A DNA stretch of 64,000 nt from Bradyrhizobium diazoefficiens. Lineage in GTDB: Bacteria; Pseudomonadota; Alphaproteobacteria; Rhizobiales; Xanthobacteraceae. Location: NCBI RefSeq assembly GCF_016612535.1, contig NZ_JAENXS010000002.1, positions 1,860,001 to 1,924,000 of the forward strand, read 5' to 3'. The notes under the pieces were generated by a model. The model saw only the letters and a program-made list of their open reading frames with translations, had not been told where the DNA came from and did not search any database. The translations under genes were made by a program, and so were the position numbers. This document shows, in pieces, positions 1 to 64,000 of the stretch (position 1 is its first letter; each line of letters starts with the position of its first letter).

Positions 1-257
1 GAGACGATGATGGTCGACTTCTTGTCCTCGGCCTCCTGGAGCTTCGCGAGCAGCGACAACCCGTCCATCCGCGGCATGTTGATGTCCGAGACCACCAGGT
101 CGACAAGCGGATTCTGCTCGATCGACTCCAGCGCCTCGACGCCGTCGCGCGCGAATATGAAGTTGACCAGCCCGTCGCGGATCTGCCTGCGGAACTTTTG
201 CAGGATCAGCGCCTCCAGATCAGGCTCGTCGTCGACGAAGAGAATGGTCGGGGTCAT
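1..257 (-). CDS. Response regulator receiver protein, 3' part missing at window edge
   Basis: Reading leftward from an ATG at 255-257, the frame encodes a CheY-like receiver start: [17 protein letters not shown], with the acidic pair DDE, then the phospho-acceptor region LVDLVVSDINMPRMDG. It runs off the left edge, so any output domain is unseen. The start overlaps the stop of the preceding response regulator by an ATGA, so the two are translationally coupled, and both follow a hybrid-looking sensor kinase on the same strand. Likely a phospho-receiver acting with that kinase; whether it carries an effector domain cannot be told. Confidence 0.85.
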   Translation of the reverse strand, partial: MTPTILFVDDEPDLEALILQKFRRQIRDGLVNFIFARDGVEALESIEQNPLVDLVVSDINMPRMDGLSLLAKLQEAEDKKSTIIV

Positions 258-643
258 GCCGCCTGCTCGAGCCTGGTGTCGATCTCCTGGCGCAATTGCG
301 CAAAGTCAATTGGCTTGGTGAGGAGCCCCGTGGCGCCACTTTCGATCGCCTTCCTGCGCGTCTCGAGGTCGCCATAGGCTGTGATCATGATGACCGGAAC
401 ATGCGGATGGTCGGCACGCACCTTCGGCAGCATGTCAAGTCCGCTCATGCCGGGCATGTTGATGTCCGACAGGATCAGGATTAGCGAGGGATCACGCACC
501 TCGGCCGCGCGCCTGAGCGCATCGGGCGCCGAGAGCGCGAATTCCATGTGGAAGCGACCGGCCCGCAGGTCCCGCCGGAACTGCTGCCGGAACAACGCCT
601 CGACGTCGGGCTCGTCATCGACGACCAAGATGTAAACGTTCAA
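254..643 (-). CDS. Receiver-only response regulator (CheY-like)
   Basis: A 129-residue protein that is a single receiver domain. Visible signatures are the acidic pocket VVDDEPDV near residues 8-13, the phospho-acceptor Asp in [13 protein letters not shown], the conserved Thr/Ala region VIMITAYGD and the Lys of LLTKPID. No DNA-binding or enzymatic domain follows, so it probably relays phosphate or acts by protein contact. Its start overlaps the stop of the sensor kinase (ATGA at 640-643) and its stop overlaps the start of the next receiver, giving a tightly coupled kinase-RR-RR operon. Confidence 0.9.
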
Positions 644-3600
644 GTCGTGCCTCCGGCAGTATTTCCTGCTGCCATGGTCCGCGGCAGGGTGATGATGAAT
701 TCGGTGAAAACACCGGGCTCGGTATTCACGTCGATCGTACCGCCGTGCTGCTTCACGACGATGTCGTGGCTCATGGAGAGGCCGAGCCCGGTGCCCTCGC
801 CGGCCGGTTTGGTGGTGAAGAAGGGATTGAACATCTTCTCCTTCACCTCCTGCGGAATGCCCGTGCCGTTGTCGCGGATCCGGATCTCCACCCTGCCGCC
901 CAAGTCTTTCGTCTCGGCACTCAAGGTCGGCTCGAAACCGTCCGCGGCGCTTTCCTTGCGCTTGGTCCCCGCATAGAAGCCGTTCGAGATCAGATTGAGG
1001 AAGACGCGCGTGATCTCCTGGGGATAGATGTCGACCATGCCTGCGGCCCGATCGAAATCGCGCTTCAACGTAACGTTAAAGCCGGGTTTTTCGGCACGGG
1101 CACCGTGATAGGCGAGATTGAGGCTCTCCTCCACGATCGCGTTGATGTCGGCGAGGCGATGCTCGCCGGAGCCTTCGCGCGAATGCAGCAGCATGTTCTT
1201 GACAATGGAATCGGCGCGCTTGCCGTGCTGCACGACTTTCTCAAGATTGCCCTTGAGCATGTGGGTCAGTTCGTCGACCTCTTCTTTTGTCTTGTCGGCA
1301 AGCCCGGCCGATTGCAGCACCTCATTGAGTTCGTCGATCAGCTCGGTCGAGACCGACGAAAAATTGTTGACGAAGTTGAGCGGGTTCTTGATCTCGTGGG
1401 CGATTCCCGCGGTGAGCTGGCCGAGCGACGCCAGCTTCTCGGTCTGGATCAGGCGACCCTGGGCGGCGCGCAGCTCGTCGAGCGATTGCGAGAGCTCCCT
1501 GGTGCGTTCTTGAACTTCGTCGAACAGCCTGACGTTTTCGATCGCGATCAGCGCCTGGTCGGCAAAGGTGGTCGCAAGTTCGACCTGCTTGGCGCTGAAC
1601 GGCCGCACCTGGTGACGCGTCAATACGAATACGCCGATCGGCGCACCATCCCGCGATAGCGGTACGCCGAGCATGGTGCGTATGTCGGCGCTCCGTCGGG
1701 CCGCAGAGGGCGCGAACTCCGGATCCGCCTGGACGTCGGGAACATGGATCGTCTTCCCCTCCAGCAGGGTCCGCCCGACGACGCTTCCCCGTTCCGGCAC
1801 GGTCGTGAACGTGGCGAGGTGACTTTTCTGAGAGTCGGCAAGTCCATGGCTGGCCGCCAGCCGATACCCATCATCCATGGGACGGAAAATCGTCCCCTCG
1901 TCCGCATCACACAGGCGCGCCGCGGATTCCACGAGCGTATCCAGGACAGTCTGCAGGTCGAACGCCGAGCGACTGATCACCTTCAAGACCTCGGCGGTCG
2001 CAGTCTGCTGTTGGAGCGATTCGCTAAGGTCGTCCGTGCGCTGACGCAATTCCTTGAGCAGCCGCGTATTCTCGATGGCGATCACGGCCTGGTTTGCAAA
2101 ATTGGTCACCAGCTCGATCTGTTTTTCCGTAAACGGATGGACCTCCTGGTGAAAAATGCCGATTGCACCGATGACCTCGGTGTCCTTGAGCAAGGGGACC
2201 GCAAGGATAGTACGCGCTCCGGCGAGATCGGCATTGGCCCGGCGCACCGGATCGCCCTCGATGTAAGCGCGCTCGGCCTTCGAATCGATGACATGAACCG
2301 CCTGCTTGCTACGAAGCAGCCGGCCCATCGCCGTGTCCGGGCCGGGACGGAACAGCGGTTCGCGCCGCCGCTGTTCGGCGAAGGCCTCTGGTGCGTTGTG
2401 AAGAGCCACGCATCGGGCGGAATCGCCCTCCACCAAGAGCATCATTCCAAATTTTGCCTCGCATATCCGGGTGGCATTCGCGAGCATCACGTCGAAGACG
2501 GGCTGCAGGTCGCCGGAGGAATTGCTGATAGCCCGCAGCACCTCGGCCGTCGCGGTTTGCTGCTGCAATGACTCGCTCAATTCCGCGGTCCGCTGCTCGA
2601 CCTTGTTTTCGAGGTCGGCATAGGATTCCTGCAGGCGCTCGCCCATGTGGTTGAACTGCTCGGCGAGCTCCTCGAGCTCGTCTCCGGTCTTGACCGTGAT
2701 CCGTTGGCCGAAATCGCCGCTGCCGATGCGCTCGGCGCCGCTGCGCAGCGCCTGGATCGGGCCGACCATGCGGCGTGCGAGGAATATTCCGGCAAGCACC
2801 GCAAAGATCGAGGCCGCAAGCAGCACGATCGCAAGCCGCTCCAGCGAGGCATAGAGCGCCGCATAGGCCTCCTCGACCGGCATCTCGACGAACATGGTCC
2901 AGCCGAGCGGGTTGATCGGCGCGGATGCCGTCAGAACCTCCTGTCCCTGGATGTTGGTCGCTTCCTGCAAAGCGTCTGGCATGACCCCGCCACCGGCCTG
3001 CGCGGCGCGCACCTGCGCCAGCCCCGACATGTCGGTATTGCGCAGCACGAGACTGATGTCGGGGTGCGCGATCAGGCGTCCCTGCGGGCCGACCACATAG
3101 GCGTGCCCGTGCTCGCCGACCTTGATCTGGGACACAACGTCCCAGATCAGCTTGAGGTTGACCTCCGCGATGCTAACGCCGGCATCCTTCCTCGCGCCGG
3201 CCAGTGCCAGCGTCATGTAGGGCTCGGACTCCCTCCGGAAATACACCGGCCCGTAATAGACCTTGTGCGCGACGGCTTCGGTGAACTTCGGATCGCTGGA
3301 CAGGTCGATGCCGCTGTCGATCGCGTCCATCGCCAGCCGTGAGACGCGCAGGCGCTCCTTGCCGGTCGAGTCCACCTGAGCGAGCTCGGTGATCGCGGGG
3401 ACCTGACGCAGCAGCCGCAGGGCGTCGAACCGGCGCGGCTCGATCGAGCCCGCCGACCATGGCAGCTGGGTCGTCCAGCCGAGCTGGCTCTCGATCTCCT
3501 TGACGAACTGGCTGATCTTGGCAGCCGCGGCCTCGGCCTGCTCGTGCTGGACCCGGATCAGCGCGGCCTTGTGCTCGCGATAATAGAAGAAGACCTCGAA

Positions 3601-3771
3601 CAGGCCGTTGGCAAGCAGGGCGACGGCGACCACGGCCACGAACAGCGCAACATATTTGGTGAACAGTCGGGTCCTGATCCCCCGCCCCACTTCCGCGGAC
3701 ACAGCAGCGCCGCCGGCCGCGCTCGGCAGCGGCCTGGTTTGCGGGGTGTCGGGATGGACGGAAATGCTCAT
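640..3771 (-). CDS. Membrane sensor histidine kinase with HAMP and two GAF domains
   Basis: About 1043 residues from the ATG at 3769-3771 ([10 protein letters not shown]). Order: cytoplasmic N-tail, TM1 ([16 protein letters not shown]), a long periplasmic Cache-like sensor, TM2 ([18 protein letters not shown]), HAMP, two GAF domains each preceded by a near-identical [14 protein letters not shown] linker, then HisKA with phospho-His in [12 protein letters not shown] and an HATPase with N-box NLISNGF and G-boxes DNGTGIP and GTGLGLS. It lacks a fused receiver, fitting the two receiver genes just downstream. An upstream in-frame start at 3867 would translate through an intergenic repeat, so I reject it. 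The signal is unknown. Confidence 0.9.
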
Positions 3772-3781
3772 TCCCCCAAGC

Positions 3782-3886
3782 CTAGAGCCCTTTCCGTTCC
3801 GATGGAATCGGAACGGGGCTCTAGATTCTTGTTTTGACGCGTTTTCTTTACGCGAACCGGTATCCATTTCGCTCGAAAACGCTCTA
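3782..3886. repeat. Intergenic palindromic repeat
   Basis: A perfect long hairpin: outer arms CTAGAGCCC at 3782-3790 and GGGCTCTAG at 3816-3824, inner arms CCGTTCCGAT and ATCGGAACGG around a 3-base loop. It is followed by a conserved-looking tail to about 3886 (CGCGTTTTCTTTACGCG and related). I recognise the type as a dispersed Bradyrhizobium/Rhodopseudomonas intergenic repeat. It lies between the binding-protein stop and the kinase start and may also act as a transcript hairpin. Confidence 0.75.
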
Positions 3887-3927
3887 GCAAGAAGGCCGGA
3901 CCTTGTCTCTCGCTGCAGCGCACAAGG

Positions 3928-4911
3928 TTATTCGATGACTTCGTCGGCAAGTGCCAGCAAGGTGGGCGGAATTTCAAGTCCGGTCGCCTTGGCCGTCTTG
4001 AGATTGATCACAAGGGGATAGCGGGTCGGCAGCTCGAACGGCAAATCGCCGGGGTTGGCCCCGTTGAAGATGCGGGCGACCAGGGCCGCCGCCCGCTCGA
4101 AGGATTCCGAGGAGTCGGCACCATAGGACATCAGGCCGCCGTCGCGGGCAAACTGGTCGAATTCGTAGATCGCCGGCAGCCTTCGGACGGCAGCGAACTC
4201 GAACACGCGCGCGCGATTGAGAATGGTCAGCGCGTCCGCCACCATCAGGATGCCGTCGGGCAAATCGTCATTCATCGCTGAAAAAGCTTCGTTGAAATCG
4301 TCGGGTTCGCGGACACCTAACGCCTGCACGGTCAGGCCGAGCGCCTGGGCCGCCTTCGCGGACGCCTGGTAACGCATGGTCATGCCGAGGTCGTCCTTGT
4401 TCCAGAGCATCGCGACCTTGGTCAGCTTCGGCGATACCTCCTTGAGCAGCGACAGCCGCTTGGCACTCAGCGTCGCTGCGACGTCCGAAATCCCGGTGAT
4501 CTTGCCGCCCGGATGCGCCAGGCTTTCGATCAGCCTGGTTTCGACGGGATCACCGACGCCGCTGGCCGCGACGGTGGCTATGCCGGCTGCCTTGGCAGCC
4601 ATCGCCGTCGGATAACCAATGATGACGATGACATCGACGTTCCTGGCCTTGAGCTCCGCGATCAGCGCAGGCAGCATTGCGACGTCGCCAAGCGCGCCCC
4701 GCGCCTCGAAGGTCAAGTTCTGGCCGAGCTTGAATCCACGCTGTTCAAGCACCTTAATCAGGATCTTGCCGCCCCGGCTCTCCGCCGTCACCGGCGCAAT
4801 CGGCGCCACCGTTCCAAGGCGATAGATGCGGCCTGGCGTATCGGCCGACGCCACGCCCGGCCGCGCCAGCGCCGCCCCGCCAAGCACTGCCAGAAATTCG
4901 CGTCTCTTCAT
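3928..4911 (-). CDS. ABC transporter substrate-binding protein (ABC_sub_bind family)
   Basis: About 327 residues from MKRREFLAVLGGAALA, a twin-arginine-type leader with a KRREF box, so probably exported folded to the periplasm. The body matches the PF04392 family, annotated as tryptophan/tyrosine or sugar-type binding proteins and greatly expanded in Bradyrhizobium: periplasmic Rossmann lobes with DVIVIIGYPTAMAAK, GDPVETRLIESLAHPGGKITG and a C-terminal PLVINLKTAKATGLEIPPTLL. No permease or ATPase is adjacent, so it is an orphan binding protein; the ligand is unknown. An ATG seven codons upstream is possible. Confidence 0.85.
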   Translation of the reverse strand: MKRREFLAVLGGAALARPGVASADTPGRIYRLGTVAPIAPVTAESRGGKILIKVLEQRGFKLGQNLTFEARGALGDVAMLPALIAELKARNVDVIVIIGYPTAMAAKAAGIATVAASGVGDPVETRLIESLAHPGGKITGISDVAATLSAKRLSLLKEVSPKLTKVAMLWNKDDLGMTMRYQASAKAAQALGLTVQALGVREPDDFNEAFSAMNDDLPDGILMVADALTILNRARVFEFAAVRRLPAIYEFDQFARDGGLMSYGADSSESFERAAALVARIFNGANPGDLPFELPTRYPLVINLKTAKATGLEIPPTLLALADEVIE

Positions 4912-4977
4912 CCGACGACCTGCCACAGGCACCCACGCTCCGCGCTCCAGCCATCATCATACGGGATGTTGCGCACC

Positions 4978-5014
4978 AAAAAAAAGCGGCAACAGCGAAG
5001 GCTGTTGCCGCTTT
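4978..5014 (-). terminator. Rho-independent terminator of the efflux operon
   Basis: Perfect 11-bp stem GCGGCAACAGC (4986-4996) / GCTGTTGCCGC (5001-5011) with a 4-base loop. On the minus strand it is followed by eight T residues (A-run at 4978-4985). It sits 22 bases beyond the RND stop codon and is the right orientation for that gene. Confidence 0.9.
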
Positions 5015-5035
5015 CGTACGCAAATTGAACCTTGG

Positions 5036-8000
5036 TCAGGTCGGGCGTAGCGCCTTGGCGCCGACGTCGAGCTCGTTGACCTGCTTGTTCCGCTCGGAAT
5101 CGGCCGCCGCGCGATGGTCGCTCGCCAGCACGACATAGACGGCAGGCAGCACGAACAGCGTGAACAGCGTGCCGATCGACATGCCGGCGACGACCACGAG
5201 ACCGATCGAGAAGCGGCTGGCCGCACCGGCGCCGGACGCGGTCAGCAGCGGGATCAGGCCGGTCACCATCGCGGCCGTCGTCATCAGGATCGGCCGGAGG
5301 CGGATGCGCGCGGACATTTCGATGGCCGAGCGGCGGTCGAGCCGTTCGTTGACCTGAAGCTCGTTGGCGAACTCCACCATCAGGATGCCGTGCTTGGTGA
5401 TCAGGCCGACCAGGGTGAGCAGACCGACCTGGGTGTAGATGTTCATGGTGGCGACGCCGAAGAACAGCGGGATCAACGCGCCCACGATCGCCATCGGCAC
5501 CGAGATCATGATCACCAGCGGATCGCGCAAGCTCTCGAACTGGGCCGCCAGCACCAGGAAGATGATGATCAACGCGAAGCCGAAGGTGATCGCGAGCTGA
5601 TTGCCTTCCTGCACATACTGTCGGGAGTCGGCCAGGTAGTCATGGCTGAAGCCCTGCGGCAGCTTCTTCGCCTCGCTTTCGAGGAAGTCGACCGCCGCAC
5701 CGACCGTCACGCCGGGCATCGGCACGGCCGAGAACGTCGCCGAATTGAGCTGATTGTAGTGCGTCAGCGAGTTCGGAGCGGTCTTGGTCTTGATCGAGAC
5801 CACCGTCGACAGCGGGAGCTGCTGGCCAGTGTTGGTGGTCACGTAATAGCCGCCCAGCGATTCCGGCGAGAGCCGCTTGCCGCGCGGCACCTGCGGGATG
5901 ACCTGATAGGAACGGCCCTCGAGATTGAAGCGGTTGGTGTAGTTGCCGCCGAGCAGGATCGCCAGCGTGCTGCCGAGATTTTGCATGTTGACGCCGAGGT
6001 CCTGGGCCTTGGTGCGGTCGATCGTCACCTCCACGTTCGGCTGGTTGTAAGCAAGATCGCTGTCGGAGACGATGAACATGCCGCTCTTGCGCGCGGCGTC
6101 CTTCAGCTTCTCCATCTGCTCATAGACCGTCTGGAACCCGGCGGTGGAGTTGATCACCATCTGCACCGGCAGGCCGCCGGGGCCACCCGGCAGCGGCGGC
6201 AGGTTGAATGCAAAGGCCTGAACACCCTCGATCTTGGAGAGCTCGGCCTGGACCAGCGGCTTCAGCTTGATCGAGGAACGCTTGCGTTCGTCCCACGGCT
6301 TCAGCAACATGCCGGCAATCCCGCCCTGCGGGCCGTTGATGCCGTTCAGCACGAAGCGCAGATCGGTTTCGGGGAACTTCTGGAATTCCTTGTCGAGCTT
6401 CTCACCATAGAAGTCGACATAGTCGATGTTGGCGTATTTCGGTGCCTTGGTCACCGCGAACACGATGCCCTGGTCTTCCTCGGGTGCGAGCTCCTTCGAG
6501 GTGTGCATGTAGAGGAAGCCCACGAGCCCGAGGATCGTCACCGCGAACAGGCCGGTGATGGCCTTGTAGTCGAGCGAGCGGTCGAGCCGTCGGCCGTACC
6601 ATCGCGTGACGGCGCCAAACACCCTGTTCACCAGCTTTGCGAACCGGCCTTCTTCCGTGTTCCTCAGCAGCACCGAGCACATCATCGGCGACAGCGTCAG
6701 CGCGATCACGCCCGACACGATCACCGAACCCGCCAACGTGAAGGCGAATTCGCGGAACAGCGAGCCGGTCAGTCCGCCGAGGAAGCCGATCGGGGCATAC
6801 ACGGCGGCCAGCGTGATCGTCATCGAGACGACCGGGCCGACGATTTCGCGCGCGCCTTCCAGTGCAGACTGCACCGGTGTCTTCCCTTCTTCCAGATGCC
6901 GATGGATGTTCTCCACCACCACGATGGCATCGTCGACCACAAGCCCGATCGCGAGCACCATCGCCAGCAGCGTCAGCAGGTTGAAGCTGAAGCCCAACAT
7001 CAGCATCAGCGTGCAGACGCCGATCATCGACAGCGGGATCGTGACGACCGGAATGATGACGGAGCGGAACGACGCCAGGAACAGGAAGATCACCACGATG
7101 ACGATGATCACGGCCTCGCCCAGCGTCTTCTCGACCTCGTCGATCGACGACTGAATGAACTTGGTCGAATCGTAGGCGACCTTCATCTTCATCGACGGCG
7201 GCAAATTGCGCTCGAGCTCGGGGAACAGCGCGCGCACGCCCTTCACCAGGGTCAGCGGGTTGCCCTGCGGGGTCGCCTGCACGCCGATGAAGATCGCATG
7301 CTCGCCATTGAACGCGACGCTCGCATCCGTGCTCTGCGCGGCAAGCTCGACGGTGGCGATGTCCTCCATCCGCACGAAGCCGCCGTCCTTGGCCTTGACG
7401 ATCATCTTCTTGAACTGGTTGACGTCGGTCAGCCCGGTGTTTGTCGATATGTTCGAGACGATCAGATAGCCCTTGGTCTGGCCCGCCGCGGATTGGAAAT
7501 TATTCGCGGCGATCGCCGCGGAGACATCTGCCGGCGAGACGTTGCGGCCGGCCATCTTCATCGGGTCAAGCCACAGCCGCATCGCAAAGGTCTGGCCGCC
7601 CAGGATGTCGGCGGACGCCACGCCGTCGACCGTTGACAGCACGGGCTGTACCACGCGCGTGAGATAGTCGGAGATCGCCGAGCCCGACAGCTCGTCCGAG
7701 GAGAAGCCAAGATACATCACGGCCGTGGTCTGGCCCGTGGTCTTGGTGACGATCGGGTCGTTGGATTCCTTCGGGATCAGATATTTGACCGAGTTGGTCT
7801 TCGCGAGCACCTCGGTGAGTGCCTGATTGGGATCGAAGTTCAGCTTGATGTAGACCTGGATCGTCGAGGTGCCGAGCACCGAGGACGAGGTGATGTAGTC
7901 GACGCCCTCGGCGGAGGCGACCGCCTGCTCGATCGGCGTGGTGATGAAGCCCTGGATCAGGTCGGCCGATGCGCCGGGATAGACGGTCGTGATGTTGATG

Positions 8001-8131
8001 ACCGTGTTCGACAGCTTTGGATATTGCCGGATCGGCAGCGTCGTCGCCGCGCGCAGGCCGATCAGAAGGATCAGCAGGCTGACGACGATCGACAGGACCG
8101 GGCGTTTGATGAAAATATCAGTAAAGCGCAT
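5036..8131 (-). CDS. RND multidrug efflux transporter, inner-membrane pump (HAE1 family)
   Basis: 1031 residues, the standard size of AcrB/MexB-type pumps. It begins MRFTDIFIKRPVLSIVVS, a typical RND N-terminus with TM1, and has the two periplasmic porter/docking repeats and the duplicated TM bundle. The proton-relay pair is Asp400-Asp401 in GLVVDDAIVVVEN (TM4). It pumps substrates from membrane/periplasm through a tripartite channel using proton motive force. It is third in a TetR-MFP-RND operon; no outer-membrane TolC-like gene is in the window. Substrate specificity cannot be read from sequence. Confidence 0.95.
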   Translation of the reverse strand: MRFTDIFIKRPVLSIVVSLLILLIGLRAATTLPIRQYPKLSNTVINITTVYPGASADLIQGFITTPIEQAVASAEGVDYITSSSVLGTSTIQVYIKLNFDPNQALTEVLAKTNSVKYLIPKESNDPIVTKTTGQTTAVMYLGFSSDELSGSAISDYLTRVVQPVLSTVDGVASADILGGQTFAMRLWLDPMKMAGRNVSPADVSAAIAANNFQSAAGQTKGYLIVSNISTNTGLTDVNQFKKMIVKAKDGGFVRMEDIATVELAAQSTDASVAFNGEHAIFIGVQATPQGNPLTLVKGVRALFPELERNLPPSMKMKVAYDSTKFIQSSIDEVEKTLGEAVIIVIVVIFLFLASFRSVIIPVVTIPLSMIGVCTLMLMLGFSFNLLTLLAMVLAIGLVVDDAIVVVENIHRHLEEGKTPVQSALEGAREIVGPVVSMTITLAAVYAPIGFLGGLTGSLFREFAFTLAGSVIVSGVIALTLSPMMCSVLLRNTEEGRFAKLVNRVFGAVTRWYGRRLDRSLDYKAITGLFAVTILGLVGFLYMHTSKELAPEEDQGIVFAVTKAPKYANIDYVDFYGEKLDKEFQKFPETDLRFVLNGINGPQGGIAGMLLKPWDERKRSSIKLKPLVQAELSKIEGVQAFAFNLPPLPGGPGGLPVQMVINSTAGFQTVYEQMEKLKDAARKSGMFIVSDSDLAYNQPNVEVTIDRTKAQDLGVNMQNLGSTLAILLGGNYTNRFNLEGRSYQVIPQVPRGKRLSPESLGGYYVTTNTGQQLPLSTVVSIKTKTAPNSLTHYNQLNSATFSAVPMPGVTVGAAVDFLESEAKKLPQGFSHDYLADSRQYVQEGNQLAITFGFALIIIFLVLAAQFESLRDPLVIMISVPMAIVGALIPLFFGVATMNIYTQVGLLTLVGLITKHGILMVEFANELQVNERLDRRSAIEMSARIRLRPILMTTAAMVTGLIPLLTASGAGAASRFSIGLVVVAGMSIGTLFTLFVLPAVYVVLASDHRAAADSERNKQVNELDVGAKALRPT

Positions 8132-8210
8132 CGCGGCGATCTCGATTCGATCTCGATTTCTTGGGCTTATGAGGCATGATCCGGCCGTGCCGGATCATGC
8201 GAGCGCATCG

Positions 8211-9410
8211 TCAGTAACGCGGCGGCTGCGCCGGGATCTGCGGAGCCGGGTCGGTCGAAATCGACACCGCCGCACCCGATTGCAGCTTGAGCTGGCCGAC
8301 GGCGACGACCTTGTCGCCCGGCTTCAGGCCCTTGACGATTTCAGCACGACCATCGACCCGGTTGCCGGTCTGCACGAAGGTGCGAACCGCGCTCAGGCTG
8401 GTCTTGCCGTCCTCGCCTTTCTTTTCGGTGATCACGAACACGGAGTCGCCGTACAGCGTATAATCGACCGCCGTCTCCGGCACGGTGATCACGGCCGGCT
8501 TGTCCGGCAGCACCACCGTGGTGGTCACGAACATGCCGGGCTTCAGGATCTTCTCCGGATTGGCGACTGTCGCCTGCACGCGAATGTTGCGGGTGTCGGT
8601 CGCGATCTGCGGCTCGATCGTGGTAATCTTGCCGTCGAAGGTGCGGCCCGGATAGGCGTCGACCTTCAGCCGGACGGGCTGGCCGACCTTGAGGTTGCCG
8701 GAGTCCTTTTCCGTCACGGTGAAATTCGCCCACAGCTCCGACAGATCGGTCAGCGACACGATCGCCGTGCCGGCCGTCAGATACTGGCCGAGCTCGACCT
8801 TGCGGACGCCGAGATCGCCGGCGAACGGCGCACGCACCAGCTTCTGCGAGATCAGCGCCTCGGTCTTGGCGATGCCGGCCATGGCCTGGTCATAGGCGGC
8901 TTGTGCAGTATCGACGGTCGCTTGCGGGCCGAACTGGCGCGCGGCCAGTTGCTTGGCGCGATCGAGCGAAAGCTGTGCGACGGTCGCCTGCGCCTTGTAA
9001 TTGGCGAGGTCGCCCTGATCCGGCGCGTCGAACAGTTGCACCAGCGGCGTGCCGGCGTCGACATGCGAACCCGGCTCGAACTTGATCTCGGTGACACGGC
9101 CGTTGACGTCTGCGCTGACGTCGACCTGATGTACGGCGACCAGGCTGCCGACTGCGGTCAGCAGGTTCGGCACCACCTCGGACTTCGCCTCGGCTGCGCT
9201 GACCGAGGTCGGCGGCGGCTTGTTGTTGGCGAAGAACTGCTTGATCATCTGGCCGCGGAAATAGTTGAACCAGACCAGGCCACCGACGAGCGCGCCCAGC
9301 AGCGTGCCGACGATGATGAACCAGAGCACCGGCCGGACCGGGCGCTTGGGAGCCTTGTTGTCGATCGGTTCGCCCGAAATCTTGTGTTCGGTCACGATGT
9401 TCATTGTCAT
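8211..9410 (-). CDS. Efflux RND periplasmic adaptor (membrane fusion protein)
   Basis: About 399 residues from MTMNIVTEHK. N-terminal cytoplasmic stretch, one TM anchor (VLWFIIVGTLLGALVGGLVWF), then the lipoyl/hairpin/beta-barrel layout of AcrA-type adaptors: VDVSADVNGRVTEIKFEPGSHVDAGTPLVQL is the first lipoyl half and RAPFAGDLGVRKVELGQYL the second. It bridges the inner-membrane pump to an outer-membrane channel. The ATG at 9408-9410 overlaps the TetR stop as ATGA, which fixes the start over the upstream in-frame alternative. Pump gene follows 79 bases later. Confidence 0.93.
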   Translation of the reverse strand: MTMNIVTEHKISGEPIDNKAPKRPVRPVLWFIIVGTLLGALVGGLVWFNYFRGQMIKQFFANNKPPPTSVSAAEAKSEVVPNLLTAVGSLVAVHQVDVSADVNGRVTEIKFEPGSHVDAGTPLVQLFDAPDQGDLANYKAQATVAQLSLDRAKQLAARQFGPQATVDTAQAAYDQAMAGIAKTEALISQKLVRAPFAGDLGVRKVELGQYLTAGTAIVSLTDLSELWANFTVTEKDSGNLKVGQPVRLKVDAYPGRTFDGKITTIEPQIATDTRNIRVQATVANPEKILKPGMFVTTTVVLPDKPAVITVPETAVDYTLYGDSVFVITEKKGEDGKTSLSAVRTFVQTGNRVDGRAEIVKGLKPGDKVVAVGQLKLQSGAAVSISTDPAPQIPAQPPRY

Positions 9411-10108
9411 GCGCTTTCTGCAATCGCCGTCTGGCCGGCACAAGCGGCCTGATCGTGGCCCAAATGCGAGGCAATTGCGGCGTCGTTAAGTCCGATACCC
9501 CTCAAGAGAAACTCACACAGCTGCCGCTCCAGGTCGTTCGCCTTGCCGTAGACGAGGCAGGGCGTGGCCGGCAACCTGGCCAGCGCAGCCGTCATCACCG
9601 TATGATGCGCAAACCAGAACAGGTTGAGCGGCTCGATGCCGCAAGGCCGCGCGTCACCGGCCGTGACCGCCCGCTCCAGCGAGGCGACGAAGATCGCCCC
9701 GATCAGATTCTCGATCTTGGCATACAGCAGACGGCCGAATTCGCCGTCATCCAACTGGCTCGTGACCGTCAGTCGCAGGCGTTGGGCCTCCTCCTGGTCG
9801 AGACCGTCTGCGATCAGCAGGAAGTGCTGGACCATGCCGCGGATCAGTTCGACCAGAGTAGCCGTCGAAGGCTCCCGCTCGAGCAGCTCCATCAACGCAG
9901 GGTCCGCCTCGCATTCGTCGCTGAGGATTTCGGCGTAGAGCGCCGCCTTGGACGGAAAATGCTTGAACAGCAGCGCCTCGGAAATGGCAGCGGCGGCCGC
10001 CACGCTCTTGGTTGTGGTGCCGGTATAGCCGTGTCGGGCGAAACAGCGTTTTGCGGCACCGAGGATCAATTGACGCCTCAGGTCGCTCGTCATTCTCAGT
10101 GAGCTCAT
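9407..10108 (-). CDS. TetR/AcrR family repressor of the efflux operon
   Basis: About 233 residues from MSSLRMTSDLRRQLI. The N-terminal helix-turn-helix is clear: ILGAAKRCFARHGYTGTTTKSVAAAAAISEALLFKHFPSKAALYAEIL, about residues 14-61 (only short parts are family-diagnostic: HGYTGTT and LFKHFPSK). The C-terminal ligand pocket is divergent. It is first in the operon and ATGA-coupled to the adaptor gene, so it probably represses the operon and itself. A palindrome sits directly upstream of the chosen start. A second ATG at 10091-10093 (MTSDLRRQ) is equally possible; the start at 10162 would run through the palindrome. Confidence 0.88.
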   Translation of the reverse strand: MSSLRMTSDLRRQLILGAAKRCFARHGYTGTTTKSVAAAAAISEALLFKHFPSKAALYAEILSDECEADPALMELLEREPSTATLVELIRGMVQHFLLIADGLDQEEAQRLRLTVTSQLDDGEFGRLLYAKIENLIGAIFVASLERAVTAGDARPCGIEPLNLFWFAHHTVMTAALARLPATPCLVYGKANDLERQLCEFLLRGIGLNDAAIASHLGHDQAACAGQTAIAESA

Positions 10109-10112
10109 GCGA

Positions 10113-10128
10113 GTGAGTAAGCACTCAC
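10113..10128 (-). promoter_or_regulatory. Candidate TetR operator
   Basis: Inverted repeat GTGAGTAAGCACTCAC: 6-bp arms GTGAGT/ACTCAC with a 4-base spacer, immediately 5' of the TetR gene. The GTGAGT/ACTCAC form is common among TetR operators controlling RND pumps. Binding by this protein is inferred. Confidence 0.6.
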
Positions 10129-10174
10129 CCACGCCAAAGTCAAGCAGAATGGTGCAATGCAACCTTCATGGGTT

Positions 10175-10765
10175 CTAGATCGGCTGGAAGCCGAGATCGC
10201 CGCGGATCCGGTTGACGATGTAAGTCCCATCCCGGCTCGGCAAAATCCGCGCGACGTTGGCGCTGTCGATCTTCACATTGGCAAATCGCGGTCCCGCCGA
10301 AAGGTCGTGGAGCGCTCTGGCGAAGGCTTCAACCTCGGCCATGGTCGAGATCGCCCGGCTGTCGGCGATGCCGCAGGCCTTGGCGACGCCGACGAGGTCG
10401 GCGGCCGCGGAGGTGTGGCTGGTCTGGCCGCCGGTCTCGCCATAGGCCTCGTTGTCGAGCACTGCGATCGAGAGGTTGGACGGCTTCTGCAGGCCGATGG
10501 TGGCAAGGCTCCCCATGCCCATCAGCATTTCGCCGTCCCCGGTGATGACCAGCACCGGCAATTTTGGCTGCGCCAGCGCCAGGCCCAGTCCGATCATCGC
10601 AGCGCCGCCCATGCCGCCCCAGAGATAGAAGTTGCGGGCATGATCGCCCGCGGCGGTGATGTCGTTGGTGGAGGCGCCGAGGCCGCCGATCGCAACCACG
10701 TCCTTCCGGTTCGCAAGCAGCGCGGACACCACCTGGCGGCGATCGAGGAGATTGGCCTTGCTCAT
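10175..10765 (-). CDS. ThDP-dependent decarboxylase, C-terminal (beta) subunit, ComE-like
   Basis: 196 residues from MSKANLLDRRQVV. It carries the thiamine-diphosphate motif starting GDGEMLMGMGSLATIG and ending with the Asn of VLDNEAYGETGGQ. Size and fold match the beta chain of two-subunit sulfopyruvate or phosphonopyruvate decarboxylases. Its start overlaps the stop of the alpha-subunit gene (ATGA at 10762-10765), so the two chains should be made together. No sulfolactate, coenzyme M or phosphonate genes are nearby, so the 2-oxoacid substrate is undetermined. Confidence 0.8.
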   Translation of the reverse strand: MSKANLLDRRQVVSALLANRKDVVAIGGLGASTNDITAAGDHARNFYLWGGMGGAAMIGLGLALAQPKLPVLVITGDGEMLMGMGSLATIGLQKPSNLSIAVLDNEAYGETGGQTSHTSAAADLVGVAKACGIADSRAISTMAEVEAFARALHDLSAGPRFANVKIDSANVARILPSRDGTYIVNRIRGDLGFQPI

Positions 10766-11304
10766 TTGGTAAAAACCTTGGCGCCGATCAGGCGCTGCGA
10801 CAGCAGGACGGCGGTGGGTGTGAGCGCGTTGTAGGCTTGCGCCGCGGCCGCCTCCAATACGGCCGGCACCTCGGCTGCATTCGAGGCGCGCAGCACCTTG
10901 ACGCCGTAGAGCTCGAACACGCCCTGCGTGGTCGAGCCCATCGGCACCTGCCACGGATTGAACTCGCCCCACTCGCCGCGCATGGTCACGAGGGTGAGGA
11001 ACGGAAAGCGCAGGATCGGAATCAGCGACAGCATGTTGATGCAATTGCCGACGCCGCTGGATTGCATCAGCAGCACACCGCGCTGGCCGCCGGTCCAGGC
11101 GCCGGCCAGCAGCGCCACGCCCTCTTCCTCGGTCGTCAGCGGAATGCCGCGCATCGTGGAAGAATCCAGCACGCGCTGGATCAGCTTCGAATGGCCGGCA
11201 TCGGGCACGTAAGGCACCTGCCGGACGTCGAAGCGTTGCAATGTCGCGAAAATATCGTCGGGCCAGTTCGGGGCCGTGTCGGAAGCGTCAGCGCGGGCGT
11301 GCAT
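10762..11304 (-). CDS. ThDP-dependent decarboxylase, N-terminal (alpha) subunit, ComD-like
   Basis: 180 residues equal to the pyrimidine-binding domain of ThDP enzymes. The catalytic Glu region is visible as PLTTEEEGVALLAGAW, followed by GVLLMQSSGVGNCINML. In single-chain relatives this domain is fused to the one encoded by the next gene; here they are separate, as in archaeal and bacterial sulfopyruvate decarboxylase (ComDE). A purine-rich AGGAAA lies just before the ATG. Alternative: phosphonopyruvate decarboxylase alpha chain. Confidence 0.8.
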   Translation of the reverse strand: MHARADASDTAPNWPDDIFATLQRFDVRQVPYVPDAGHSKLIQRVLDSSTMRGIPLTTEEEGVALLAGAWTGGQRGVLLMQSSGVGNCINMLSLIPILRFPFLTLVTMRGEWGEFNPWQVPMGSTTQGVFELYGVKVLRASNAAEVPAVLEAAAAQAYNALTPTAVLLSQRLIGAKVFTK

Positions 11305-11410
11305 TTTCCTGTCCGGTCGGCTAGCAAATCACGGCGAGACTGTAGACGGTGATCAGCACGGCTCGAAAGAGCGAAAACGGCATATCGGTCTCAACCGGTG
11401 AGTATGGCGC

Positions 11411-12631
11411 ATGAACGCAGATGCGAAAGAATTGGCGGCCAATTTCGACCTGGCGAAGCTGACGAGCGAATTCTACGACGACCCCTACCCGACTTATCGT
11501 GCACTGCGGGAGAACGAACCGGTCAAGCGCCTGCCGAGCGGCACAATGTTGCTGACCCGCTACGACGACCTCGTCACCACCTACAAGAACACCAAATCCT
11601 TCAGCTCGGACAAGAAACGCGAGTTCGCGCCGAAATACGGCGATACCCCGCTCTACGAGCACCACACCACCAGCCTCGTATTCAACGATCCGCCGGCGCA
11701 CACCCGCGTGCGGCGCCTGATCATGGGCGCGCTGTCGCCGCGCGCGATCGCTGGGATGGAGGGCGACCTGATCAGGCTGGTCGATGGCCTGCTCGACGCC
11801 ATCGCCGCCAAGGGACAGTGCGAGCTGATCGAGGACTTCGCGGCCTCCATCCCCATCGAGGTGATCGGCAATCTGCTCGACGTGCCCCATGACGAACGCG
11901 CGCCATTGCGCGAGTGGTCGCTGGCGATCCTTGGCGCGCTCGAGCCGGTCGTATCGACCGAAGTCGCCGCGCGCGGCAACAAGGCGGTGACGGATTTCCT
12001 TGCCTATCTCGATACGCTGGTAACCCGCCGGCGCCGAAAGCCCGGCAATCCCGAACGGGACGTGCTGACGCGCCTGATCCAGGGCGAAGACAACGGCGAA
12101 CGCCTGACCGAAAAGGAGCTGCTGCACAATTGCATCTTCCTGCTCAATGCCGGCCACGAGACCACCACCAATCTGATCGGCAACGGCCTCGTCGCGCTCG
12201 ACCGAAACCCGGACCAGAAGCAGCGGCTGATCGACAATCCAGACATGATCAAGACCGCCGTCGAAGAGATCCTTCGCTACGAAAGCTCGAACCAGCTCGG
12301 CAACCGCATGACGACGGAGCCCGTCGAGCTTGGTGGCGTCACACTCGAAGCGGGCACGTCGATCACGCTGTGTATCGGTGCGGCCAATCGCGATCCCGCG
12401 CAATTTCCCGACCCCGAACGCTTCGACGTCGCGCGTACGCCGAACCGGCATCTCGCCTTCGCCACTGGCGCACATCAATGCGCCGGCATGGCGCTGGCAC
12501 GGCTCGAAGGCGCGATTGCGATCTCGCGCTTCCTGGCCCGCTTCCCGGACTATGCCGTGAGTGGCGAACCAGTGCGCGGCGGCCGCGTCCGGTTCCGCGG
12601 CTTCCTGAGCGTGCCCTGCTCGATCGGCTGA
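11411..12631 (+). CDS. Cytochrome P450
   Basis: 406 residues, typical for soluble bacterial class I P450s. Seen: I-helix oxygen-activation motif AGHETT (247-252), ExxR (Glu286, Arg289), and heme-binding loop FATGAHQCAGMALA with the thiolate Cys357. It inserts one O atom into a substrate using electrons from a ferredoxin/ferredoxin-reductase pair; no ferredoxin gene is adjacent, and the nearest candidate reductase is at 25.1-26.3 kb. It begins 107 bases from the divergent decarboxylase gene and is followed six bases later by a K+ channel gene. Substrate unknown. Confidence 0.95.
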   Translation: MNADAKELAANFDLAKLTSEFYDDPYPTYRALRENEPVKRLPSGTMLLTRYDDLVTTYKNTKSFSSDKKREFAPKYGDTPLYEHHTTSLVFNDPPAHTRVRRLIMGALSPRAIAGMEGDLIRLVDGLLDAIAAKGQCELIEDFAASIPIEVIGNLLDVPHDERAPLREWSLAILGALEPVVSTEVAARGNKAVTDFLAYLDTLVTRRRRKPGNPERDVLTRLIQGEDNGERLTEKELLHNCIFLLNAGHETTTNLIGNGLVALDRNPDQKQRLIDNPDMIKTAVEEILRYESSNQLGNRMTTEPVELGGVTLEAGTSITLCIGAANRDPAQFPDPERFDVARTPNRHLAFATGAHQCAGMALARLEGAIAISRFLARFPDYAVSGEPVRGGRVRFRGFLSVPCSIG

Positions 12632-12637
12632 GGCGTC

Positions 12638-13315
12638 ATGAACATTGATCAATTGCGCGAACGCTGGGCCGATCCTGCCCTGACGGTGCTGACAGGGCTG
12701 CTGATGATCATGATGTTCGTAGTCTCGCCGTTGCAGGCGCTTGGGCTTTTTGCATTCCAGGTTTCCGAGCTCGTGCTGGCGCTGCTGCTGGTCTGCGGCA
12801 TCTTCGTGATTTCCGGCAGCCCCATCGCGGTCGTCGCGATGCTGGTTGCGCTCGGCATGATCGTGACCGGCGCGATCCTGCGGATCAGATCGCCGTCGAT
12901 CCTCGACCTCAATCTGTTCGCGGGCTCGTGGTTCATCGTGGGAACGACGATGGCCTGGGCGGTGGCGCGCCAGACCTTCGCGCCGGGACGCGTAACCTAT
13001 CACCGCGTCATCGGCGCGGTGCTGCTGTATCTGACGGTCGCCGTGATCTTCGCGGCACTCTACACCTTCATCGGCTCGCTGGATCCGGACGCCTTCGTCA
13101 GCATGAAGGTGGAAGACAGTCCCAGGCTCGCCAGCGAGGTCATCTATTTCAGCTTCGCAACCATGACCACGACCGGATATGGCGACGTCGCGCCGCTGCA
13201 CCCCGTTGCGCGCAGCTTGTGCAACATGGAAGCCATTTTCGGTCAGCTCTTTCCGGCGACGCTGCTGGCGCGACTGGTCACGCTCGAAATCGAACACCGC
13301 GATCAGGATTCGTGA
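12638..13315 (+). CDS. Potassium channel family protein
   Basis: 225 residues with about four N-terminal hydrophobic segments (16-110), then a TM (LLYLTVAVIFAALYTFIG), a pore loop with the K+ selectivity filter TTTGYGD at 177-183, and a last TM with LCNMEAIFGQLFPATLLARLV. There is no C-terminal RCK/TrkA-N domain. It should sit in the inner membrane and conduct K+ or a related ion. It starts six bases after the P450 stop, an operon arrangement I find unusual. Gating is unknown. Confidence 0.88.
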   Translation: MNIDQLRERWADPALTVLTGLLMIMMFVVSPLQALGLFAFQVSELVLALLLVCGIFVISGSPIAVVAMLVALGMIVTGAILRIRSPSILDLNLFAGSWFIVGTTMAWAVARQTFAPGRVTYHRVIGAVLLYLTVAVIFAALYTFIGSLDPDAFVSMKVEDSPRLASEVIYFSFATMTTTGYGDVAPLHPVARSLCNMEAIFGQLFPATLLARLVTLEIEHRDQDS

Positions 13316-13454
13316 CGCGCCCTGCCAACAAAAATGATGAAAACAACCCCATGCACAGTAGAACGCGGGTCGGTGGAAAACCCTCGCTCGATCCGCCGAA
13401 CCGTCTGACACATCGATCGAATCCGCGACGCGCGCGCAATCCTCGCCCGGACGG

Positions 13455-14318
13455 CTACACCACGGTCTTGTGCCGCGCGATGCAGGTGCGGAGCACCTCG
13501 TCCATGGGCTTGTTCCACCAGTCATTCGAGAAGATCTCGATTTCAGAAAAGCCAGCATAGCCCTGCGCCTCGACTGCGGCGCGCGCGGATTTGATGTCGA
13601 TGACGCCGTCGCCCATCATGCCGCGGTCGTTGAGGATGTCTTTGGTTGGCACCAGCCAGTCGCAGACATGGAATGCAAGCAGGCGATCTTGGCCTGCGCG
13701 CGCGATCTGGCCCATCAGCTCCGGGTCCCACCAGATGTGATAGACGTCGAGCGCGACGCCGAGCATGCCGGTCCGATGAGGATCGAGCCGGTCGCAAATG
13801 TCGAGCGCCTGTTTTGTGGTGTTCACGCAGGCGCGGTCGGCCGCGTAAGCTGGATGCAGGGGTTCGATCGCCAGCGGCAGCTTTGCCTGTTTGGCGTAAT
13901 CGAGCATTTCGGCCAGTGCTTCCTCGACCTGCCCGCGGGCCGCCACGATGTCCTTCGAGGCCTCACTGCCCGGCCGCGAATATTGCGGCAGACCGCCGAC
14001 GACCAGGACGATGCAGGGCGCGCCCAGCGCCTTGGCTTCGTCGACGCTGCGGCGGTTGTCGTCGCGCACTTCGGTGCGGCGCGATGCATCGGAAGTGAAC
14101 ATGCCGCCACGGCAATAGCCGGAGAGATCGAGGCCGGCGTCGCGCACCGCGCGCACGGCGCGGTCGAGCCCAACGGCCGCGACCTGGTCGCGCCAAGGAT
14201 CGATGGCGCGGATGCCGTGCTTCGCACAGGCATCGATGATCTCGGCGAGATCCCCCTGCTTGCGGACGGTTGCCGTGTTCAGCGAGAGCCAGCTGTGGTC
14301 GGACGAGAAATCGCGCAT
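13455..14318 (-). CDS. Sugar phosphate isomerase/epimerase (AP-endonuclease-2 TIM barrel)
   Basis: 287 residues of the xylose-isomerase-like TIM-barrel family. Metal-site features are visible: LAIEPLHP (Glu), GVALDVYHIWWDP (Asp/His), LLAFHVCDW (His/Asp) and a C-terminal GFSEIEIF (Glu). Probably isomerises, epimerises or dehydrates a sugar acid or keto-sugar. Its start overlaps the stop of the DUF993 gene (TGATG at 14316-14320) and it is the last gene of the block, so it likely acts late in the same pathway. Exact reaction unknown. Confidence 0.85.
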   Translation of the reverse strand: MRDFSSDHSWLSLNTATVRKQGDLAEIIDACAKHGIRAIDPWRDQVAAVGLDRAVRAVRDAGLDLSGYCRGGMFTSDASRRTEVRDDNRRSVDEAKALGAPCIVLVVGGLPQYSRPGSEASKDIVAARGQVEEALAEMLDYAKQAKLPLAIEPLHPAYAADRACVNTTKQALDICDRLDPHRTGMLGVALDVYHIWWDPELMGQIARAGQDRLLAFHVCDWLVPTKDILNDRGMMGDGVIDIKSARAAVEAQGYAGFSEIEIFSNDWWNKPMDEVLRTCIARHKTVV

Positions 14319-15523
14319 CAGTCTTCCAGTCCGTGCGAAGCCAGCACGGTCTTCATCCGCCGCGTCGCCAGTTCAGGATTGGCGAGCAGGCCGGCCTGAT
14401 CGGCCAGCCGGAACAGCTCGGCCAGATGCAGCATCGAGCGTGCGCTCTCCTGCCCGCCGACCATGGTGAAATGGTCCTGGTGGCCATTGAGATACGCCAT
14501 GAACACCACGCCCGTCTTATAGAATCGCGTCGGCGCCTTGAAGATGTGGCGCGACAGCGGCACCGTCGGCCCCAGCACGTCGTGGAAGCCGGCCTCGTCA
14601 CCGGCCGCCAACCGCGACAGCGCGTAGGACGCCGCCGGCGCGATCGCATCGAAGATGCCGAGCAGCGCGTGCGAAAAGCCCTGTTCGTCGCCGGCGATCA
14701 GCTCGGCATAGTTGAAGTCATCGCCGGTGTACATCTTGATGCGTTTATCCAGGCGCCTGCGCATGTCGATCTCGCGCTGCTTGTCGAGCAACGACACCTT
14801 GACGCCATCGACCTTGGCCGCGTTGCCGTTGATGATGGCCACCGCAATGTCCATCGCCTTGTCGAGATCTTTGGTGCCCCAATATCCCGTCAGCGCAGGA
14901 TCGAACATGTCGCCGAGCCAATGGATGATCACGGGCTCGCGAACCTGCGACAGTACCCGATCGTAGACCTTGGCGTAGTCGTCCGCGTTGCGGCCGAGCT
15001 TGGCCAGCGCGCGCGACGCCATCAGGATGATGCGGCCGCCGATCTTCTCGACGGCGGCGAGCTGCTCTTCATAAGCGCGAATCACGTCGTCGAGGCTCTT
15101 GGCATCCTCGACTGCGAGGTGATCGGTGCCGGCGCCGGAGAACACCAGCGCATTGCGCCGTTTGGCAGCAGATACCGAACGCGTAATCAGCTCCAGCGAG
15201 GTCGGCCAGTCCAGCCCCATGCCGCGCTGTGCGGTGTCCATGGCTTCGGCGACGCCGAGGCCGAGGTCCCAGACATGCTCGCGGAAGGCGATGGTCTTGT
15301 CCCAGTCGACGGCGACGGAGAGCCAGGGATCGTTATCTGCGAAGGGATCGACCACCGTGTGCACGGCCGAGAACGCGATGCGATTCAGCGTGCCCTCGAG
15401 TTTTGCGGGAAAGGTGCGCGAGGCGGCGAGCCGGTAGGTCTCGATCGACCGGTCGGCCTTCGGCAGCTTGAGCGACAAGGACGACATTGAAGAAGCAGGC
15501 TTGGGCAGGACGGGCTTGTTCAT
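14318..15523 (-). CDS. DUF993 / dihydrodipicolinate-synthase-like aldolase-family protein
   Basis: 401 residues, longer than classical DapA (about 290). I recognise the DUF993 type, a family in the class I aldolase clan: AFSAVHTVVDPFADNDPW near residues 50-67, LVFSGAGTDHLA, VIIHWLGDMFDP, and a conserved Lys-bearing strand DGVKVSLLDK that could supply a Schiff-base lysine. No member has, to my knowledge, a firmly assigned reaction. Position between a Gfo/Idh dehydrogenase (10-base gap) and a TIM-barrel isomerase suggests C-C lyase or dehydratase action on a sugar-derived keto acid. Confidence 0.8.
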   Translation of the reverse strand: MNKPVLPKPASSMSSLSLKLPKADRSIETYRLAASRTFPAKLEGTLNRIAFSAVHTVVDPFADNDPWLSVAVDWDKTIAFREHVWDLGLGVAEAMDTAQRGMGLDWPTSLELITRSVSAAKRRNALVFSGAGTDHLAVEDAKSLDDVIRAYEEQLAAVEKIGGRIILMASRALAKLGRNADDYAKVYDRVLSQVREPVIIHWLGDMFDPALTGYWGTKDLDKAMDIAVAIINGNAAKVDGVKVSLLDKQREIDMRRRLDKRIKMYTGDDFNYAELIAGDEQGFSHALLGIFDAIAPAASYALSRLAAGDEAGFHDVLGPTVPLSRHIFKAPTRFYKTGVVFMAYLNGHQDHFTMVGGQESARSMLHLAELFRLADQAGLLANPELATRRMKTVLASHGLED

Positions 15524-15533
15524 ATGTCCCTCC

Positions 15534-16685
15534 TCAGGCCTTGATCGGGGCGACGTCGATCCAGCGTCGCTCCTTCCAGCTCTTCAGCGCGCATTCGGCG
15601 AGCTGCACGCCCTTGACGCCTTCGAGCAGGGTGAACTTGTAGGGCGCATCCTCGTAGACGTGGCGGATGAACATCTCCCACTGCTCCTTGAAACCATTGT
15701 CGTAGGTGACGTTGTCGGGCAACTTTTGCCAGTCGCCGTAGAAATCATGCAGCCGCTTCTCGTCCGGATTCCACACCGGCCGAGGTGTCGCCTGCCGCGC
15801 CTGGATCATGCAGTCGGTGAGGCCCGCGACCGCCGAGCCGTGGGTGCCATCGACCTGGAACGTCACGAGGTCATCACGGTAGACGCGGGTGACCCAGGAC
15901 ATGTTGATATGGGCGATGACGCCGCCCTCGAGCTGGAAGGTCGCGTAGGCGGAATCGTCCGCGGTCGCCTTGTACTTCTTGCCCTGCTCGTCGAACCGCT
16001 CGGCGATGTCGGTGTTGCCGATGCAGACCACGCTCTGGACGTTGCCGAAGAGATTGTCGAGCACGTAGCGCCAGTGGCAGACCATATCGAGAATGATGCC
16101 ACCGCCGTCCTCGTCGCGGTAATTCCAGGACGGCCGCTGCGCCTCCTGCCAGCCGCCCTCGAACACCCAATAACCGAACTCGCCGCGCACCGAGAGGATA
16201 CGGCCGAAGAAGCCGGAATCGCGCAGGAAGGCGATCTTCTTCAACCCGGGCAGGAACAGCTTGTCCTGCACCGTGCCGTGCTTGACGCCTTTGGCGTTGG
16301 CGAGCTTGACGACCTCGAAGGCTTCTTCAAAATTCGTCGCGATCGGCTTCTCGCAATAGACATGCTTGCCGGCATTGATGGCCTGGGTCAGAAGTCCCGG
16401 TCGCGCCTGCGTGGTTGCGGCGTCGAAGAACATGGTGTCGTTGTTGTCGGCGAGCGCGGCGTCGAGGTCGGTGGTCCAGCGCGTGATATTGTAGCGCTTG
16501 GCAAGCCCCTCGACCTTCTCGGCGCTGCGCCCGACCAGGATCGGATCGGGCATGATGCGGTCGCCGTTGTTCAAGCGGACGCCGCCCTGGTCGCGGATCG
16601 CGACGATCGAGCGGATCAGATGCTGGTTGAGCCCCATGCGCCCGGTGACGCCGTTCATGATGAGGCCGAGGCGTTGGGTGGTCAT
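15534..16685 (-). CDS. Gfo/Idh/MocA family NAD(P)-dependent oxidoreductase
   Basis: 383 residues. The N-terminal nucleotide-binding region is atypical (LIMNGVTGRMG rather than GxGxxG), but the family hallmark EKP is clear at 112-114 (CEKPIA), and the C-terminal half has the substrate Lys/His region DGGGIILDMVCHWRYVLD. Likely oxidises a hydroxyl of a sugar, inositol or sugar acid. The start is ATGA-coupled to the upstream enolase-family gene (16682-16685), so it belongs in that operon. Confidence 0.88.
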   Translation of the reverse strand: MTTQRLGLIMNGVTGRMGLNQHLIRSIVAIRDQGGVRLNNGDRIMPDPILVGRSAEKVEGLAKRYNITRWTTDLDAALADNNDTMFFDAATTQARPGLLTQAINAGKHVYCEKPIATNFEEAFEVVKLANAKGVKHGTVQDKLFLPGLKKIAFLRDSGFFGRILSVRGEFGYWVFEGGWQEAQRPSWNYRDEDGGGIILDMVCHWRYVLDNLFGNVQSVVCIGNTDIAERFDEQGKKYKATADDSAYATFQLEGGVIAHINMSWVTRVYRDDLVTFQVDGTHGSAVAGLTDCMIQARQATPRPVWNPDEKRLHDFYGDWQKLPDNVTYDNGFKEQWEMFIRHVYEDAPYKFTLLEGVKGVQLAECALKSWKERRWIDVAPIKA

Positions 16686-18079
16686 GCCAATTGCTCCTTA
16701 AGTGGTTTTGACTGTTCGAGCGGGCGGAGCGCCGACCAGTCCGGATGGACCGACGTCGCAAAGCCTGCTGTGTGAAGCGATCCCGTGAGAAGATCGCCGT
16801 TATGAATGGAGAGCCGGATGCCTTGGCCGGCATCGGCATAGAGGTCGGGATGCGCGGCCGCGAAAGCCTGCGCTTCGGCGGCGGGGGTCTCGCCGAAGCC
16901 GTCGACATAGTGATGGCCGTTGCGTTCGGCGTGGGTGACGCCGATGAAGGCGCCGAGCGCGAGATCCTGCTGCACGGCAAGGCCAGCCTGGCAGGTCAGG
17001 TCCTCGCCCGTGACGAAAAACTTGTCGCCGCCTGTGCTCCACTTCGCCGCGCGCGTCGCGTTGACGATAGACTTGTAGAGTCCCTTGCAGGATTTCGACG
17101 AAATGCCGTGATAGCCGAGTGCGCGCGCCGCGGGGAAAGCGTCGTAGGAATCATCGGCCTCGTCCATGATGAAGCCGCGTGCGGCGAGCGATCCGAGCGG
17201 CGATTGCCGGGTGATATCACGCGGCATCGGCTGTTCGATGTAGAGCAGGCGCGAAGCGATCGACCGCAACGCGGGCTCGCGATCGAGCCGGTCGATCAGC
17301 GCCTGCAGCGGGGTCAGATCCGCGTATTGCTCGTTGGCGTCGAGCGTCACTTTGTAATCGCGCCCCAGCGTATCGAGTTCCTTGCCGATGCGCGTCAACC
17401 GCATCGCATCCGCCGCGGGATCGCCAGACAGCTTCAATTTGAAGTAATTCGCACCAGCGTTCTCGCGCGCATCGGCAACGCCGCCCTCGCCTTCGACGCG
17501 GTCGTCGAGGCCGACGGTATGCCTGATCGCAACACGCGCCAGCGGCTTGCGGCCGGAGAGGAACGTCGCGATATCCGCTTCTTTCAGGTCGGGCGACAGC
17601 CGCGCATCGATCCCGGCGATGTTCCCGGCCATTCCGTCGAAGAAATTGGTCTCGGCGGCGCGCAGCAGTGCGTCGAGGATGGCCTTGTCGATCTCCGCCG
17701 GGCCGTAAGCCGCGGCAAGCGCCGGAATGTTCTTTTTCGCACAGGTTGCGACCTGCGCGCCGATGCACAAGGCATGCAGATCGAACGCCGTCAGAAATCC
17801 GGTCCGCGCAAGATAGAGCCCGCGCGCAATCCCCAGCGAGCGGCGCAAGCCATCGACCGTCTGCGCCGGCGACAGCTCCGGCCGCTTGTCGAACCATTTC
17901 GGCACCAGCAGCTCGGCGCTGGCGCCGACGGCGATTCCCCTGCCCTCGACCTCGATCTCCACCCGCACGAACAACTGCGGCGTCGCGTTGATGGTAATCG
18001 CGCCAAAGCGGAACGGCCGGGCGAACTGCACGGGTCGTTCGAAGAACGCGATGTCTCGCAGCTTCAGGCGCGGCGCCAT
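16682..18079 (-). CDS. Enolase-superfamily (mandelate racemase/muconate lactonizing-like) enzyme
   Basis: About 465 residues from MAPRLKLRDIAFF; the longer in-frame start at 18277 would translate an intergenic repeat and is rejected. Enolase-superfamily features: KxK in NYFKLKLSG, metal Asp in VTLDANEQY, Glu in LLYIEQPMP, acidic MDEADDSYD and Lys in ISSKSCKG. It probably abstracts an alpha-proton from a carboxylate, giving dehydration, epimerisation or racemisation. The N-terminal capping region is longer than usual. It is the first enzyme gene after the ABC transporter genes. Substrate not recognisable. Confidence 0.82.
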   Translation of the reverse strand: MAPRLKLRDIAFFERPVQFARPFRFGAITINATPQLFVRVEIEVEGRGIAVGASAELLVPKWFDKRPELSPAQTVDGLRRSLGIARGLYLARTGFLTAFDLHALCIGAQVATCAKKNIPALAAAYGPAEIDKAILDALLRAAETNFFDGMAGNIAGIDARLSPDLKEADIATFLSGRKPLARVAIRHTVGLDDRVEGEGGVADARENAGANYFKLKLSGDPAADAMRLTRIGKELDTLGRDYKVTLDANEQYADLTPLQALIDRLDREPALRSIASRLLYIEQPMPRDITRQSPLGSLAARGFIMDEADDSYDAFPAARALGYHGISSKSCKGLYKSIVNATRAAKWSTGGDKFFVTGEDLTCQAGLAVQQDLALGAFIGVTHAERNGHHYVDGFGETPAAEAQAFAAAHPDLYADAGQGIRLSIHNGDLLTGSLHTAGFATSVHPDWSALRPLEQSKPLKEQLA

Positions 18080-18126
18080 GGTGTTACGGCCTAACGAAGT
18101 TGGTAAGCGAGGTTTCGCCACGGGCG

Positions 18127-18252
18127 CGGTGCACCTCTCCCGCATGCGGGAGAGGTCGGCACGAAGTGCCGGGTGAGGGCTTTCTCCTCTTGCGGGTTCT
18201 CGCCGGCGGAGACACCCTCTCCCCAACCCTCCCCCGCAGGCGGGGGAGGGAG
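18127..18252. repeat. Intergenic palindromic repeat cluster
   Basis: Two hairpins: a perfect 22-bp palindrome at 18134-18155 centred on GCATGC, and arms CCCTCCCCCG (18227-18236) / CGGGGGAGGG (18241-18250), joined by GTCGGCACGAAGTGCCGGG. It is a widespread Rhizobiales intergenic repeat type. It fills the gap between the ABC ATPase stop and the enolase-family start. Confidence 0.75.
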
Positions 18253-18294
18253 CGCACCGTTGTCGTGGCTGTGACAAGAGCCAATCGCATTGCG

Positions 18295-19140
18295 TTAGTC
18301 CAACGACCCCTGCGAGAAGAAATGCTTGCGGATGCGTTGCACGAGCTCGGTGAAAACCGGGTCGGCCATCGCGTCGAGCGAGCGCGGGCGCGGCAGCGGC
18401 ACGTCGTAGATCGCGGCGACCGCGCCGGGCCGCTCGGTCATGACCAGCACGCGATCGGCGAGGAACACGGCCTCGGGAATCGAATGCGTGATCAGCAGCA
18501 CCGTCTTCCTGGTCTCGCGCTGGATCCGCATCAATTCAACGTTCATCCGCTCACGCGTCAGCGCATCGAGTGCACCAAACGGCTCGTCCATCAGCATGAT
18601 CCTGGGGTCATGCACCAGCGCGCGGCAGATCGAGGCCCGCTGCTGCATGCCGCCGGAGAGCTGCCAGGGCAGCTTCTTCTCGAACCCTTCCAACCCGACC
18701 AGCTTCAGCAGCGCCTTGGCGCGGGCGAGATATTCGTCCCGCGGCAGCCGCTTCATGTCGATCGGCAGCATCACGTTGGAGAGAATGTTGCGCCAGGGCA
18801 GCAGCAGTGCGTTCTGAAAGACGATGCCGACATTGCCGTGCGGCTTCGTCACCTTCTCGCCTTCGACCAGGATCTCGCCTGCTGTCGGCGGCAACAGACC
18901 GGAGATCAGCTTGAGCAGCGTGGACTTGCCGCAGCCGGACGGGCCGACCACGACGAAGAACTCACCGTCGTTGATGTGGAAATCGAGCGGACGCAGCGAC
19001 GGCACGTCGCCGTCGCGCGTCCGGTAGGTTTTGGACACGCCGGACAGCGTGATGCCCGACGCATCGCCGGCCGCCCGGCCGCTCACCAGTCTCAAATGCG
19101 CGGCCGGCTGGTCCGCCGAACTGGCCTTGTTCGGAATCAT
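18295..19140 (-). CDS. ABC transporter ATP-binding protein (nitrate/sulfonate/taurine type)
   Basis: 281 residues. Walker A GPSGCGKST (66-74), Q-loop NVGIVFQN, signature LSGGMQQR (161-168), Walker B RIMLMDEPFGALD, H-loop LLITHSIPEA. Belongs to the SsuB/TauB/NrtD class that energises import of small organic or inorganic anions. Partner genes, a substrate-binding protein and a permease, lie immediately upstream on the same strand, making a complete importer. Confidence 0.93.
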   Translation of the reverse strand: MIPNKASSADQPAAHLRLVSGRAAGDASGITLSGVSKTYRTRDGDVPSLRPLDFHINDGEFFVVVGPSGCGKSTLLKLISGLLPPTAGEILVEGEKVTKPHGNVGIVFQNALLLPWRNILSNVMLPIDMKRLPRDEYLARAKALLKLVGLEGFEKKLPWQLSGGMQQRASICRALVHDPRIMLMDEPFGALDALTRERMNVELMRIQRETRKTVLLITHSIPEAVFLADRVLVMTERPGAVAAIYDVPLPRPRSLDAMADPVFTELVQRIRKHFFSQGSLD

Positions 19141-19149
19141 TCAGTCCCA

Positions 19150-19262
19150 TCCAATCGAACACAAATGTCGGCACCGTCGCTGCGAGGAGCGAAGCGACGA
19201 AGCAATCCAGAGTCTTTCCGCAGAGGCAGCCTGGATTGCTTCGCTTCGCTCACAATGACGGA
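19150..19262. repeat. Intergenic inverted repeat
   Basis: Imperfect inverted repeat with arms around 19188-19210 (GCGAAGCGACGAAGCAATCC) and 19231-19249 (GGATTGCTTCGCTTCGC) followed by TCACAATGACGG. A related degenerate fragment (CGTTTCGCTCGCAATGACGG) occurs near 47522-47541. A dispersed repeat family, here between the ABC ATPase and binding-protein genes. Confidence 0.65.
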
Positions 19263-19267
19263 GGCGC

Positions 19268-20266
19268 TCACGTGCCGCTCTTCGGCAAATAATCGTTTGT
19301 ATAGAACGCCTTCGGGTTGTCCTTGGCCTTGGCATCAAGCCCGCCATATTCGACCATCAGATTGACCGTATCCGTCATGTTCTGGTCGGTGACCTGGAAC
19401 GGCCGCTTGGTCTTGGTCTCCGCGGTCCGGTACAGTGGAATGGTCAGCTCAAAGCCCTGCGTCAGCGTGTCGATCTTGCCGCCCTTGGGGTTGGCATCGA
19501 GGATCGACTGCGCCGCCGCCTTCGGCTCCTTCTCGGCGGCTTCGACCGCCTTGGTCGTCGCCGACATGAAGCGACGGACCAGATCGGCATTGGCCTTCAC
19601 GTAGTCGGTGTTGGCGATGATGCCGGAGGAGACCATGTTGATGCCGTAGTCGGCGAACTTGATCGGGTAGACGTCCTTGCCGGTGGCGTCCTTGATCTTC
19701 ATCGACTGGTCCATGACGTAGCCGAGCAGCAGATCGGCCTGGCCGTTGATGACGGCGTTAAGCTTGGTCTGGCCGTCGCCGGCAACGGTGTGGAAGTCGC
19801 TCTCCTTCAGACCGGTCTTCTTCAGGAACAGCGGCCAGATCTGGGTCATGGAGTCCGCCGGCGTGATCGCCACCGTCTTGCCCTTGATGTCCTCGGGCTT
19901 CCTGATGTTCTTGTCGGCAAAGCCCATCACGGACATCGGGCTGGTCTGGAGCAGCACGCCGGTCGCGATCACCGGCGCGCCCTTGATCGCGGCGCGCATC
20001 ATGGTGGGAACGTCGACATAGCCGAAATCGGCGGTCTTGGCGGCAACGGCCTGCGTGGTCGCAGCCGAACCGCGGCCTTCCTGGATCTCGAGGTCGATGC
20101 CTTCGGCGGCATAAATGCCCTTGTCCTTGCCGTAATAGAACGGCGCATGCTCGCCATAGACGTACCAGTTCAGCATCAACACGACCTTGTCGGCCGCTTG
20201 CGCCGGCGTAACCGCAAACGCCATCAGCGCCGCCGAGACAACTCCTATCCACCGCTTCATCGTCAC
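19268..20266 (-). CDS. ABC transporter substrate-binding protein (NMT1/SsuA-like)
   Basis: 332 residues with a Sec signal peptide (MTMKRWIGVVSAALMAFAVTPAQAA, residues 1-25; cleavage after AQA). The mature part is of the NMT1/THI5-like fold: LMLNWYVYGEHAPFYYGKDKGIYAAEG, then GRGSAATTQAVAAKTADFGYVD. Such proteins bind thiamine precursors, pyrimidines, sulfonates or nitrate; LNWYVYGEHAPFYYG is closest in style to the THI5/pyrimidine-precursor group. Third-party context (sugar-acid-like enzymes downstream) argues for an organic acid instead. Ligand unresolved. Confidence 0.88.
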   Translation of the reverse strand: MTMKRWIGVVSAALMAFAVTPAQAADKVVLMLNWYVYGEHAPFYYGKDKGIYAAEGIDLEIQEGRGSAATTQAVAAKTADFGYVDVPTMMRAAIKGAPVIATGVLLQTSPMSVMGFADKNIRKPEDIKGKTVAITPADSMTQIWPLFLKKTGLKESDFHTVAGDGQTKLNAVINGQADLLLGYVMDQSMKIKDATGKDVYPIKFADYGINMVSSGIIANTDYVKANADLVRRFMSATTKAVEAAEKEPKAAAQSILDANPKGGKIDTLTQGFELTIPLYRTAETKTKRPFQVTDQNMTDTVNLMVEYGGLDAKAKDNPKAFYTNDYLPKSGT

Positions 20267-20314
20267 TCTCCCTTGTCGTTATGTTTCAGCCGTTGGTGCC
20301 GTTCGTTGCTTGAG

Positions 20315-21124
20315 TTAGGAGGCGAAAATCACGTCCTCGCGCTGGCTGACATGCCAGGGAATGACCAGTTTCTCGATCCGGTCGACGATCCAGAACAGGA
20401 TCACACCGAGCAGCGCCAGGATCACCAGCGCCGCGAACATCGTCGGCAGGTCGAAGGTGCCGATCGAACGCTGCATCACATAACCGATGCCGGAATTAGA
20501 ACCGACGAACTCGCCGACGACGGCGCCAACCACGGCGAGCGTCACCGAGACTTTTAACCCCGAGAAGATCGCCGGCAGCGCGTGCGGCAGGTTCACCGCA
20601 CAAAACACCTGAAAGCGGCTGCCCTGCATGGCGCGGGCGAGATCGACCATGTCGGGGTCGACCGATTTGAAGCCCTGCACGGCCGAGACCACGACCGGAA
20701 AGAATCCGAGCAGGAAGGCCGAGATCACTTTCGGAATGATGCCGAAGCCGAACCAGACCACGAACAGAGGTGCGATCGCGATCTTCGGCACGGATTGGGA
20801 AAACACCAGCAGCGGATAGACGTAGCTCTCCACCGTCTTCGAGCCCGCGATCAGCATCGCGACGGGAATGCCGAACAACGCCGACAGCAGGAAGCCGCAG
20901 ACGGTCGCATAGGTCGTCGGCCAGCTCTGGCGCAGCAATTCCGGCCAGTCGGTCCACAGGACAGCGACGACGTCGGCCGGCGCCGGGATCTGGTAGGCAG
21001 GGATTTTGAACAGCCGGATCGCGAGGTCCCAGGCCACGACGATGAACACCAGGAACAAAAACGGCCGGATCCAGGCCGCGTTCAGCATCTTGGACACCGC
21101 ACTCTGCGGCTTCAACTCAGCCAC
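20315..21124 (-). CDS. ABC transporter permease (SsuC/TauC-like)
   Basis: 269 residues with about six TM segments and the permease EAA-type loop around VDLARAMQGSRFQVFCAVNLPHALPAIFSGLKVS, which contacts the ATPase. It is the first gene of the importer, followed 48 bases later by the binding protein and then the ATPase. Works in the inner membrane; probably homodimeric. Confidence 0.92.
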   Translation of the reverse strand: MAELKPQSAVSKMLNAAWIRPFLFLVFIVVAWDLAIRLFKIPAYQIPAPADVVAVLWTDWPELLRQSWPTTYATVCGFLLSALFGIPVAMLIAGSKTVESYVYPLLVFSQSVPKIAIAPLFVVWFGFGIIPKVISAFLLGFFPVVVSAVQGFKSVDPDMVDLARAMQGSRFQVFCAVNLPHALPAIFSGLKVSVTLAVVGAVVGEFVGSNSGIGYVMQRSIGTFDLPTMFAALVILALLGVILFWIVDRIEKLVIPWHVSQREDVIFAS

Positions 21125-21223
21125 GTCTCACTCCCGGTCGTCTTCTTCGTTCGGGAAGAAATTAACCCGTTGGATAAATACTGTCCAGAGCTTTCCCTGT
21201 GACGTTTTGGGCCTTCGCGACCC

Positions 21224-21307
21224 GTAGCCCGGATGGAGCGCAGCGTAATCGGGATGGTGCCATCAACGACAGGGGTCCCGGATTGCGCTGCGCTCCATCC
21301 GGGCTAC
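21224..21307. repeat. Long perfect inverted repeat between TetR and permease genes
   Basis: 22-bp perfect arms at 21224-21245 (starting GTAGCCCGGATGGAGCG) and 21286-21307 (ending CCATCCGGGCTAC) with a 40-base loop. A dispersed Bradyrhizobium-type repeat. It stands between the TetR stop and the permease start region and could attenuate read-through between them. Confidence 0.8.
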
Positions 21308-21310
21308 GAA

Positions 21311-22018
21311 CTACGCCGTCTGCGCCACCACGCTGCGTGGCTTCGACGGCTTCGCGATCGCGAACAGCTCCGCCGACCGCCCCGTCAGCGCCGCGAGCAC
21401 AAGGCCAGCCATATGCGCGAGCCGCTCGTCTTTGGCGTCCTTGGCGAGCAGGTCGCGGCCGAAGATCACGCCGAGCGTGGCCGAATTCGAGAGATAGAAG
21501 AAACTGAGCGCTGCGATGGAGATGTAGAGCTGCACCGGATCGACCGTGACCTGGAAATCGCCGCTCTCGACGCCGCGCCGCACCACGGTGCGGATCATCT
21601 CGACGAAGGGCGAGTGCATCGACTTGACCTTGGCCGAGCGCTTCAAATGTTTGGCGCGGGCGAGGTTTTCGGTCTGGAGCAGCGACAGGAATTCGGGATT
21701 GCGCAGGAAGTAACCCCAGGTGAATTCGATCAACCGCCGGATGGCCTCGGGCGGCTCGAGGTGTTCGAGATCGAGTCCCCGCTCCTCGCTGCGGATCTTG
21801 TCATAGGCGCCCTCGAGCACCGCGAGATAGAGTTCGTCCTTGTTGCCGACGTGATAGTAGAGCATGCGCTTGTTGGCGCCGGCGTTAGCCGCGATGCGGT
21901 CGACGCGCGCGCCGGCGAGCCCGTGAGCGGAAAACTCCTGCTTGGCGGCTTCGAGAATGCGCAGCCGCATCCCCTCGGGATCGCGCTGCCATTTCAGAGT
22001 TCGCTTTGCCTTCGCCAA
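21311..22018 (-). CDS. TetR family regulator (RutR/YcdC-like)
   Basis: 235 residues. HTH near residues 20-65: ILEAAKQEFSAHGLAGARVDRIA and KRMLYYHVGNKDELYLAV. The C-terminal half (NPEFLSLLQTENLARAKHLKRS) resembles the RutR/YcdC C-terminal domain. It is on the same strand just upstream of the ABC importer and enzyme block, so it probably controls that block in response to the imported compound or an intermediate. No operator could be singled out. Confidence 0.85.
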   Translation of the reverse strand: MAKAKRTLKWQRDPEGMRLRILEAAKQEFSAHGLAGARVDRIAANAGANKRMLYYHVGNKDELYLAVLEGAYDKIRSEERGLDLEHLEPPEAIRRLIEFTWGYFLRNPEFLSLLQTENLARAKHLKRSAKVKSMHSPFVEMIRTVVRRGVESGDFQVTVDPVQLYISIAALSFFYLSNSATLGVIFGRDLLAKDAKDERLAHMAGLVLAALTGRSAELFAIAKPSKPRSVVAQTA

Positions 22019-22084
22019 AACCGGGTGCTCGCTGGGTGCTCTGGGTGTGGATGTAACACGTGCGCGGCCGTTTGAGAACGTTCT

Positions 22085-22186
22085 GTCATTCCGGGGCGCG
22101 TCCTTCGAGCCCGGAATCCATCGTGCGGCGAAGTCACTGGACGACTGGATTCCGGGCTCGTCGCTGCGCGACGCCCCGGGATGACG
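22085..22186. repeat. Intergenic inverted repeat
   Basis: Arms GTCATTCCGGGGCGCG (from 22085) and CGCGACGCCCCGGGATGAC (22168-22186), with a second internal pair GAGCCCGGAATCCA / TGGATTCCGGGCTC. A common Rhizobiales dispersed repeat, placed between the VOC protein stop and the TetR start. Confidence 0.75.
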
Positions 22187-22189
22187 GCC

Positions 22190-23038
22190 TCAATCCATCG
22201 GCTTCGGCGATCGCTCCAAGAGCACGGTCTGGATTCCACAGGTGCCGTTCCGCACCGTCATGATCCGCGTGCCCGGCTTGCGGCCGTTGCGCACTTCGGT
22301 GACGTCGAGGCCGGCGGCGATCAGCCGGGCGCGGGTGGCGTCGATGTCGGCGACCCGCCAGCTTAGGCCCCAGAGACGGTCATGCAGAGGATCGCCGCCT
22401 GCGACGGGGCGGCGTACCACCTCAACGATGAGATCGCCGCAGCGGACGAACATCAGCTGCCCCCAGTCGTGGTGGGAGCGGTCGAGCGCGAGATCAAGCC
22501 CGAGCCGCGCGCCGTAGAGCGCGGCGGCGCGATCGGAATCCTCGGTCGTGATCACGACATGGTCGAGCGCGTCGATCGGCGCGGTGTCGGTTGCGAGCGA
22601 CAGCGGGCGCTCCTCGGCAAGCTCGAGGAAGAACATGCGCACGCCGCGCGTCAGCTCGGTCGCGGCCCGCGTGCGCTTCCAGTGCAGAGCCGCGCCGCTT
22701 GCGTCGTCGGTGCTCTCGACCTCGGCGACGGAATCCGGCTTGAGCGCCACCCGGTCCAGCCGCCGGTGCATCTTGCCGATATCTGCGACACGAAAGCACA
22801 GGCTGGCGAGCACGCCCTCCTGATCGTCGAGCAGCGCGCGCATGCGGTCGGCGGTCGCGGTGAAGCCGCTTGGCGCCATCAATTCGATGGTCATGTTGTC
22901 GAGGGTGAACAGCACCCGGTCGGCGCCCTCGCCGGAATTCTGCCAGGCCGGCGCGCGCCCGAGGAGGGTCTGATAGGCCGCCTTGGCCGCACCGATATCC
23001 TTGACCAGAGCGACGACGTGATCGAGGCCGGTGATCAT
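22190..23038 (-). CDS. Two-domain VOC (glyoxalase/dioxygenase fold) protein
   Basis: 282 residues with two vicinal-oxygen-chelate modules: MITGLDHVVALVKDIGAAKAAY at the N-terminus and IDALDHVVITTEDSDRAAALY starting near residue 153. The first His of each module (DHVV) is a typical metal ligand; a Glu ligand is plausible in NMTIELMAP and LIVEVVRRP. Members isomerise, epimerise or cleave small ligands. No pathway partner is evident and the function is unassigned. Confidence 0.82.
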   Translation of the reverse strand: MITGLDHVVALVKDIGAAKAAYQTLLGRAPAWQNSGEGADRVLFTLDNMTIELMAPSGFTATADRMRALLDDQEGVLASLCFRVADIGKMHRRLDRVALKPDSVAEVESTDDASGAALHWKRTRAATELTRGVRMFFLELAEERPLSLATDTAPIDALDHVVITTEDSDRAAALYGARLGLDLALDRSHHDWGQLMFVRCGDLIVEVVRRPVAGGDPLHDRLWGLSWRVADIDATRARLIAAGLDVTEVRNGRKPGTRIMTVRNGTCGIQTVLLERSPKPMD

Positions 23039-23248
23039 CTTCCCCCCATTTTGTCGACTCGGAACAAGGCGGCCGAAAGACAGCGTTTGTCCGGGCTTGG
23101 CATTGTCTAGCGTTGGTCGTATTCCGGCCCCATGCCGACCTCAAGCGCTCGGAGCGGCGGTTTCGCGAATATTTTCAGCGTCCCCGACGCGGAACCGGTG
23201 TTAGAGTAAGCCCGCCGGCCGAACCACCAAGCGCATCACGGACAACCA

Positions 23249-24142
23249 ATGCAGGCTCTCTTTATCGGACAGACCTATATCGACGTCGTCTTCATCACCG
23301 ACCACATGCCCACCGGCGACGAGAAGCACGTGGCCTCGGACTACGCGGTGTCCTTCGGCGGCAACGCGGTTACGGCGGCTTTCTGCTGCGCCAAGCTCGG
23401 CATCGTTCCCGACCTGATTGCCACGGCGGCCAATGACTGGCTGGGTCGCATGTTCCAGGACATGTGCGCGAAATACGCGATCTCGCTGCATGGGCGAAAG
23501 GTGAACCAGTCGTCGCTGTCCTTCATCATGCCCAAGGACGGCAAACGCGCCATCGTCCGTTGCCGCGACGACGAGCACATCCATCCGTTCCCGATGCTCA
23601 ATCTCGCCGGCTGCCGCGCGCTGCACATCGACGGCCACCAGCCCGATGCTGCGATCCACTACGCAAAAGTGTGCCGCGAGGCCGGCATTCTGACCTCGCT
23701 CGACGGCGGCGGCCTGCGCACCAACACGCATGAGCTGCTCGAATTCATCGACGTCGCGATCGTCGCCGAGCGACTGTGCGAGCAGATGGATCTCACGCCG
23801 GAGAAGATGCTCGACTATCTCAAGAGCCGAGGCTGCAAGATCGGCGGCATCACCATGGGTGAGAAGGGCCTGCTCTGGTACAACGAAACCGGCACGGTCG
23901 AGACTATGCCGGCGATGCCGATCCCGCGCGAGCGCGTGATCGACACCAATGGTGCCGGTGACGTCTTCCACGGCGCCTATGTCTACTCCTATCTGGCGCA
24001 TCCCGGCAAAAGCTGGCGCGAGCATTTCGATTTCGCCCGCGCCGCCTCGACCTTCAAGATCCAGCGCCTCGGCAACGAGGCCGGCCTGCCGACCCTTGTG
24101 GACATCGCCAAGGTCAGGCACGAGTTCGAGGTCAGGGCGTAG
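23249..24142 (+). CDS. PfkB-family carbohydrate kinase
   Basis: 297 residues. PfkB signature 2 is clear: DTNGAGDVFHGAY, with the catalytic Asp, and the N-terminal FGGNAVTAAF is the signature 1 region. Phosphorylates a sugar or nucleoside with ATP. A second PfkB kinase, RbsK-like, follows 18 bases later, so the two probably form an operon. Substrate unknown; the SFIMPKDGKRAIVRCRDDEHIHPFP lid region differs from ribokinase. Confidence 0.88.
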   Translation: MQALFIGQTYIDVVFITDHMPTGDEKHVASDYAVSFGGNAVTAAFCCAKLGIVPDLIATAANDWLGRMFQDMCAKYAISLHGRKVNQSSLSFIMPKDGKRAIVRCRDDEHIHPFPMLNLAGCRALHIDGHQPDAAIHYAKVCREAGILTSLDGGGLRTNTHELLEFIDVAIVAERLCEQMDLTPEKMLDYLKSRGCKIGGITMGEKGLLWYNETGTVETMPAMPIPRERVIDTNGAGDVFHGAYVYSYLAHPGKSWREHFDFARAASTFKIQRLGNEAGLPTLVDIAKVRHEFEVRA

Positions 24143-24160
24143 GATTCATAAGGACAAGTC

Positions 24161-25078
24161 ATGGGACGCGTCTTCGTCGCCGGCAGCATCAACATGGATG
24201 TGGTGGCGACGGCCGATCGCCACCCCAAGGTCGGCGAGACCGTCGCGGGTCAGCAGGTGCTGTATTTTCCGGGCGGCAAAGGCGCCAACCAGGCGGTGGC
24301 GGCGTCGCGGCTCGGCGCGAAGACCACGCTGATCGGGCGGCTCGGCAAGGATTCGTTCGGGACTGAGCTGAGGACGTTCCTTAACGCGCAGGGCATCGAT
24401 CCCGGCTCCATCCGCGAGACGCCCGAGACGCATACCGGCACCGCGATCATCACGGTCGCAGCCTCCGACAACACCATCGTCGTGATTCCCGGCAGCAATG
24501 CGCTGGTCAGCGCGGACGACGTCGCGGACGTCCCGCTGGCGAAGGGTGACGTCGCCGTCAGCCAGTTCGAGATCCCGCTGCCGACGATTGCCGCGTTCTT
24601 TCAGCGTGCGCGGGCGGTTGGGGCGACGACGCTGCTCAACCCGGCTCCGGCGCAAAAAATGTCCGGCGAGCTGCTCGCGCTCGTCGACATCCTCGTGCTG
24701 AACGAGACCGAGCTCGGCTTCCTTGCAGGCACCGAGCTTTCCGACAGCGACGAGGCCGCCAAGATCGTCGCCGTCGCAAGACAGCTTCAGGCGCGGCCGG
24801 ATCAGATCATCTGCATCACGCTAGGCAAACGCGGCGTGCTCGCGCTCGCCGGCAGCGAGGAATTCGCGGTGCAGGGACGCGTGGTGAAGGCGGTCGACAC
24901 CACCGGCGCCGGCGATTGTTTCGTGGGCGCACTCACGGCGCAACTGGCCGATGGCGTCACGTTGCGCGCCGCCCTCGCCTTCGCCAACGCCGCCGCTTCG
25001 ATCAGCGTGCAGCGCATGGGTGCCGGGCCGTCGATGCCGACGGCCGCGGAAGTGGCTGCGGTGCTCAGCGCGGGCTGA
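24161..25078 (+). CDS. rbsK: Ribokinase-like PfkB kinase
   Basis: 305 residues. Strong ribokinase features: VFVAGSINMDVV start, GGKGANQAVAASRLG substrate/lid motif, LLNPAPA, and the catalytic DTTGAGDCFVGAL. Expected to convert ribose plus ATP to ribose 5-phosphate, possibly another pentose. It follows another PfkB kinase and ends exactly one base before the stop codon of the convergent ferredoxin reductase gene. No ribose transporter is nearby, so the symbol is by similarity. Confidence 0.85.
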   Translation: MGRVFVAGSINMDVVATADRHPKVGETVAGQQVLYFPGGKGANQAVAASRLGAKTTLIGRLGKDSFGTELRTFLNAQGIDPGSIRETPETHTGTAIITVAASDNTIVVIPGSNALVSADDVADVPLAKGDVAVSQFEIPLPTIAAFFQRARAVGATTLLNPAPAQKMSGELLALVDILVLNETELGFLAGTELSDSDEAAKIVAVARQLQARPDQIICITLGKRGVLALAGSEEFAVQGRVVKAVDTTGAGDCFVGALTAQLADGVTLRAALAFANAAASISVQRMGAGPSMPTAAEVAAVLSAG

Positions 25079-26311
25079 TCACGACAGCGCGCTCTTCAGG
25101 TCGAAGCTCTCATCGGCGGCCTGCTCCGGCGTGATCGAGCGGTTCATGCCCTGCAACCTTCGGCCGAACATGTGATCGCCGGCACGGTTGATCGACTCGA
25201 TGCCGAGCAGCTTGTCGCCCTTGTAGCAGAACGCCGAGAAGGCTTTCTTCGCGGGATCGCCACGCAGCACGACGCGGTCGTAGCCGGTGGTGAGGCCTGC
25301 GATCTGGAGCTTGTCGTCGCCCTGGTCGCTCCAGAACCAGGGATGGCCATCGTATGGTTTCCGATCCCCGGTGAGCCGCGCTGCAAGGCAGCGGGCGTGA
25401 TCGGTGGCGTTCTGCACCGATTCCAGCCGCAACGAGCCGCCGAAGCGCGGGCTCGCGAACAGCGCGCAATCGCCGATCGCGGAGATGTTTAGATCGGCCG
25501 TCGAAAGATATTCGTCGACGATGATGCCGGCGGCGACCGGCAGCCCGGCTTCGGCCGCAAGCTCGATGTTCGGCAGCACGCCGACGCCGACCACAACGAG
25601 ATCGGCGGGCAGATGTCGTCCGTCGCTCAAGGAGACGCCGGTGACGTTGCCGGTATCCTTGCCGCCTTGGGCCTCGATCGAGGTTGCCTGCACGCCGAGG
25701 TGAATGCGGATGCCGGCCTCGCGATGTCGCGCCTGGAAATACTCCGAGACCTCGGCGGTCACCGCGCGCGCCATCACGCGCGGGGCGAGCTCGAGCACGT
25801 CGACCTCGAGCCCCTTGATCCGCGCGGTCGCGGCGAATTCCAGGCCGATGAAGCCGGCGCCGATGACCACCACCCGTGCCTTCGACGGAATGATCGCGCG
25901 TAGCGCCTCGCTCTCGTCGAGGATGCGCAGATATTTCACGTCGGGCAGATTCGCATTCGGCAAATCAAGGAGTCGGTTGCGCGCGCCCGTCGCCAGCACG
26001 AGGTGGCCATAGGCAAGCGTCTCGCCGGAGGCGAGGAGCACCTTGCGCTCAGAGCGGTCGATCGACACGGCGCGGCCGGCGATCAGCTCGATCCTCTGGT
26101 CTTGGTAGAATTTCTCCGGCCGGAACATCAGGCTTTCCGGCCCGGCGGAGCCCTTGATGTAGGCCTTGGAGAGAGGCGGCCGCTGATAGGGCAGATGCGC
26201 CTCGTCATTGATCAGGCAGATGCGCTCGGCAAAGCCCGTCTGGCGCAGCGATGCCGCGACCTGGTAGCCGGCATGGCCGGCACCGACAATGATCACCGGA
26301 CCATCCATCAT
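25079..26311 (-). CDS. FAD-dependent ferredoxin reductase (rhodocoxin/putidaredoxin reductase type)
   Basis: 410 residues. FAD Rossmann motif VIIVGAGHAGYQVA, NAD-binding VVVIGAGFIGLEFA, FAD-closing ISAIGDCALFA, and a C-terminal Reductase_C domain (PWFWSDQGDDKLQIAGL). It transfers electrons from NAD(P)H to a [2Fe-2S] ferredoxin, commonly for a P450 or Rieske oxygenase. No ferredoxin adjoins it; the P450 at 11.4 kb is a possible client. Convergent with rbsK with no gap. Confidence 0.92.
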   Translation of the reverse strand: MMDGPVIIVGAGHAGYQVAASLRQTGFAERICLINDEAHLPYQRPPLSKAYIKGSAGPESLMFRPEKFYQDQRIELIAGRAVSIDRSERKVLLASGETLAYGHLVLATGARNRLLDLPNANLPDVKYLRILDESEALRAIIPSKARVVVIGAGFIGLEFAATARIKGLEVDVLELAPRVMARAVTAEVSEYFQARHREAGIRIHLGVQATSIEAQGGKDTGNVTGVSLSDGRHLPADLVVVGVGVLPNIELAAEAGLPVAAGIIVDEYLSTADLNISAIGDCALFASPRFGGSLRLESVQNATDHARCLAARLTGDRKPYDGHPWFWSDQGDDKLQIAGLTTGYDRVVLRGDPAKKAFSAFCYKGDKLLGIESINRAGDHMFGRRLQGMNRSITPEQAADESFDLKSALS

Positions 26312-26331
26312 TGGAACAGCCCACTTCTGGA

Positions 26332-26408
26332 GACACGAGCGTCACCCATGTCGTCTCCTCTCTTGCTGGTTTTGGCTTGCTCGCCCAAGAGGAGCCGGCG
26401 CTCGTGTC
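26332..26408. repeat. Nested inverted repeat in a divergent promoter region
   Basis: Outer arms GACACGAGCG (26332-26341) and CGCTCGTGTC (26399-26408), inner arms CTCCTCT and AGAGGAG. It occupies much of the 228-bp gap between the divergent ferredoxin reductase and enoyl-CoA hydratase genes. Could be a regulatory RNA fold, operator pair or small repeat; I cannot tell which. Confidence 0.5.
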
Positions 26409-26539
26409 CGTCCCTAAACGAAGGCAGCCCCATTTGAGCCTATCGCTTCGGGCCGCGCAAGGGCGGCAGGCGGGGATTGTCACCCCTCGCCTTCTGCGAT
26501 TTAGTGGCTCGCGACGAACTCATGCCGGGGATATCTCAG

Positions 26540-27334
26540 ATGCCAGCTCCCGTTTCCCAACCCGATGATCCCGCTCTGCTGCGGATCGACGGCCCGATCG
26601 CAACCATCACGCTCAACCGCGCCGGCGCGTTCAACGCGATCAACCTCGCGATCGCGCAGAAGCTCGAGCAGCTCGCAACCTACATCGAAGGCGATGACGC
26701 CATCAGGGTCGTGGTGCTCGAGGGCGAAGGCCGCGCCTTCTCGGCGGGCGGCGATCTGCAGACGATTGGGGCTGCGGCCGAGGCCAACAATGTGACGCCG
26801 GTCGTAGGCCAACTCCTGAGGCACTATCATTCCTTCATCGAGATCATCCGGCGCATGCCGAAAATCTCGCTGTCGAGCGTGCACGGCTCGGCCGCCGGCG
26901 CGGGCATGGGGCTCGCTTTCGTCACCGATCTCTGCATCGCCGCGGACGACGCCAAATTCACCCCGGCCTATGCCAAGATCGGCGTGTCGCCGGATGGCGG
27001 CTCGACGGTCGGGATCGTCGGCACGGTTGGCTCCCGCCGCGCGCTGCAGATCTTCCTGGCCGAGGACAACTTTACGGCGCAGCAGGCGTATGAGTGGGGC
27101 TTGGTCGCCAAGACCGTTCCCGCGACCGAGCTGAAGGCGGCGACGCGACAACTCGCCGAGCGTCTGGCGCAGAATCCGCCGGCCGCGATCGCCGGTACCA
27201 AATCGCTGGTCTATGCGGCTGCCACCACGCCGATAAAACAGCAGCTCGATGCCGAGGAGCACAAGATCATCATGGCGATGAGCACGGAGGAATTCCGTGT
27301 CGCCGTGAAGAAGTTCACAAGCAAGGGCAAGTGA
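26540..27334 (+). CDS. Enoyl-CoA hydratase/isomerase family protein
   Basis: About 264 residues from MPAPVSQPDDPALL. Crotonase signature: oxyanion-hole segments GRAFSAGGDLQ and SSVHGSAAGAGMGLAFVTDLCIA, then the catalytic Glu region FTPAYAKIGVSPDGG. The second catalytic Glu of true hydratases is replaced here by Asp/Gly in SPDGG, so isomerase activity is also possible. Acts on acyl-CoA in beta-oxidation-like degradation. ATG at 26522 is an alternative start. Ends 9 bases before the convergent TRAP gene stop. Confidence 0.87.
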   Translation: MPAPVSQPDDPALLRIDGPIATITLNRAGAFNAINLAIAQKLEQLATYIEGDDAIRVVVLEGEGRAFSAGGDLQTIGAAAEANNVTPVVGQLLRHYHSFIEIIRRMPKISLSSVHGSAAGAGMGLAFVTDLCIAADDAKFTPAYAKIGVSPDGGSTVGIVGTVGSRRALQIFLAEDNFTAQQAYEWGLVAKTVPATELKAATRQLAERLAQNPPAAIAGTKSLVYAAATTPIKQQLDAEEHKIIMAMSTEEFRVAVKKFTSKGK

Positions 27335-27343
27335 TCTCGGAGC

Positions 27344-28684
27344 TCACTTGGGGCAGATGTAACCCGTCCCCGCCGGCGACTTGAAGCAGCCGACCGATTC
27401 CGGCAGCACTTTCTGCGGCAGCCACAGCACCACGCTCGGGAAATAAATCACGAATGCAATGGTGGCGAAGAACACGACATAGATCGGCAGCGCCGCGCGG
27501 AGCGCCTTGCCAAAGCTGACGCCGACGAATTTCGAGGCCATCAGCAGCACCAGCCCATAGGGTGGCGTGATCAGGCCGAAAGCGAGCGTCGCGATCAGCA
27601 CCACGCCCATGTGGACGCCGTTGATGTCGCCCGCCTCCGTCAGCGTGTTGACCAGCGGCATGAAGATGATGATGGTCGGCACCGGCTCGATGAAATCGCC
27701 GACCACGGTGAACAGCAGCACCATCAGCAACATGATCAGATGCGGATCATTGCCGGCGATCGAGGTGATGATTTCGGCAATGTAGCTGGCGCCGCGGAGA
27801 TAGGCGAGCATCCAGCCGAAGGCGTTGGCCGCGCCGATCGTGATCAGCGGCAGCGAGAAGATCAGGCCCGCGAGGCAGAAATCGTAAGGGATCTTCCGAA
27901 AATGCCCGCGGTTGAGCGCGGGGATCACGACCAGGATGATCCAGACCACGGCGACGACGCCGGCCTCCGTCGGCGTGAACCAGCCGGTCAGGATACCGCC
28001 GAGCAGGATCACCGGGATCATCAGCGGCAGGGCCGCATCGCCGGCCGCGAACACGATTTGCCGCAGCGGCGCGCGCGGCTTGCGCAGGCCGGACGGACCG
28101 AAGAAATAGCAATAGATCATCAGCCCGAAGCCGATCATCAGGCCCGGCACCACGCCCGCCATGAACAGGCCGGCGATCGAGACGTTGCCGACCGCGCCAT
28201 AGACCACCGCAGTGATGCTCGGCGGCACCAGCGCCGCAATGGTCGAGGCCGACGCGATGATCGCGGCGATGAAGGCAGGCTCATAGCCCTCCCGCTTCAT
28301 AGGACCGCCCAGCGCCCGGCTCATCACCGCGACGTCGGCCGTGGTCGAGCCCGACATCTCCGAAAAGAACATGCTGAAGACGACCACGACCTGCGACAGC
28401 CCGCCCCTGATATGCCCGACCAGTGACACCGAGAGATTCGCTATCCGCACCACCACGTTCGCCGAGCTCATGAGCTCGCCGACCAGCAGGAAGAACGGGA
28501 TCGCCAGCAACGCCTCGGAATCGACGCCGTCAAAAATCTTCTGAATGATCGCGGCGAGCGAGACGTCGGACAGGATCGCGCCGATGAAGACGCCGGCCAT
28601 CAGCGAGAATGGCACGGGCACGCCGAGATAGCCGAACGACAGGAAGCAGATCGACATCAACGCCAGGACAACCGGTGCGCTCAC
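27344..28684 (-). CDS. dctM: TRAP transporter large permease (DctM family)
   Basis: 446 residues, about 12 TM segments. Family sequences: FFLLVGELMSSANVVVRI, FSEMSGSTTADVAVMSRALG and AALVPPSITAVVYG (the Ser-rich substrate/Na+ region). It forms the transport channel of a Na+-driven tripartite importer for organic acids. Its start overlaps the DctQ stop (ATGA at 28681-28684). The C-terminus is extended by a cysteine-bearing tail (VGCFKSPAGTGYICPK), which I do not recognise. Confidence 0.93.
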   Translation of the reverse strand: MSAPVVLALMSICFLSFGYLGVPVPFSLMAGVFIGAILSDVSLAAIIQKIFDGVDSEALLAIPFFLLVGELMSSANVVVRIANLSVSLVGHIRGGLSQVVVVFSMFFSEMSGSTTADVAVMSRALGGPMKREGYEPAFIAAIIASASTIAALVPPSITAVVYGAVGNVSIAGLFMAGVVPGLMIGFGLMIYCYFFGPSGLRKPRAPLRQIVFAAGDAALPLMIPVILLGGILTGWFTPTEAGVVAVVWIILVVIPALNRGHFRKIPYDFCLAGLIFSLPLITIGAANAFGWMLAYLRGASYIAEIITSIAGNDPHLIMLLMVLLFTVVGDFIEPVPTIIIFMPLVNTLTEAGDINGVHMGVVLIATLAFGLITPPYGLVLLMASKFVGVSFGKALRAALPIYVVFFATIAFVIYFPSVVLWLPQKVLPESVGCFKSPAGTGYICPK

Positions 28685-29262
28685 GGCTGCGCCCTCATTT
28701 GCGCTTCGGTGACGACGGGTGCAGCATCTTCGTCCGGCGGCTCGGGATGGTCAAAGCCATTGCGCAGGCCGTTGACGAGCTGCTCGATGGTGAACAGGCC
28801 GACCAGGATGCCGGAGAATGGAATGATGACGTAAAGCGAGGCGATCGGCGTGCCCGAGGGAAGGCGAAAGCTGCCGAAGCCGCGCAAATAATTCTGGTAG
28901 CCGTACCAGATCAGACAGAAGGCGACGCCGAGCACGATGAGACGGATGATGACCTCGACGACGATCCTGGGCGTGCCATGCATCGCCTCGGAGATCGCGG
29001 TGAGATAGAGATGGTCGTTGCGCCGGGTCGCCGCCGCCGTCCCGATGAAGATCGCGTAGATGAACAGCGTCGAGGTGACCTCCTGGAGCCACAGCCAGGG
29101 ATGGCCGATGGTGCGGGTGACGATGTCGGCGGTGACCGACAGCGAGAAGCCGAAGCACAGCACGCCGCAGAGGATCATCAGCGTGAGCTCGAGCCAGTCG
29201 AGCCAGCGCCATTTGAGGTGACGCTGCCGTCTCAGAACGAGTTTATCGGCGATGGTCATCAA
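28681..29262 (-). CDS. dctQ: TRAP transporter small permease (DctQ family)
   Basis: 193 residues with four TM segments (WLELTLMILCGVLCFGFSLS; EVTSTLFIYAIFIGTAAA; VVEVIIRLIVLGVAFCL; ASLYVIIPFSGILVGLF). The WLQEVTSTLFIYAIFIG segment is the conserved DctQ core. Partner of the large permease, with which it is ATGA-coupled. The binding-protein gene lies upstream, separated by an intergenic repeat. Confidence 0.9.
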   Translation of the reverse strand: MMTIADKLVLRRQRHLKWRWLDWLELTLMILCGVLCFGFSLSVTADIVTRTIGHPWLWLQEVTSTLFIYAIFIGTAAATRRNDHLYLTAISEAMHGTPRIVVEVIIRLIVLGVAFCLIWYGYQNYLRGFGSFRLPSGTPIASLYVIIPFSGILVGLFTIEQLVNGLRNGFDHPEPPDEDAAPVVTEAQMRAQP

Positions 29263-29263
29263 T

Positions 29264-29400
29264 GTCGTCCCTGCCTAGTGCGCAATTGCGCACGGGGGGC
29301 CGGGACCCATAGCCCCAGGCCGTTGTGATGAAAGCGAGCTGACAGCCACCGTGCCCAAAGCTCCGCCGCGGAGTATGGATCCCGGCCTTCGCCGGGACGA
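29264..29400. repeat. Intergenic repeat, copy 1 of a family also at 39132-39271
   Basis: Begins GTCGTCCCTGCCTAGTGCGC, contains the palindrome TGCGCAATTGCGCA followed by a G-rich stretch and GGGACCCATA, and ends with CCCGGCCTTCGCCGGGACGA. A second copy with the same order of motifs is at 39132-39271. Placed between the DctQ start and the DctP stop. Confidence 0.75.
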
Positions 29401-29426
29401 CTCGTGGAAGCAACTGTAGGTGCGAC

Positions 29427-30434
29427 CTAATTGATCGACCGGATCAGGTTCTTGATCTTCTCGGCGTGCGGGCCAAGCTCCTTGGCGAGCTTGTCGAGAT
29501 AAGGATCGGCGATCGCCGCAAAGCTCTTCTTGTCGACGTTGTCGACGATCTTGACGCCCAACTTCTTGAGCTTCTCCGCCGCCGCACGTTCGAGATCGAA
29601 TGCCTTCGCCGGCTCCTTGGTGCTGACCTCGTTGGCCGCGGTCTGCACCCAGCCCTTCTGCTCGGCCGAAAGGCTCTGCCAGAGCTTGTCGGAGACGAAC
29701 ACCAGCGCGTTGTTGGCCTCGTGCTCGGTGATGTTCAGCACCGGCGCCACCTCGTAGTGCTTGTTGACGAGATAGACGTTGATGCTGTTCTCGGCGACGT
29801 CGACGACACCTGTTTGCAGCGAGGTGTAGACGCTGCCGAACGGCATGTGCACGGTCTGGGCACCATAGGCCGGGAACATGGTGTCCTCGGTCGCCGTCGC
29901 CTGCACGCGGACCTTCAGACCCTTGATGTCGCCGACATTATGGATCTCCTTCTTGGAGTACATGTGGCGAACGCCCTGCGAGCCCGTGCCGATGAGATGC
30001 AGCCCCTGCGTGGTCTCCTCGATCATGGTCTTGAGCGCTTCGAACACCTTCGGGTCAGCGAGACCTTTGACCACATGCTGTTCGTCGCGGAACAGATAGT
30101 GCAGCGACATCACGCCGGCCTGCGGCGAGATCGTCGCGGTGTTGGCCGAGGAGACGATGGAGAATTCGACGTCGCCGGCTTTCACGAGCTGCAGCACCTG
30201 CGGCTCCTGGCCCAGCTGCGCGCCGGGATACTGGTCGATGATCATGGTGCCCTTGCTCAACTCCTTGAGCTTGTCGGCAAAGAGGTCGCCGGCGATCGAA
30301 TAGCCGGTGTTGCGGGGCTGATCATAGGCGAAGCGATAATGCTTCACCTCCTGGGCCCCGGCTCCCGTGACGAACAGCATGGCGGCCGCAGCCACCAAGC
30401 CGTGTAGGAATCCTGGCGTGGATCGTACCATCAT
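29427..30434 (-). CDS. dctP: TRAP transporter substrate-binding protein (DctP family)
   Basis: 335 residues from MMVRSTPGFLHG, preceded by CAGGGGGAGACG, a good ribosome site; the longer frame to 30608 lacks support. Signal peptide to about residue 28 (VTGAGAQE). Mature protein: YDQPRNTGYSIAGDLFADKLKELS, LGQEPQVLQLVKAGDVEFSIV, and the conserved Arg region GLKVRVQATATEDTMFPAYGAQ that salt-bridges a substrate carboxylate. So the importer takes up a carboxylic acid. A sugar-acid dehydratase gene is directly upstream in the same orientation. Confidence 0.92.
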   Translation of the reverse strand: MMVRSTPGFLHGLVAAAAMLFVTGAGAQEVKHYRFAYDQPRNTGYSIAGDLFADKLKELSKGTMIIDQYPGAQLGQEPQVLQLVKAGDVEFSIVSSANTATISPQAGVMSLHYLFRDEQHVVKGLADPKVFEALKTMIEETTQGLHLIGTGSQGVRHMYSKKEIHNVGDIKGLKVRVQATATEDTMFPAYGAQTVHMPFGSVYTSLQTGVVDVAENSINVYLVNKHYEVAPVLNITEHEANNALVFVSDKLWQSLSAEQKGWVQTAANEVSTKEPAKAFDLERAAAEKLKKLGVKIVDNVDKKSFAAIADPYLDKLAKELGPHAEKIKNLIRSIN

Positions 30435-30495
30435 CGTCTCCCCCTGTTTTAATCGCCGGGCGCTTGTGCGGTCTCGGCGCTCTTTCGAGTGGTTG

Positions 30496-32217
30496 TCAGC
30501 CCTTCTCAGTCTTTGGTCCAGTCCTCTGCATAAAGTCGAAGTCGCAGCCCTCGTCGGCCTGCATGATGGTCTCGTTGAATAGCCAGGCATAGCCTCGCCG
30601 CGCTTCATCCGGCGCCGCGGCCGGCGTCAACGCCGCGCGCCTGCGCTCCAGCTCGGCCGCGTCGACCAGCAGCTCGATGCTGCGCTTGGCAACATCCAGC
30701 TGAATCCTGTCGCCGTTCCTGACCAGCGCCAGCGGCCCGCCGACGGCGGATTCCGGCGTGATGTGCAGCACGATGGTGCCGAACGCAGTACCGCTCATGC
30801 GTGCGTCCGAAATGCGCACCATGTCCTTGGTGCCGCCCCGTGCGAGCTTCTTCGGGATCGGCAGGTAACCCGCCTCGGGCATGCCCGGCGCGCCCTTGGG
30901 GCCGGCATTGCGCAGCACCAGCACGTCGTCGGCGGTGACGTCGAGATCGGGGTCGTCCACGCGGAGCGTCATGTCCTCGACGGATTCGAACACCACTGCG
31001 CGCCCTGTATGCTGCAACAGTTTCGGGCTCGCAGCCGACTGCTTGATGACGGCACCGCGCGGCGCGAGGTTGCCGTGCAGGACGGCGAGACCGCCCTCCT
31101 TCTTGATCGGATTGTCGCGCGGACGGATCGCGTCCTGGCCGGGCACGTCCTCCGCATTGGCGACGACGTCGCGCAGCGTCTGCCCCGCAATCGTCTTCGC
31201 ATCGAGATCGACGAGATTGCCGAGCTGCGCCAGAAGCTTCGGCACGCCACCGGCGTGATGGAAATGCTCCATGTAGTGCTCGCCGGACGGCTTGAGATCG
31301 ACCAGCACCGGCACCTCGCGGCCAATCTGGTCGAACACCTCGAGGTCGAGCCGGTGCGGCGAGCGATGCGCCATCGCGGTCAGATGGATCAGCCCGTTGG
31401 TCGAGCCGCCGATCGCTTGCAGCACGACCTGCGCATTTCTGAACGAGGCCGGCGTCAGCACTTCGCTCGGCTTCGGCCCCTTGGTCTTGGCCATTTCGGC
31501 GGCAACGCGGCCGCTGGCCTCGGCGAGACGGAAGCGCTCGGCGTGGGGCGCCGGAATTGTCGCGCTCATTGGCAGCGACAGGCCCATGGCTTCGATCATA
31601 CAGGCCATGGTCGAGGCCGTTCCCATCACCATGCAGGTGCCGACCGACGGCGCGAGACGGCCGTTCACCGCCTCGATCTCGACGTCGTCGATCTCGCCGG
31701 CGCGGTACTTGCCCCAGAGACGGCGGCAATCGGTGCAGGCGCCCAGCACCTCGCCCTTGTGATGTCCGACCACCATCGGTCCGACGGGAATGACCACGGT
31801 CGGCAAATCGGCGCTGATCGCAGCCATCACCTGCGCCGGAAGCGTCTTGTCGCAGCCGCCGATCACGATCACCGAATCCATCGGCTGGGCCCGGATCATC
31901 TCCTCGGTGTCCATCGCCATTAGATTGCGCAGATACATCGAGGTCGGATGCGCAAAGCTCTCGGCGATCGAGATCGTCGGGAACACGAACGGCATCGCGC
32001 CCGACAGCATCACGCCGCGCTTGGCGGCCTCGATGATCTGCGGGACGTTGCCGTGGCACGGATTGTAGTCGCTGTAAGTGTTGGTGATGCCGACGATCGG
32101 GCGCTCCAGCGCATCGTCGGAATAGCCCATGGCCTTGATGAACGCCTTGCGCAGGAACAGCGAGAAGCCGGCATCGCCGTAGCTGGTCAAACCCTTGCGC
32201 AAGCCACTCGTCATCAT
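30496..32217 (-). CDS. IlvD/Edd-family dehydratase, probably sugar-acid dehydratase
   Basis: 574 residues from MMTSGLRKGLTSYGD; the open frame to 33111 is spurious. Iron-sulfur cysteines fall at Cys54 (YNPCHGN), Cys122 (GGCDKT) and Cys195 (VGTCMVMG). The spacing and length resemble L-arabinonate/D-xylonate dehydratases more than biosynthetic IlvD, and CTDCRRLWGKYRAGEID is typical of that branch. It dehydrates a 2,3-dihydroxy (aldonic) acid to a 2-keto-3-deoxy acid. Next to a TRAP importer and a divergent GntR regulator, it fits catabolism. DHAD function is the alternative. Confidence 0.85.
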   Translation of the reverse strand: MMTSGLRKGLTSYGDAGFSLFLRKAFIKAMGYSDDALERPIVGITNTYSDYNPCHGNVPQIIEAAKRGVMLSGAMPFVFPTISIAESFAHPTSMYLRNLMAMDTEEMIRAQPMDSVIVIGGCDKTLPAQVMAAISADLPTVVIPVGPMVVGHHKGEVLGACTDCRRLWGKYRAGEIDDVEIEAVNGRLAPSVGTCMVMGTASTMACMIEAMGLSLPMSATIPAPHAERFRLAEASGRVAAEMAKTKGPKPSEVLTPASFRNAQVVLQAIGGSTNGLIHLTAMAHRSPHRLDLEVFDQIGREVPVLVDLKPSGEHYMEHFHHAGGVPKLLAQLGNLVDLDAKTIAGQTLRDVVANAEDVPGQDAIRPRDNPIKKEGGLAVLHGNLAPRGAVIKQSAASPKLLQHTGRAVVFESVEDMTLRVDDPDLDVTADDVLVLRNAGPKGAPGMPEAGYLPIPKKLARGGTKDMVRISDARMSGTAFGTIVLHITPESAVGGPLALVRNGDRIQLDVAKRSIELLVDAAELERRRAALTPAAAPDEARRGYAWLFNETIMQADEGCDFDFMQRTGPKTEKG

Positions 32218-32259
32218 GCCACTCCAATCACCTTGCCATTGTGGTACAGCCTGCCCCCC

Positions 32260-32336
32260 GATTGTCAATAACGCAGGTGCTGAGGGCGATCGTTTCTGCC
32301 CGCGACACCTCTCGCAGACACAAATTATTGACAATC
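32260..32336. promoter_or_regulatory. Paired operator-like sites between dehydratase and GntR genes
   Basis: GATTGTCAATAA at 32260-32271 and its exact inverse TTATTGACAATC at 32325-32336. Each contains the odd palindrome ATTG-N-CAAT; centres are 66 bp apart. They lie in the only shared intergenic region of the divergent pair, so they are the natural binding sites of the GntR protein. Inference from symmetry and position. Confidence 0.65.
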
Positions 32337-32388
32337 CGGCCCGTCCCTGCTCCACAGGGCGGACCGGCCTGAGCCGGAGGCTGAGGGC

Positions 32389-33072
32389 ATGTCCGACATT
32401 CGCACCGCAGACGCCATGCCGGTCCGGCGCGACGATCCGGACGATGTCGTCGCACGGCTCGAGGAAGACATCATCTTCGGCCGGCTCCCGCCGGGCGCGC
32501 GCCTGACCGAGGATGCGCTGATGTCGCGCTACGGCACCTCGCGGCACTTCGTGCGGCAAGCGCTGGTGGACGCGGAGCGCCGGGGTATCGTCCGCCGCGA
32601 AAAGAATGTCGGCGCCACCGTGCGGTTCTATTCGGCCGAGGAAGTCCGGCAGATCTACGAGGTCCGGGAGATGCTGACGCGGCAGGCCGCCCTGATGATC
32701 CCCCTGCCCGTGCCGCAAGGCCTGACCGACGAGTTGACCGCCTTGCAACGAGACTATTGCGCGAAGGCCGACATCCGCGACCTGCGCGGCATCCACGAAG
32801 CCAACGACGCCTTCCACGTCGCGCTGTTCGCAGCCTGCGGCAACCCCTATCTGGTGCGCTCGCTCCAGGACTACATGAACCTGACGCTGCCGATGCGCGC
32901 CAAGAACCTCGCCGACCGCGACGGGCTCGCGCAATCGCGGCGCCAGCACGAGTTGATGATCGAGCTGTTGAAGGGCCGCGACAGCTGGGCGTTGGCACAG
33001 CTCTGCGTCGACCACATGCAATTCAGCAAGTCGGATTACCTGGCGCGGATTGCGGACGAGACAGAACGCTAG
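32389..33072 (+). CDS. GntR-family (FadR/FCD subgroup) transcriptional regulator
   Basis: 227 residues. N-terminal winged helix: VARLEEDIIFGRLPPGARLTEDALMSRYGTSRHFVRQALVDAERRGIVRR, about residues 20-70. C-terminal FCD ligand domain with metal/ligand His and Asp positions (REMLTRQAALM, HEANDAFHVALFAACGN, SRRQHELMIELLKGRD). FCD members usually sense sugar acids or organic acids. Divergent from the dehydratase gene across two symmetric sites, it probably represses the dehydratase-TRAP operon until substrate appears. Confidence 0.92.
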   Translation: MSDIRTADAMPVRRDDPDDVVARLEEDIIFGRLPPGARLTEDALMSRYGTSRHFVRQALVDAERRGIVRREKNVGATVRFYSAEEVRQIYEVREMLTRQAALMIPLPVPQGLTDELTALQRDYCAKADIRDLRGIHEANDAFHVALFAACGNPYLVRSLQDYMNLTLPMRAKNLADRDGLAQSRRQHELMIELLKGRDSWALAQLCVDHMQFSKSDYLARIADETER

Positions 33073-33243
33073 CGCCCACGCCGATCGGTCGTCACCGCAG
33101 CAGCAGTGCATCCGGATGGAACCAGCGCCGGCGACGGAACTCGGTGGAACTCATCCAATCAAGCCGCTAATCTGCTGGTAGAATCTTCTCAATTACTCAA
33201 CCCATTAACCGGCTGTTAGAAGACACCATCGCAAATGGTCACA

Positions 33244-33285
33244 GAAACAAACAACAACCATACCGAAACAAACAACAACCATGCC
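33244..33285 (+). repeat. 21-bp tandem duplication
   Basis: Two adjacent copies of a unit starting GAAACAAACAACAACCAT at 33244-33264 and 33265-33285, differing at one base. AC-rich and unlike the surrounding GC-rich DNA. It lies directly upstream of, or overlapping the first codons of, the next unrecognised gene. Confidence 0.85.
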
Positions 33286-33310
33286 GGGCTCCATTGCCCG
33301 GAGCCATCAC

Positions 33311-34240
33311 ATGAATGTACCCGGTCTCCTGATAGCAGTGGCCTTCGGCGGAGCATTTTTCGCCATTGAGTATGGGTTGTACTATCAGCCCGACATCCTC
33401 AACCCAGACGTTCTGATCAGCACGTTCTCCCCGGAACATAAGCGGGCCCGAGCAGCAGTCCGACATGCGCTGATCAATCCGGACTCTGCCAAGTTCGGCA
33501 CATTACGTTCAGTCGAGGCTGACGCGGCGAGGTACGTCTGTGGCGCTGTCAATGCGATGGACAAGTCCGGCCGATCCGTCAACGCCGCGTTCGTCTTCAC
33601 TGTGGCCGCTGATTTCGCCCGCATCGATGACGACGGACGGATCACACACTATCAATCCGGATACAGGCCCTGCCCTACCGGCGAGGACAACGTCGTGCAG
33701 CAGCGGCCGGCTGCGTCGCCCGGGCTGACGTCGGTCGTCAAGGCCGTTCAGAAGGTCGCCCCTGAAGGACTGCCTTCCGCTGCGTCCGTGCTGACGACGC
33801 CCGCGCTCTCGGCGGGCGGATCGTCGTCTGGTGGGACAATGGAGCAGCAGGTCCGCGAACTGGCCGCCCGGACCGTTCCGCCGGATGCTGCCACAAGGCA
33901 GCAGCCAAATCCGGCCGCCACGCGCGAGGTTGCCAAGGAGAGTGAGTGGCACGCTGAGCGGCCTCCCGCCGCGTGGCCCACGTTCCCTGCGAATCACCTG
34001 CTTGCGAAGCCAACCCGGAAACGAACCCCGTCCGAAGCGATGAAACTCGCGAAAGACGTGGAGGATCGCTGGAAGCAGGCGGAGTCGTCGAACGACATCT
34101 CAATGCGTCCTTCAGCGGAAGACATCAACGAGGCGTGCCGCGCACTGCTCACGATCGATTCAAAGGACGCCGAATATCCAAAGGCGTGGGCAGCTTTCAC
34201 GCGGTTGCAAAAGATGAGTCGCGATATCTCCGCCGGTTGA
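33311..34240 (+). CDS. Unrecognised membrane-anchored protein with Pro/Ser/Ala-rich linker
   Basis: About 309 residues from MNVPGLLIAVAFGG (an ATG at 33281 is also in frame). One N-terminal hydrophobic segment (LLIAVAFGGAFFAIEYGLYY) is followed by a compact domain (HKRARAAVRHALINPDSAKFG ... VCGAVNAMDKSGRSVNAAFVFTVAADFARIDDDGRITHYQSGYRPC), a low-complexity linker (about 145-220), and a C-terminal helical part. The ALINPDSAKFG ... VCGAVNAKN-like pattern recalls small proteobacterial secreted or lipoprotein domains, but I do not recognise a named family. Composition is less GC-biased than neighbours. Confidence 0.65.
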   Translation: MNVPGLLIAVAFGGAFFAIEYGLYYQPDILNPDVLISTFSPEHKRARAAVRHALINPDSAKFGTLRSVEADAARYVCGAVNAMDKSGRSVNAAFVFTVAADFARIDDDGRITHYQSGYRPCPTGEDNVVQQRPAASPGLTSVVKAVQKVAPEGLPSAASVLTTPALSAGGSSSGGTMEQQVRELAARTVPPDAATRQQPNPAATREVAKESEWHAERPPAAWPTFPANHLLAKPTRKRTPSEAMKLAKDVEDRWKQAESSNDISMRPSAEDINEACRALLTIDSKDAEYPKAWAAFTRLQKMSRDISAG

Positions 34241-34345
34241 TTTCGCCAGCGACCTCGCTAATCCCACGGGAGATCCATCCGCCGCGTCTTGCAGGCAGCA
34301 GAATCAATGCCCCGGGCAGACGCGTTCGCTTGTCGCCAGACGCCG

Positions 34346-34759
34346 TCAGTACCGCCTCAGCAGGCCGCGATCCACGCTGGCATCGCCATAGTCGGTGCAA
34401 GCCCCTTTCGGGTCCTTGATCAAGTCCGCCCAGACACGCTTGAACGTTTTGCCGGCCGCGTCGGACACCTCAGCGCGGAATTTACCGGGATCGTAGCTCT
34501 CGCCATTACGGGCTTTGATGGCCGCGGAATAGGCGTCGATCATGGCCATCGCCACGTTGGGGCTGCCGAGAAGCCGGGTGCCGAGTTGAACGCCGCCGGC
34601 GCCATCGACCTCGTAGCCGACGCATCGTTGTTCGAGCACCATGGATGCGGTGACGAGCTGGTCGAGGAACGTGGCTTCGGCGTCGCTGAGCGTTGCGGCT
34701 CGCGACAGTCCTGACAGGATGGTCGCGAACATTGCGACGACCGACAATTTTATTCTCAT
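34346..34759 (-). CDS. Small secreted protein of unknown function
   Basis: 137 residues from MRIKLSVVAMFATILSG, with a Sec signal peptide ending near SRAA. The mature part has two Cys (EQRCVGYEV and DPKGACTDYG) that may form a disulfide, and an EATFLDQLVTASMVLEQRC helix near the start. No family recognised. It is convergent with the preceding unrecognised gene and lies in the same atypical block between sugar-acid genes. Confidence 0.65.
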   Translation of the reverse strand: MRIKLSVVAMFATILSGLSRAATLSDAEATFLDQLVTASMVLEQRCVGYEVDGAGGVQLGTRLLGSPNVAMAMIDAYSAAIKARNGESYDPGKFRAEVSDAAGKTFKRVWADLIKDPKGACTDYGDASVDRGLLRRY

Positions 34760-34914
34760 TGTCGTGGCTCTCGCCGCCGCCCTTGAGCTTTGATCAGGGC
34801 ACCGGTTGCTGGATTTCGATCGCACAGATCGAGAGCCAGACGATGTCCGGCGGGACGTTGATCTGAATCAACGGGCCGTCATGCCGGCCTCGTCCCTCAC
34901 ACCACCTACGTCCG

Positions 34915-35367
34915 CTAATGCACGACCAACACCGGGACGCTTCCGTCCACCAGGACTTCCGATGTTTGGCTCCCCAGAAACAGCTTCCTGAGGCCGCGGC
35001 GTCCGTGAGAGGCCATCACGATTAAATCGCAGCCCCTGGACTTTGCAGTTTCGATAATCGCAGTAGCCGGGTGAGCATTCGGAACGTGCAAGAGTTCTGC
35101 AGAAATCCCAATCTGCTCCGCCATGGCTTTGGCTTGATCGAGCACTCGACCCGCACGTTCCCTGCAGGCAGCGTCAAAGCTATCGACCTCCTGCTGCGAG
35201 GGAATCCATCCTGAATCGTGGCCGCCCCCGTAGTCGATCGGCAGCGGTTCCGTCACCGTGATGACGGTGACCTTGGCGTTCAGAGCCTTTGCCAAGGCGA
35301 TCCCGTGCTCAAGGCCTTTTCTCGCAACGTCAGATCCATCCGTGCTCAAGAGAAGATTCGCATACAT
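34915..35367 (-). CDS. Universal stress protein (UspA family)
   Basis: 150 residues from MYANLLLSTDGSDVARKGLEHG, preceded by AAGGGAGACCTCGA. UspA fold with the ATP-binding C-terminal motif IVMASHGRRGLRKLFLGSQTSEVLVDGSVPVLVV (G-2x-G-9x-G-S/T type), so it is probably an ATP-binding USP. The frame is open far upstream (to 36444) but that part is antisense to or shadows other genes. Acts in the cytoplasm in stress tolerance; its neighbours give no specific role. Confidence 0.92.
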   Translation of the reverse strand: MYANLLLSTDGSDVARKGLEHGIALAKALNAKVTVITVTEPLPIDYGGGHDSGWIPSQQEVDSFDAACRERAGRVLDQAKAMAEQIGISAELLHVPNAHPATAIIETAKSRGCDLIVMASHGRRGLRKLFLGSQTSEVLVDGSVPVLVVH

Positions 35368-35456
35368 TCGAGGTCTCCCTTGCTCGTCGAAAATTTCCCT
35401 TGAGTTCGGTCCGAGCGGCCAAACAGACATTTGGCCGCCCCCAACACGCTCATGCC

Positions 35457-36281
35457 CTACCGCTTCTTCCAGTCGATGATCCGGCTCGTATCGCCGTCGA
35501 ATTCCTTGCTGGCGAACGCGCCGCCCTGGAAGTGATCGCCGACCGGATCTGGCTTCAGCTTGGCCTGCTCGGCCATCGCGTGCGCCACGTGATCCTCGGA
35601 GCGCCCCGTGGGACGGTAGCCGAACTCGTAAGCGCGGTGGTTGTCCCACCAGGCGCGCTCGTTCAGCGACACGCCGTAGAACACCTCGAAATGAATGTCG
35701 GGATGCTCGAGCCCGATCCGGCAGAGCTGCACCAGATCCTCCGGCATCAGCCACATCGCGATGCGGCGGTGGTCCAGCGGCTTCTCGTCGCAATTGCCGA
35801 TCCGGATGCAGGTGACCTTCAGCCCGTGCTTGTCGGCGTAGAGTGCGCCGACCGCCTCGCCGAACGCCTTGCTGACTCCGTAGCGTCCGTCCGGGCGCAC
35901 GGTGACGTCGGTGCCGATCTTGCGGTGGCGCGGATAGAAGCCGACCGTGTGGTTCGAGGAAGCGAACACCACGCGCTTGACGCCCTTGCGGTAGGCGGCC
36001 TCGAACAGATTGTAGCCGCCGATGATGTTGGCCTGGAGGATGTCGTCCCAGGGGCCCTCGACCGAATAGCCGCCGAAATGGATGATGCCGTCGACGCCCT
36101 CGCATATCGCTTCGCACTGCGCCAGGTCGGACAGATCCGCGGCCTTGAACTGCTCGTTCGCCCCGAGATCGGCCGGCGGACGGATGTCGGAGAGCAGCAG
36201 ATCCGGATAGATCGGCGGCAACAGTTTCCGCAGGCGCGTTCCGATCCCGCCCGAAGCTCCCGTCATCAAGATGCGCGGCAT
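35457..36281 (-). CDS. NAD-dependent epimerase/dehydratase family, uronate-dehydrogenase-like
   Basis: 274 residues from MPRILMTGASGGIG, with GAGGAAAGAC before the ATG. Short-chain dehydrogenase with NAD loop GASGGIG (8-14), catalytic Tyr134 and Lys138 in RYGVSKAFGE, and FASSNHTVGFYP preceding. These segments closely resemble Agrobacterium uronate dehydrogenase, which oxidises galacturonate/glucuronate to the aldaro-lactone. Divergent from an SMP-30 lactonase gene, which would open such a lactone. The length also matches. An alternative is a sugar epimerase. Confidence 0.85.
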   Translation of the reverse strand: MPRILMTGASGGIGTRLRKLLPPIYPDLLLSDIRPPADLGANEQFKAADLSDLAQCEAICEGVDGIIHFGGYSVEGPWDDILQANIIGGYNLFEAAYRKGVKRVVFASSNHTVGFYPRHRKIGTDVTVRPDGRYGVSKAFGEAVGALYADKHGLKVTCIRIGNCDEKPLDHRRIAMWLMPEDLVQLCRIGLEHPDIHFEVFYGVSLNERAWWDNHRAYEFGYRPTGRSEDHVAHAMAEQAKLKPDPVGDHFQGGAFASKEFDGDTSRIIDWKKR

Positions 36282-36371
36282 GTCTTTCCTCGTCTTTGGC
36301 GACCGATTTGCGGTCATAGGTCTCTAATGATAGCAGATTTGGGCAGAGGGAACGTAATAACGAGAATTCAC

Positions 36372-37340
<969 letters not shown>

Positions 37341-37363
37341 GTCTCGCCGCCGTCACGAGAATC

Positions 37364-37450
37364 GTAGGGTGGGTTAGCGAAGCGTAACCCACCGCTTCTC
37401 TCGCCGGCGAAGCAGACCTTGGTGGGTTACGCTTCGCTAACCCACCCTAC
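37364..37450. repeat. Inverted repeat, GTAGGGTGGGTTAGCGAAGCG family, copy 1
   Basis: Arms read GTAGGGTGGGTTAGCGAAGC from 37364 and end TTCGCTAACCCACCCTAC at 37450, a near-perfect stem around a 30-base loop. A related, more decayed copy is at 43271-43363. A well-known type of Bradyrhizobium dispersed repeat; sits between two convergent genes and may serve as a bidirectional hairpin. Confidence 0.8.
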
Positions 37451-37484
37451 AAGGCCTCGCATTGCCGCGACAGATTAGCGAAAC

Positions 37485-37516
37485 AAAAAACGCCGGAGCG
37501 GTTTCCCGCTCCGGCG
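37485..37516 (-). terminator. Rho-independent terminator of the aldehyde dehydrogenase gene
   Basis: Perfect stem CGCCGGAGCGG (37491-37501) / CCGCTCCGGCG (37506-37516) with a TTTC loop; on the minus strand a run of six T follows. 24 bases past the stop of the leftward aldehyde dehydrogenase gene. Confidence 0.9.
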
Positions 37517-37540
37517 CTTCGTTTGTTCAGGCGCTAAAGC

Positions 37541-38971
37541 TTACGCCGCGTTGAAGCCGGCGACGGCCTTCACTTCGAGGAAATCCTCGAGGCCGTACTT
37601 GCCCCACTCGCGGCCGTTGCCCGACTGTTTGTAGCCGCCGAACGGCGCGCTGCGGTCGTTGGGCACGCCCTGGAGGTTGACGTTGCCGGCGCGGATCTGG
37701 CGACCGACGCGCTTGGCGTCCTCGACTGAACCACCCGTGACGTAGCCGGCGAGGCCATAAGGTGTGTCGTTGGCGATGTGTACGGCTTCGGCTTCGTCCT
37801 TGGCGCCGATGATGGTCAGCACCGGCCCGAAGATTTCTTCGCGCGCAATCGTCATGTCGGGGGTGACATCGGCGAAGATGGTCGGGCGGACATAGAAGCC
37901 CTTGTTGACGCCTTCGGGCAGGCCCGGGCCGCCGGCGACGAGCGTTGCGCCCTCGTCGATGCCCTTCTTGATCAGACCCTGGATCTTGTCCCACTGGCCG
38001 CGGTTGACGACCGGACCGATGGTGGTGCCTTCGGCGCGGGGATCACCGGCCTTGGTCTTGTCGGCGACCGCCTTCGCGATCCCTGCGACTTCCTTCATCT
38101 TCGACAGCGGCACGATCATGCGCGAGGGCGCGTTGCAGGACTGACCGGAGTTGTTGAACATGTGCATCACGCCGCCGGTCACCGCCTTCTGCAGGTCGGC
38201 GCCTTCGAGGATGACGTTCGGCGACTTGCCGCCGAGCTCCTGGCTGACGCGCTTCACGGTCGGCGCGGCGCGCTTGGCCACGTCGATGCCGGCGCGAGTC
38301 GAACCGGTGAAGGAGATCATGTCGATATCGGGATGCTCGCTCATGGCGGCGCCGACCTCGGGGCCGAGACCGTTGACGAGGTTGAACACGCCCTTCGGCA
38401 CGCCGGCTTCATGGAGGATTTCCGCGAAGATCAGCGCCGAGGTCGGCGTGAACTCCGAGGGCTTCAGGATCATGGTGCAGCCGGCGGCAAGCGCGGGCGC
38501 GACCTTGCAGGCGATCTGGTTGAGCGGCCAGTTCCAGGGCGTGATCATGCCGACCACACCGACCGGCTCGCGCAACACCATGGCGGTGCCGACAGGCTCC
38601 TCGAAATGAAAGTTCTTGAGCACGTCGAGCGTGGTCATGAGGTGGCCGAGACCGGCGCCGGCCTGAAGCTTTTCGGCCATCGGCAGCGGCGCGCCCATTT
38701 CGTCGGAGACGGCGGCACCGATCTCCTTGAGGCGGCCCTTGTAGACCTCGATGACCTTCGTGAGCAGCGCGACGCGCTCGTCACGGCTGGTCTGGGAGAA
38801 CGTTGCAAAGGCCCGCTTGGCGGCGGCGACAGCCTTGTCCACGTCGGCCTTGGAGCCCAGCGCAACCTCGTACATCGCCTCTTCCGTCGCCGGATTGACG
38901 ACTGGGGTGGACTTCTTGACGGCGGGATCGACCCAGGCGCCGTCGATGTAGAATTGCATGCGATTGACCAT
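37541..38971 (-). CDS. NAD(P)-dependent aldehyde dehydrogenase
   Basis: 476 residues from MVNRMQFYIDGAWVDP, after AAGAGGTTAACG; the longer frame to 39124 crosses an intergenic stretch. ALDH catalytic residues: Asn147 (TPWNWP), Glu245 (QELGGKSPN), Cys279 (GQSCNAPSR), and the coenzyme motif FTGSTRAG. Oxidises an aldehyde to a carboxylate. Near uronate-oxidation-like genes, one candidate is alpha-ketoglutarate semialdehyde, but substrate cannot be set from sequence. It stands alone on its strand with its own terminator. Confidence 0.93.
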   Translation of the reverse strand: MVNRMQFYIDGAWVDPAVKKSTPVVNPATEEAMYEVALGSKADVDKAVAAAKRAFATFSQTSRDERVALLTKVIEVYKGRLKEIGAAVSDEMGAPLPMAEKLQAGAGLGHLMTTLDVLKNFHFEEPVGTAMVLREPVGVVGMITPWNWPLNQIACKVAPALAAGCTMILKPSEFTPTSALIFAEILHEAGVPKGVFNLVNGLGPEVGAAMSEHPDIDMISFTGSTRAGIDVAKRAAPTVKRVSQELGGKSPNVILEGADLQKAVTGGVMHMFNNSGQSCNAPSRMIVPLSKMKEVAGIAKAVADKTKAGDPRAEGTTIGPVVNRGQWDKIQGLIKKGIDEGATLVAGGPGLPEGVNKGFYVRPTIFADVTPDMTIAREEIFGPVLTIIGAKDEAEAVHIANDTPYGLAGYVTGGSVEDAKRVGRQIRAGNVNLQGVPNDRSAPFGGYKQSGNGREWGKYGLEDFLEVKAVAGFNAA

Positions 38972-39131
38972 CGTTAACCTCTTCTTGGGGCTTGGAGGGG
39001 GCGTTTCGGCAGGCATCCTTGCACGAAAGCGCCGGCAATTGAACCCGCCATATGCGGGTGCAGCGTTGCGGCAGACAGGAGGTATATGAGCCGATGGCGG
39101 CAGCGAGGCAAGGTCTGGCCTCACTCACGAT

Positions 39132-39271
39132 GTCGTCCCGGCCTAGTGCGCAATTGCGCACGGGGCCGGGACCCATAACCACAGGGCGCAGTTGGTTTGC
39201 TCAGCCGGTTACCACCTGCGGCCCACAACAACCGCCGCGGCGTATGGGCCCCGGCGTTCGCCGGGGCGACG
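39132..39271. repeat. Intergenic repeat, copy 2 of the family at 29264-29400
   Basis: Same motif order as the first copy: GTCGTCCCGGCCTAGTGCGC, palindrome TGCGCAATTGCGCA, GGGACCCATAA, ending CCCCGGCGTTCGCCGGGGCGA. With the rest of the 305-base gap (38972-39276), which shows no gene, it separates the aldehyde dehydrogenase from the E1-like enzyme. Confidence 0.75.
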
Positions 39272-39276
39272 AGAAT

Positions 39277-41640
39277 TTACACCGCCATCTTGCGATGGAG
39301 CACCGGCGCGCCGGTGGTGAGGCTTTCGGCCGCATCGATGATCGCATTCGCATCGATGCCGTAGTGCCGATAAAGGTCCGCGATGCTGCCGGTCTGGCCG
39401 AACTGCTCGACGCCGAGCGCCTCGACACGATGGCCGCGGACGCTGCCGAGCCAGCCGAGGGCTGCCGGATGGCCGTCGATCACGGTCACGATGCCGCAAT
39501 CGCGGGTGAGCTCCGCCAGCAGTTTTTCGATGTGGCTGAGGTGTTGCACACCACGACGATCGCGGCGCAATTTTCGCGCGGCGGTCCACCCCGCATGCAG
39601 GCGGTCGGCCGAGGTAATCGCGAGCAGGCCGATGTCGCGGCGGCTCTCGCCGATGAAACCGGTCGCCTCGATTGCCTCAGGCGCGACCGCGCCGGTATAG
39701 GCGATCACGAGTTCGGCATTGGGCCCCGGCTTGCGAAGCCAATAGGCGCCGTCGGTGATGCCCTGCTGCAGTTCGGGCGTCATGATCCGTTGCGCCTGCT
39801 CGATGCTGCGCGTCGAGAGACGCAGATAGACGGAACCACCCTCGCCGGGATCGCGCTGCATGTGGTCAAAACCCCAGCCCATAATGACTGCGAGTTCGTC
39901 GACGAAGGCCGGCTCGAACGAGGCGAGCCCGTCCTGCGCCATGCCGATCAGCGGCGTCGCGAACGACTGGTGCGCGCCGCCTTCGGGCGCGAGCGTGATG
40001 CCTGACGGCGTCGCCGCCACCATGAAGCGCGCATCCTGGTAGCACGCATAGTTGAGTGCATCGAGGCCACGCTCGATGAAGGGATCGTAGAGCGTGCCGA
40101 CCGGCAACAGCCGTTCGCCATTGATGTGGTGCGACAGGCCGAGTGCGGAGAGCATGATGAAGAGGTTCATCTCGGCGATGCCGAGCTCGAGGTGCTGGCC
40201 CTTGGGCGAGGCATCCCAGTTGAACGTGGATGGAATTTTCTCACTGCGGAATAAGTCCGCCTTCTCGGCACTGGCGAACAGGCCGCGCCGGTTCACCCAG
40301 GGTCCGAGATTGGTCGAGACGGTGACGTCGGGCGAGGTCGTCACAATGCGTTTCGCCAACTCATTGTCGCCGCGCGCGATCTCGTTCAGCACGAGGCCAA
40401 AGCCTTGTTGCGTGGACATCTGCGGCGACGGCTTGAATGCGAGCTGCGCAGGCACCTCGACGACGGGTGCGCTCAACCGGCGGCCATCCTTGTTGAACGG
40501 CACACGCGCGAGGAAGGCATCGAGCTCCGCGGCATCCTGCGCGAGGCCCTCGTACTTGTCCCATTCGTGGCCGGGGCGGATGTTCTGGCTCTCGCGATAT
40601 GTCTCCATCTGCGCAACCGTCATCAGGCCGGCATGGTTGTCCTTGTGGCCCTGGAACGGCAGGCCGACGCCCTTGATGGTGTAGGCGATGAGGCAGACCG
40701 GGCGGTCGTGATCGATGGATTCGAACGCGTCCAGCATGCTCGCCATGTCGTGGCCGCCGAGATTCGACATCAGCGCCAGCAGTTCCTCGTCGCTGCGCTT
40801 GTCGATCAGCCTGGTGATCGGGCCCTGGTCGCCGATCTCGTCGTGCAGATGCTTGCGGAAGGCGGCGCCGCCCTGGAAGCACAGCGCGGCGTAGAGCGCA
40901 TTCGGGCAATTGTCGATCCAGCGCTTCAAGGCTTCGCCGCCCGTTTCCGCAAACGCCTCACGCATCAGGCGGCCGTATTTCACGATCACCACGTCCCAGC
41001 CGAAATTACGGAACATGGTCTCGAACTTCTCCCAGAGGCCTTCGCGCACGACGGCATCGAGCGACTGGCGGTTATAGTCGACCACCCACCAGGTGTTGCG
41101 CAGGCCGTGCTTCCAGCCTTCGGCCAGCGCCTCGAAAATGTTGCCCTCGTCCATCTCGGCATCGCCGACCAGTGCGATCATCCGCCCCTCGCGGCGATCC
41201 TTCATCCAGCCATGCGCCTTGACGTAGTCCTGCACCAGCGAGGCGAACAGCGTCTGCGCGACGCCGAGGCCGACCGAGCCGGTCGAGAAATCGACGTCGT
41301 CGACGTCCTTGGTCCGCGAGGGATAAGACTGGGCGCCCTTGAAGCCGCGAAAGTTTTCGAGCTTCTCGCGGCTCTGCCGGCCGAACAGATACTGGATGGC
41401 GTGGAACACCGGACTCGCATGCGGTTTTACGGCGACGCGGTCCTCAGGTTTCAGCACCGAGAAATAGAGCGCCGACATGGTGGTGGCGAGCGAGGCGGAG
41501 GAAGCTTGATGGCCGCCGACCTTGAGGCCGTCCGCGTTGGCGCGGACATGGTTGGCATGGTGGATGGTCCACGATGACAGCCACAGCGCCTTGCGGGCCA
41601 GTGCGGTCAGGATTTCGAGGCGCGCGGAATCGACGGGCAT
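39277..41640 (-). CDS. 2-oxoacid dehydrogenase E1 component, AceE/MdeB-like (transketolase fold)
   Basis: 787 residues, about 100 fewer than E. coli AceE. ThDP motif runs from GDAEMDE (159-165) to the Asn of WWVVDYN (190), with the homodimeric-E1 feature YTIKGVGLPFQGHKDNHAG and a transketolase C-domain. Expected to decarboxylate pyruvate or 2-oxobutyrate and acylate an E2 lipoyl domain; no E2 or E3 is in the window. The divergent neighbour is Lrp/AsnC-like, an arrangement like Pseudomonas mdeB-mdeR, where MdeB acts on 2-oxobutyrate in methionine breakdown. CGGAG precedes the ATG. Confidence 0.85.
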   Translation of the reverse strand: MPVDSARLEILTALARKALWLSSWTIHHANHVRANADGLKVGGHQASSASLATTMSALYFSVLKPEDRVAVKPHASPVFHAIQYLFGRQSREKLENFRGFKGAQSYPSRTKDVDDVDFSTGSVGLGVAQTLFASLVQDYVKAHGWMKDRREGRMIALVGDAEMDEGNIFEALAEGWKHGLRNTWWVVDYNRQSLDAVVREGLWEKFETMFRNFGWDVVIVKYGRLMREAFAETGGEALKRWIDNCPNALYAALCFQGGAAFRKHLHDEIGDQGPITRLIDKRSDEELLALMSNLGGHDMASMLDAFESIDHDRPVCLIAYTIKGVGLPFQGHKDNHAGLMTVAQMETYRESQNIRPGHEWDKYEGLAQDAAELDAFLARVPFNKDGRRLSAPVVEVPAQLAFKPSPQMSTQQGFGLVLNEIARGDNELAKRIVTTSPDVTVSTNLGPWVNRRGLFASAEKADLFRSEKIPSTFNWDASPKGQHLELGIAEMNLFIMLSALGLSHHINGERLLPVGTLYDPFIERGLDALNYACYQDARFMVAATPSGITLAPEGGAHQSFATPLIGMAQDGLASFEPAFVDELAVIMGWGFDHMQRDPGEGGSVYLRLSTRSIEQAQRIMTPELQQGITDGAYWLRKPGPNAELVIAYTGAVAPEAIEATGFIGESRRDIGLLAITSADRLHAGWTAARKLRRDRRGVQHLSHIEKLLAELTRDCGIVTVIDGHPAALGWLGSVRGHRVEALGVEQFGQTGSIADLYRHYGIDANAIIDAAESLTTGAPVLHRKMAV

Positions 41641-41723
41641 GGCGATGCTCCGGGAAATAAGGCCCCGATCTTACCCCTACGGGCCCCACCAAACTTCTCA
41701 ATTTTTCGCACCATACCTGCCGA

Positions 41724-41742
41724 ATTGGGATAATTTCCCAAT
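41724..41742. promoter_or_regulatory. Candidate Lrp/AsnC operator
   Basis: ATTGGGATAATTTCCCAAT: perfect 7-bp arms with an AT-rich 5-base centre, in the 132-bp gap between the divergent E1-like and Lrp/AsnC genes. This symmetry and AT centre match Lrp-family sites. Confidence 0.7.
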
Positions 41743-41772
41743 CTATCGCCACGAAATACAGGTTTCATCCCA

Positions 41773-42234
41773 ATGCCTGAGCTCGACGCCATCGACCGCA
41801 AGATCCTCAGCTCTCTCCAGAACGACAGCCGGCTGACCATGCAGGAACTCGCCGACAAGGTCGGGCTCTCGGTCTCGCCCTGCCATCGCCGGGTCAAACT
41901 GCTGGAGGAGCGCGGCGTGATCTCGCGCTATATCGCGACCGTGGACCAGAAGGCGCTGGGGCTGCATGTCAGCGTCTTCATCTCGATCAAGCTGGCGCGG
42001 CAGAAGGAGGAGGACCTCAACCGTTTTGCGCGGGCGATCTCGAAATGGGACGAGGTGCTGGAATGCTATCTGATGACCGGCAACCGCGACTATCTCTTGC
42101 GCGTGGTGGCGGCCGACCTCGCCTCCTACGAGACCTTCCTGAAGACCAAGCTGACCCGGCTCGACGGCATCGCCTCGATCGAGTCGAGCTTTGCGCTCAG
42201 CCAGGTGAAATATTCGATCGCATTGCCGGTCTGA
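41773..42234 (+). CDS. Lrp/AsnC family transcriptional regulator
   Basis: 153 residues. N-terminal HTH (LDAIDRKILSSLQNDSRLTMQELADKVGLSVSPCHRRVKLLEERGVI) and a C-terminal RAM effector domain (VFISIKLARQKEEDLNRFARAI, YLMTGNRDYLLRVVAADLASYETFL). It probably activates or represses the divergent E1-like gene in response to an amino acid, in the manner of MdeR. The palindrome 31 bases upstream of its start is its likely site. Confidence 0.93.
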   Translation: MPELDAIDRKILSSLQNDSRLTMQELADKVGLSVSPCHRRVKLLEERGVISRYIATVDQKALGLHVSVFISIKLARQKEEDLNRFARAISKWDEVLECYLMTGNRDYLLRVVAADLASYETFLKTKLTRLDGIASIESSFALSQVKYSIALPV

Positions 42235-42332
42235 CGGCGCCGCCAGACCGCCCGACCTCGACTGTCACATGGGCGCAATAAACCCCGTCAATGGTCGTGG
42301 GCGACAGGCATCCGAGCCCGCGAGAGAGACCC

Positions 42333-43253
42333 ATGACCGCATCCGACCGTACCGCCCAAACCGCCAAGCGCGAGCGCATCATCCAGGAGATGGCCGACGA
42401 TCTCGACGAGGAGCTGGAGATGGAGCTCGACGACGGCCGTCTCGACGAGCTGCTGGACGACACCGACGTTCTCAACCCGACCGTGGACCGCAAGATCTAT
42501 TTCCGGGAGTTGCTGCGGCTCCAGGGCGAGCTGGTGAAGCTCCAGGACTGGGTGCAGAGCGAGAAGAAGAAGGTCGTGGTGCTGTTCGAGGGCCGCGACT
42601 CCGCCGGCAAGGGCGGCGTCATCAAGCGCATCACCCAGCGGCTCAATCCTCGCATCTGCCGCGTCGCGGCGCTCCCAGCCCCGAGCGAGCGCGAGCGCAC
42701 GCAATGGTACTTCCAGCGCTACGTGTCCCACCTGCCGGCCGGTGGCGAAATGGTGCTGTTCGACCGCAGCTGGTACAACCGCGCCGGGGTCGAGCGCGTG
42801 ATGGGCTTCTGCACCGACGAGCAGTACCAGGAGTTCTTCCAGACGGTGCCGGAGTTCGAGCGGATGCTGATCCGCTCCGGCATCATTCTGGTCAAGTACT
42901 GGTTTTCGATCACCGACGACACGCAGCAGTTCCGCTTCACCATGCGCATCCGGGACCCGCTGAAGCAGTGGAAGCTGAGCCCGATGGACGTCGAGGCCCG
43001 GAGCCGCTGGGAGCAATACACCAAGGCCAAGGAGACGATGCTGGAGCATACGCATCTCCCGGATTCGCCATGGTGGATCGTCGACGCCGTCGACAAGAAG
43101 CGCGCGCGGCTCAACTGTATTTCGCATCTGCTGAGCCAGATCCCCTATCAAGAGGTCGGCCATACACAGGTGGTGCTGCCGCCGCGCGTCCGCAATCCCG
43201 ATTATCACCGCGGCCCAATCCCGCCGGAGATGTACGTGCCATCGAAGTATTGA
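42333..43253 (+). CDS. ppk2: Polyphosphate kinase 2
   Basis: 306 residues from MTASDRTAQTAKRER. PPK2 hallmarks: Walker A GRDSAGKGG (87-95), Walker B LFDRSWYNRAG with Asp144, and the lid RVAALPAPSERERTQWYFQRY. An acidic N-terminal extension (DDLDEELEMELDDGRLDELLDD) precedes the domain. Transfers phosphate between polyphosphate and nucleoside diphosphates; class I by single-domain layout. Stands alone, with a decayed repeat after its stop. Confidence 0.93.
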   Translation: MTASDRTAQTAKRERIIQEMADDLDEELEMELDDGRLDELLDDTDVLNPTVDRKIYFRELLRLQGELVKLQDWVQSEKKKVVVLFEGRDSAGKGGVIKRITQRLNPRICRVAALPAPSERERTQWYFQRYVSHLPAGGEMVLFDRSWYNRAGVERVMGFCTDEQYQEFFQTVPEFERMLIRSGIILVKYWFSITDDTQQFRFTMRIRDPLKQWKLSPMDVEARSRWEQYTKAKETMLEHTHLPDSPWWIVDAVDKKRARLNCISHLLSQIPYQEVGHTQVVLPPRVRNPDYHRGPIPPEMYVPSKY

Positions 43254-43270
43254 TCGCGGCGCCTGCTCTC

Positions 43271-43363
43271 GTAAGGTGGATTAATTAGCGAAGCGTAACC
43301 CACCAGCCTTCGCTTCCGCTGCAACAGACGGTGGTGGGTACGCCTTCGGCTAACCCACCCTAC
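43271..43363. repeat. Inverted repeat, GTAGGGTGGGTTAGCGAAGCG family, decayed copy 2
   Basis: Left arm GTAAGGTGGATTAATTAGCG from 43271, right arm ends GGCTAACCCACCCTAC at 43363, with AGCGTAACCCACCAG inside. Same family as 37364-37450 but with several changes. Between the PPK2 and alcohol dehydrogenase stops. Confidence 0.75.
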
Positions 43364-43373
43364 GATGCCAAAA

Positions 43374-44453
43374 CTATCGCCACGGCTGCACGATGATCTT
43401 GGTGTGCGCCTCGGGATTGGCGAGATCGGCGAAGGCCTTTGCGACGCCGTCGATGCCCACTTCCGCCGTCACCATCGCCGCAGCATCCACCTGCCCTTCC
43501 GCGATCAGGCGCAGCGATGCCGCGAACTCTTCGGGCGTGTAGCCGAGCACGTACTGGACGTTGAGCTCCTTCATGATGCCGAGCATGGGCTCGCTCCTGT
43601 CGCTCTCCATGCAGACGCCGACCACGACGATCCTGGCATCGCGCGGCGCCCCCTCGAACACCTGCTGCAGCAGGCCGGGCACGCCGACGCATTCGAAGAT
43701 GATCGCAGGCTTCAGCGCCGGCAGCATGGCCTGGAACGGCAGCCGCGCCGCCTTCTCCGCGTCGGACATCTGTGCGTGCTCGGCCCAGGTCGCATAAGGC
43801 TGCGACACTCTGGGGTCGACGACGATGTCGGCACCGAGCTGAGTTGCGAGCGCGCGGCGCGCCGGCGAATAGTCGGCGGCGACGATCGGATGTAGACCCT
43901 TGATCTTCAGCGCGGCGATGACCGCTAGTCCGACCGGACCGCAGCCGATCACCAGCGGCACTTCGCCGCCGCGGATGTTGGCTTTCGCCACGGCGTGAAC
44001 GCCGACAGCGAGCGGCTCGGTCAGCGCGGCATGCTCAGGCGCAAGGCCGTTGGGCACTTCCAGCAGCAGCGGCTCGCTGAGCAGCATCTGCTCGGCATAA
44101 CCGCCGACGAACTCGTTGGAATAGCCGATGCCCTTGATACCCTCCGCCGTCAGCAGCGCGGGCAGCGAGCAGACATGCGTGCCCGGCTTGAGCTTGCCCG
44201 TGGTGCCCGGGCCGTAATCGACGATCTCGCAGCAGAACTCGTGGCCGAACACGACATCGCGCGACAGATCCATCGGCGTGCGCCCGGTCTTCCTGGCCAT
44301 CTCCACCATCCGGGGCGCATGCTGGCGCGCGTGGAGGTCGGAGCCGCAGATGCCGCAGGCGAGCGTCTTGACCAGGACCTGGCCGGGGCCCGGCTTCGGC
44401 TGGGCCATCCGATCGACAACAATCTCACCGTTCCTGAAAATCGCAGCGCGCAT
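43374..44453 (-). CDS. Zinc-dependent alcohol dehydrogenase family protein (MDR)
   Basis: 359 residues. Catalytic zinc ligands: Cys in ACGICGSDLH and the GHEFCCE His-Glu pair; nucleotide-binding PLVIGCGPVGLAVIAALK. The four-cysteine structural-zinc lobe usual in this family is absent (THVCSLPALLTAEGIKGIG instead), as in some atypical MDR members. An unusual 20-residue insert (QHAPRMVEMARKTGRTPMDL) precedes GHE. Substrate unknown. A DMT exporter gene is 60 bases upstream on the same strand. Confidence 0.88.
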   Translation of the reverse strand: MRAAIFRNGEIVVDRMAQPKPGPGQVLVKTLACGICGSDLHARQHAPRMVEMARKTGRTPMDLSRDVVFGHEFCCEIVDYGPGTTGKLKPGTHVCSLPALLTAEGIKGIGYSNEFVGGYAEQMLLSEPLLLEVPNGLAPEHAALTEPLAVGVHAVAKANIRGGEVPLVIGCGPVGLAVIAALKIKGLHPIVAADYSPARRALATQLGADIVVDPRVSQPYATWAEHAQMSDAEKAARLPFQAMLPALKPAIIFECVGVPGLLQQVFEGAPRDARIVVVGVCMESDRSEPMLGIMKELNVQYVLGYTPEEFAASLRLIAEGQVDAAAMVTAEVGIDGVAKAFADLANPEAHTKIIVQPWR

Positions 44454-44513
44454 CCGGCTCCTCCCATGGTGTTGGAGCCGTTGATACCACGAAGTGGGAC
44501 GCGTGATCTTGCG

Positions 44514-45455
44514 TCAGGGGTTCGGAGAACGCTCTTCCAGCACCAGCAGCTGAGCGCGACGGATGCGCTCGCGATGGGCGATGTAGAGACCGCTGGCGAC
44601 GATGAACGCCGCACCCGTGACGGTCCAGACGTCCGGCAGTTCGCCGAAGATGAAGAAGCCCAAAATGCTGACCCACAGCAATTGCGTGTAGGAGAACGGC
44701 GCCAGCACCGAGGCGTCGCCGTAGCGATAGGCGAGTACGATGATCCACTGGCCGACGGTGGAGGCAACACCGATCACGATACCGAATCCGATCGCGGTCC
44801 AACTCGGCGTCACCCAGGCAAACGGCACCATCACGGTCATGATCACAACGCCCGTGATCGCGGAATAGGCCATCGTGGTGAGGACGGCCTCACGCCCGCT
44901 CATCATGCGCGTCATGATCAGCGCGGCGGCCCAGCAGAACGCCGAGACGATCGGGAAGAACGCCGCGACGTGGAACGCGGCCGAGCCCGGACGAATGATG
45001 ATCATCACGCCCATCAGGCCGATCGCGGTCGCGATCCAGCGACGCATACCGACCTTCTCGCTCAGGAAGATGATCGACAGCGCGGTGACGAACAGCGGCG
45101 AGACGAAGCCGGTGGCGGACGCTTCTGCGATGGGGAGGTAGCTTACGCCGGTGATGAAGAACAGCGAGGAGCCGAGCAGCGCCGTCCCGCGCATGATTTG
45201 CAGGCCCAATCGCTCGGTCCGCATTGCATGAAGAGGCGAGCCCGGCAGCATCACCGGCAGGAACAGCACCGCAAACGTGACGAAGCGGATCCAGGTGATC
45301 TCGATCGACGGCAGGCTCGACGACAGATATTTCGAGGTGACGTCGGAGCAGCCGAGAAACACCGTCGACAGCAGCACCAGCGCGATGCCCTTGAAGGGAT
45401 GATCGACGCGCGCAGGCGCGCGGCGCGTCTCCTGCTTCTTCTCCGGCATGGGCAT
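44514..45455 (-). CDS. DMT-family (EamA) transporter
   Basis: About 313 residues from MPMPEKKQETRRAP (an upstream GTG at 45500 with AGG spacing is an alternative). Ten predicted TM segments as two EamA repeats: first GIALVLLSTVFLGCSDVTSKYLSS..., second beginning near AAFHVAAFFPIVSAFCWAAALI. Inner-membrane drug/metabolite exporter or uptake protein; substrate unknown. Precedes the alcohol dehydrogenase gene. Confidence 0.88.
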   Translation of the reverse strand: MPMPEKKQETRRAPARVDHPFKGIALVLLSTVFLGCSDVTSKYLSSSLPSIEITWIRFVTFAVLFLPVMLPGSPLHAMRTERLGLQIMRGTALLGSSLFFITGVSYLPIAEASATGFVSPLFVTALSIIFLSEKVGMRRWIATAIGLMGVMIIIRPGSAAFHVAAFFPIVSAFCWAAALIMTRMMSGREAVLTTMAYSAITGVVIMTVMVPFAWVTPSWTAIGFGIVIGVASTVGQWIIVLAYRYGDASVLAPFSYTQLLWVSILGFFIFGELPDVWTVTGAAFIVASGLYIAHRERIRRAQLLVLEERSPNP

Positions 45456-45651
45456 GGGAATACTGTCGAGCCTTGCGGCTACGGCGGGCGGCGGTGTCAC
45501 GGCTGGAACCTGGGAAATACGATTCGGGAACGGCTGTAAAAAACGACAAATGCGCCGCTTTCACAACTTCCGAAAACAGGAGGCCGATATGCACTGAGGT
45601 CGACGCGCGTCAACGCTTCATTAAGAATGCAATAAAGCGCGTTTTGCTGCA

Positions 45652-46491
45652 CTACAGCATGGGCAGGCCACGCGGCTTCGGACCGCGCGGAAACGCTGCA
45701 TCCAGCGCCGAAATCTCCTCTTTCGTCAGGACGAGATTGCCGGCCGCCGCATTTTTGCCGGCATGTTCGGCGGACGACGCCTTCGGGATCGCGAACACCG
45801 TAGTCGCACGGGTGAGGAAGCTCAGCGCGACCTGACGCGGCGTCGCGCGACGCGCCTCCGCGATGCGGCCCAGCACCGCGCCGCCTTGGCTACGCGCATC
45901 CGGAAAATCATCGTGGCCAAACGGCGAATAGGCGACGACTGCAACGCCGTGCTTCTCGCACCACGGGATCACCGCATGCTCGATCGCACGTTCCTTGAGA
46001 TGATAGAGCACCTGATTGCAGGCGATCTTGCCTTCGCCCGAAACATCGAGAATGTCGTCGAGATCGTCGGTGTCGAAATTGGAGACGCCCCAGGATTTGA
46101 TCTTGCCGGCCTTTACCAATTCTTCGAACGCGGTCACGGTGTCTTCCAGTGCATACGACCCACGCCAGTGCAACAGATAGCAATCGAGACGATCCGTCTT
46201 CAGCCGCTTCAGCGAGCGCTCACAAGCCGTGATGGTGCCGCGACGCGAGGCATTGCTCGGCAGTACCTTTGAAACGAGGAACACCTCGTCGCGCCGATCC
46301 GCGATCGCATCGGCAATGACGAGCTCCGCATCGCCATACATCTCGGCGGTGTCGATGTGGGTCATGCCGAGATCGAGCCCGCGCTGAAGCGCCGCGATCG
46401 CGCGCTTGCGATCGCCATGGTCGAGATACCAGGTGCCCTGCCCGATGACGGAGACGTCTGCGCCGGTCTTTCCGAAAGGATTTGTGTTCAT
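45652..46491 (-). CDS. Aldo/keto reductase
   Basis: 279 residues from MNTNPFGKTGADVSVIG, with GAAGGATCAGAC before the ATG. TIM-barrel AKR with catalytic tetrad visible: Asp/Tyr in THIDTAEMYGDAE, Lys in FLVSKVLPSN, His in YLLHWRG. NADPH site near the C-terminus (VFAIPKASSAEHAGKNAAA). Reduces or oxidises carbonyl/hydroxyl groups of sugars or aldehydes. Follows an SMP-30 lactonase gene by 19 bases in one operon, so a sugar-lactone pathway is likely. Confidence 0.92.
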   Translation of the reverse strand: MNTNPFGKTGADVSVIGQGTWYLDHGDRKRAIAALQRGLDLGMTHIDTAEMYGDAELVIADAIADRRDEVFLVSKVLPSNASRRGTITACERSLKRLKTDRLDCYLLHWRGSYALEDTVTAFEELVKAGKIKSWGVSNFDTDDLDDILDVSGEGKIACNQVLYHLKERAIEHAVIPWCEKHGVAVVAYSPFGHDDFPDARSQGGAVLGRIAEARRATPRQVALSFLTRATTVFAIPKASSAEHAGKNAAAGNLVLTKEEISALDAAFPRGPKPRGLPML

Positions 46492-46510
46492 GTCTGATCC
46501 TTCAGATACT

Positions 46511-47407
46511 CTACAGGCCACTGATGTCCGCGACCATGACGCTGCCCGTCGCCGACTCCGTGATATAGAGCCGATCCTTCTTCGCGCCACCGATCGCAAC
46601 GTTGGTGCAATTGGGCCCCGCGCATGACTTGATCCGCGCGATCAATTCGCCGTTCGGTGCGAACACGAAGACGTGGCCGAGCGAGGCGTGGCCAACGAAC
46701 AGCCGGCCGGCAGCATCCATGGTCATGCCATCAGGACCACTGGTGCCGAACAACGAGCAGAACCGGCCGACCTTCGACACGCTGCCGTCTCGCATGAATG
46801 GCAACCGCCACACCGCATTGTCGCGCGTCATCGCGACAAACAGCACGGACTCGGTCGGGTCGAGCACCAGGCCGTTCGGGCTGATGCCGGTGTCGATGAG
46901 GCAATCGAGCCGGCCGCCCGGCGTCAGACGATAAACCCGTCCGCTGGGATCGTGGAGGCCGGTCTGGCCCTGGTCGGTGAAAAAGATGTCGCCGTTGGAG
47001 CCGAGATGCAGATCGTTGCAGCCGCGGAACGATTCTGAATTGCGTGACGTCAGGATCGGCTTGACGCGGCCAGCCCTGACGTCGAGCTCCATGATGCCGT
47101 GCATGTAGTCGGCGACAAGGATGCGGCCGTCGGCCGCGATCTTCAATCCGTTCGGCCAGCCCTCATATTCGACGGCGAGCGACCACTCGCCACCAGGCGC
47201 AATGCGGAAGATGCGACCGAAGGGAATGTCGACGATGTAGAGATTGCCATCGCTGTCGAATGACGGCCCCTCGATGAAGCTGTCCGTCGGCACGCCCGGC
47301 CGGTTGGCGTCGGCCCAATCCGTCCGCACGCCATTGCGGCGGAATGTGTCGGGCATGGCGGAGAAGACTTTGGTTTCGATCAGGCGTGGCGGCGTTTCCA
47401 GGTACAT
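46511..47407 (-). CDS. SMP-30/gluconolactonase family protein
   Basis: About 298 residues from MYLETPPRLIETKVF; an in-frame GTG at 47476 would add 23 residues, and neither start has a good ribosome site. Propeller motifs: EGPSFDSDGNLYIVD, GCNDLHLGSNGDIFFTDQG, SPNGLVLDPTESVLFVA and GPDGMTMDAAGRLFV hold the metal-binding Glu, Asn, Asn and Asp. Lactonase of sugar or related lactones. Upstream of and close to an aldo/keto reductase, so an oxidise-then-hydrolyse pair is plausible. Confidence 0.88.
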   Translation of the reverse strand: MYLETPPRLIETKVFSAMPDTFRRNGVRTDWADANRPGVPTDSFIEGPSFDSDGNLYIVDIPFGRIFRIAPGGEWSLAVEYEGWPNGLKIAADGRILVADYMHGIMELDVRAGRVKPILTSRNSESFRGCNDLHLGSNGDIFFTDQGQTGLHDPSGRVYRLTPGGRLDCLIDTGISPNGLVLDPTESVLFVAMTRDNAVWRLPFMRDGSVSKVGRFCSLFGTSGPDGMTMDAAGRLFVGHASLGHVFVFAPNGELIARIKSCAGPNCTNVAIGGAKKDRLYITESATGSVMVADISGL

Positions 47408-47566
47408 TTTTGTTTGTTGTCGCTGTTGCTGAAGTGTAGCAGCATAGGCGACAATGTAGGGCGCGTCGACCGGCACGCTGGTTATGGCAGTCCGTTGCTA
47501 TCGCCGCCATCGTCACTGTTTCGTTTCGCTCGCAATGACGGAGGAGGGAGCTAGCGCCCGACGCGA

Positions 47567-49558
47567 CTAAGCCGCGCGAACGGTCGCCAGGAACTGCTCG
47601 ACTTCGCTGCCCAACCGTTTGCTCTCGTCGAGGAGAGCGAGCGCCGCGCCATGCACCTGGCCGGCGGCGGCGCCGGTGTCGGATGCACCGCGCCTGACGT
47701 TCTCGACGCTGGTCGACACCTCGGATGCACCCTGCGCCGCCTGCTGAACGTCGCGCGCGATCGCCTGCGCGGCAGCGCCTTGTTCTTCGACTGCGGCTGC
47801 AATCGAGGACGCGATATCCGCCATGGATTCGATGGTACCGCCGATCTCTTTGATCGCGCCCACCGACTGCTTCGTGGCCGACTGGATCTGCGCGACCTGA
47901 CGGCCGATCTCGTCCGTCGCTTTCGCGGTTTGACCGGCGAGCGCCTTCACCTCCGAGGCCACGACCGCAAAGCCCCGGCCCGCCTCGCCGGCACGCGCCG
48001 CCTCGATCGTCGCATTCAGCGCCAGCAAATTGGTCTGCCCGGCAACTGCCGAGATCATCCGCACGACCTCGTCGATGCGATCAGCCGTCTGCGAGAGCGC
48101 ATCGATCTGGCTGTTGGTCCGGTTGGCCTGCTCGACAGCAGCGAGCGCAACCCGATGCGACTGCGCGACCCGACGGCCCACTTCGCCGACCGACGTGACC
48201 ATCGCCTGGCATGCAGCGGCCGCCGACTGAACGCTCGCCGACGATTGCCCCGAAGCGGCGGCGACCGTCGCCGACAATGCGTTGGTTCCCTCTGCCGTAT
48301 TGGTCAATCCATTTGCGGCGAGTTCGATTTCAGAGGACGAGGCGGTGACGGCATCGACGATATTGCCAACCGCCGCTTCGAAACGATCGGCGATGTCCAG
48401 CATCGCCTGCTTGCGCTGGACTTCCGCGTCGCGCTTGGCCTGCTCCCGGGCCTCGGACAATTGCCGGTTCTCAAGCAGCTTGTGGTGGAAGACGGAGAGC
48501 GAGGACGAGATCTTGCCGATCTCATCGCGGCGGTCGATCTGCTCGATCGGGCGGTCGAGATCGCCGCTCGCCAGATGCTCCATTGCCTGCACCATGCGGG
48601 TCAGCGGCGCCGTGAGCCTGCGCCCGAACCAGAATGCGATCGCAATCATAATGACGACGGTGACACCGATGGACCAGACCACGTAGCGCTGCACGACCCG
48701 AAGCTCGCTGCTGACGGCATCCAAACGCTTGCCGGCAGCGCCTCTGACGGCCTCGAGATTGGGCCGCAACCGGTCGTAGATCTGCGCCAGATCCTCAGCC
48801 TCTTCGTTCAGTGTGCTCTGACCAACCATGAAGGCGAAGAAACTGCCCTTGTAGCTGTCGATCAGCTTCCTGATCTCCGCCTTTGCGTCATCAGGCAGAT
48901 CGGCTTTCGCAAGCTCGGGAAGAAATTCGCCGACGCGCTTGGTCAGCTCGTCCCCATATTTCTCCTCGCCGCGCAACATGAAATCCTTCTCATGCCGCCG
49001 CATCATCAGCATCAGAACGGCAAGCCGCGGCTGGTCGAATGTCTTGAGCTTGCTCTCGACCGAATGTACGGCCGTGCGCAGCTTGCCCTGCAATCCGTCA
49101 TTCTCGTTGAAGCCGACGAGTTTCTGGGCCGCAACCACGTTGGAAAAGCGGGTGGCATAGCTGCTGATGACGGGGCGAAATGACAGCGCGTTGCGGAGCG
49201 GATCATCCTCGGGCAGCGCACCCGCAAGCTCCTCGACTGCGGTCAAATGGGCGGTCGCGGCTCGCAGCGTCTCATCATGCGTGGCCACCTTCTTGTCGGT
49301 CGGCTTCTGAAGAAATCCGGTGGCAATCTCGCGCCCCTGCAACAGGCTTTCGGACAGACGCGCCGTCTCGGATTCGAGCTTCGTGAAGCGGTCAGCAACC
49401 TTGTGGCTTCGATCCTCGATCTGTCGGCCGGCGAGATAGATCACGCCCACCATCAGCACGCCGGTGACACCGAGCAGGAGAACCTGCGTACGCAGGCCAA
49501 GATGAAACTTGCCCAGGCGAAATTGGAATCGGCCTGCCAACCGAAGTCTGCTCAACAT
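47567..49558 (-). CDS. Methyl-accepting chemotaxis protein with HBM-type sensor
   Basis: 663 residues. TM1 near residues 27-44 ([18 protein letters not shown]), a long helical periplasmic sensor with the phrase [16 protein letters not shown], typical of helical-bimodular (HBM) domains that bind organic acids, TM2 ([19 protein letters not shown]), HAMP, and a signalling tip [45 protein letters not shown] (key part [18 protein letters not shown]). Signals through CheA/CheW; ligand unknown. Monocistronic, with no che genes near. Confidence 0.93.
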
Positions 49559-49680
49559 GCGTTCCAGCCCCGACGAGTATCAATTCGTGAAAATTGATCC
49601 GTTCTAGCCGGAATTGCTTAATATTTTTGCAACCACCGGCCGGCGCGCGGCTCAAGCTCGATTCCGGCAACGCGGCCGGC

Positions 49681-52383
49681 CTACCCCGCCGCGCCCGCGA
49701 CCTTCGCCTGCTTCGCCGGCAGCTCGGTCGTTGCGATCAGGCGCTTCAGTTCGGGGATGCAGGAGCCGCAATTAGTGCCGGCCTTGAGCTTGGCGCCGAT
49801 CTCGGCGGCGGTACGCGCGCCGCTCGCGATGGTGTCGCAGATGGTGCCGCGGCCGACGCCGAAGCAGGCGCAGACGATCGGACCGGTCGAGGCGGCGCCT
49901 TCGGCCGACTTGCCTGACAGCAGCATGCGGCGCTGATCGTCGGTGACGCGGTCGGCCGCGAACACGCTCTTCACCACCTCCCAGTCGCCGGCATCGTGCG
50001 CGGGGCCGACGAACAGGCAGGTCTCGATGCGGTCACCCGCGAACGAGGCCGCGCGATAGACGCCGCCGCCGAAATCGCGATAGTCGGCGATGTCCTCACC
50101 GGCGAGGCCGTCGAGCCAGGCCGGCCAGCGCGCAAGGTCGGCATTGTCGGCAAAGAGATAGCCGAAGCCGCCTATGACGGTTGCGCGGGTCCACAACAGG
50201 TTCGGCGGCAGATCGAGCTGCTTGCGTGACAGCGCAAAGCCGCGGAAGACGTATTCATACGGCGCAATCGCAGCCGGCGTCGCCTTCGATTCCGGCTGTC
50301 CGGAGAATGGATCGGTGAACGGCGCGACCAGCGCGCCGACACGGCCATGCGAAGCGTTCATCGCGCTCCAGTGGATCGGCGCGAACAGCGTACCACGCTG
50401 CTGCCGATCGCTGACGACGACCTTCAGGATGCACTGGCCGTAGTCGGTGGTGATGCGGGCGAAGCCGGCGTGCACGATGTTGTATTTGTTGGCGTCATCA
50501 GGATGGATCTCGACGAACGGCTCGGGCAGATGCGCACCGAGCCGCCGGCTCAGACCCGTGCGCGTCATGGTGTGCCACTGGTCGCGAATGCGTCCGGTGT
50601 TGAGCCGTAAGGGCCGCGACGGTCCGGTCTCGCTGCGCAGCGCCGGTACCTCCGGCGCGATGAAGCGGCCCTTGCCGTCATTGGTGAAGAAGCCACCTTC
50701 CGCGAAGAAGCGCTCGCCGGGCTCCGCGCCTTCACGCGCGGGCCACAGTACGGGCTTCAGCGTGTCGAAGGCTTCGTCGGACAGCGAAGTGAGCGCGCCG
50801 ATGTCGAAATCCCGGCTGCCATTGTTCTCGAACGCCGAGAGCGCGGCATGCTCGCGAAAGATGTCGGCGGCGGATTTGTAATTGAAGCTGTCGCCGAAGC
50901 CGAGGCGCTTTGCCGTCTCGCTGAGGATCCACCAGTCCGGCCGCGCCTCGCCAGGCGCCGGCAGGAACGAGCGCTGGCGCGAGATGCGGCGTTCGGAATT
51001 GGTCACCGTGCCCGACTTCTCGCCCCAGGCGAGCGCAGGCAGCAGCACATGCGGACCGGCATCGACGGTGTCGTTCGACAGCACGTTCTCGGAGACGACG
51101 AACAGCTCGAGCTTCCTCAGCGCCTCGCGCACGAAATCGGCATCGGGCAGCGACACCGCGGGGTTGGTGCCCATCACCCACAGCGCCTTGACCTCGCCGC
51201 GGTTGATTGCCTCGAACAGCTGAACCGCCTTCAACCCCTCATGGGTGGCGATGCGCGGCGCCTTCCAAAACCGCCTGACGCGGTCGATGTCCGGCGGCGT
51301 GAAATTCATGTGGGCGGCGAGCTGGTTGGCGAGGCCGCCGACTTCGCGGCCGCCCATCGCATTGGGCTGGCCGGTGAGCGAGAACGGCGAGGCGCCGGGC
51401 TTGCCAATGCGCCCGGTGGCGAGATGGCAGTTCAGGATGGCGTTGACCTTGTCGGTGCCCTGCGCCGACTGGTTCACGCCTTGCGAGTAGAGCGTGACGA
51501 CCCGCTCGGTGTCACGGAACATCTTGAAGAAGGTCGCAACGTCCTGCTCGGTCAGCCCCGTCGCAAGCGCAGTCGCGGTGACGCTGCCGGCGATGTTGCG
51601 TGCACGCGCCAGCGCATCGTCGAAGCCCGAGGTGTTGTTGGCAACGTAGTCCCGGTCCAACGCACCGCTGTCGACGAGATGGACGAACAGGCCCGAGAAC
51701 AGCGCGGTATCGCTGCCGGGTTTCAGGCCAAGGAACAGATCGACGTCACTCGCGGTGTCGGTGCGGCGCGGATCGATCACGATCATGCGGGCGCCGCGCT
51801 CCTGCCGGTTCTTCACCATGCGCTGGAACAGCACGGGATGGCACCAGGCCGCGTTCGAGCCGACGAAAACCAGCAGATCGGCCTGGTCGAGATCCTCGTA
51901 GCAGCCGGGCACGGTGTCGGCGCCGAAGGCGCGTCGGTGGCCGGCCACGGAAGACGACATGCAGAGCCGCGAATTGGTGTCGACATTGGCGGTGCCGACA
52001 AAGCCCTTCATCAGCTTGTTGGCGACGTAATAATCCTCGGTGAGAAGCTGGCCGGAGAGATAGAAGGCGACCGCGTCGGCGCCGTCGCGCGCGACGATGT
52101 GCTTCATGCGGTGCGCGACATGGTCGAGCGCATCGCTCCAGGCGACGCGCTCCAGCACGCCCTTGCAGCGGATCATCGGATAGAGCAACCGGCTCTCGAG
52201 TCCGACGGTCTCGCCGAGCGCAGAGCCCTTGGAGCACAGCCGGCCGAAATTGGCGGGATGATCGGGGTCGCCGGCGATTGCCGCACCGCCTGCGCCGTCG
52301 GGCGTTGCGAGCACGCCGCAGCCGACGCCGCAATAGGGGCAGGTCGTGTTGATGGTGCGGAGGTTCGGGTCGATCGCCGTCAT
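49681..52383 (-). CDS. nasC: Assimilatory nitrate reductase catalytic subunit
   Basis: 900 residues from MTAIDPNLRTINTTCPYC. N-terminal [4Fe-4S] ligands Cys15, Cys18, Cys22 and Cys50, molybdopterin-guanine-dinucleotide binding throughout, and a C-terminal BFD-like [2Fe-2S] domain with Cys838, Cys840, Cys872 and Cys875 that accepts electrons from a reductase. Reduces nitrate to nitrite in the cytoplasm. It follows the FAD protein by 2 bases and is last in the narK-bjgb-flp-nasC order known in B. diazoefficiens. The frame to 52530 is discarded. Confidence 0.95.
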   Translation of the reverse strand: MTAIDPNLRTINTTCPYCGVGCGVLATPDGAGGAAIAGDPDHPANFGRLCSKGSALGETVGLESRLLYPMIRCKGVLERVAWSDALDHVAHRMKHIVARDGADAVAFYLSGQLLTEDYYVANKLMKGFVGTANVDTNSRLCMSSSVAGHRRAFGADTVPGCYEDLDQADLLVFVGSNAAWCHPVLFQRMVKNRQERGARMIVIDPRRTDTASDVDLFLGLKPGSDTALFSGLFVHLVDSGALDRDYVANNTSGFDDALARARNIAGSVTATALATGLTEQDVATFFKMFRDTERVVTLYSQGVNQSAQGTDKVNAILNCHLATGRIGKPGASPFSLTGQPNAMGGREVGGLANQLAAHMNFTPPDIDRVRRFWKAPRIATHEGLKAVQLFEAINRGEVKALWVMGTNPAVSLPDADFVREALRKLELFVVSENVLSNDTVDAGPHVLLPALAWGEKSGTVTNSERRISRQRSFLPAPGEARPDWWILSETAKRLGFGDSFNYKSAADIFREHAALSAFENNGSRDFDIGALTSLSDEAFDTLKPVLWPAREGAEPGERFFAEGGFFTNDGKGRFIAPEVPALRSETGPSRPLRLNTGRIRDQWHTMTRTGLSRRLGAHLPEPFVEIHPDDANKYNIVHAGFARITTDYGQCILKVVVSDRQQRGTLFAPIHWSAMNASHGRVGALVAPFTDPFSGQPESKATPAAIAPYEYVFRGFALSRKQLDLPPNLLWTRATVIGGFGYLFADNADLARWPAWLDGLAGEDIADYRDFGGGVYRAASFAGDRIETCLFVGPAHDAGDWEVVKSVFAADRVTDDQRRMLLSGKSAEGAASTGPIVCACFGVGRGTICDTIASGARTAAEIGAKLKAGTNCGSCIPELKRLIATTELPAKQAKVAGAAG

Positions 52384-52385
52384 CG

Positions 52386-53603
52386 TCAGGCAGCCTTTGA
52401 AGGACAGGCGAGCGCGCGGCCGAACACCATGTCGGCGCGGATCGCGGCGATCTTCTCGCAGGTGCGGATCAGTTCGAGATACCAGAGCGCGTCGGCGGTA
52501 TCGCCGATCAGTACGGCGCCGGTGAGACATCCGTCGGCGATCACGAGCTTCTTGTAGGTGCCGCGGCGGCGGTCGCTCAGCACGAGGCTCTCGCTGCCCT
52601 CCCCGCCCATGAAGTCGCCCGCTGAGAACACGCTGACGCCGGACACTTTCAGGTTGGTCGAGACCACGCTGCCCTGATAGGCGGCGGGGCGGCCACCGAG
52701 ATGCCGCGCCAGCACGCGCGCCTGCTCATAGGCCGGTTCGACCAGGCCATAGCAGGTGCCGCGATGCTCGGCGCATTCGCCGAGGGCGTAGATGTCGGGA
52801 GAGGCGGTCTGCATCTCGTCGTTGACGACGATGCCGCGGTTGACCGCAATGCCGGCCTCCTTGGCGAGCGCGATGTTCGGCCTGATGCCGGCGGCGAAGA
52901 TCACCGCATCGGCCTCGATGCGGCTGCCATCGGCAAGCTCGACGGCTTCGACGTGGCGCTCGCCATGGATGCGGGCGGTCGAGGCATTGAGCAGGATGCG
53001 GATGCCCTTGCGCTCGACCAGCGTCTTGAGCAGATCGGCGGCCGGCCCATCGAGCTGGCGCTCCATCAGCCTATCCATCAGGTGCAGCAGCATCACGGGC
53101 GCACCGGCTTTCGCCAGGCCATAGGCCGCTTCGAGCCCGAGCAGGCCGCCGCCGACCACAACGACGCGTTTCTTCGCCGCCGCCAGCGACAGCAGCAGGT
53201 CGACATCGCGCGTGTCGCGAAACGTGTGCACACCGGCAAGGTCAGCGCCGGGCACGTTCAGCCGCAGCGGCGTCGCGCCGACGGCGAGCACGAGCTTGGA
53301 ATATTCCATGCTCTCTTCACCGGCGATCTTGAGCTCGCGGCGGCCGGTGTCGATCTCGGTGACGCGATAGCCGTAGCGCACGGTAACGCCGCGATGGCGC
53401 CACCAGTCCGCCGGCCGGAGTTCGATTTCGTGCGAGCCGGTTTCGCCGGCCAGCACCGAGGAAAGCAGCACGCGATTGTAAGCGAGCCGCGGCTCTTCAC
53501 CGATCACGGCGATCGCGTAGCGGCCGAGCGCGGTCTTGGCGAGCTCGTCGACCAGACGCGCGGCCGCCATACCGTTACCGACGATGACCAGCGGTTCACT
53601 CAC
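52386..53603 (-). CDS. flp: FAD-dependent NAD(P)H oxidoreductase of the nitrate operon
   Basis: 405 residues from a GTG at 53601-53603 (VSEPLVIVGNGMAAAR), preceded by TAGGAGATGCCTT, whose Shine-Dalgarno overlaps the hemoglobin stop; this beats the upstream ATG. FAD motif VGNGMAAA, NAD motif VVVVGGGLLGLEAA, C-terminal FAD segment DIYALGECAEH. It resembles the FAD half of NirB/NasB. Likely passes NAD(P)H electrons to NasC and perhaps keeps the hemoglobin reduced, as proposed for Flp in B. diazoefficiens. Confidence 0.93.
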   Translation of the reverse strand: MSEPLVIVGNGMAAARLVDELAKTALGRYAIAVIGEEPRLAYNRVLLSSVLAGETGSHEIELRPADWWRHRGVTVRYGYRVTEIDTGRRELKIAGEESMEYSKLVLAVGATPLRLNVPGADLAGVHTFRDTRDVDLLLSLAAAKKRVVVVGGGLLGLEAAYGLAKAGAPVMLLHLMDRLMERQLDGPAADLLKTLVERKGIRILLNASTARIHGERHVEAVELADGSRIEADAVIFAAGIRPNIALAKEAGIAVNRGIVVNDEMQTASPDIYALGECAEHRGTCYGLVEPAYEQARVLARHLGGRPAAYQGSVVSTNLKVSGVSVFSAGDFMGGEGSESLVLSDRRRGTYKKLVIADGCLTGAVLIGDTADALWYLELIRTCEKIAAIRADMVFGRALACPSKAA

Positions 53604-53613
53604 AAGGCATCTC

Positions 53614-54042
53614 CTATTCGGCGGCCTGCGCTTGTGCGCCATAGGCCTCGGAAATCATGTAACCGGACAGCACGCCATAGGCGTCGGTCCAGGCGGTCGC
53701 GAGTTCGGGCGTCCAGGCTTCGCCAAGACCCTTCTCCAGGGTCCACAGCAAGGTCGCGCCGACCACGGGATAGTGCTCGGCCTTGGCGCCGTAGGCGACG
53801 TGACGCTTGGCGAGCGCCGACGCCGCCGGAAGAATTGTCTCCAGGTTCGACAGACCGCCGACGACAGCAGCGAGCATGCCCATCAACTTCTTGCGTTGCT
53901 CGGTCATGTCTTCGGGAAACATCGCGCGCACGGACGGGGCAACCTCGAACAAGCGATCGTAGAACAGCACGGCGGCGGCTTCCGAAATCGGTGCGACCTT
54001 GGAAAAGCTCTGCTGGACGAGGGTGATCTGCTCGCGCGTCAT
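53614..54042 (-). CDS. bjgb: Single-domain bacterial hemoglobin
   Basis: 142 residues from MTREQITLVQQSFSKV, preceded by AGGACAACATC. Globin fold with proximal heme His81 (KRHVAYG), Tyr28 in the B10 area (LFYDRLF) and Gln49 in the E7 area, the heme-pocket set seen in flavohemoglobin and Bjgb globins. It lacks the flavoprotein domain of Hmp. In B. diazoefficiens the homologue protects against NO from nitrate/nitrite. It lies between narK and flp in the operon. Confidence 0.92.
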   Translation of the reverse strand: MTREQITLVQQSFSKVAPISEAAAVLFYDRLFEVAPSVRAMFPEDMTEQRKKLMGMLAAVVGGLSNLETILPAASALAKRHVAYGAKAEHYPVVGATLLWTLEKGLGEAWTPELATAWTDAYGVLSGYMISEAYGAQAQAAE

Positions 54043-54162
54043 GATGTTGTCCTGTCTGTTGGGTTTGCCTTCGTCCGCGCCATTGCGGAAAAAGTTCATG
54101 GATCAAACGTCATCAGAACGGCCTCTCCCCGCGTACGGGGAAAAGCGAGATTTGAATCAGGC

Positions 54163-55545
54163 TCAGACTCGCGCTTCGGCAAGGCTTGGCGCGCCCTCAG
54201 CCTGCGGGCTGCGACGCAGGTAGAACCACCAGGTCAGTCCGAGACAGACGGCGTAGAACGCGAGGAAGATGGCGAGCGCGACCTGCGGTCCGCCCGTCAT
54301 CGCGATCGACTTGCCGAAGCTGCTCGGGATCAGATAGCCGCCGACGGCACCGACCGCGCCGATGAAGCCGACAGCCGCACCGCTCTCGATGCTCGCGGTC
54401 TTCATCGCGAGCGCGCGTGCCGCATCGCCCTTGCCGCGCACCTTGAACAGGTTTTCCTCACGGAAGATCGAGGGGATCATGCGGTAGGTCGAGCCGTTGC
54501 CGATGCCGGTCGTCAGGAACAGGATCAGGAACATCGACAGGAAGCCGGTGAAGTCCTTCTCGCCGACGAAGTAGAGCACGCCGATCGTCGCCGCCGCCAT
54601 CGCGATGAAATTCCAGAACGTGATGATGGAGCCGCCGACCTTGTCGGCAAGCCAGCCGCCGAACGGGCGCGACAACGAGCCGACCAGCGGACCGAGGAAC
54701 GCGATCGAGATCGTGACCGTGGGAAACTGGGTCTTGATCAGCAGCGGAAACGCGGCGGAGTAGCCGATGAAGGAGCCGAACGTTCCGATGTAGATGAGGG
54801 CCATGATCCAGGTGTGCTTGCGCTTGACGATGGCGAGCTGGTTCTTGATCGACGACTTGGCCGAGGTCAAATTGTTCATGAAGAACACCGCGCCGAAGAC
54901 CGCGATCGCGATCGGCAGCACCCACATCAGGCCGGCGTTCTGGAGATAGACGCCGCCGACCGGCGCTGCCTGGAACAGGTTGATGACGGCGAGCGTCATC
55001 AGGATCGGCGTCAGCAGCTGGACGCTGGAGACGCCGATATTGCCGCCGGCGGCATTCAGGCCGAGCGCCCAACCCTTCATGCGGTCCGGGAAGAAGAAGG
55101 AAATGTTGGTCATGCTGGAGGCGAAGTTGCCGCCGCCGAGACCCGCGGTCGAGGCGATCAGCAGCATCATCCAGAACGGCGTCTCGGGTTGTCCCACGAA
55201 GTATGCCAGCGCCAGCGTCGGAATGAACAGCACGGCGGCGCTGAAGATGGTCCAGTTGCGGCCGCCGAAGGTCGTCACCGCGAAGGTATAGGGGAAGCGC
55301 ATCAGGGCGCCGATCAGGCCCGGCACGGCCACGAGCTGGAACAATTCGTCGGTCGAATAGTGAAAGCCCGCCTGCGGCAGCTTGGTGGCGACGATGCTCC
55401 AGATCAGCCAGACGGAGAAACCGATATGCTCGGCCACGATCGACCAGATCAGGTTACGCCGGGCGACGGTCTTGCCGCCCGCATTCCAGAACGCCTCGTC
55501 CTCGGGGCGCCAGTCAGAAATCCACGTCGGATTGCCTTCCCTCAT
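54163..55545 (-). CDS. narK: Nitrate/nitrite transporter, NarK family (MFS)
   Basis: 460 residues from MREGNPTWISDWRPEDEAFW. About 12 TM segments; the NarK signature glycine-rich TMs are visible as GLGGGNFASSMTNISFFFP and GIGNGSTYRMIPSIF, and AAVGFIGAVGAVGGYLIP. Imports nitrate and/or exports nitrite across the inner membrane. It is the first gene of the four-gene operon. A sigma-54-type promoter lies about 143 bases upstream of the ATG, implying nitrogen control. Confidence 0.95.
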   Translation of the reverse strand: MREGNPTWISDWRPEDEAFWNAGGKTVARRNLIWSIVAEHIGFSVWLIWSIVATKLPQAGFHYSTDELFQLVAVPGLIGALMRFPYTFAVTTFGGRNWTIFSAAVLFIPTLALAYFVGQPETPFWMMLLIASTAGLGGGNFASSMTNISFFFPDRMKGWALGLNAAGGNIGVSSVQLLTPILMTLAVINLFQAAPVGGVYLQNAGLMWVLPIAIAVFGAVFFMNNLTSAKSSIKNQLAIVKRKHTWIMALIYIGTFGSFIGYSAAFPLLIKTQFPTVTISIAFLGPLVGSLSRPFGGWLADKVGGSIITFWNFIAMAAATIGVLYFVGEKDFTGFLSMFLILFLTTGIGNGSTYRMIPSIFREENLFKVRGKGDAARALAMKTASIESGAAVGFIGAVGAVGGYLIPSSFGKSIAMTGGPQVALAIFLAFYAVCLGLTWWFYLRRSPQAEGAPSLAEARV

Positions 55546-55677
55546 CGGAAATTTCCCTTTCACTAGGAAGCGGGACACCGACTGGCGCGGGCGCAGGGAT
55601 GCACGCTCGGGGGAAGCCCCCGTTTTCGGCGGTGTCACAATTTGAATGATTGCTCGGTGACGGCGTCGCTGGCGTCA
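55546..55677 (-). other. Probable 5' leader of the narK operon
   Basis: Inferred transcript leader of about 130 nt between the sigma-54-type promoter and the narK ATG. It contains a 6-bp hairpin at 55608-55622 (CGGGGG, 3-base loop, CCCCCG), without a following U-run, and a GTCAC/GTGAC inverted pair at about 55633-55660. Nitrate-assimilation leaders in related bacteria are antiterminated by NasT (ANTAR). I cannot confirm the paired hexaloop hairpins of that motif by eye. Confidence 0.4.
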
Positions 55678-55687
55678 GAACCCGTAA

Positions 55688-55703
55688 TTCAAGCTCCGTG
55701 CCA
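55688..55703 (-). promoter_or_regulatory. Sigma-54-type promoter of the narK operon
   Basis: Minus-strand TGGCACGGAGCTTGAA: perfect -24 element TGGCAC, five-base spacer, and a -12 element TTGAA, one base off the usual TTGCA/T. Correct orientation and distance for narK. Fits NtrC/RpoN control described for this operon in B. diazoefficiens. Confidence 0.65.
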
Positions 55704-55831
55704 AATTGCGGTAGACGGTAAATGCAAGTAATAACAATATCTTATGTCGAATGATGAAATATTGATCATGCCTAAAACTGCATCAAAAACTTGCGGATCG
55801 CTCATTTCTTGAATGGCGATTCGCCCGCTGA

Positions 55832-55846
55832 TTGTGCGACGCACAA
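55832..55846. promoter_or_regulatory. Palindrome between the divergent nitrate promoters
   Basis: TTGTGCGACGCACAA, 6-bp perfect arms with a 3-base centre. It lies about 130 bp from the narK -24 element and about 135 bp from the nitrite transporter -24 element, near the middle. Spacing suits an enhancer for an NtrC-type activator, though the half-sites (GTGC...GCAC) are inverted relative to the usual NtrC form. Confidence 0.45.
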
Positions 55847-55979
55847 GACTTGGGCACGCGCCCGTTTTTTCGCCAGCGAACGGCCTGCCGCGACCGATTG
55901 GGTTGGGCGGGGGCGGCTTATCTCCTTCCAAACAAGGCAAAACTCGGCCCTTGCGGCCGCGCTGCGTTGCCGACCGGTC

Positions 55980-55995
55980 TGGCACATCGATTGCT
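55980..55995 (+). promoter_or_regulatory. Sigma-54-type promoter of the formate/nitrite transporter gene
   Basis: TGGCACATCGATTGCT: full match to the consensus TGGCAC-N5-TTGCW, GG and GC correctly spaced. Expected start near 56006, leaving a leader of roughly 230 nt before the ATG at 56240. Confidence 0.75.
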
Positions 55996-56005
55996 TTCAT
56001 TCTGC

Positions 56006-56239
56006 CTAGTCAACGATGACTGACAGTGAGTCGGGGCGCGATGCCACCGAAGGCCACTGGGGTGCGAAGCCTGTTCGCTGGTCCGCCGAAGCGCGGTCAT
56101 CGTGACGCTATCCCGTTGCGCATGTCGATGGTCCTTCTCCAGCACGCGTTCCCTCGGGGCACGAAAGCTCACTGGCCTGACAGAGGCGCCGGTCCGGCAG
56201 GGACCTCGCCGATCGTTCATATAAACAAAGGAACTGTTG
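56006..56239 (+). other. Probable long 5' leader of the nitrite transporter gene
   Basis: Inferred leader of about 230 nt without a credible ORF. Short foldable elements include GACT-N7-AGTC (about 56017-56031), CGCT/AGCG near 56077-56092 and GGTCC/GGACC at about 56191-56205. Length and context fit a regulated leader, for example NasT-type antitermination, but no terminator with a U-run is visible. Confidence 0.35.
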
Positions 56240-57079
56240 ATGTCGTATCTCGCACCTTCGGAATTCGTCACCAAGATGGTGGACGCCGGCGAATCCAAGA
56301 TCTTCATGTCCACTAGGGATACGATCATCCGCGCCTACATGGCCGGCGCCATCCTGGCACTCGCCGCCTGGTTCGCGGTCACCATCAACGTCAACACCGG
56401 CCAGCCGATCATCGGCGCGCTGCTGTTTCCGGTCGGATTCTGCATGCTCTATCTGCTGGGCTTCGATCTCTTGACCGGCGTCTTCGTGCTCTCGCCACTG
56501 GCACTGCTCGACAAGCGTCCCGGCGTCACGATCGGCGGTGTCCTGCGCAACTGGGGCCTCGTCTTCATCGGCAATTTCGCTGGCGCCCTGACGGTGGCCT
56601 TCATGATGGCGTTCGTCACGACGTTCGGTTTCACGCAGGACCCCGACAAGGTCGGCACAGCGATCGGCAACATCGGCGAAGGCCGGACGCTCGGCTACGC
56701 CGCCCACGGCGCGGCCGGCATGGCGACGCTGTTCATCCGCGGCATGCTCTGCAACTGGATGGTCTCGACCGGCGTCGTCGGCGCGATGATCTCCACCACG
56801 GTCCCCGGCAAGGTGATCGCGATGTGGATGCCGATCCTGGTGTTCTTCTACATGGTGTTCGAGCATTCCGTCGTGAACATGTTCCTGTTTCCGTCGGGCC
56901 TGATGCTCCACGCCAAGTTCTCGATCCTGGACTATTTCATCTGGAACGAGATCCCGACCGTGCTGGGCAACCTCGTCGGCGGCCTCGCCTTTACCGGCCT
57001 CACGCTCTACACGACGCATGTCTTGACGAAGCCGAAGCGCGAGCCGGCGGCGAAGGCGCAGACCCGCGCCGCAGCCTGA
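56240..57079 (+). CDS. Formate/nitrite transporter family protein (nitrite channel)
   Basis: 279 residues from ATG at 56240 (AAAGGAACTGTTG upstream; a TTG one codon earlier is not needed). FNT family with six TM segments, including YMAGAILALAAWFAV, the pore region FMLYLLGFDLLTG, and GMLCNWMVSTGV with the conserved FNT signature GNxLCN-like RGMLCNWMV. Probably passes nitrite or formate. It runs divergently from the narK operon from its own sigma-54-type promoter, so nitrite is the likely cargo (NirC-like). Confidence 0.88.
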   Translation: MSYLAPSEFVTKMVDAGESKIFMSTRDTIIRAYMAGAILALAAWFAVTINVNTGQPIIGALLFPVGFCMLYLLGFDLLTGVFVLSPLALLDKRPGVTIGGVLRNWGLVFIGNFAGALTVAFMMAFVTTFGFTQDPDKVGTAIGNIGEGRTLGYAAHGAAGMATLFIRGMLCNWMVSTGVVGAMISTTVPGKVIAMWMPILVFFYMVFEHSVVNMFLFPSGLMLHAKFSILDYFIWNEIPTVLGNLVGGLAFTGLTLYTTHVLTKPKREPAAKAQTRAAA

Positions 57080-57095
57080 TCGATTGATGCTCAAC

Positions 57096-57130
57096 AAGGG
57101 AGCCTCGCCTGATAAGGTGAGGCTCCCTTT
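57096..57130 (+). terminator. Hairpin terminator after the nitrite transporter gene
   Basis: Stem AAGGGAGCCTCGCCT / AGGTGAGGCTCCCTT with one G-T pair and a 3-base loop, then TTT. Begins 16 bases after the stop. It precedes the kinase-phosphatase gene closely, so some read-through would be needed for co-transcription. Confidence 0.75.
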
Positions 57131-57145
57131 GCATTGGTGGCGAGG

Positions 57146-58879
57146 ATGGGCCGGGGCTTGCTAATTTCGATCGGGCAGCACTCCGACAAGGGGCGCAAGC
57201 CGGTCAATCAGGACTTTCACGGTGCCCTCATCCCGACGGAGCCGCTGCTGAGCCTGAAGGGAATCGCCGTCGTGCTGGCCGACGGCATCTCGAGCAGCGC
57301 GGTAAGCCAGGTCGCAAGCGAGTCGGCGGTCAAGAGCTTCCTGACCGATTACTACTGCACGCCGGAATCCTGGACGGTGAAGAATTCGGCGCGCCGCGTT
57401 CTCGAAGCCACCAACTCATGGCTGCACGCCGAAACGCGGCGTAGCCAATACGCTTATGAGCGTGACAAGGGCTACGTCTGCACCTTCACCGCGATGGTCG
57501 TCAAATCGACCATGGCCCATATCTTCCACGTCGGCGACTGCCGGATCTACCGTGTCGCCGGCAAGGCCCTCGAACAGCTCACCGAAGACCACCGCATCAT
57601 CGTCTCGTCGGAGCAGACCTATCTCGGCCGCGCGCTTGGCATCAATCCGCAGATCGAAATCGACTATCAGTCGCTCCAGATCGAGCAAGGCGACATCTTC
57701 TTGCTGGCGACCGACGGCGCCTACGAGTTCAGCGATCATCGCTTCATCACCGGCACGTTGGATGCCCATGCCGGTGATCTCGATAGGGCAGCGAAATCCA
57801 TCGTCGAAGAGGCCTATCGACACGGCAGCGACGACAACATCACCGTCCAGATCCTGCGCATCGACGAGATGCCGCAAACCGGCTCATCCGACACTTTCGG
57901 CGGCACGACGGAACTGCCTTTGCCACCGCTGCCGGAGCCGCGCGCGTTGTTCGACGGCTACCGCATCGTTCGCGAAGTGCACGCCTCCAGCCGCAGCCAC
58001 ATCTATCTCGCCGTCGACAGCGAGACCGAGGAGAGGGTTGCCTTGAAGATCCCCTCGATCGATCTCCGCGACGATCCCGCCTATCTGAAGCGCTTCCTCA
58101 TGGAGGAATGGATTGCGCGTCGGATCGACAGCCCGCACGTCCTCAAGCCCCGCTCGCGATCCAAACGACGCAACTATCTCTACGTCGCGACCGAGTTCAT
58201 CGAGGGACAGACGCTGCGACAATGGATGCTGGACAATCCGCGGCCCGACCTCGAGACCGTACGTGGCATCGTCGACCAGATCGCATCAGGCTTGCGCGCG
58301 TTCCATCGCATGGAGATGCTGCATCAGGATTTGAGACCCGACAACATCCTGATCGACAAGACCGGCACCGCGAAGATCATCGACTTCGGCGCGGTCAAGG
58401 TTGCCGGAATCGTCGAGGCCGCACCAGATTCGGCCGACGCCGAAATCCTCGGCACGGTGCAGTACACTGCGCCGGAATACTTTCTCGGCGAAGGCGGCTC
58501 GCCGCGGTCGGACATGTTCTCGCTGGCCGTGATTTGCTACCAGATGCTGACCGGAGATCTGCCTTATGGCGCCCAAATCGCCCGGATCCGGGGACGATCG
58601 GATGCGTGGAAGCTGAAATATCGTCCGCCCGGCCACGACGACCGCGCCGTCCCCGTCTGGATCGACGGCGCGCTGCGCAAGGCGCTGCACCCCGATCCCA
58701 ACAAGCGCCACGAAGATCTGTCCGAATTCACCTACGAGCTCAGAAACCCCAATCCGGCCTATCTCAGCACACGGACCACGCCGCTGATCGAGCGCAATCC
58801 GCTGCTGTTTTGGAAGCTGACCACGGTTGTTCTGGCCTGCGCCGTCGTCACGCTGCTCGCGCTCTTGCATGCGCGCTAG
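57146..58879 (+). CDS. PP2C phosphatase - Ser/Thr kinase fusion with C-terminal membrane anchor
   Basis: 577 residues from MGRGLLISIGQHSDKG (GTG 57137 and TTG 57134 are alternatives). PP2C domain (1-240) keeps its metal Asps: ADG (Asp46), HVGD (Asp131), ATDGAYEF (Asp190) and DDNIT. After a Pro-rich linker, a kinase domain has Lys301 (VALKIP), HQDLRPDN with catalytic Asp395, DFG at 414-416 and APEYF; the Gly-rich loop is degenerate (REVHASSRSH) and HRD is HQD. One TM at the end (LTTVVLACAVVTLLALL). Similar fusions accompany nitrate-assimilation genes in other proteobacteria. Confidence 0.9.
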   Translation: MGRGLLISIGQHSDKGRKPVNQDFHGALIPTEPLLSLKGIAVVLADGISSSAVSQVASESAVKSFLTDYYCTPESWTVKNSARRVLEATNSWLHAETRRSQYAYERDKGYVCTFTAMVVKSTMAHIFHVGDCRIYRVAGKALEQLTEDHRIIVSSEQTYLGRALGINPQIEIDYQSLQIEQGDIFLLATDGAYEFSDHRFITGTLDAHAGDLDRAAKSIVEEAYRHGSDDNITVQILRIDEMPQTGSSDTFGGTTELPLPPLPEPRALFDGYRIVREVHASSRSHIYLAVDSETEERVALKIPSIDLRDDPAYLKRFLMEEWIARRIDSPHVLKPRSRSKRRNYLYVATEFIEGQTLRQWMLDNPRPDLETVRGIVDQIASGLRAFHRMEMLHQDLRPDNILIDKTGTAKIIDFGAVKVAGIVEAAPDSADAEILGTVQYTAPEYFLGEGGSPRSDMFSLAVICYQMLTGDLPYGAQIARIRGRSDAWKLKYRPPGHDDRAVPVWIDGALRKALHPDPNKRHEDLSEFTYELRNPNPAYLSTRTTPLIERNPLLFWKLTTVVLACAVVTLLALLHAR

Positions 58880-58888
58880 ATCGAGCCC

Positions 58889-59806
58889 TCACGCCGGCTC
58901 CTTGGCCTGCGTCCCCAACGGCTTCGGCGCGATGCCGCCGCCCGGCTTGAGATGGAATTCGTAGGTCATCAGGTGCCATGGCCCGTTCGCCTTGGCGCCG
59001 TCGGGCATCGTCGGATCGTTGCGCGGCTCGACCTTGGCGACGAGGTCGTCCTTGACCCCGAACACGACGTCGGAATCGAGATATTTATCGCCATCCATGA
59101 AGACGTGGGTGATTAGCGGCTCGTAGCCCTTCGCATTGACCAGGAAGTGCACATGCGCTGGCCGCATCGGATGACGCTTGGTCTGCATGATCATCTCGCC
59201 GACCGGGCCGTCGGTCGGGATCGGATAGCTACATGGCAGGATGGTGCGGAAGAAGAAGCGGCCGTCGCCGTCCGTCACAAAGCGCGCTCGCGCCGAGGCA
59301 CCGACCTCGTCGTAGTTCGGCTTCTGTGAATCGTAGAAGCCGTCGTCATCGGCGTGCCAGACGTCGACAGGCACATTCGCGAGCGGCTTGCCCTGGAGAT
59401 CGGTGACGCGGCTCTGCACGAACATCCGCTCGCCGGTGAGATTGTTCGGCGAGATGTCGGTGCCATGGGCCGTCACCTTGTGCTCGCCGACATAGAACGG
59501 GCCGAGCACGGTGGTCTGGGTGGCACCGTCGCGGTCACGGTGGTTGACCGCGTCGACCAGCATGGAGACGCCGAGCACGTCGGAGAGCAGTATGAATTCC
59601 TGGCGGGTGTCGGTGCATTTCTGGCCGGTGCGGGTCAGAAAATCGATGGCGTAGTCCCATTCCTCGAAGCTGAGACCGGTCTTGCTCACGTAATCGTGCA
59701 GCGACTTCACCAATTCCTGGAGCAGGAATTTCGCGCGCGGGTTCGGCGTGTTGTCGAAGCTTTTGACGACGGCTTCGGTGAGTTCGGTCTCGTTGAACTG
59801 GGTCAT
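58889..59806 (-). CDS. Intradiol ring-cleavage dioxygenase (catechol/hydroxyquinol 1,2-dioxygenase type)
   Basis: 305 residues. Fe(III) ligands by family pattern: Tyr158 (GFYDSQ), Tyr194 (CSYPIP), His218 and His220 (RPAHVHF). The N-terminal helical dimerisation domain (1-100) is of the catechol/hydroxyquinol 1,2-dioxygenase type. Cleaves a catechol-like ring between the hydroxyls. Hydroxyquinol dioxygenase is my preference from the overall pattern. No maleylacetate reductase or muconate cycloisomerase is adjacent; the enolase-family gene at the right edge is not obviously linked. Confidence 0.9.
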   Translation of the reverse strand: MTQFNETELTEAVVKSFDNTPNPRAKFLLQELVKSLHDYVSKTGLSFEEWDYAIDFLTRTGQKCTDTRQEFILLSDVLGVSMLVDAVNHRDRDGATQTTVLGPFYVGEHKVTAHGTDISPNNLTGERMFVQSRVTDLQGKPLANVPVDVWHADDDGFYDSQKPNYDEVGASARARFVTDGDGRFFFRTILPCSYPIPTDGPVGEMIMQTKRHPMRPAHVHFLVNAKGYEPLITHVFMDGDKYLDSDVVFGVKDDLVAKVEPRNDPTMPDGAKANGPWHLMTYEFHLKPGGGIAPKPLGTQAKEPA

Positions 59807-59975
59807 GGTGCGTTTGCCTGCGTTTTTCTCGTTGGCCCCAGGATCTCTAGGGCGCCTTGGAGGCCTTCCAGACTGGAGCCTACACCAACCGACAGGGTCG
59901 CGTTAAGCGCGACCCGCTTGGAATAAGGCCGCCGTTTGGCTATCAACTTTCGGACAAAACGACCCGGAGGAACTG

Positions 59976-61253
59976 ATGCTCGCCGCTACCCCCGCCTCGC
60001 CCGAATCCGTGGGCATGTCCAAGGCCGCGCTCGACCGCGTCGATGCCCATCTGAAGAGCCGCTACATCGATGCCGGCCGCTTTCCGGGCACGCATCTCCT
60101 GGTCTACCGCCGCGGCAAGATCGCCCATAGCTCGCTGCAGGGCTTTGCCGATATCGAACGCAAGGCGCCCGTCAAGGACGACACCATCTACCGCATCTAT
60201 TCCATGACCAAGCCGCTCACCAGCGTCGCCTTCATGATGCTGGTCGAGCAAGGCCTCGTCGCAATCGACGAGCCGGTCGCCAAATACATTCCGGAATGGA
60301 AGGATCTCGGCGTGTTCGTCGCCGGCACCGCGCCGGCCTTTTTGACCCGGCCGCCGACCCGGCCGATGCTGATCGTCGACCTTTTGCGCCACACGTCGGG
60401 ACTGACCTACGGCTTCCAGCAGCGCTCCAACGTCGATTCCGCCTATCGCGCCGAGAAGATCGGCGAGGTGGAGAAAGCAGGTACGCTGCAGACTATGATC
60501 GAGGGCCTCGCCAAAATCCCGCTGGAGTTCTCGCCGGGCGAGGCCTGGAACTACTCGGTCTCGACCGACGTGCTCGGTTACCTCGTCGGCAAGATTTCGG
60601 GCATGCCGTTCGAACTGTTCCTCAAAACGCGGATCCTCGATCCACTCGGCATGACCGACACCGATTTCCACGTGCCGGCCTCCAAGGCGCACCGTTTCGC
60701 GGCCTGCTATTCCGCCGATCCCGGCGGCGGCGGCATGACCTTCCATGCCGGTCAGCGCCGCGAGGGCCTGACGCTCCAGGACGACCCGGCCAACAGCTCG
60801 TTCCTGTCGCCACCCTCGCTCATCTCCGGCGGCGGCGGGCTGTGCTCGACGGTCGCCGACTATCTCACCTTCTGCCGTACCCTGATTAACGGCGGCGAAC
60901 TCGGCGGCGTCCGGCTGATCGGACCGAAGACGCTGGCGCTGATGACCAGCAACCATATTCCCGGGGGGCGAACGCTGCCGGAGGTGTCGCGCTCGCTGTT
61001 TTCAGAGGCGAGCTACAACGGCATCGGCTTTGGTCTCGGCTTCGCCGTGACCATGCGCCCGGCCGAGACGCTGATCGCCGGCAGCCCCGGTGAATATAAT
61101 TGGGGCGGCGCGGCTACGACCTCGTTCTGGATCGACCCGGCCGAGGAGCTGATCACCATCTTCATGACGCAGGTGCTGCCGTCGAGCGCGTACCCGCTCC
61201 GGCGCGAGTTGCGCAGCATGGTGTACGCCGCAATCACCGAGAGCAATCTGTAA
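59976..61253 (+). CDS. Serine hydrolase, beta-lactamase class C / family VIII esterase type
   Basis: 425 residues after a strong CCCGGAGGAACTG. Nucleophile motif SxxK at Ser76-Lys79 (IYSMTKP), second motif tyrosine at Tyr193 (WNYSVSTD) in a Y-S-V context rather than Y-x-N, and a C-terminal GSPGEYNWGGAATTSFWIDP that is typical of this esterase/beta-lactamase fold group. No signal peptide, so probably a cytoplasmic esterase rather than a resistance enzyme. Divergent from the dioxygenase gene. Confidence 0.9.
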   Translation: MLAATPASPESVGMSKAALDRVDAHLKSRYIDAGRFPGTHLLVYRRGKIAHSSLQGFADIERKAPVKDDTIYRIYSMTKPLTSVAFMMLVEQGLVAIDEPVAKYIPEWKDLGVFVAGTAPAFLTRPPTRPMLIVDLLRHTSGLTYGFQQRSNVDSAYRAEKIGEVEKAGTLQTMIEGLAKIPLEFSPGEAWNYSVSTDVLGYLVGKISGMPFELFLKTRILDPLGMTDTDFHVPASKAHRFAACYSADPGGGGMTFHAGQRREGLTLQDDPANSSFLSPPSLISGGGGLCSTVADYLTFCRTLINGGELGGVRLIGPKTLALMTSNHIPGGRTLPEVSRSLFSEASYNGIGFGLGFAVTMRPAETLIAGSPGEYNWGGAATTSFWIDPAEELITIFMTQVLPSSAYPLRRELRSMVYAAITESNL

Positions 61254-61338
61254 GCACGTTTCGCACCGCACCGAGCGTGCCGGGGGAACCGGCACGTAGC
61301 CTACCAAATGCGCAGTGGCGCAATCGCCGCGTCGCATT

Positions 61339-62895
61339 ATGCTTCGCGCCGCCGGTGCCGTCGCACCGGAGCAAGGGCGTCCCCGTTTGTCAAAGCTCAC
61401 CCTGCCGGTCCGGCTCGCTCTCCTGGTCACGGGAACGATGTTGCCGCTGATCGTCTTCGCCGTCGGCCTCGCCTATTCCAACTATCGCCAGGACCGCAGC
61501 GAGGCGGCACGCCGGGTGCTCGAGACAGTGCGAAGCATGCGCCTTGTGCTCGACTCCGAAGTGCAGCGGATGACGGGGGGCTTGCAAGTGCTCGCACTCA
61601 GCGAGTCCTTGCGCAGGGGCGACTTCGACAGTTTCCGGCGCTTGGCAGCGGGGTTCATCAGCCAGTATGGCGAGGACAGCGTCTTGCTGCTGGCCGACAG
61701 GTCCGGGCACCAGCTGTTCTCGACGCTGACGACCGACACGGCGAGCCTGCCGTCGCGCAACAACCGCGACGTCGTTGAACGGGTCTTCGCCAGCAAGACG
61801 CCGCAGTTTTCTGATCTTTTCATCGGGTCGTCCAAGAAGCGTCCGATCGTCACGGTCGAAGTCCCCGTGCTCCGCGACGGCGAGGTCGTCTACACACTGT
61901 CCTTCAGCCCGCCGATCGACATCTTCCAGCACCTCGTCGAGCGGCAGCGCCCGGACGAGCAATGGACCGTGTCGCTGCTCGACAGCAAGGGCGTCGTGTT
62001 CGCGCGCGTCCCCAATCCAACCGAAACATTCGGCAAGCAGGCCACGCCGTCGCTCTACGAGGCTATGTTCCGTGCGCCCGAGGCGGCGCTCTCGTCGATC
62101 TCGCTCGACGGCATTGCGCTCGCATCGGCCTATACGCGATCGCGGTTGACCGGATGGACGGTCGCCGCCGGCGTCCCGGAGAGCTCGCTGATCGCCCCGC
62201 TCTGGCGCAACATCGCGATCACCAGCCTGATCGGCGGCGTACTGCTGCTGATCGGCCTCACCTTTGCGGTCAGGATGGCGACCACGATCGCGCGCGGCGA
62301 CATGCTGCACAATCTCCTGATCGAGGAGCTCAATCACCGCGTCAAGAACACGCTGGCCTTGATGCAGGCGATCGCGGTGCAGACCTTCCGCAGCGCAAGC
62401 CGCGACGAGCGGACCAAGTTCGAGGGACGTCTCGGTGCGCTCGCCGAGGCGCATAATCTCCTCAGCCAGGAGAAGTGGGCAGGCTCGGAGCTGAAGGATG
62501 TGGTCGTCCGTGTGCTCCAGCCGTTCCTGCTGAGCAATCCCGAACGCATCCGGATGGACGGCCCCACGGTCCCGCTGTCGCCGCGGCTCGCCGTGGTGCT
62601 GTCGATGATCGTGCATGAGATCGCGACCAACGCCGCAAAATACGGCGCATTGTCAAACGAGACCGGCCGGGTGACGCTGGACTGGGAAGTCATTGCGGAC
62701 GCGCCGAAGCCGCGACTGCGGCTGATCTGGGCCGAGATCGGTGGCCCGCCGGTGACGGCGCCGGTGCGGCGCGGCTTCGGCTCGCGCCTGATCGAGCGCA
62801 GCGCGCGCGACCAGCTTGGCGGCGAGGCGACCGTCGACTTTCTGCCGCGCGGCGTGGTCTGCACGGTGATCTGCGCGCTGGACGAAAGGCAATGA
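61339..62895 (+). CDS. HWE-family sensor histidine kinase with periplasmic sensor
   Basis: 518 residues from ATG at 61339 (GTG at 61315 adds 8). TM1 (LALLVTGTMLPLIVFAVGLAY), a dCache-like periplasmic domain, TM2 (ITSLIGGVLLLIGLTFAVRM), then an HWE/HisKA_2 domain with phospho-His in EELNHRVKNTLALMQAIAVQT, N-box VHEIATNAAKYGAL and the W-x-E of LIWAEIGG. No HAMP and no response regulator beside it, common for HWE kinases. Signal unknown. Confidence 0.9.
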   Translation: MLRAAGAVAPEQGRPRLSKLTLPVRLALLVTGTMLPLIVFAVGLAYSNYRQDRSEAARRVLETVRSMRLVLDSEVQRMTGGLQVLALSESLRRGDFDSFRRLAAGFISQYGEDSVLLLADRSGHQLFSTLTTDTASLPSRNNRDVVERVFASKTPQFSDLFIGSSKKRPIVTVEVPVLRDGEVVYTLSFSPPIDIFQHLVERQRPDEQWTVSLLDSKGVVFARVPNPTETFGKQATPSLYEAMFRAPEAALSSISLDGIALASAYTRSRLTGWTVAAGVPESSLIAPLWRNIAITSLIGGVLLLIGLTFAVRMATTIARGDMLHNLLIEELNHRVKNTLALMQAIAVQTFRSASRDERTKFEGRLGALAEAHNLLSQEKWAGSELKDVVVRVLQPFLLSNPERIRMDGPTVPLSPRLAVVLSMIVHEIATNAAKYGALSNETGRVTLDWEVIADAPKPRLRLIWAEIGGPPVTAPVRRGFGSRLIERSARDQLGGEATVDFLPRGVVCTVICALDERQ

Positions 62896-62910
62896 AGCGG
62901 GGACATCGGC

Positions 62911-64000
62911 ATGAAGATCACCAAGGTTCGAACCCACATCCTCGAAGCAAAGCTTTCGCAGCCCTTCGCCTATTCGCGTGCCTGGTACGACACCCGCACC
63001 GCGATGTTGGTCGAGATCGAGACCGACGCGGGCTTGACCGGTTGGGGCGAATGCTACGGGCCGGCGCGGATGAATGCGGCTGTGGTCGCAAACATTGCGT
63101 CTTGGCTGATCGGCGAGGACCCGCTGCGCACCGACGTGCTGTGGCAAACGATCTATGCGCGCCTGCGCGATCACGGCCAGAAGGGCGTCGTGATCCAGGG
63201 CCTGAGCGGCATCGACATCGCGCTGTGGGACATCAAGGGCAAGCATTTCGGCGTGCCCGCGTACCAGCTGCTCGGCGGCGCGGCACGCACCGAGATACAG
63301 GCCTATGCGACCGGGCTCTATCGGCGCAAATCGGGCGATCCGTTCAAATATCTTCCGGAGGAAGCGGCCGGCTATGTCGCGGAGGGATTCCGCGCCGTAA
63401 AGCTGAAGGTCGGCTTCGGCACCGCGGAGGATGCCGCAGTCACGCGCGCCGTGCGCGAGGCGATCGGCCCTGATGTCGCGCTGATGGTCGATGCCAACCA
63501 CGCCTATGACGCGGTCGCAGCGATCCGGCTCGGCCGGCTGATCGAACCCCACGACATTGGATGGTTCGAGGAGCCGGTGCCGCCGGAGGATGTTGCGGGC
63601 TGCCACGCGGTAAAATCTGCGCTGACGATTCCGATCGCCGGCGGCGAGTGCGAATTCACGCGCTTCGGCTTCCGCGACCTGTTCGCCTCGCACGCACTCG
63701 ACATCGCCCAGCCCGACACCTGCGCGGCCGGCGGCCTCACCGAATGCAAGAAGATCGCCGACATGAGCGAAGCATTCGGCATCCGCTACAATCCGCATGT
63801 CTGGGGCACTGGCATCGCGATCGCGGCTTCGCTTCAGCTCCTCGCCGTGCTGCCGTCGCACACGCCGAATTCGCTGACGCCGCTCGAGCCGCTGCTCGAA
63901 TTCGACCGCACCGAACATCCGATCCGGCAGGCGATCTTGAAAGAACCGATCGAGCACGTGAACGGCGTCGTGCGCGTGCCCGAAGGTCCAGGGCTCGGCA
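62911..64000 (+). CDS. Mandelate racemase/muconate lactonizing enzyme family protein, 3' end cut by window
   Basis: Open frame from ATG at 62911 (MKITKVRTHILEAKL) running past the right edge; at least 363 residues seen. Enolase-superfamily features: WGECYGP in the capping domain, KxK in FRAVKLKVGFG, metal Asp in MVDANHAY, Glu in GWFEEPVPPED and AGGECEFTR, and His in RYNPHVWGTG, making a Lys-His pair plausible. Substrate is probably a sugar acid or other carboxylate. It starts 15 bases after the kinase stop and so may be co-transcribed. Confidence 0.88.
   Translation, partial: MKITKVRTHILEAKLSQPFAYSRAWYDTRTAMLVEIETDAGLTGWGECYGPARMNAAVVANIASWLIGEDPLRTDVLWQTIYARLRDHGQKGVVIQGLSGIDIALWDIKGKHFGVPAYQLLGGAARTEIQAYATGLYRRKSGDPFKYLPEEAAGYVAEGFRAVKLKVGFGTAEDAAVTRAVREAIGPDVALMVDANHAYDAVAAIRLGRLIEPHDIGWFEEPVPPEDVAGCHAVKSALTIPIAGGECEFTRFGFRDLFASHALDIAQPDTCAAGGLTECKKIADMSEAFGIRYNPHVWGTGIAIAASLQLLAVLPSHTPNSLTPLEPLLEFDRTEHPIRQAILKEPIEHVNGVVRVPEGPGLG

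Follow-up and report, generated by a model that had tools for sequence, protein, structure and literature searches.

Results

Layout of the locus

The window, a stretch of 64,000 nucleotides of Bradyrhizobium diazoefficiens DNA, holds a nitrate locus in which narK and a focA/nirC-type gene point away from each other across an intergenic region (Table 1). The best NCBIfam matches of the narK product are NarU (E 4.1e-129) and the NarK family (E 1.5e-89), both below the curated cut-offs. The gene order is narK< element focA> kinase> dio< blac>, where the element is the 33-bp sequence discussed below and dio the dioxygenase gene, so that the focA-kinase cassette sits between the dioxygenase gene and the element. 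Genomes that are free of the cassette have the order blac> dio< element narK/nrtA<. The genome encodes NtrC (747.7 bits, cut-off 558.6), one ANTAR protein and one PHB_acc_N protein. The C-terminus of NasC (window 49681-52383) matches NirB-type and NifU-type models.

Table 1. Genes and sequence features at the narK-focA locus (window coordinates)
Feature	Position	Strand	Remarks
narK	54163..55548	-	first gene of narK-bjgb-flp-nasC
narK leader hairpin P1, GACGCC-AGCGAC-GCCGTC	55659..55676	-	hexaloop A1/G4; expected transcript start
narK -24/-12, TGGCACGGAGCTTGAA	55688..55703	-	TGGCAC-N5-TTGAA
NtrC-type dyad 2, CGCCCGCTGATTGTGCG (GCAC-N7-GnGC)	55822..55838	+	7/10 letters of TGCAC-N7-GTGCA
Conserved enhancer-like element, GCnCA-N4-TTGTGCGNCGCACAA-N4-TGnGC	55823..55855	.	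one mismatch here: GCCCG
PhaR-type site, TGCGTCGCACAA	55832..55843	-	identical to second footprinted phaP1 site (PMC6201568)
PhaR-type site, TGCGACGCACAA	55835..55846	+	identical to footprinted phaP1 site (PMC6201568)
NtrC-type dyad 1, TGCCCAAGTCTTGTGCG (GCnC-N7-GTGC)	55840..55856	-	8/10 letters of TGCAC-N7-GTGCA
focA -24/-12, TGGCACATCGATTGCT	55980..55995	+	full consensus TGGCAC-N5-TTGCW, GG at -24, GC at -12; similar sites at relatives' focA
focA leader hairpin P1, TAGTC-AACGAT-GACTG	56007..56022	+	hexaloop A1/G4
Candidate second ANTAR hairpin P2, GCC-ACCGAA-GGC	56043..56054	+	3-bp stem, weak; suggested by the sequence
focA/nirC-type formate/nitrite transporter	56240..57079	+	PF01226, E 6.8e-62
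PP2C phosphatase-Ser/Thr kinase fusion	57134..58879	+	3' of focA; PF00069, PF13672
Intradiol dioxygenase	58889..59806	-	PF00775

Two divergent sigma-54-type promoters

The initial annotation had proposed a sigma-54-type promoter on either side of the intergenic region and had called the focA site a full consensus match. Both sites are present at the coordinates of Table 1, and the focA site agrees with TGGCAC-N5-TTGCW throughout. In the window alone, two matches with at most one mismatch are unremarkable, since 48 of 100 shuffles reach this number. In the whole genome, the TGGCAC-N5-TTGCW pattern has 12+9 matches, versus 2+1 for the reversed pattern (21 versus 3, sevenfold). The TGGCAC-N5-TTGAA form of the narK site is rare (1+2 versus 0+1 in the control) and not clearly enriched. 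The narK site is credible because it is conserved across narK upstream regions, and not on the grounds of genome-wide enrichment: it reads TGGCAY-N5-TTGAA in all 23 regions, window included, and TGGCAC in 20 of them. Among 70 sequence-distinct promoters of the narK/nrtA type near the element, the -12 sequence is TTGAA in 69 and TTGAC in one, a count made on rows that had been sorted by the TTGA itself. The absence of GC at -12 in the narK site, which reads GA (TTGAA), counts against the sigma-54 reading. The focA site recurs as TGGCA(C/T)-N5-TTGCT upstream of many focA genes, both within the genus and beyond it, and in genomes with the nrtA|focA arrangement it is mostly CGGCAC-N5-TTGC(A/T).

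Mutation of rpoN in strain DOA9 lowers the expression of nrtA, fnt, prkC and further nitrate genes (PMC13207237, in excerpt). The DOA9 contig (L052) has TGGCATGAAGCTTGAA and CGGCACACAACTTGCA turned towards the 33-bp element, at distances of 111 and 110 bp, and the published nrtA and fnt RpoN motifs fall within the leaders, 3' of the sites found here.

A 33-bp element conserved in the genus

The palindrome TTGTGCGACGCACAA (55832-55846, centre 55839) lies nearly midway between the promoters, as the initial annotation had it: 141 bp separate its centre from the first base of the focA -24 sequence, and 136 bp from that of the narK one. It is exactly TTGTGCGNCGCACAA in 21 of 23 narK upstream regions; the remaining two (L054 and L055) end in CACAG, with one outer letter changed. 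The initial annotation had suggested an alignment across Bradyrhizobium and would have counted a lack of conservation of the palindrome against its proposal; conservation is borne out. The palindrome is conserved as the centre of a 33-bp element, which occurs with at most two mismatches in 113 of 117 sampled genomes of the genus, in one or two copies each. A reversed pattern gave 0 matches in the 117 genomes, and a pattern with both spacers one base longer matched in 1/117. In an order-wide search, the element was found in 9/9 genomes of the same genus and in 2/288 others. One of these two copies (L227, family f42, outside the family) has two mismatches and precedes a gene with 51% identity to flp, and the neighbours of the other (L228) match none of the nitrate-locus queries. 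Rfam gave 0 matches.

The distance from the element to the -24 sequence is 110-112 bp in 78 of the 112 promoter rows collected. In the nrtA|focA arrangement, it is mostly 110-111 bp to either side, and in the narK|focA arrangement 135-136 bp on the narK side and 133-144 bp on the focA side; only L045 departs from this (113 and 167 bp).

NtrC-type dyads

The palindrome on its own was rejected as an NtrC dyad, because its polarity is wrong (GTGC..GCAC rather than GCAC-N7-GTGC). NtrC-type dyads are completed only by the outer half-sites, which the initial annotation had left unmarked. The two resulting dyads abut, with centres 18 bp apart, and the palindrome is their junction. The outer GC is present in 66/66 distinct enhancers of a set whose search pattern omitted it. 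The E. coli NtrC box is TGCACCAnnnTGGTGCA (PMC8743547, in excerpt). The outer half-sites of the window have lost A, the fourth letter of the 17-bp NtrC dyad GCAnnAnnnTnnTGC; the two dyads, both with N7, agree with TGCAC-N7-GTGCA at 8 and 7 of its 10 letters.

Two findings count against the dyads. Matches to TGCAC-N7-GTGCA that allow one mismatch are frequent in the genome (173 places versus 90 in the control), and few dyads are found upstream of other sigma-54 sites in the same genome. At the promoter of the P-II (glnK-like) gene of this genome, for which NtrC control is expected, TGCCCGACACGTGAGCA lies 152 bp upstream of TGGCACGGCATTTGAT, and the -12 sequence ends in TTGAT. Both the dyad form and a -12 sequence with A thus recur there.

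A third, weaker dyad (7/10) is present at window positions 55779-55795, between the element and the narK promoter. It overlaps an IHF-like stretch, and conservation of a related block was seen in the vicinity of narK and nrtA. Apart from the two dyads of the element, this third one is the only dyad that scored within 300 bp of the focA promoter of the window (L134). Two dyads at a spacing of 19 bp are present at the focA promoters L028, L064 and L109, which lack the PhaR core described below. In Caulobacter, there is an NtrC ChIP peak at narK; the Caulobacter NtrC is without the sigma-54 loop, which counts against the analogy (PMC10274813).

ANTAR-type leaders

Both window leaders have a hexaloop with A1, G4 and a C:G closing pair, as expected for ANTAR/NasT targets; the narK P1 stem has one C.C mismatch beneath the closing pair. 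These hexaloop features are known ANTAR determinants (PMC7496416, PMC3369931, in excerpt). An A1/G4 hexaloop hairpin follows the -12 sequence by 11-18 nt in 112/112 promoter rows. It takes the form GACGCC-ANNGNN-GnCGTC, 11-12 nt past -12, in 70/70 rows of the narK/nrtA type, and GTC-ANNGNN-GAC in 42/42 rows on the focA side. The hairpin was also found in 28 of 29 further promoters, whose redundancy with the earlier rows was examined for the 33-mers only; the exception is L203. Upstream of 49 focA genes from outside Bradyrhizobium, there are 18 C:G-closed A1/G4 hairpins with stems of at least 5 (shuffle mean 1.6, maximum 8). This is the commonest C:G-closed class in the set, the stem sequences differ, and most of the 49 regions have no such hairpin. 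Folds of the two whole leaders are no better than those of shuffles (z -0.02 and 0.01). As a second ANTAR hairpin overlapping a terminator, only the weak 3-bp P2 candidate at focA was found.

That matches to ANTAR-type RNA precede genes for nitrate and nitrite transporters generally is already reported in PMC3369931 (in excerpt). The narK leader has a predicted NasT hairpin (PMC6759348, PMC4724949, both in excerpt), and narK-lacZ requires nasT in USDA110 (PMC4724949). Under denitrifying conditions, narK mRNA is higher, not lower, in a nasT mutant (PMC6759348), which counts against a NasT gate. The accessible parts of the literature on NasT/ANTAR regulation do not name focA among the targets of NasT. 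Since each of the two transcripts is expected to begin at an ANTAR-type hairpin, NasT, and through it nitrate, should act as a second gate on both.

A PhaR-type operator in the core

The phaP1 promoter has two PhaR sites, 12-mers that were footprinted with DNase I (PMC6201568), and the window palindrome contains both letter for letter, one per strand. The PhaR operator TGCRNYGCASMA is present on both strands in the window. Among 75 distinct 33-mers, it is found on both strands in 60, on one strand in 14 and on neither in one. The inner half-sites of these 33-mers enclose a triplet that is R-N-Y in 75/75 and G-N-C in 68/75, with a variable middle letter. R-N-Y adds less than is apparent, because all departures from G-N-C are transitions. 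The constraint on the central triplet is unexplained by the NtrC half-sites, and under NtrC alone the triplet would be expected to be free. Binding of PhaR to the element is a prediction that is likely enough to test, and the core may belong either to NtrC alone or to NtrC together with PhaR.

The genes of this locus are absent from the PhaR targets in the tables of PMC6201568 and PMC10888616, as far as these are accessible. The RNA of the PhaR study came from nitrogen-rich TY medium (PMC6201568), in which NtrC would be idle. Elsewhere in the same genome (L113, C2:11756-11799), the promoter region of a phasin-like gene contains TTGTGCATCGCACAA and TTGTGCGTTGCACTA, 29 bp apart, and is probably a PhaR target of its own.

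Genomic contexts

The 30 loci examined first comprise narK only (12), nrtA|focA (8), nrtA only (7) and narK|focA (3), and the element precedes narK or nrtA in all of them. The same holds for 24 further loci except L203 (G148:C92), where the element and a sigma-54 site precede bjgb, neither narK nor nrtA intervenes, and the usual P1 hairpin pattern is missing. Counted as sequence-distinct divergent arrangements, there are 10 of narK|focA and 31 of nrtA|focA. The symmetry of the palindrome does not mark bidirectional use: 19 of the 30 loci are one-sided, and their copies are mostly the more symmetric ones (20-32 self-complementary positions of 33, versus 18-26 in two-sided copies).

The stop codon of the dioxygenase gene is separated from the 33-mer by 11-22 bp in 26 of 28 cassette-free loci, and by 55 bp (L229) or 112 bp (L160) in the others. 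The final aligned nrtC codon is 30-53 bp from the element in 18 instances. Some genomes that are cassette-free at this locus have focA-kinase at another place, preceded there by a separate sigma-54 site and P1 hairpin (L016/L210 in G042, L012/L159 in G010, L030/L160 in G037). In a NarK tree of 31 rows, the narK|focA rows fall in three places, partly at open forks, a placement compatible with one or several origins of narK|focA and with either gain or loss of the cassette. Recombination between enhancer copies was considered as the origin of narK|focA, and inspection of the motif ends gave no support for it.

Spacer pairing in tandem copies

The spacers of the element lie outside the NtrC letters. 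In tandem copies, those into which an upstream gene reads, they tend to be complementary, with a mean of 3.26 of 4 pairs over 19 distinct 33-mers, versus 1.02 over 41 divergent ones; in the window, a divergent copy, they are not. In loci that hold copies of both types, the tandem copy pairs better in 12/12. The rule that at least 3 spacer pairs indicate a tandem gene was fixed before 24 held-out loci were fetched, of whose 33-mers 7 are identical to ones in the discovery set. All 14 copies predicted to be tandem were tandem, and the 10 predicted to be divergent were 5 divergent and 5 tandem. Pairing points to a tandem gene, yet only 14/19 held-out tandem copies are paired, so that the test was half a success. 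With the held-out loci included, at least 3 pairs are found in 23/32 tandem versus 3/46 divergent 33-mers. In seven more loci, for which the rule was not restated beforehand, 6/6 tandem copies have at least 3 pairs and the sole divergent copy has 0. L154 was classed as divergent by judgement of its upstream genes, the nearest frames containing no dioxygenase.

The covariation score of the tandem set is above all 500 shuffles, and no covariation was found in the divergent set (32 of 46 33-mers analysed); the rows are related, so that p-values overstate the significance. Counted on the sense strand of the upstream gene, the tandem copies have 27 G.U versus 4 A.C cells, and 37 divergent 33-mers have 22 and 31. 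This sense-strand bias towards G.U points to RNA. In tandem copies, the element is probably also a 3' RNA hairpin of the upstream gene, either as a terminator or as a 3'-end stabiliser; no clear U-tract follows this hairpin. In USDA110, RT-PCR of interval 'a', taken to be nrtC-narK, upstream of narK, gave no product (PMC4724949, in excerpt).

Discussion

The 33-bp element is genus-wide, sensitive to spacing and at a fixed distance from sigma-54 promoters, its dyads approximate the NtrC box, and P1 hairpins follow the promoters. For these reasons we consider it quite probable that it is an NtrC enhancer common to two divergent sigma-54 operons with NasT-gated leaders, and the sharing is most likely real in the window. 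The initial annotation had proposed one enhancer-bound activator for both operons. This stands insofar as two sigma-54-type promoters flank one conserved element in 41 instances; the palindrome, in which the activator had been placed, is itself no NtrC dyad. Neither the PhaR match nor the ANTAR leaders were part of that proposal.

Two NtrC dimers would occupy the back-to-back dyads, 18 bp apart, and could loop over 136 and 141 bp to activate sigma-54 polymerase at narK and focA, where the promoters are conserved and their use is predicted. Nitrate would free NasT from NasS, and NasT would then permit read-through past the leader hairpins; NasT dependence is published for USDA110 narK and presumed for focA. 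The result would be an AND gate that needs both nitrogen limitation and nitrate. On the narK side it would switch on nitrate/nitrite transport, nitrate reduction and NO handling, and on the focA side a nitrite channel plus the kinase. In relatives, the element also occurs unshared, before nrtA or narK alone and directly behind the dioxygenase gene.

The strongest competitor, to which we give somewhat less than an even chance, takes the core to be primarily a PhaR operator. PhaR would either overlap the NtrC half-sites and block the enhancer, or own the palindrome while NtrC acts elsewhere, and PHB would release it. The exact phaP1 12-mers, the central triplet with its free middle letter (R-N-Y 75/75, G-N-C 68/75), the single PHB_acc_N protein of the genome and the two similar sites at the phasin-like promoter all speak for it. 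The outer half-sites and the fixed sigma-54 distance are not PhaR features, however, three focA promoters (L028, L064, L109) have dyads at 19-bp spacing without the core, and transitions preserve R-N-Y regardless. No nitrate-uptake gene of the locus is in the accessible PhaR tables either, though the RNA was from nitrogen-rich TY (PMC6201568).

It is improbable, in our view, that each promoter has activator sites of its own, with the element serving narK only and focA adjacent by an accident of gene order. Such an arrangement would agree with the 19/30 elements that have narK or nrtA on one side only, with focA genes elsewhere that have a sigma-54 site without the element, and with the third dyad between the element and narK. 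It accounts poorly for the 41 sequence-distinct instances of a divergent focA start within 700 bp of the element and for the 110-112 bp spacing in 28/42 focA-side promoter rows; within 300 bp of the window focA promoter, moreover, the only further dyad is the third, weak one (7/10). Covariation and the sense-strand G.U bias of the tandem hairpins, and the lack of an RT-PCR product for interval 'a' (taken as upstream of narK; PMC4724949, in excerpt), could also be read as signs that the element is a terminator or mRNA-end hairpin and nothing else. We regard this as very unlikely, given that divergent copies preserve the core and the outer half-sites although their spacers no longer pair, and that the distance to the sigma-54 promoters is fixed. 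A more composite reading, which we hold tentatively and think rather doubtful, is that the element is double NtrC enhancer, PhaR operator and 3' hairpin of a tandem gene at once. Insertion of focA-kinase would have made a one-sided enhancer-terminator bidirectional and freed the spacers, and PHB stores, as a sign of carbon surplus, would permit nitrate uptake by removing PhaR from the inner half-sites of NtrC.

Other regulators were considered for the core. The site forms of NorR (GT-N7-AC) and NifA (TGT-N10-ACA) fit it loosely and not at all, respectively. The published RegR boxes, at positions -49 and -64 of blr2806, do not coincide with the element, and RegR did not shift a fragment from -214 to +34 (PMC4064962). 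The initial annotation had taken control of narK by NtrC/RpoN as known for B. diazoefficiens; what the accessible papers describe for narK is NasT control together with RegR-dependent expression without RegR binding (PMC4724949, PMC4064962, in excerpt).

The nasF operon of Klebsiella oxytoca is initiated by NtrC and sigma-54. It is further subject to NasR antitermination (PMC7496416, in excerpt), and shares with the present locus a nitrogen-limitation promoter and a nitrate-dependent ANTAR leader. It differs in being one operon with the one-component NasR; here two divergent operons would share one enhancer, with NasS-NasT as the likely sensor. The B. diazoefficiens narK-bjgb-flp-nasC operon (PMC4724949, PMC6759348, in excerpt) is the same operon, with published NasT dependence and hairpin, but has nrtABC upstream of narK; the accessible parts of these papers describe no enhancer, shared focA promoter or PhaR match. 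The DOA9 RpoN regulon (PMC13207237, in excerpt) includes nrtA, fnt and prkC at a homologous divergent locus, down in rpoN mutants, whereas the printed nrtA and fnt motifs are 3' of the present sites and a shared enhancer is not mentioned in the accessible part. The phaP1 operator has identical 12-mers, but its repressor sites are beside -35, not within a sigma-54 enhancer (PMC6201568).

The present sites suggest RpoN sites for DOA9 nrtA and fnt other than those published. If the hairpin reading is true, an activator enhancer would be located inside a 3'-end hairpin, and the divergent copies would be a natural control, in which pairing is lost and the binding letters are kept. For the rhizobial nitrate decision, the element would provide a concrete, genus-wide cis element at which nitrogen status, nitrate and perhaps carbon storage come together.
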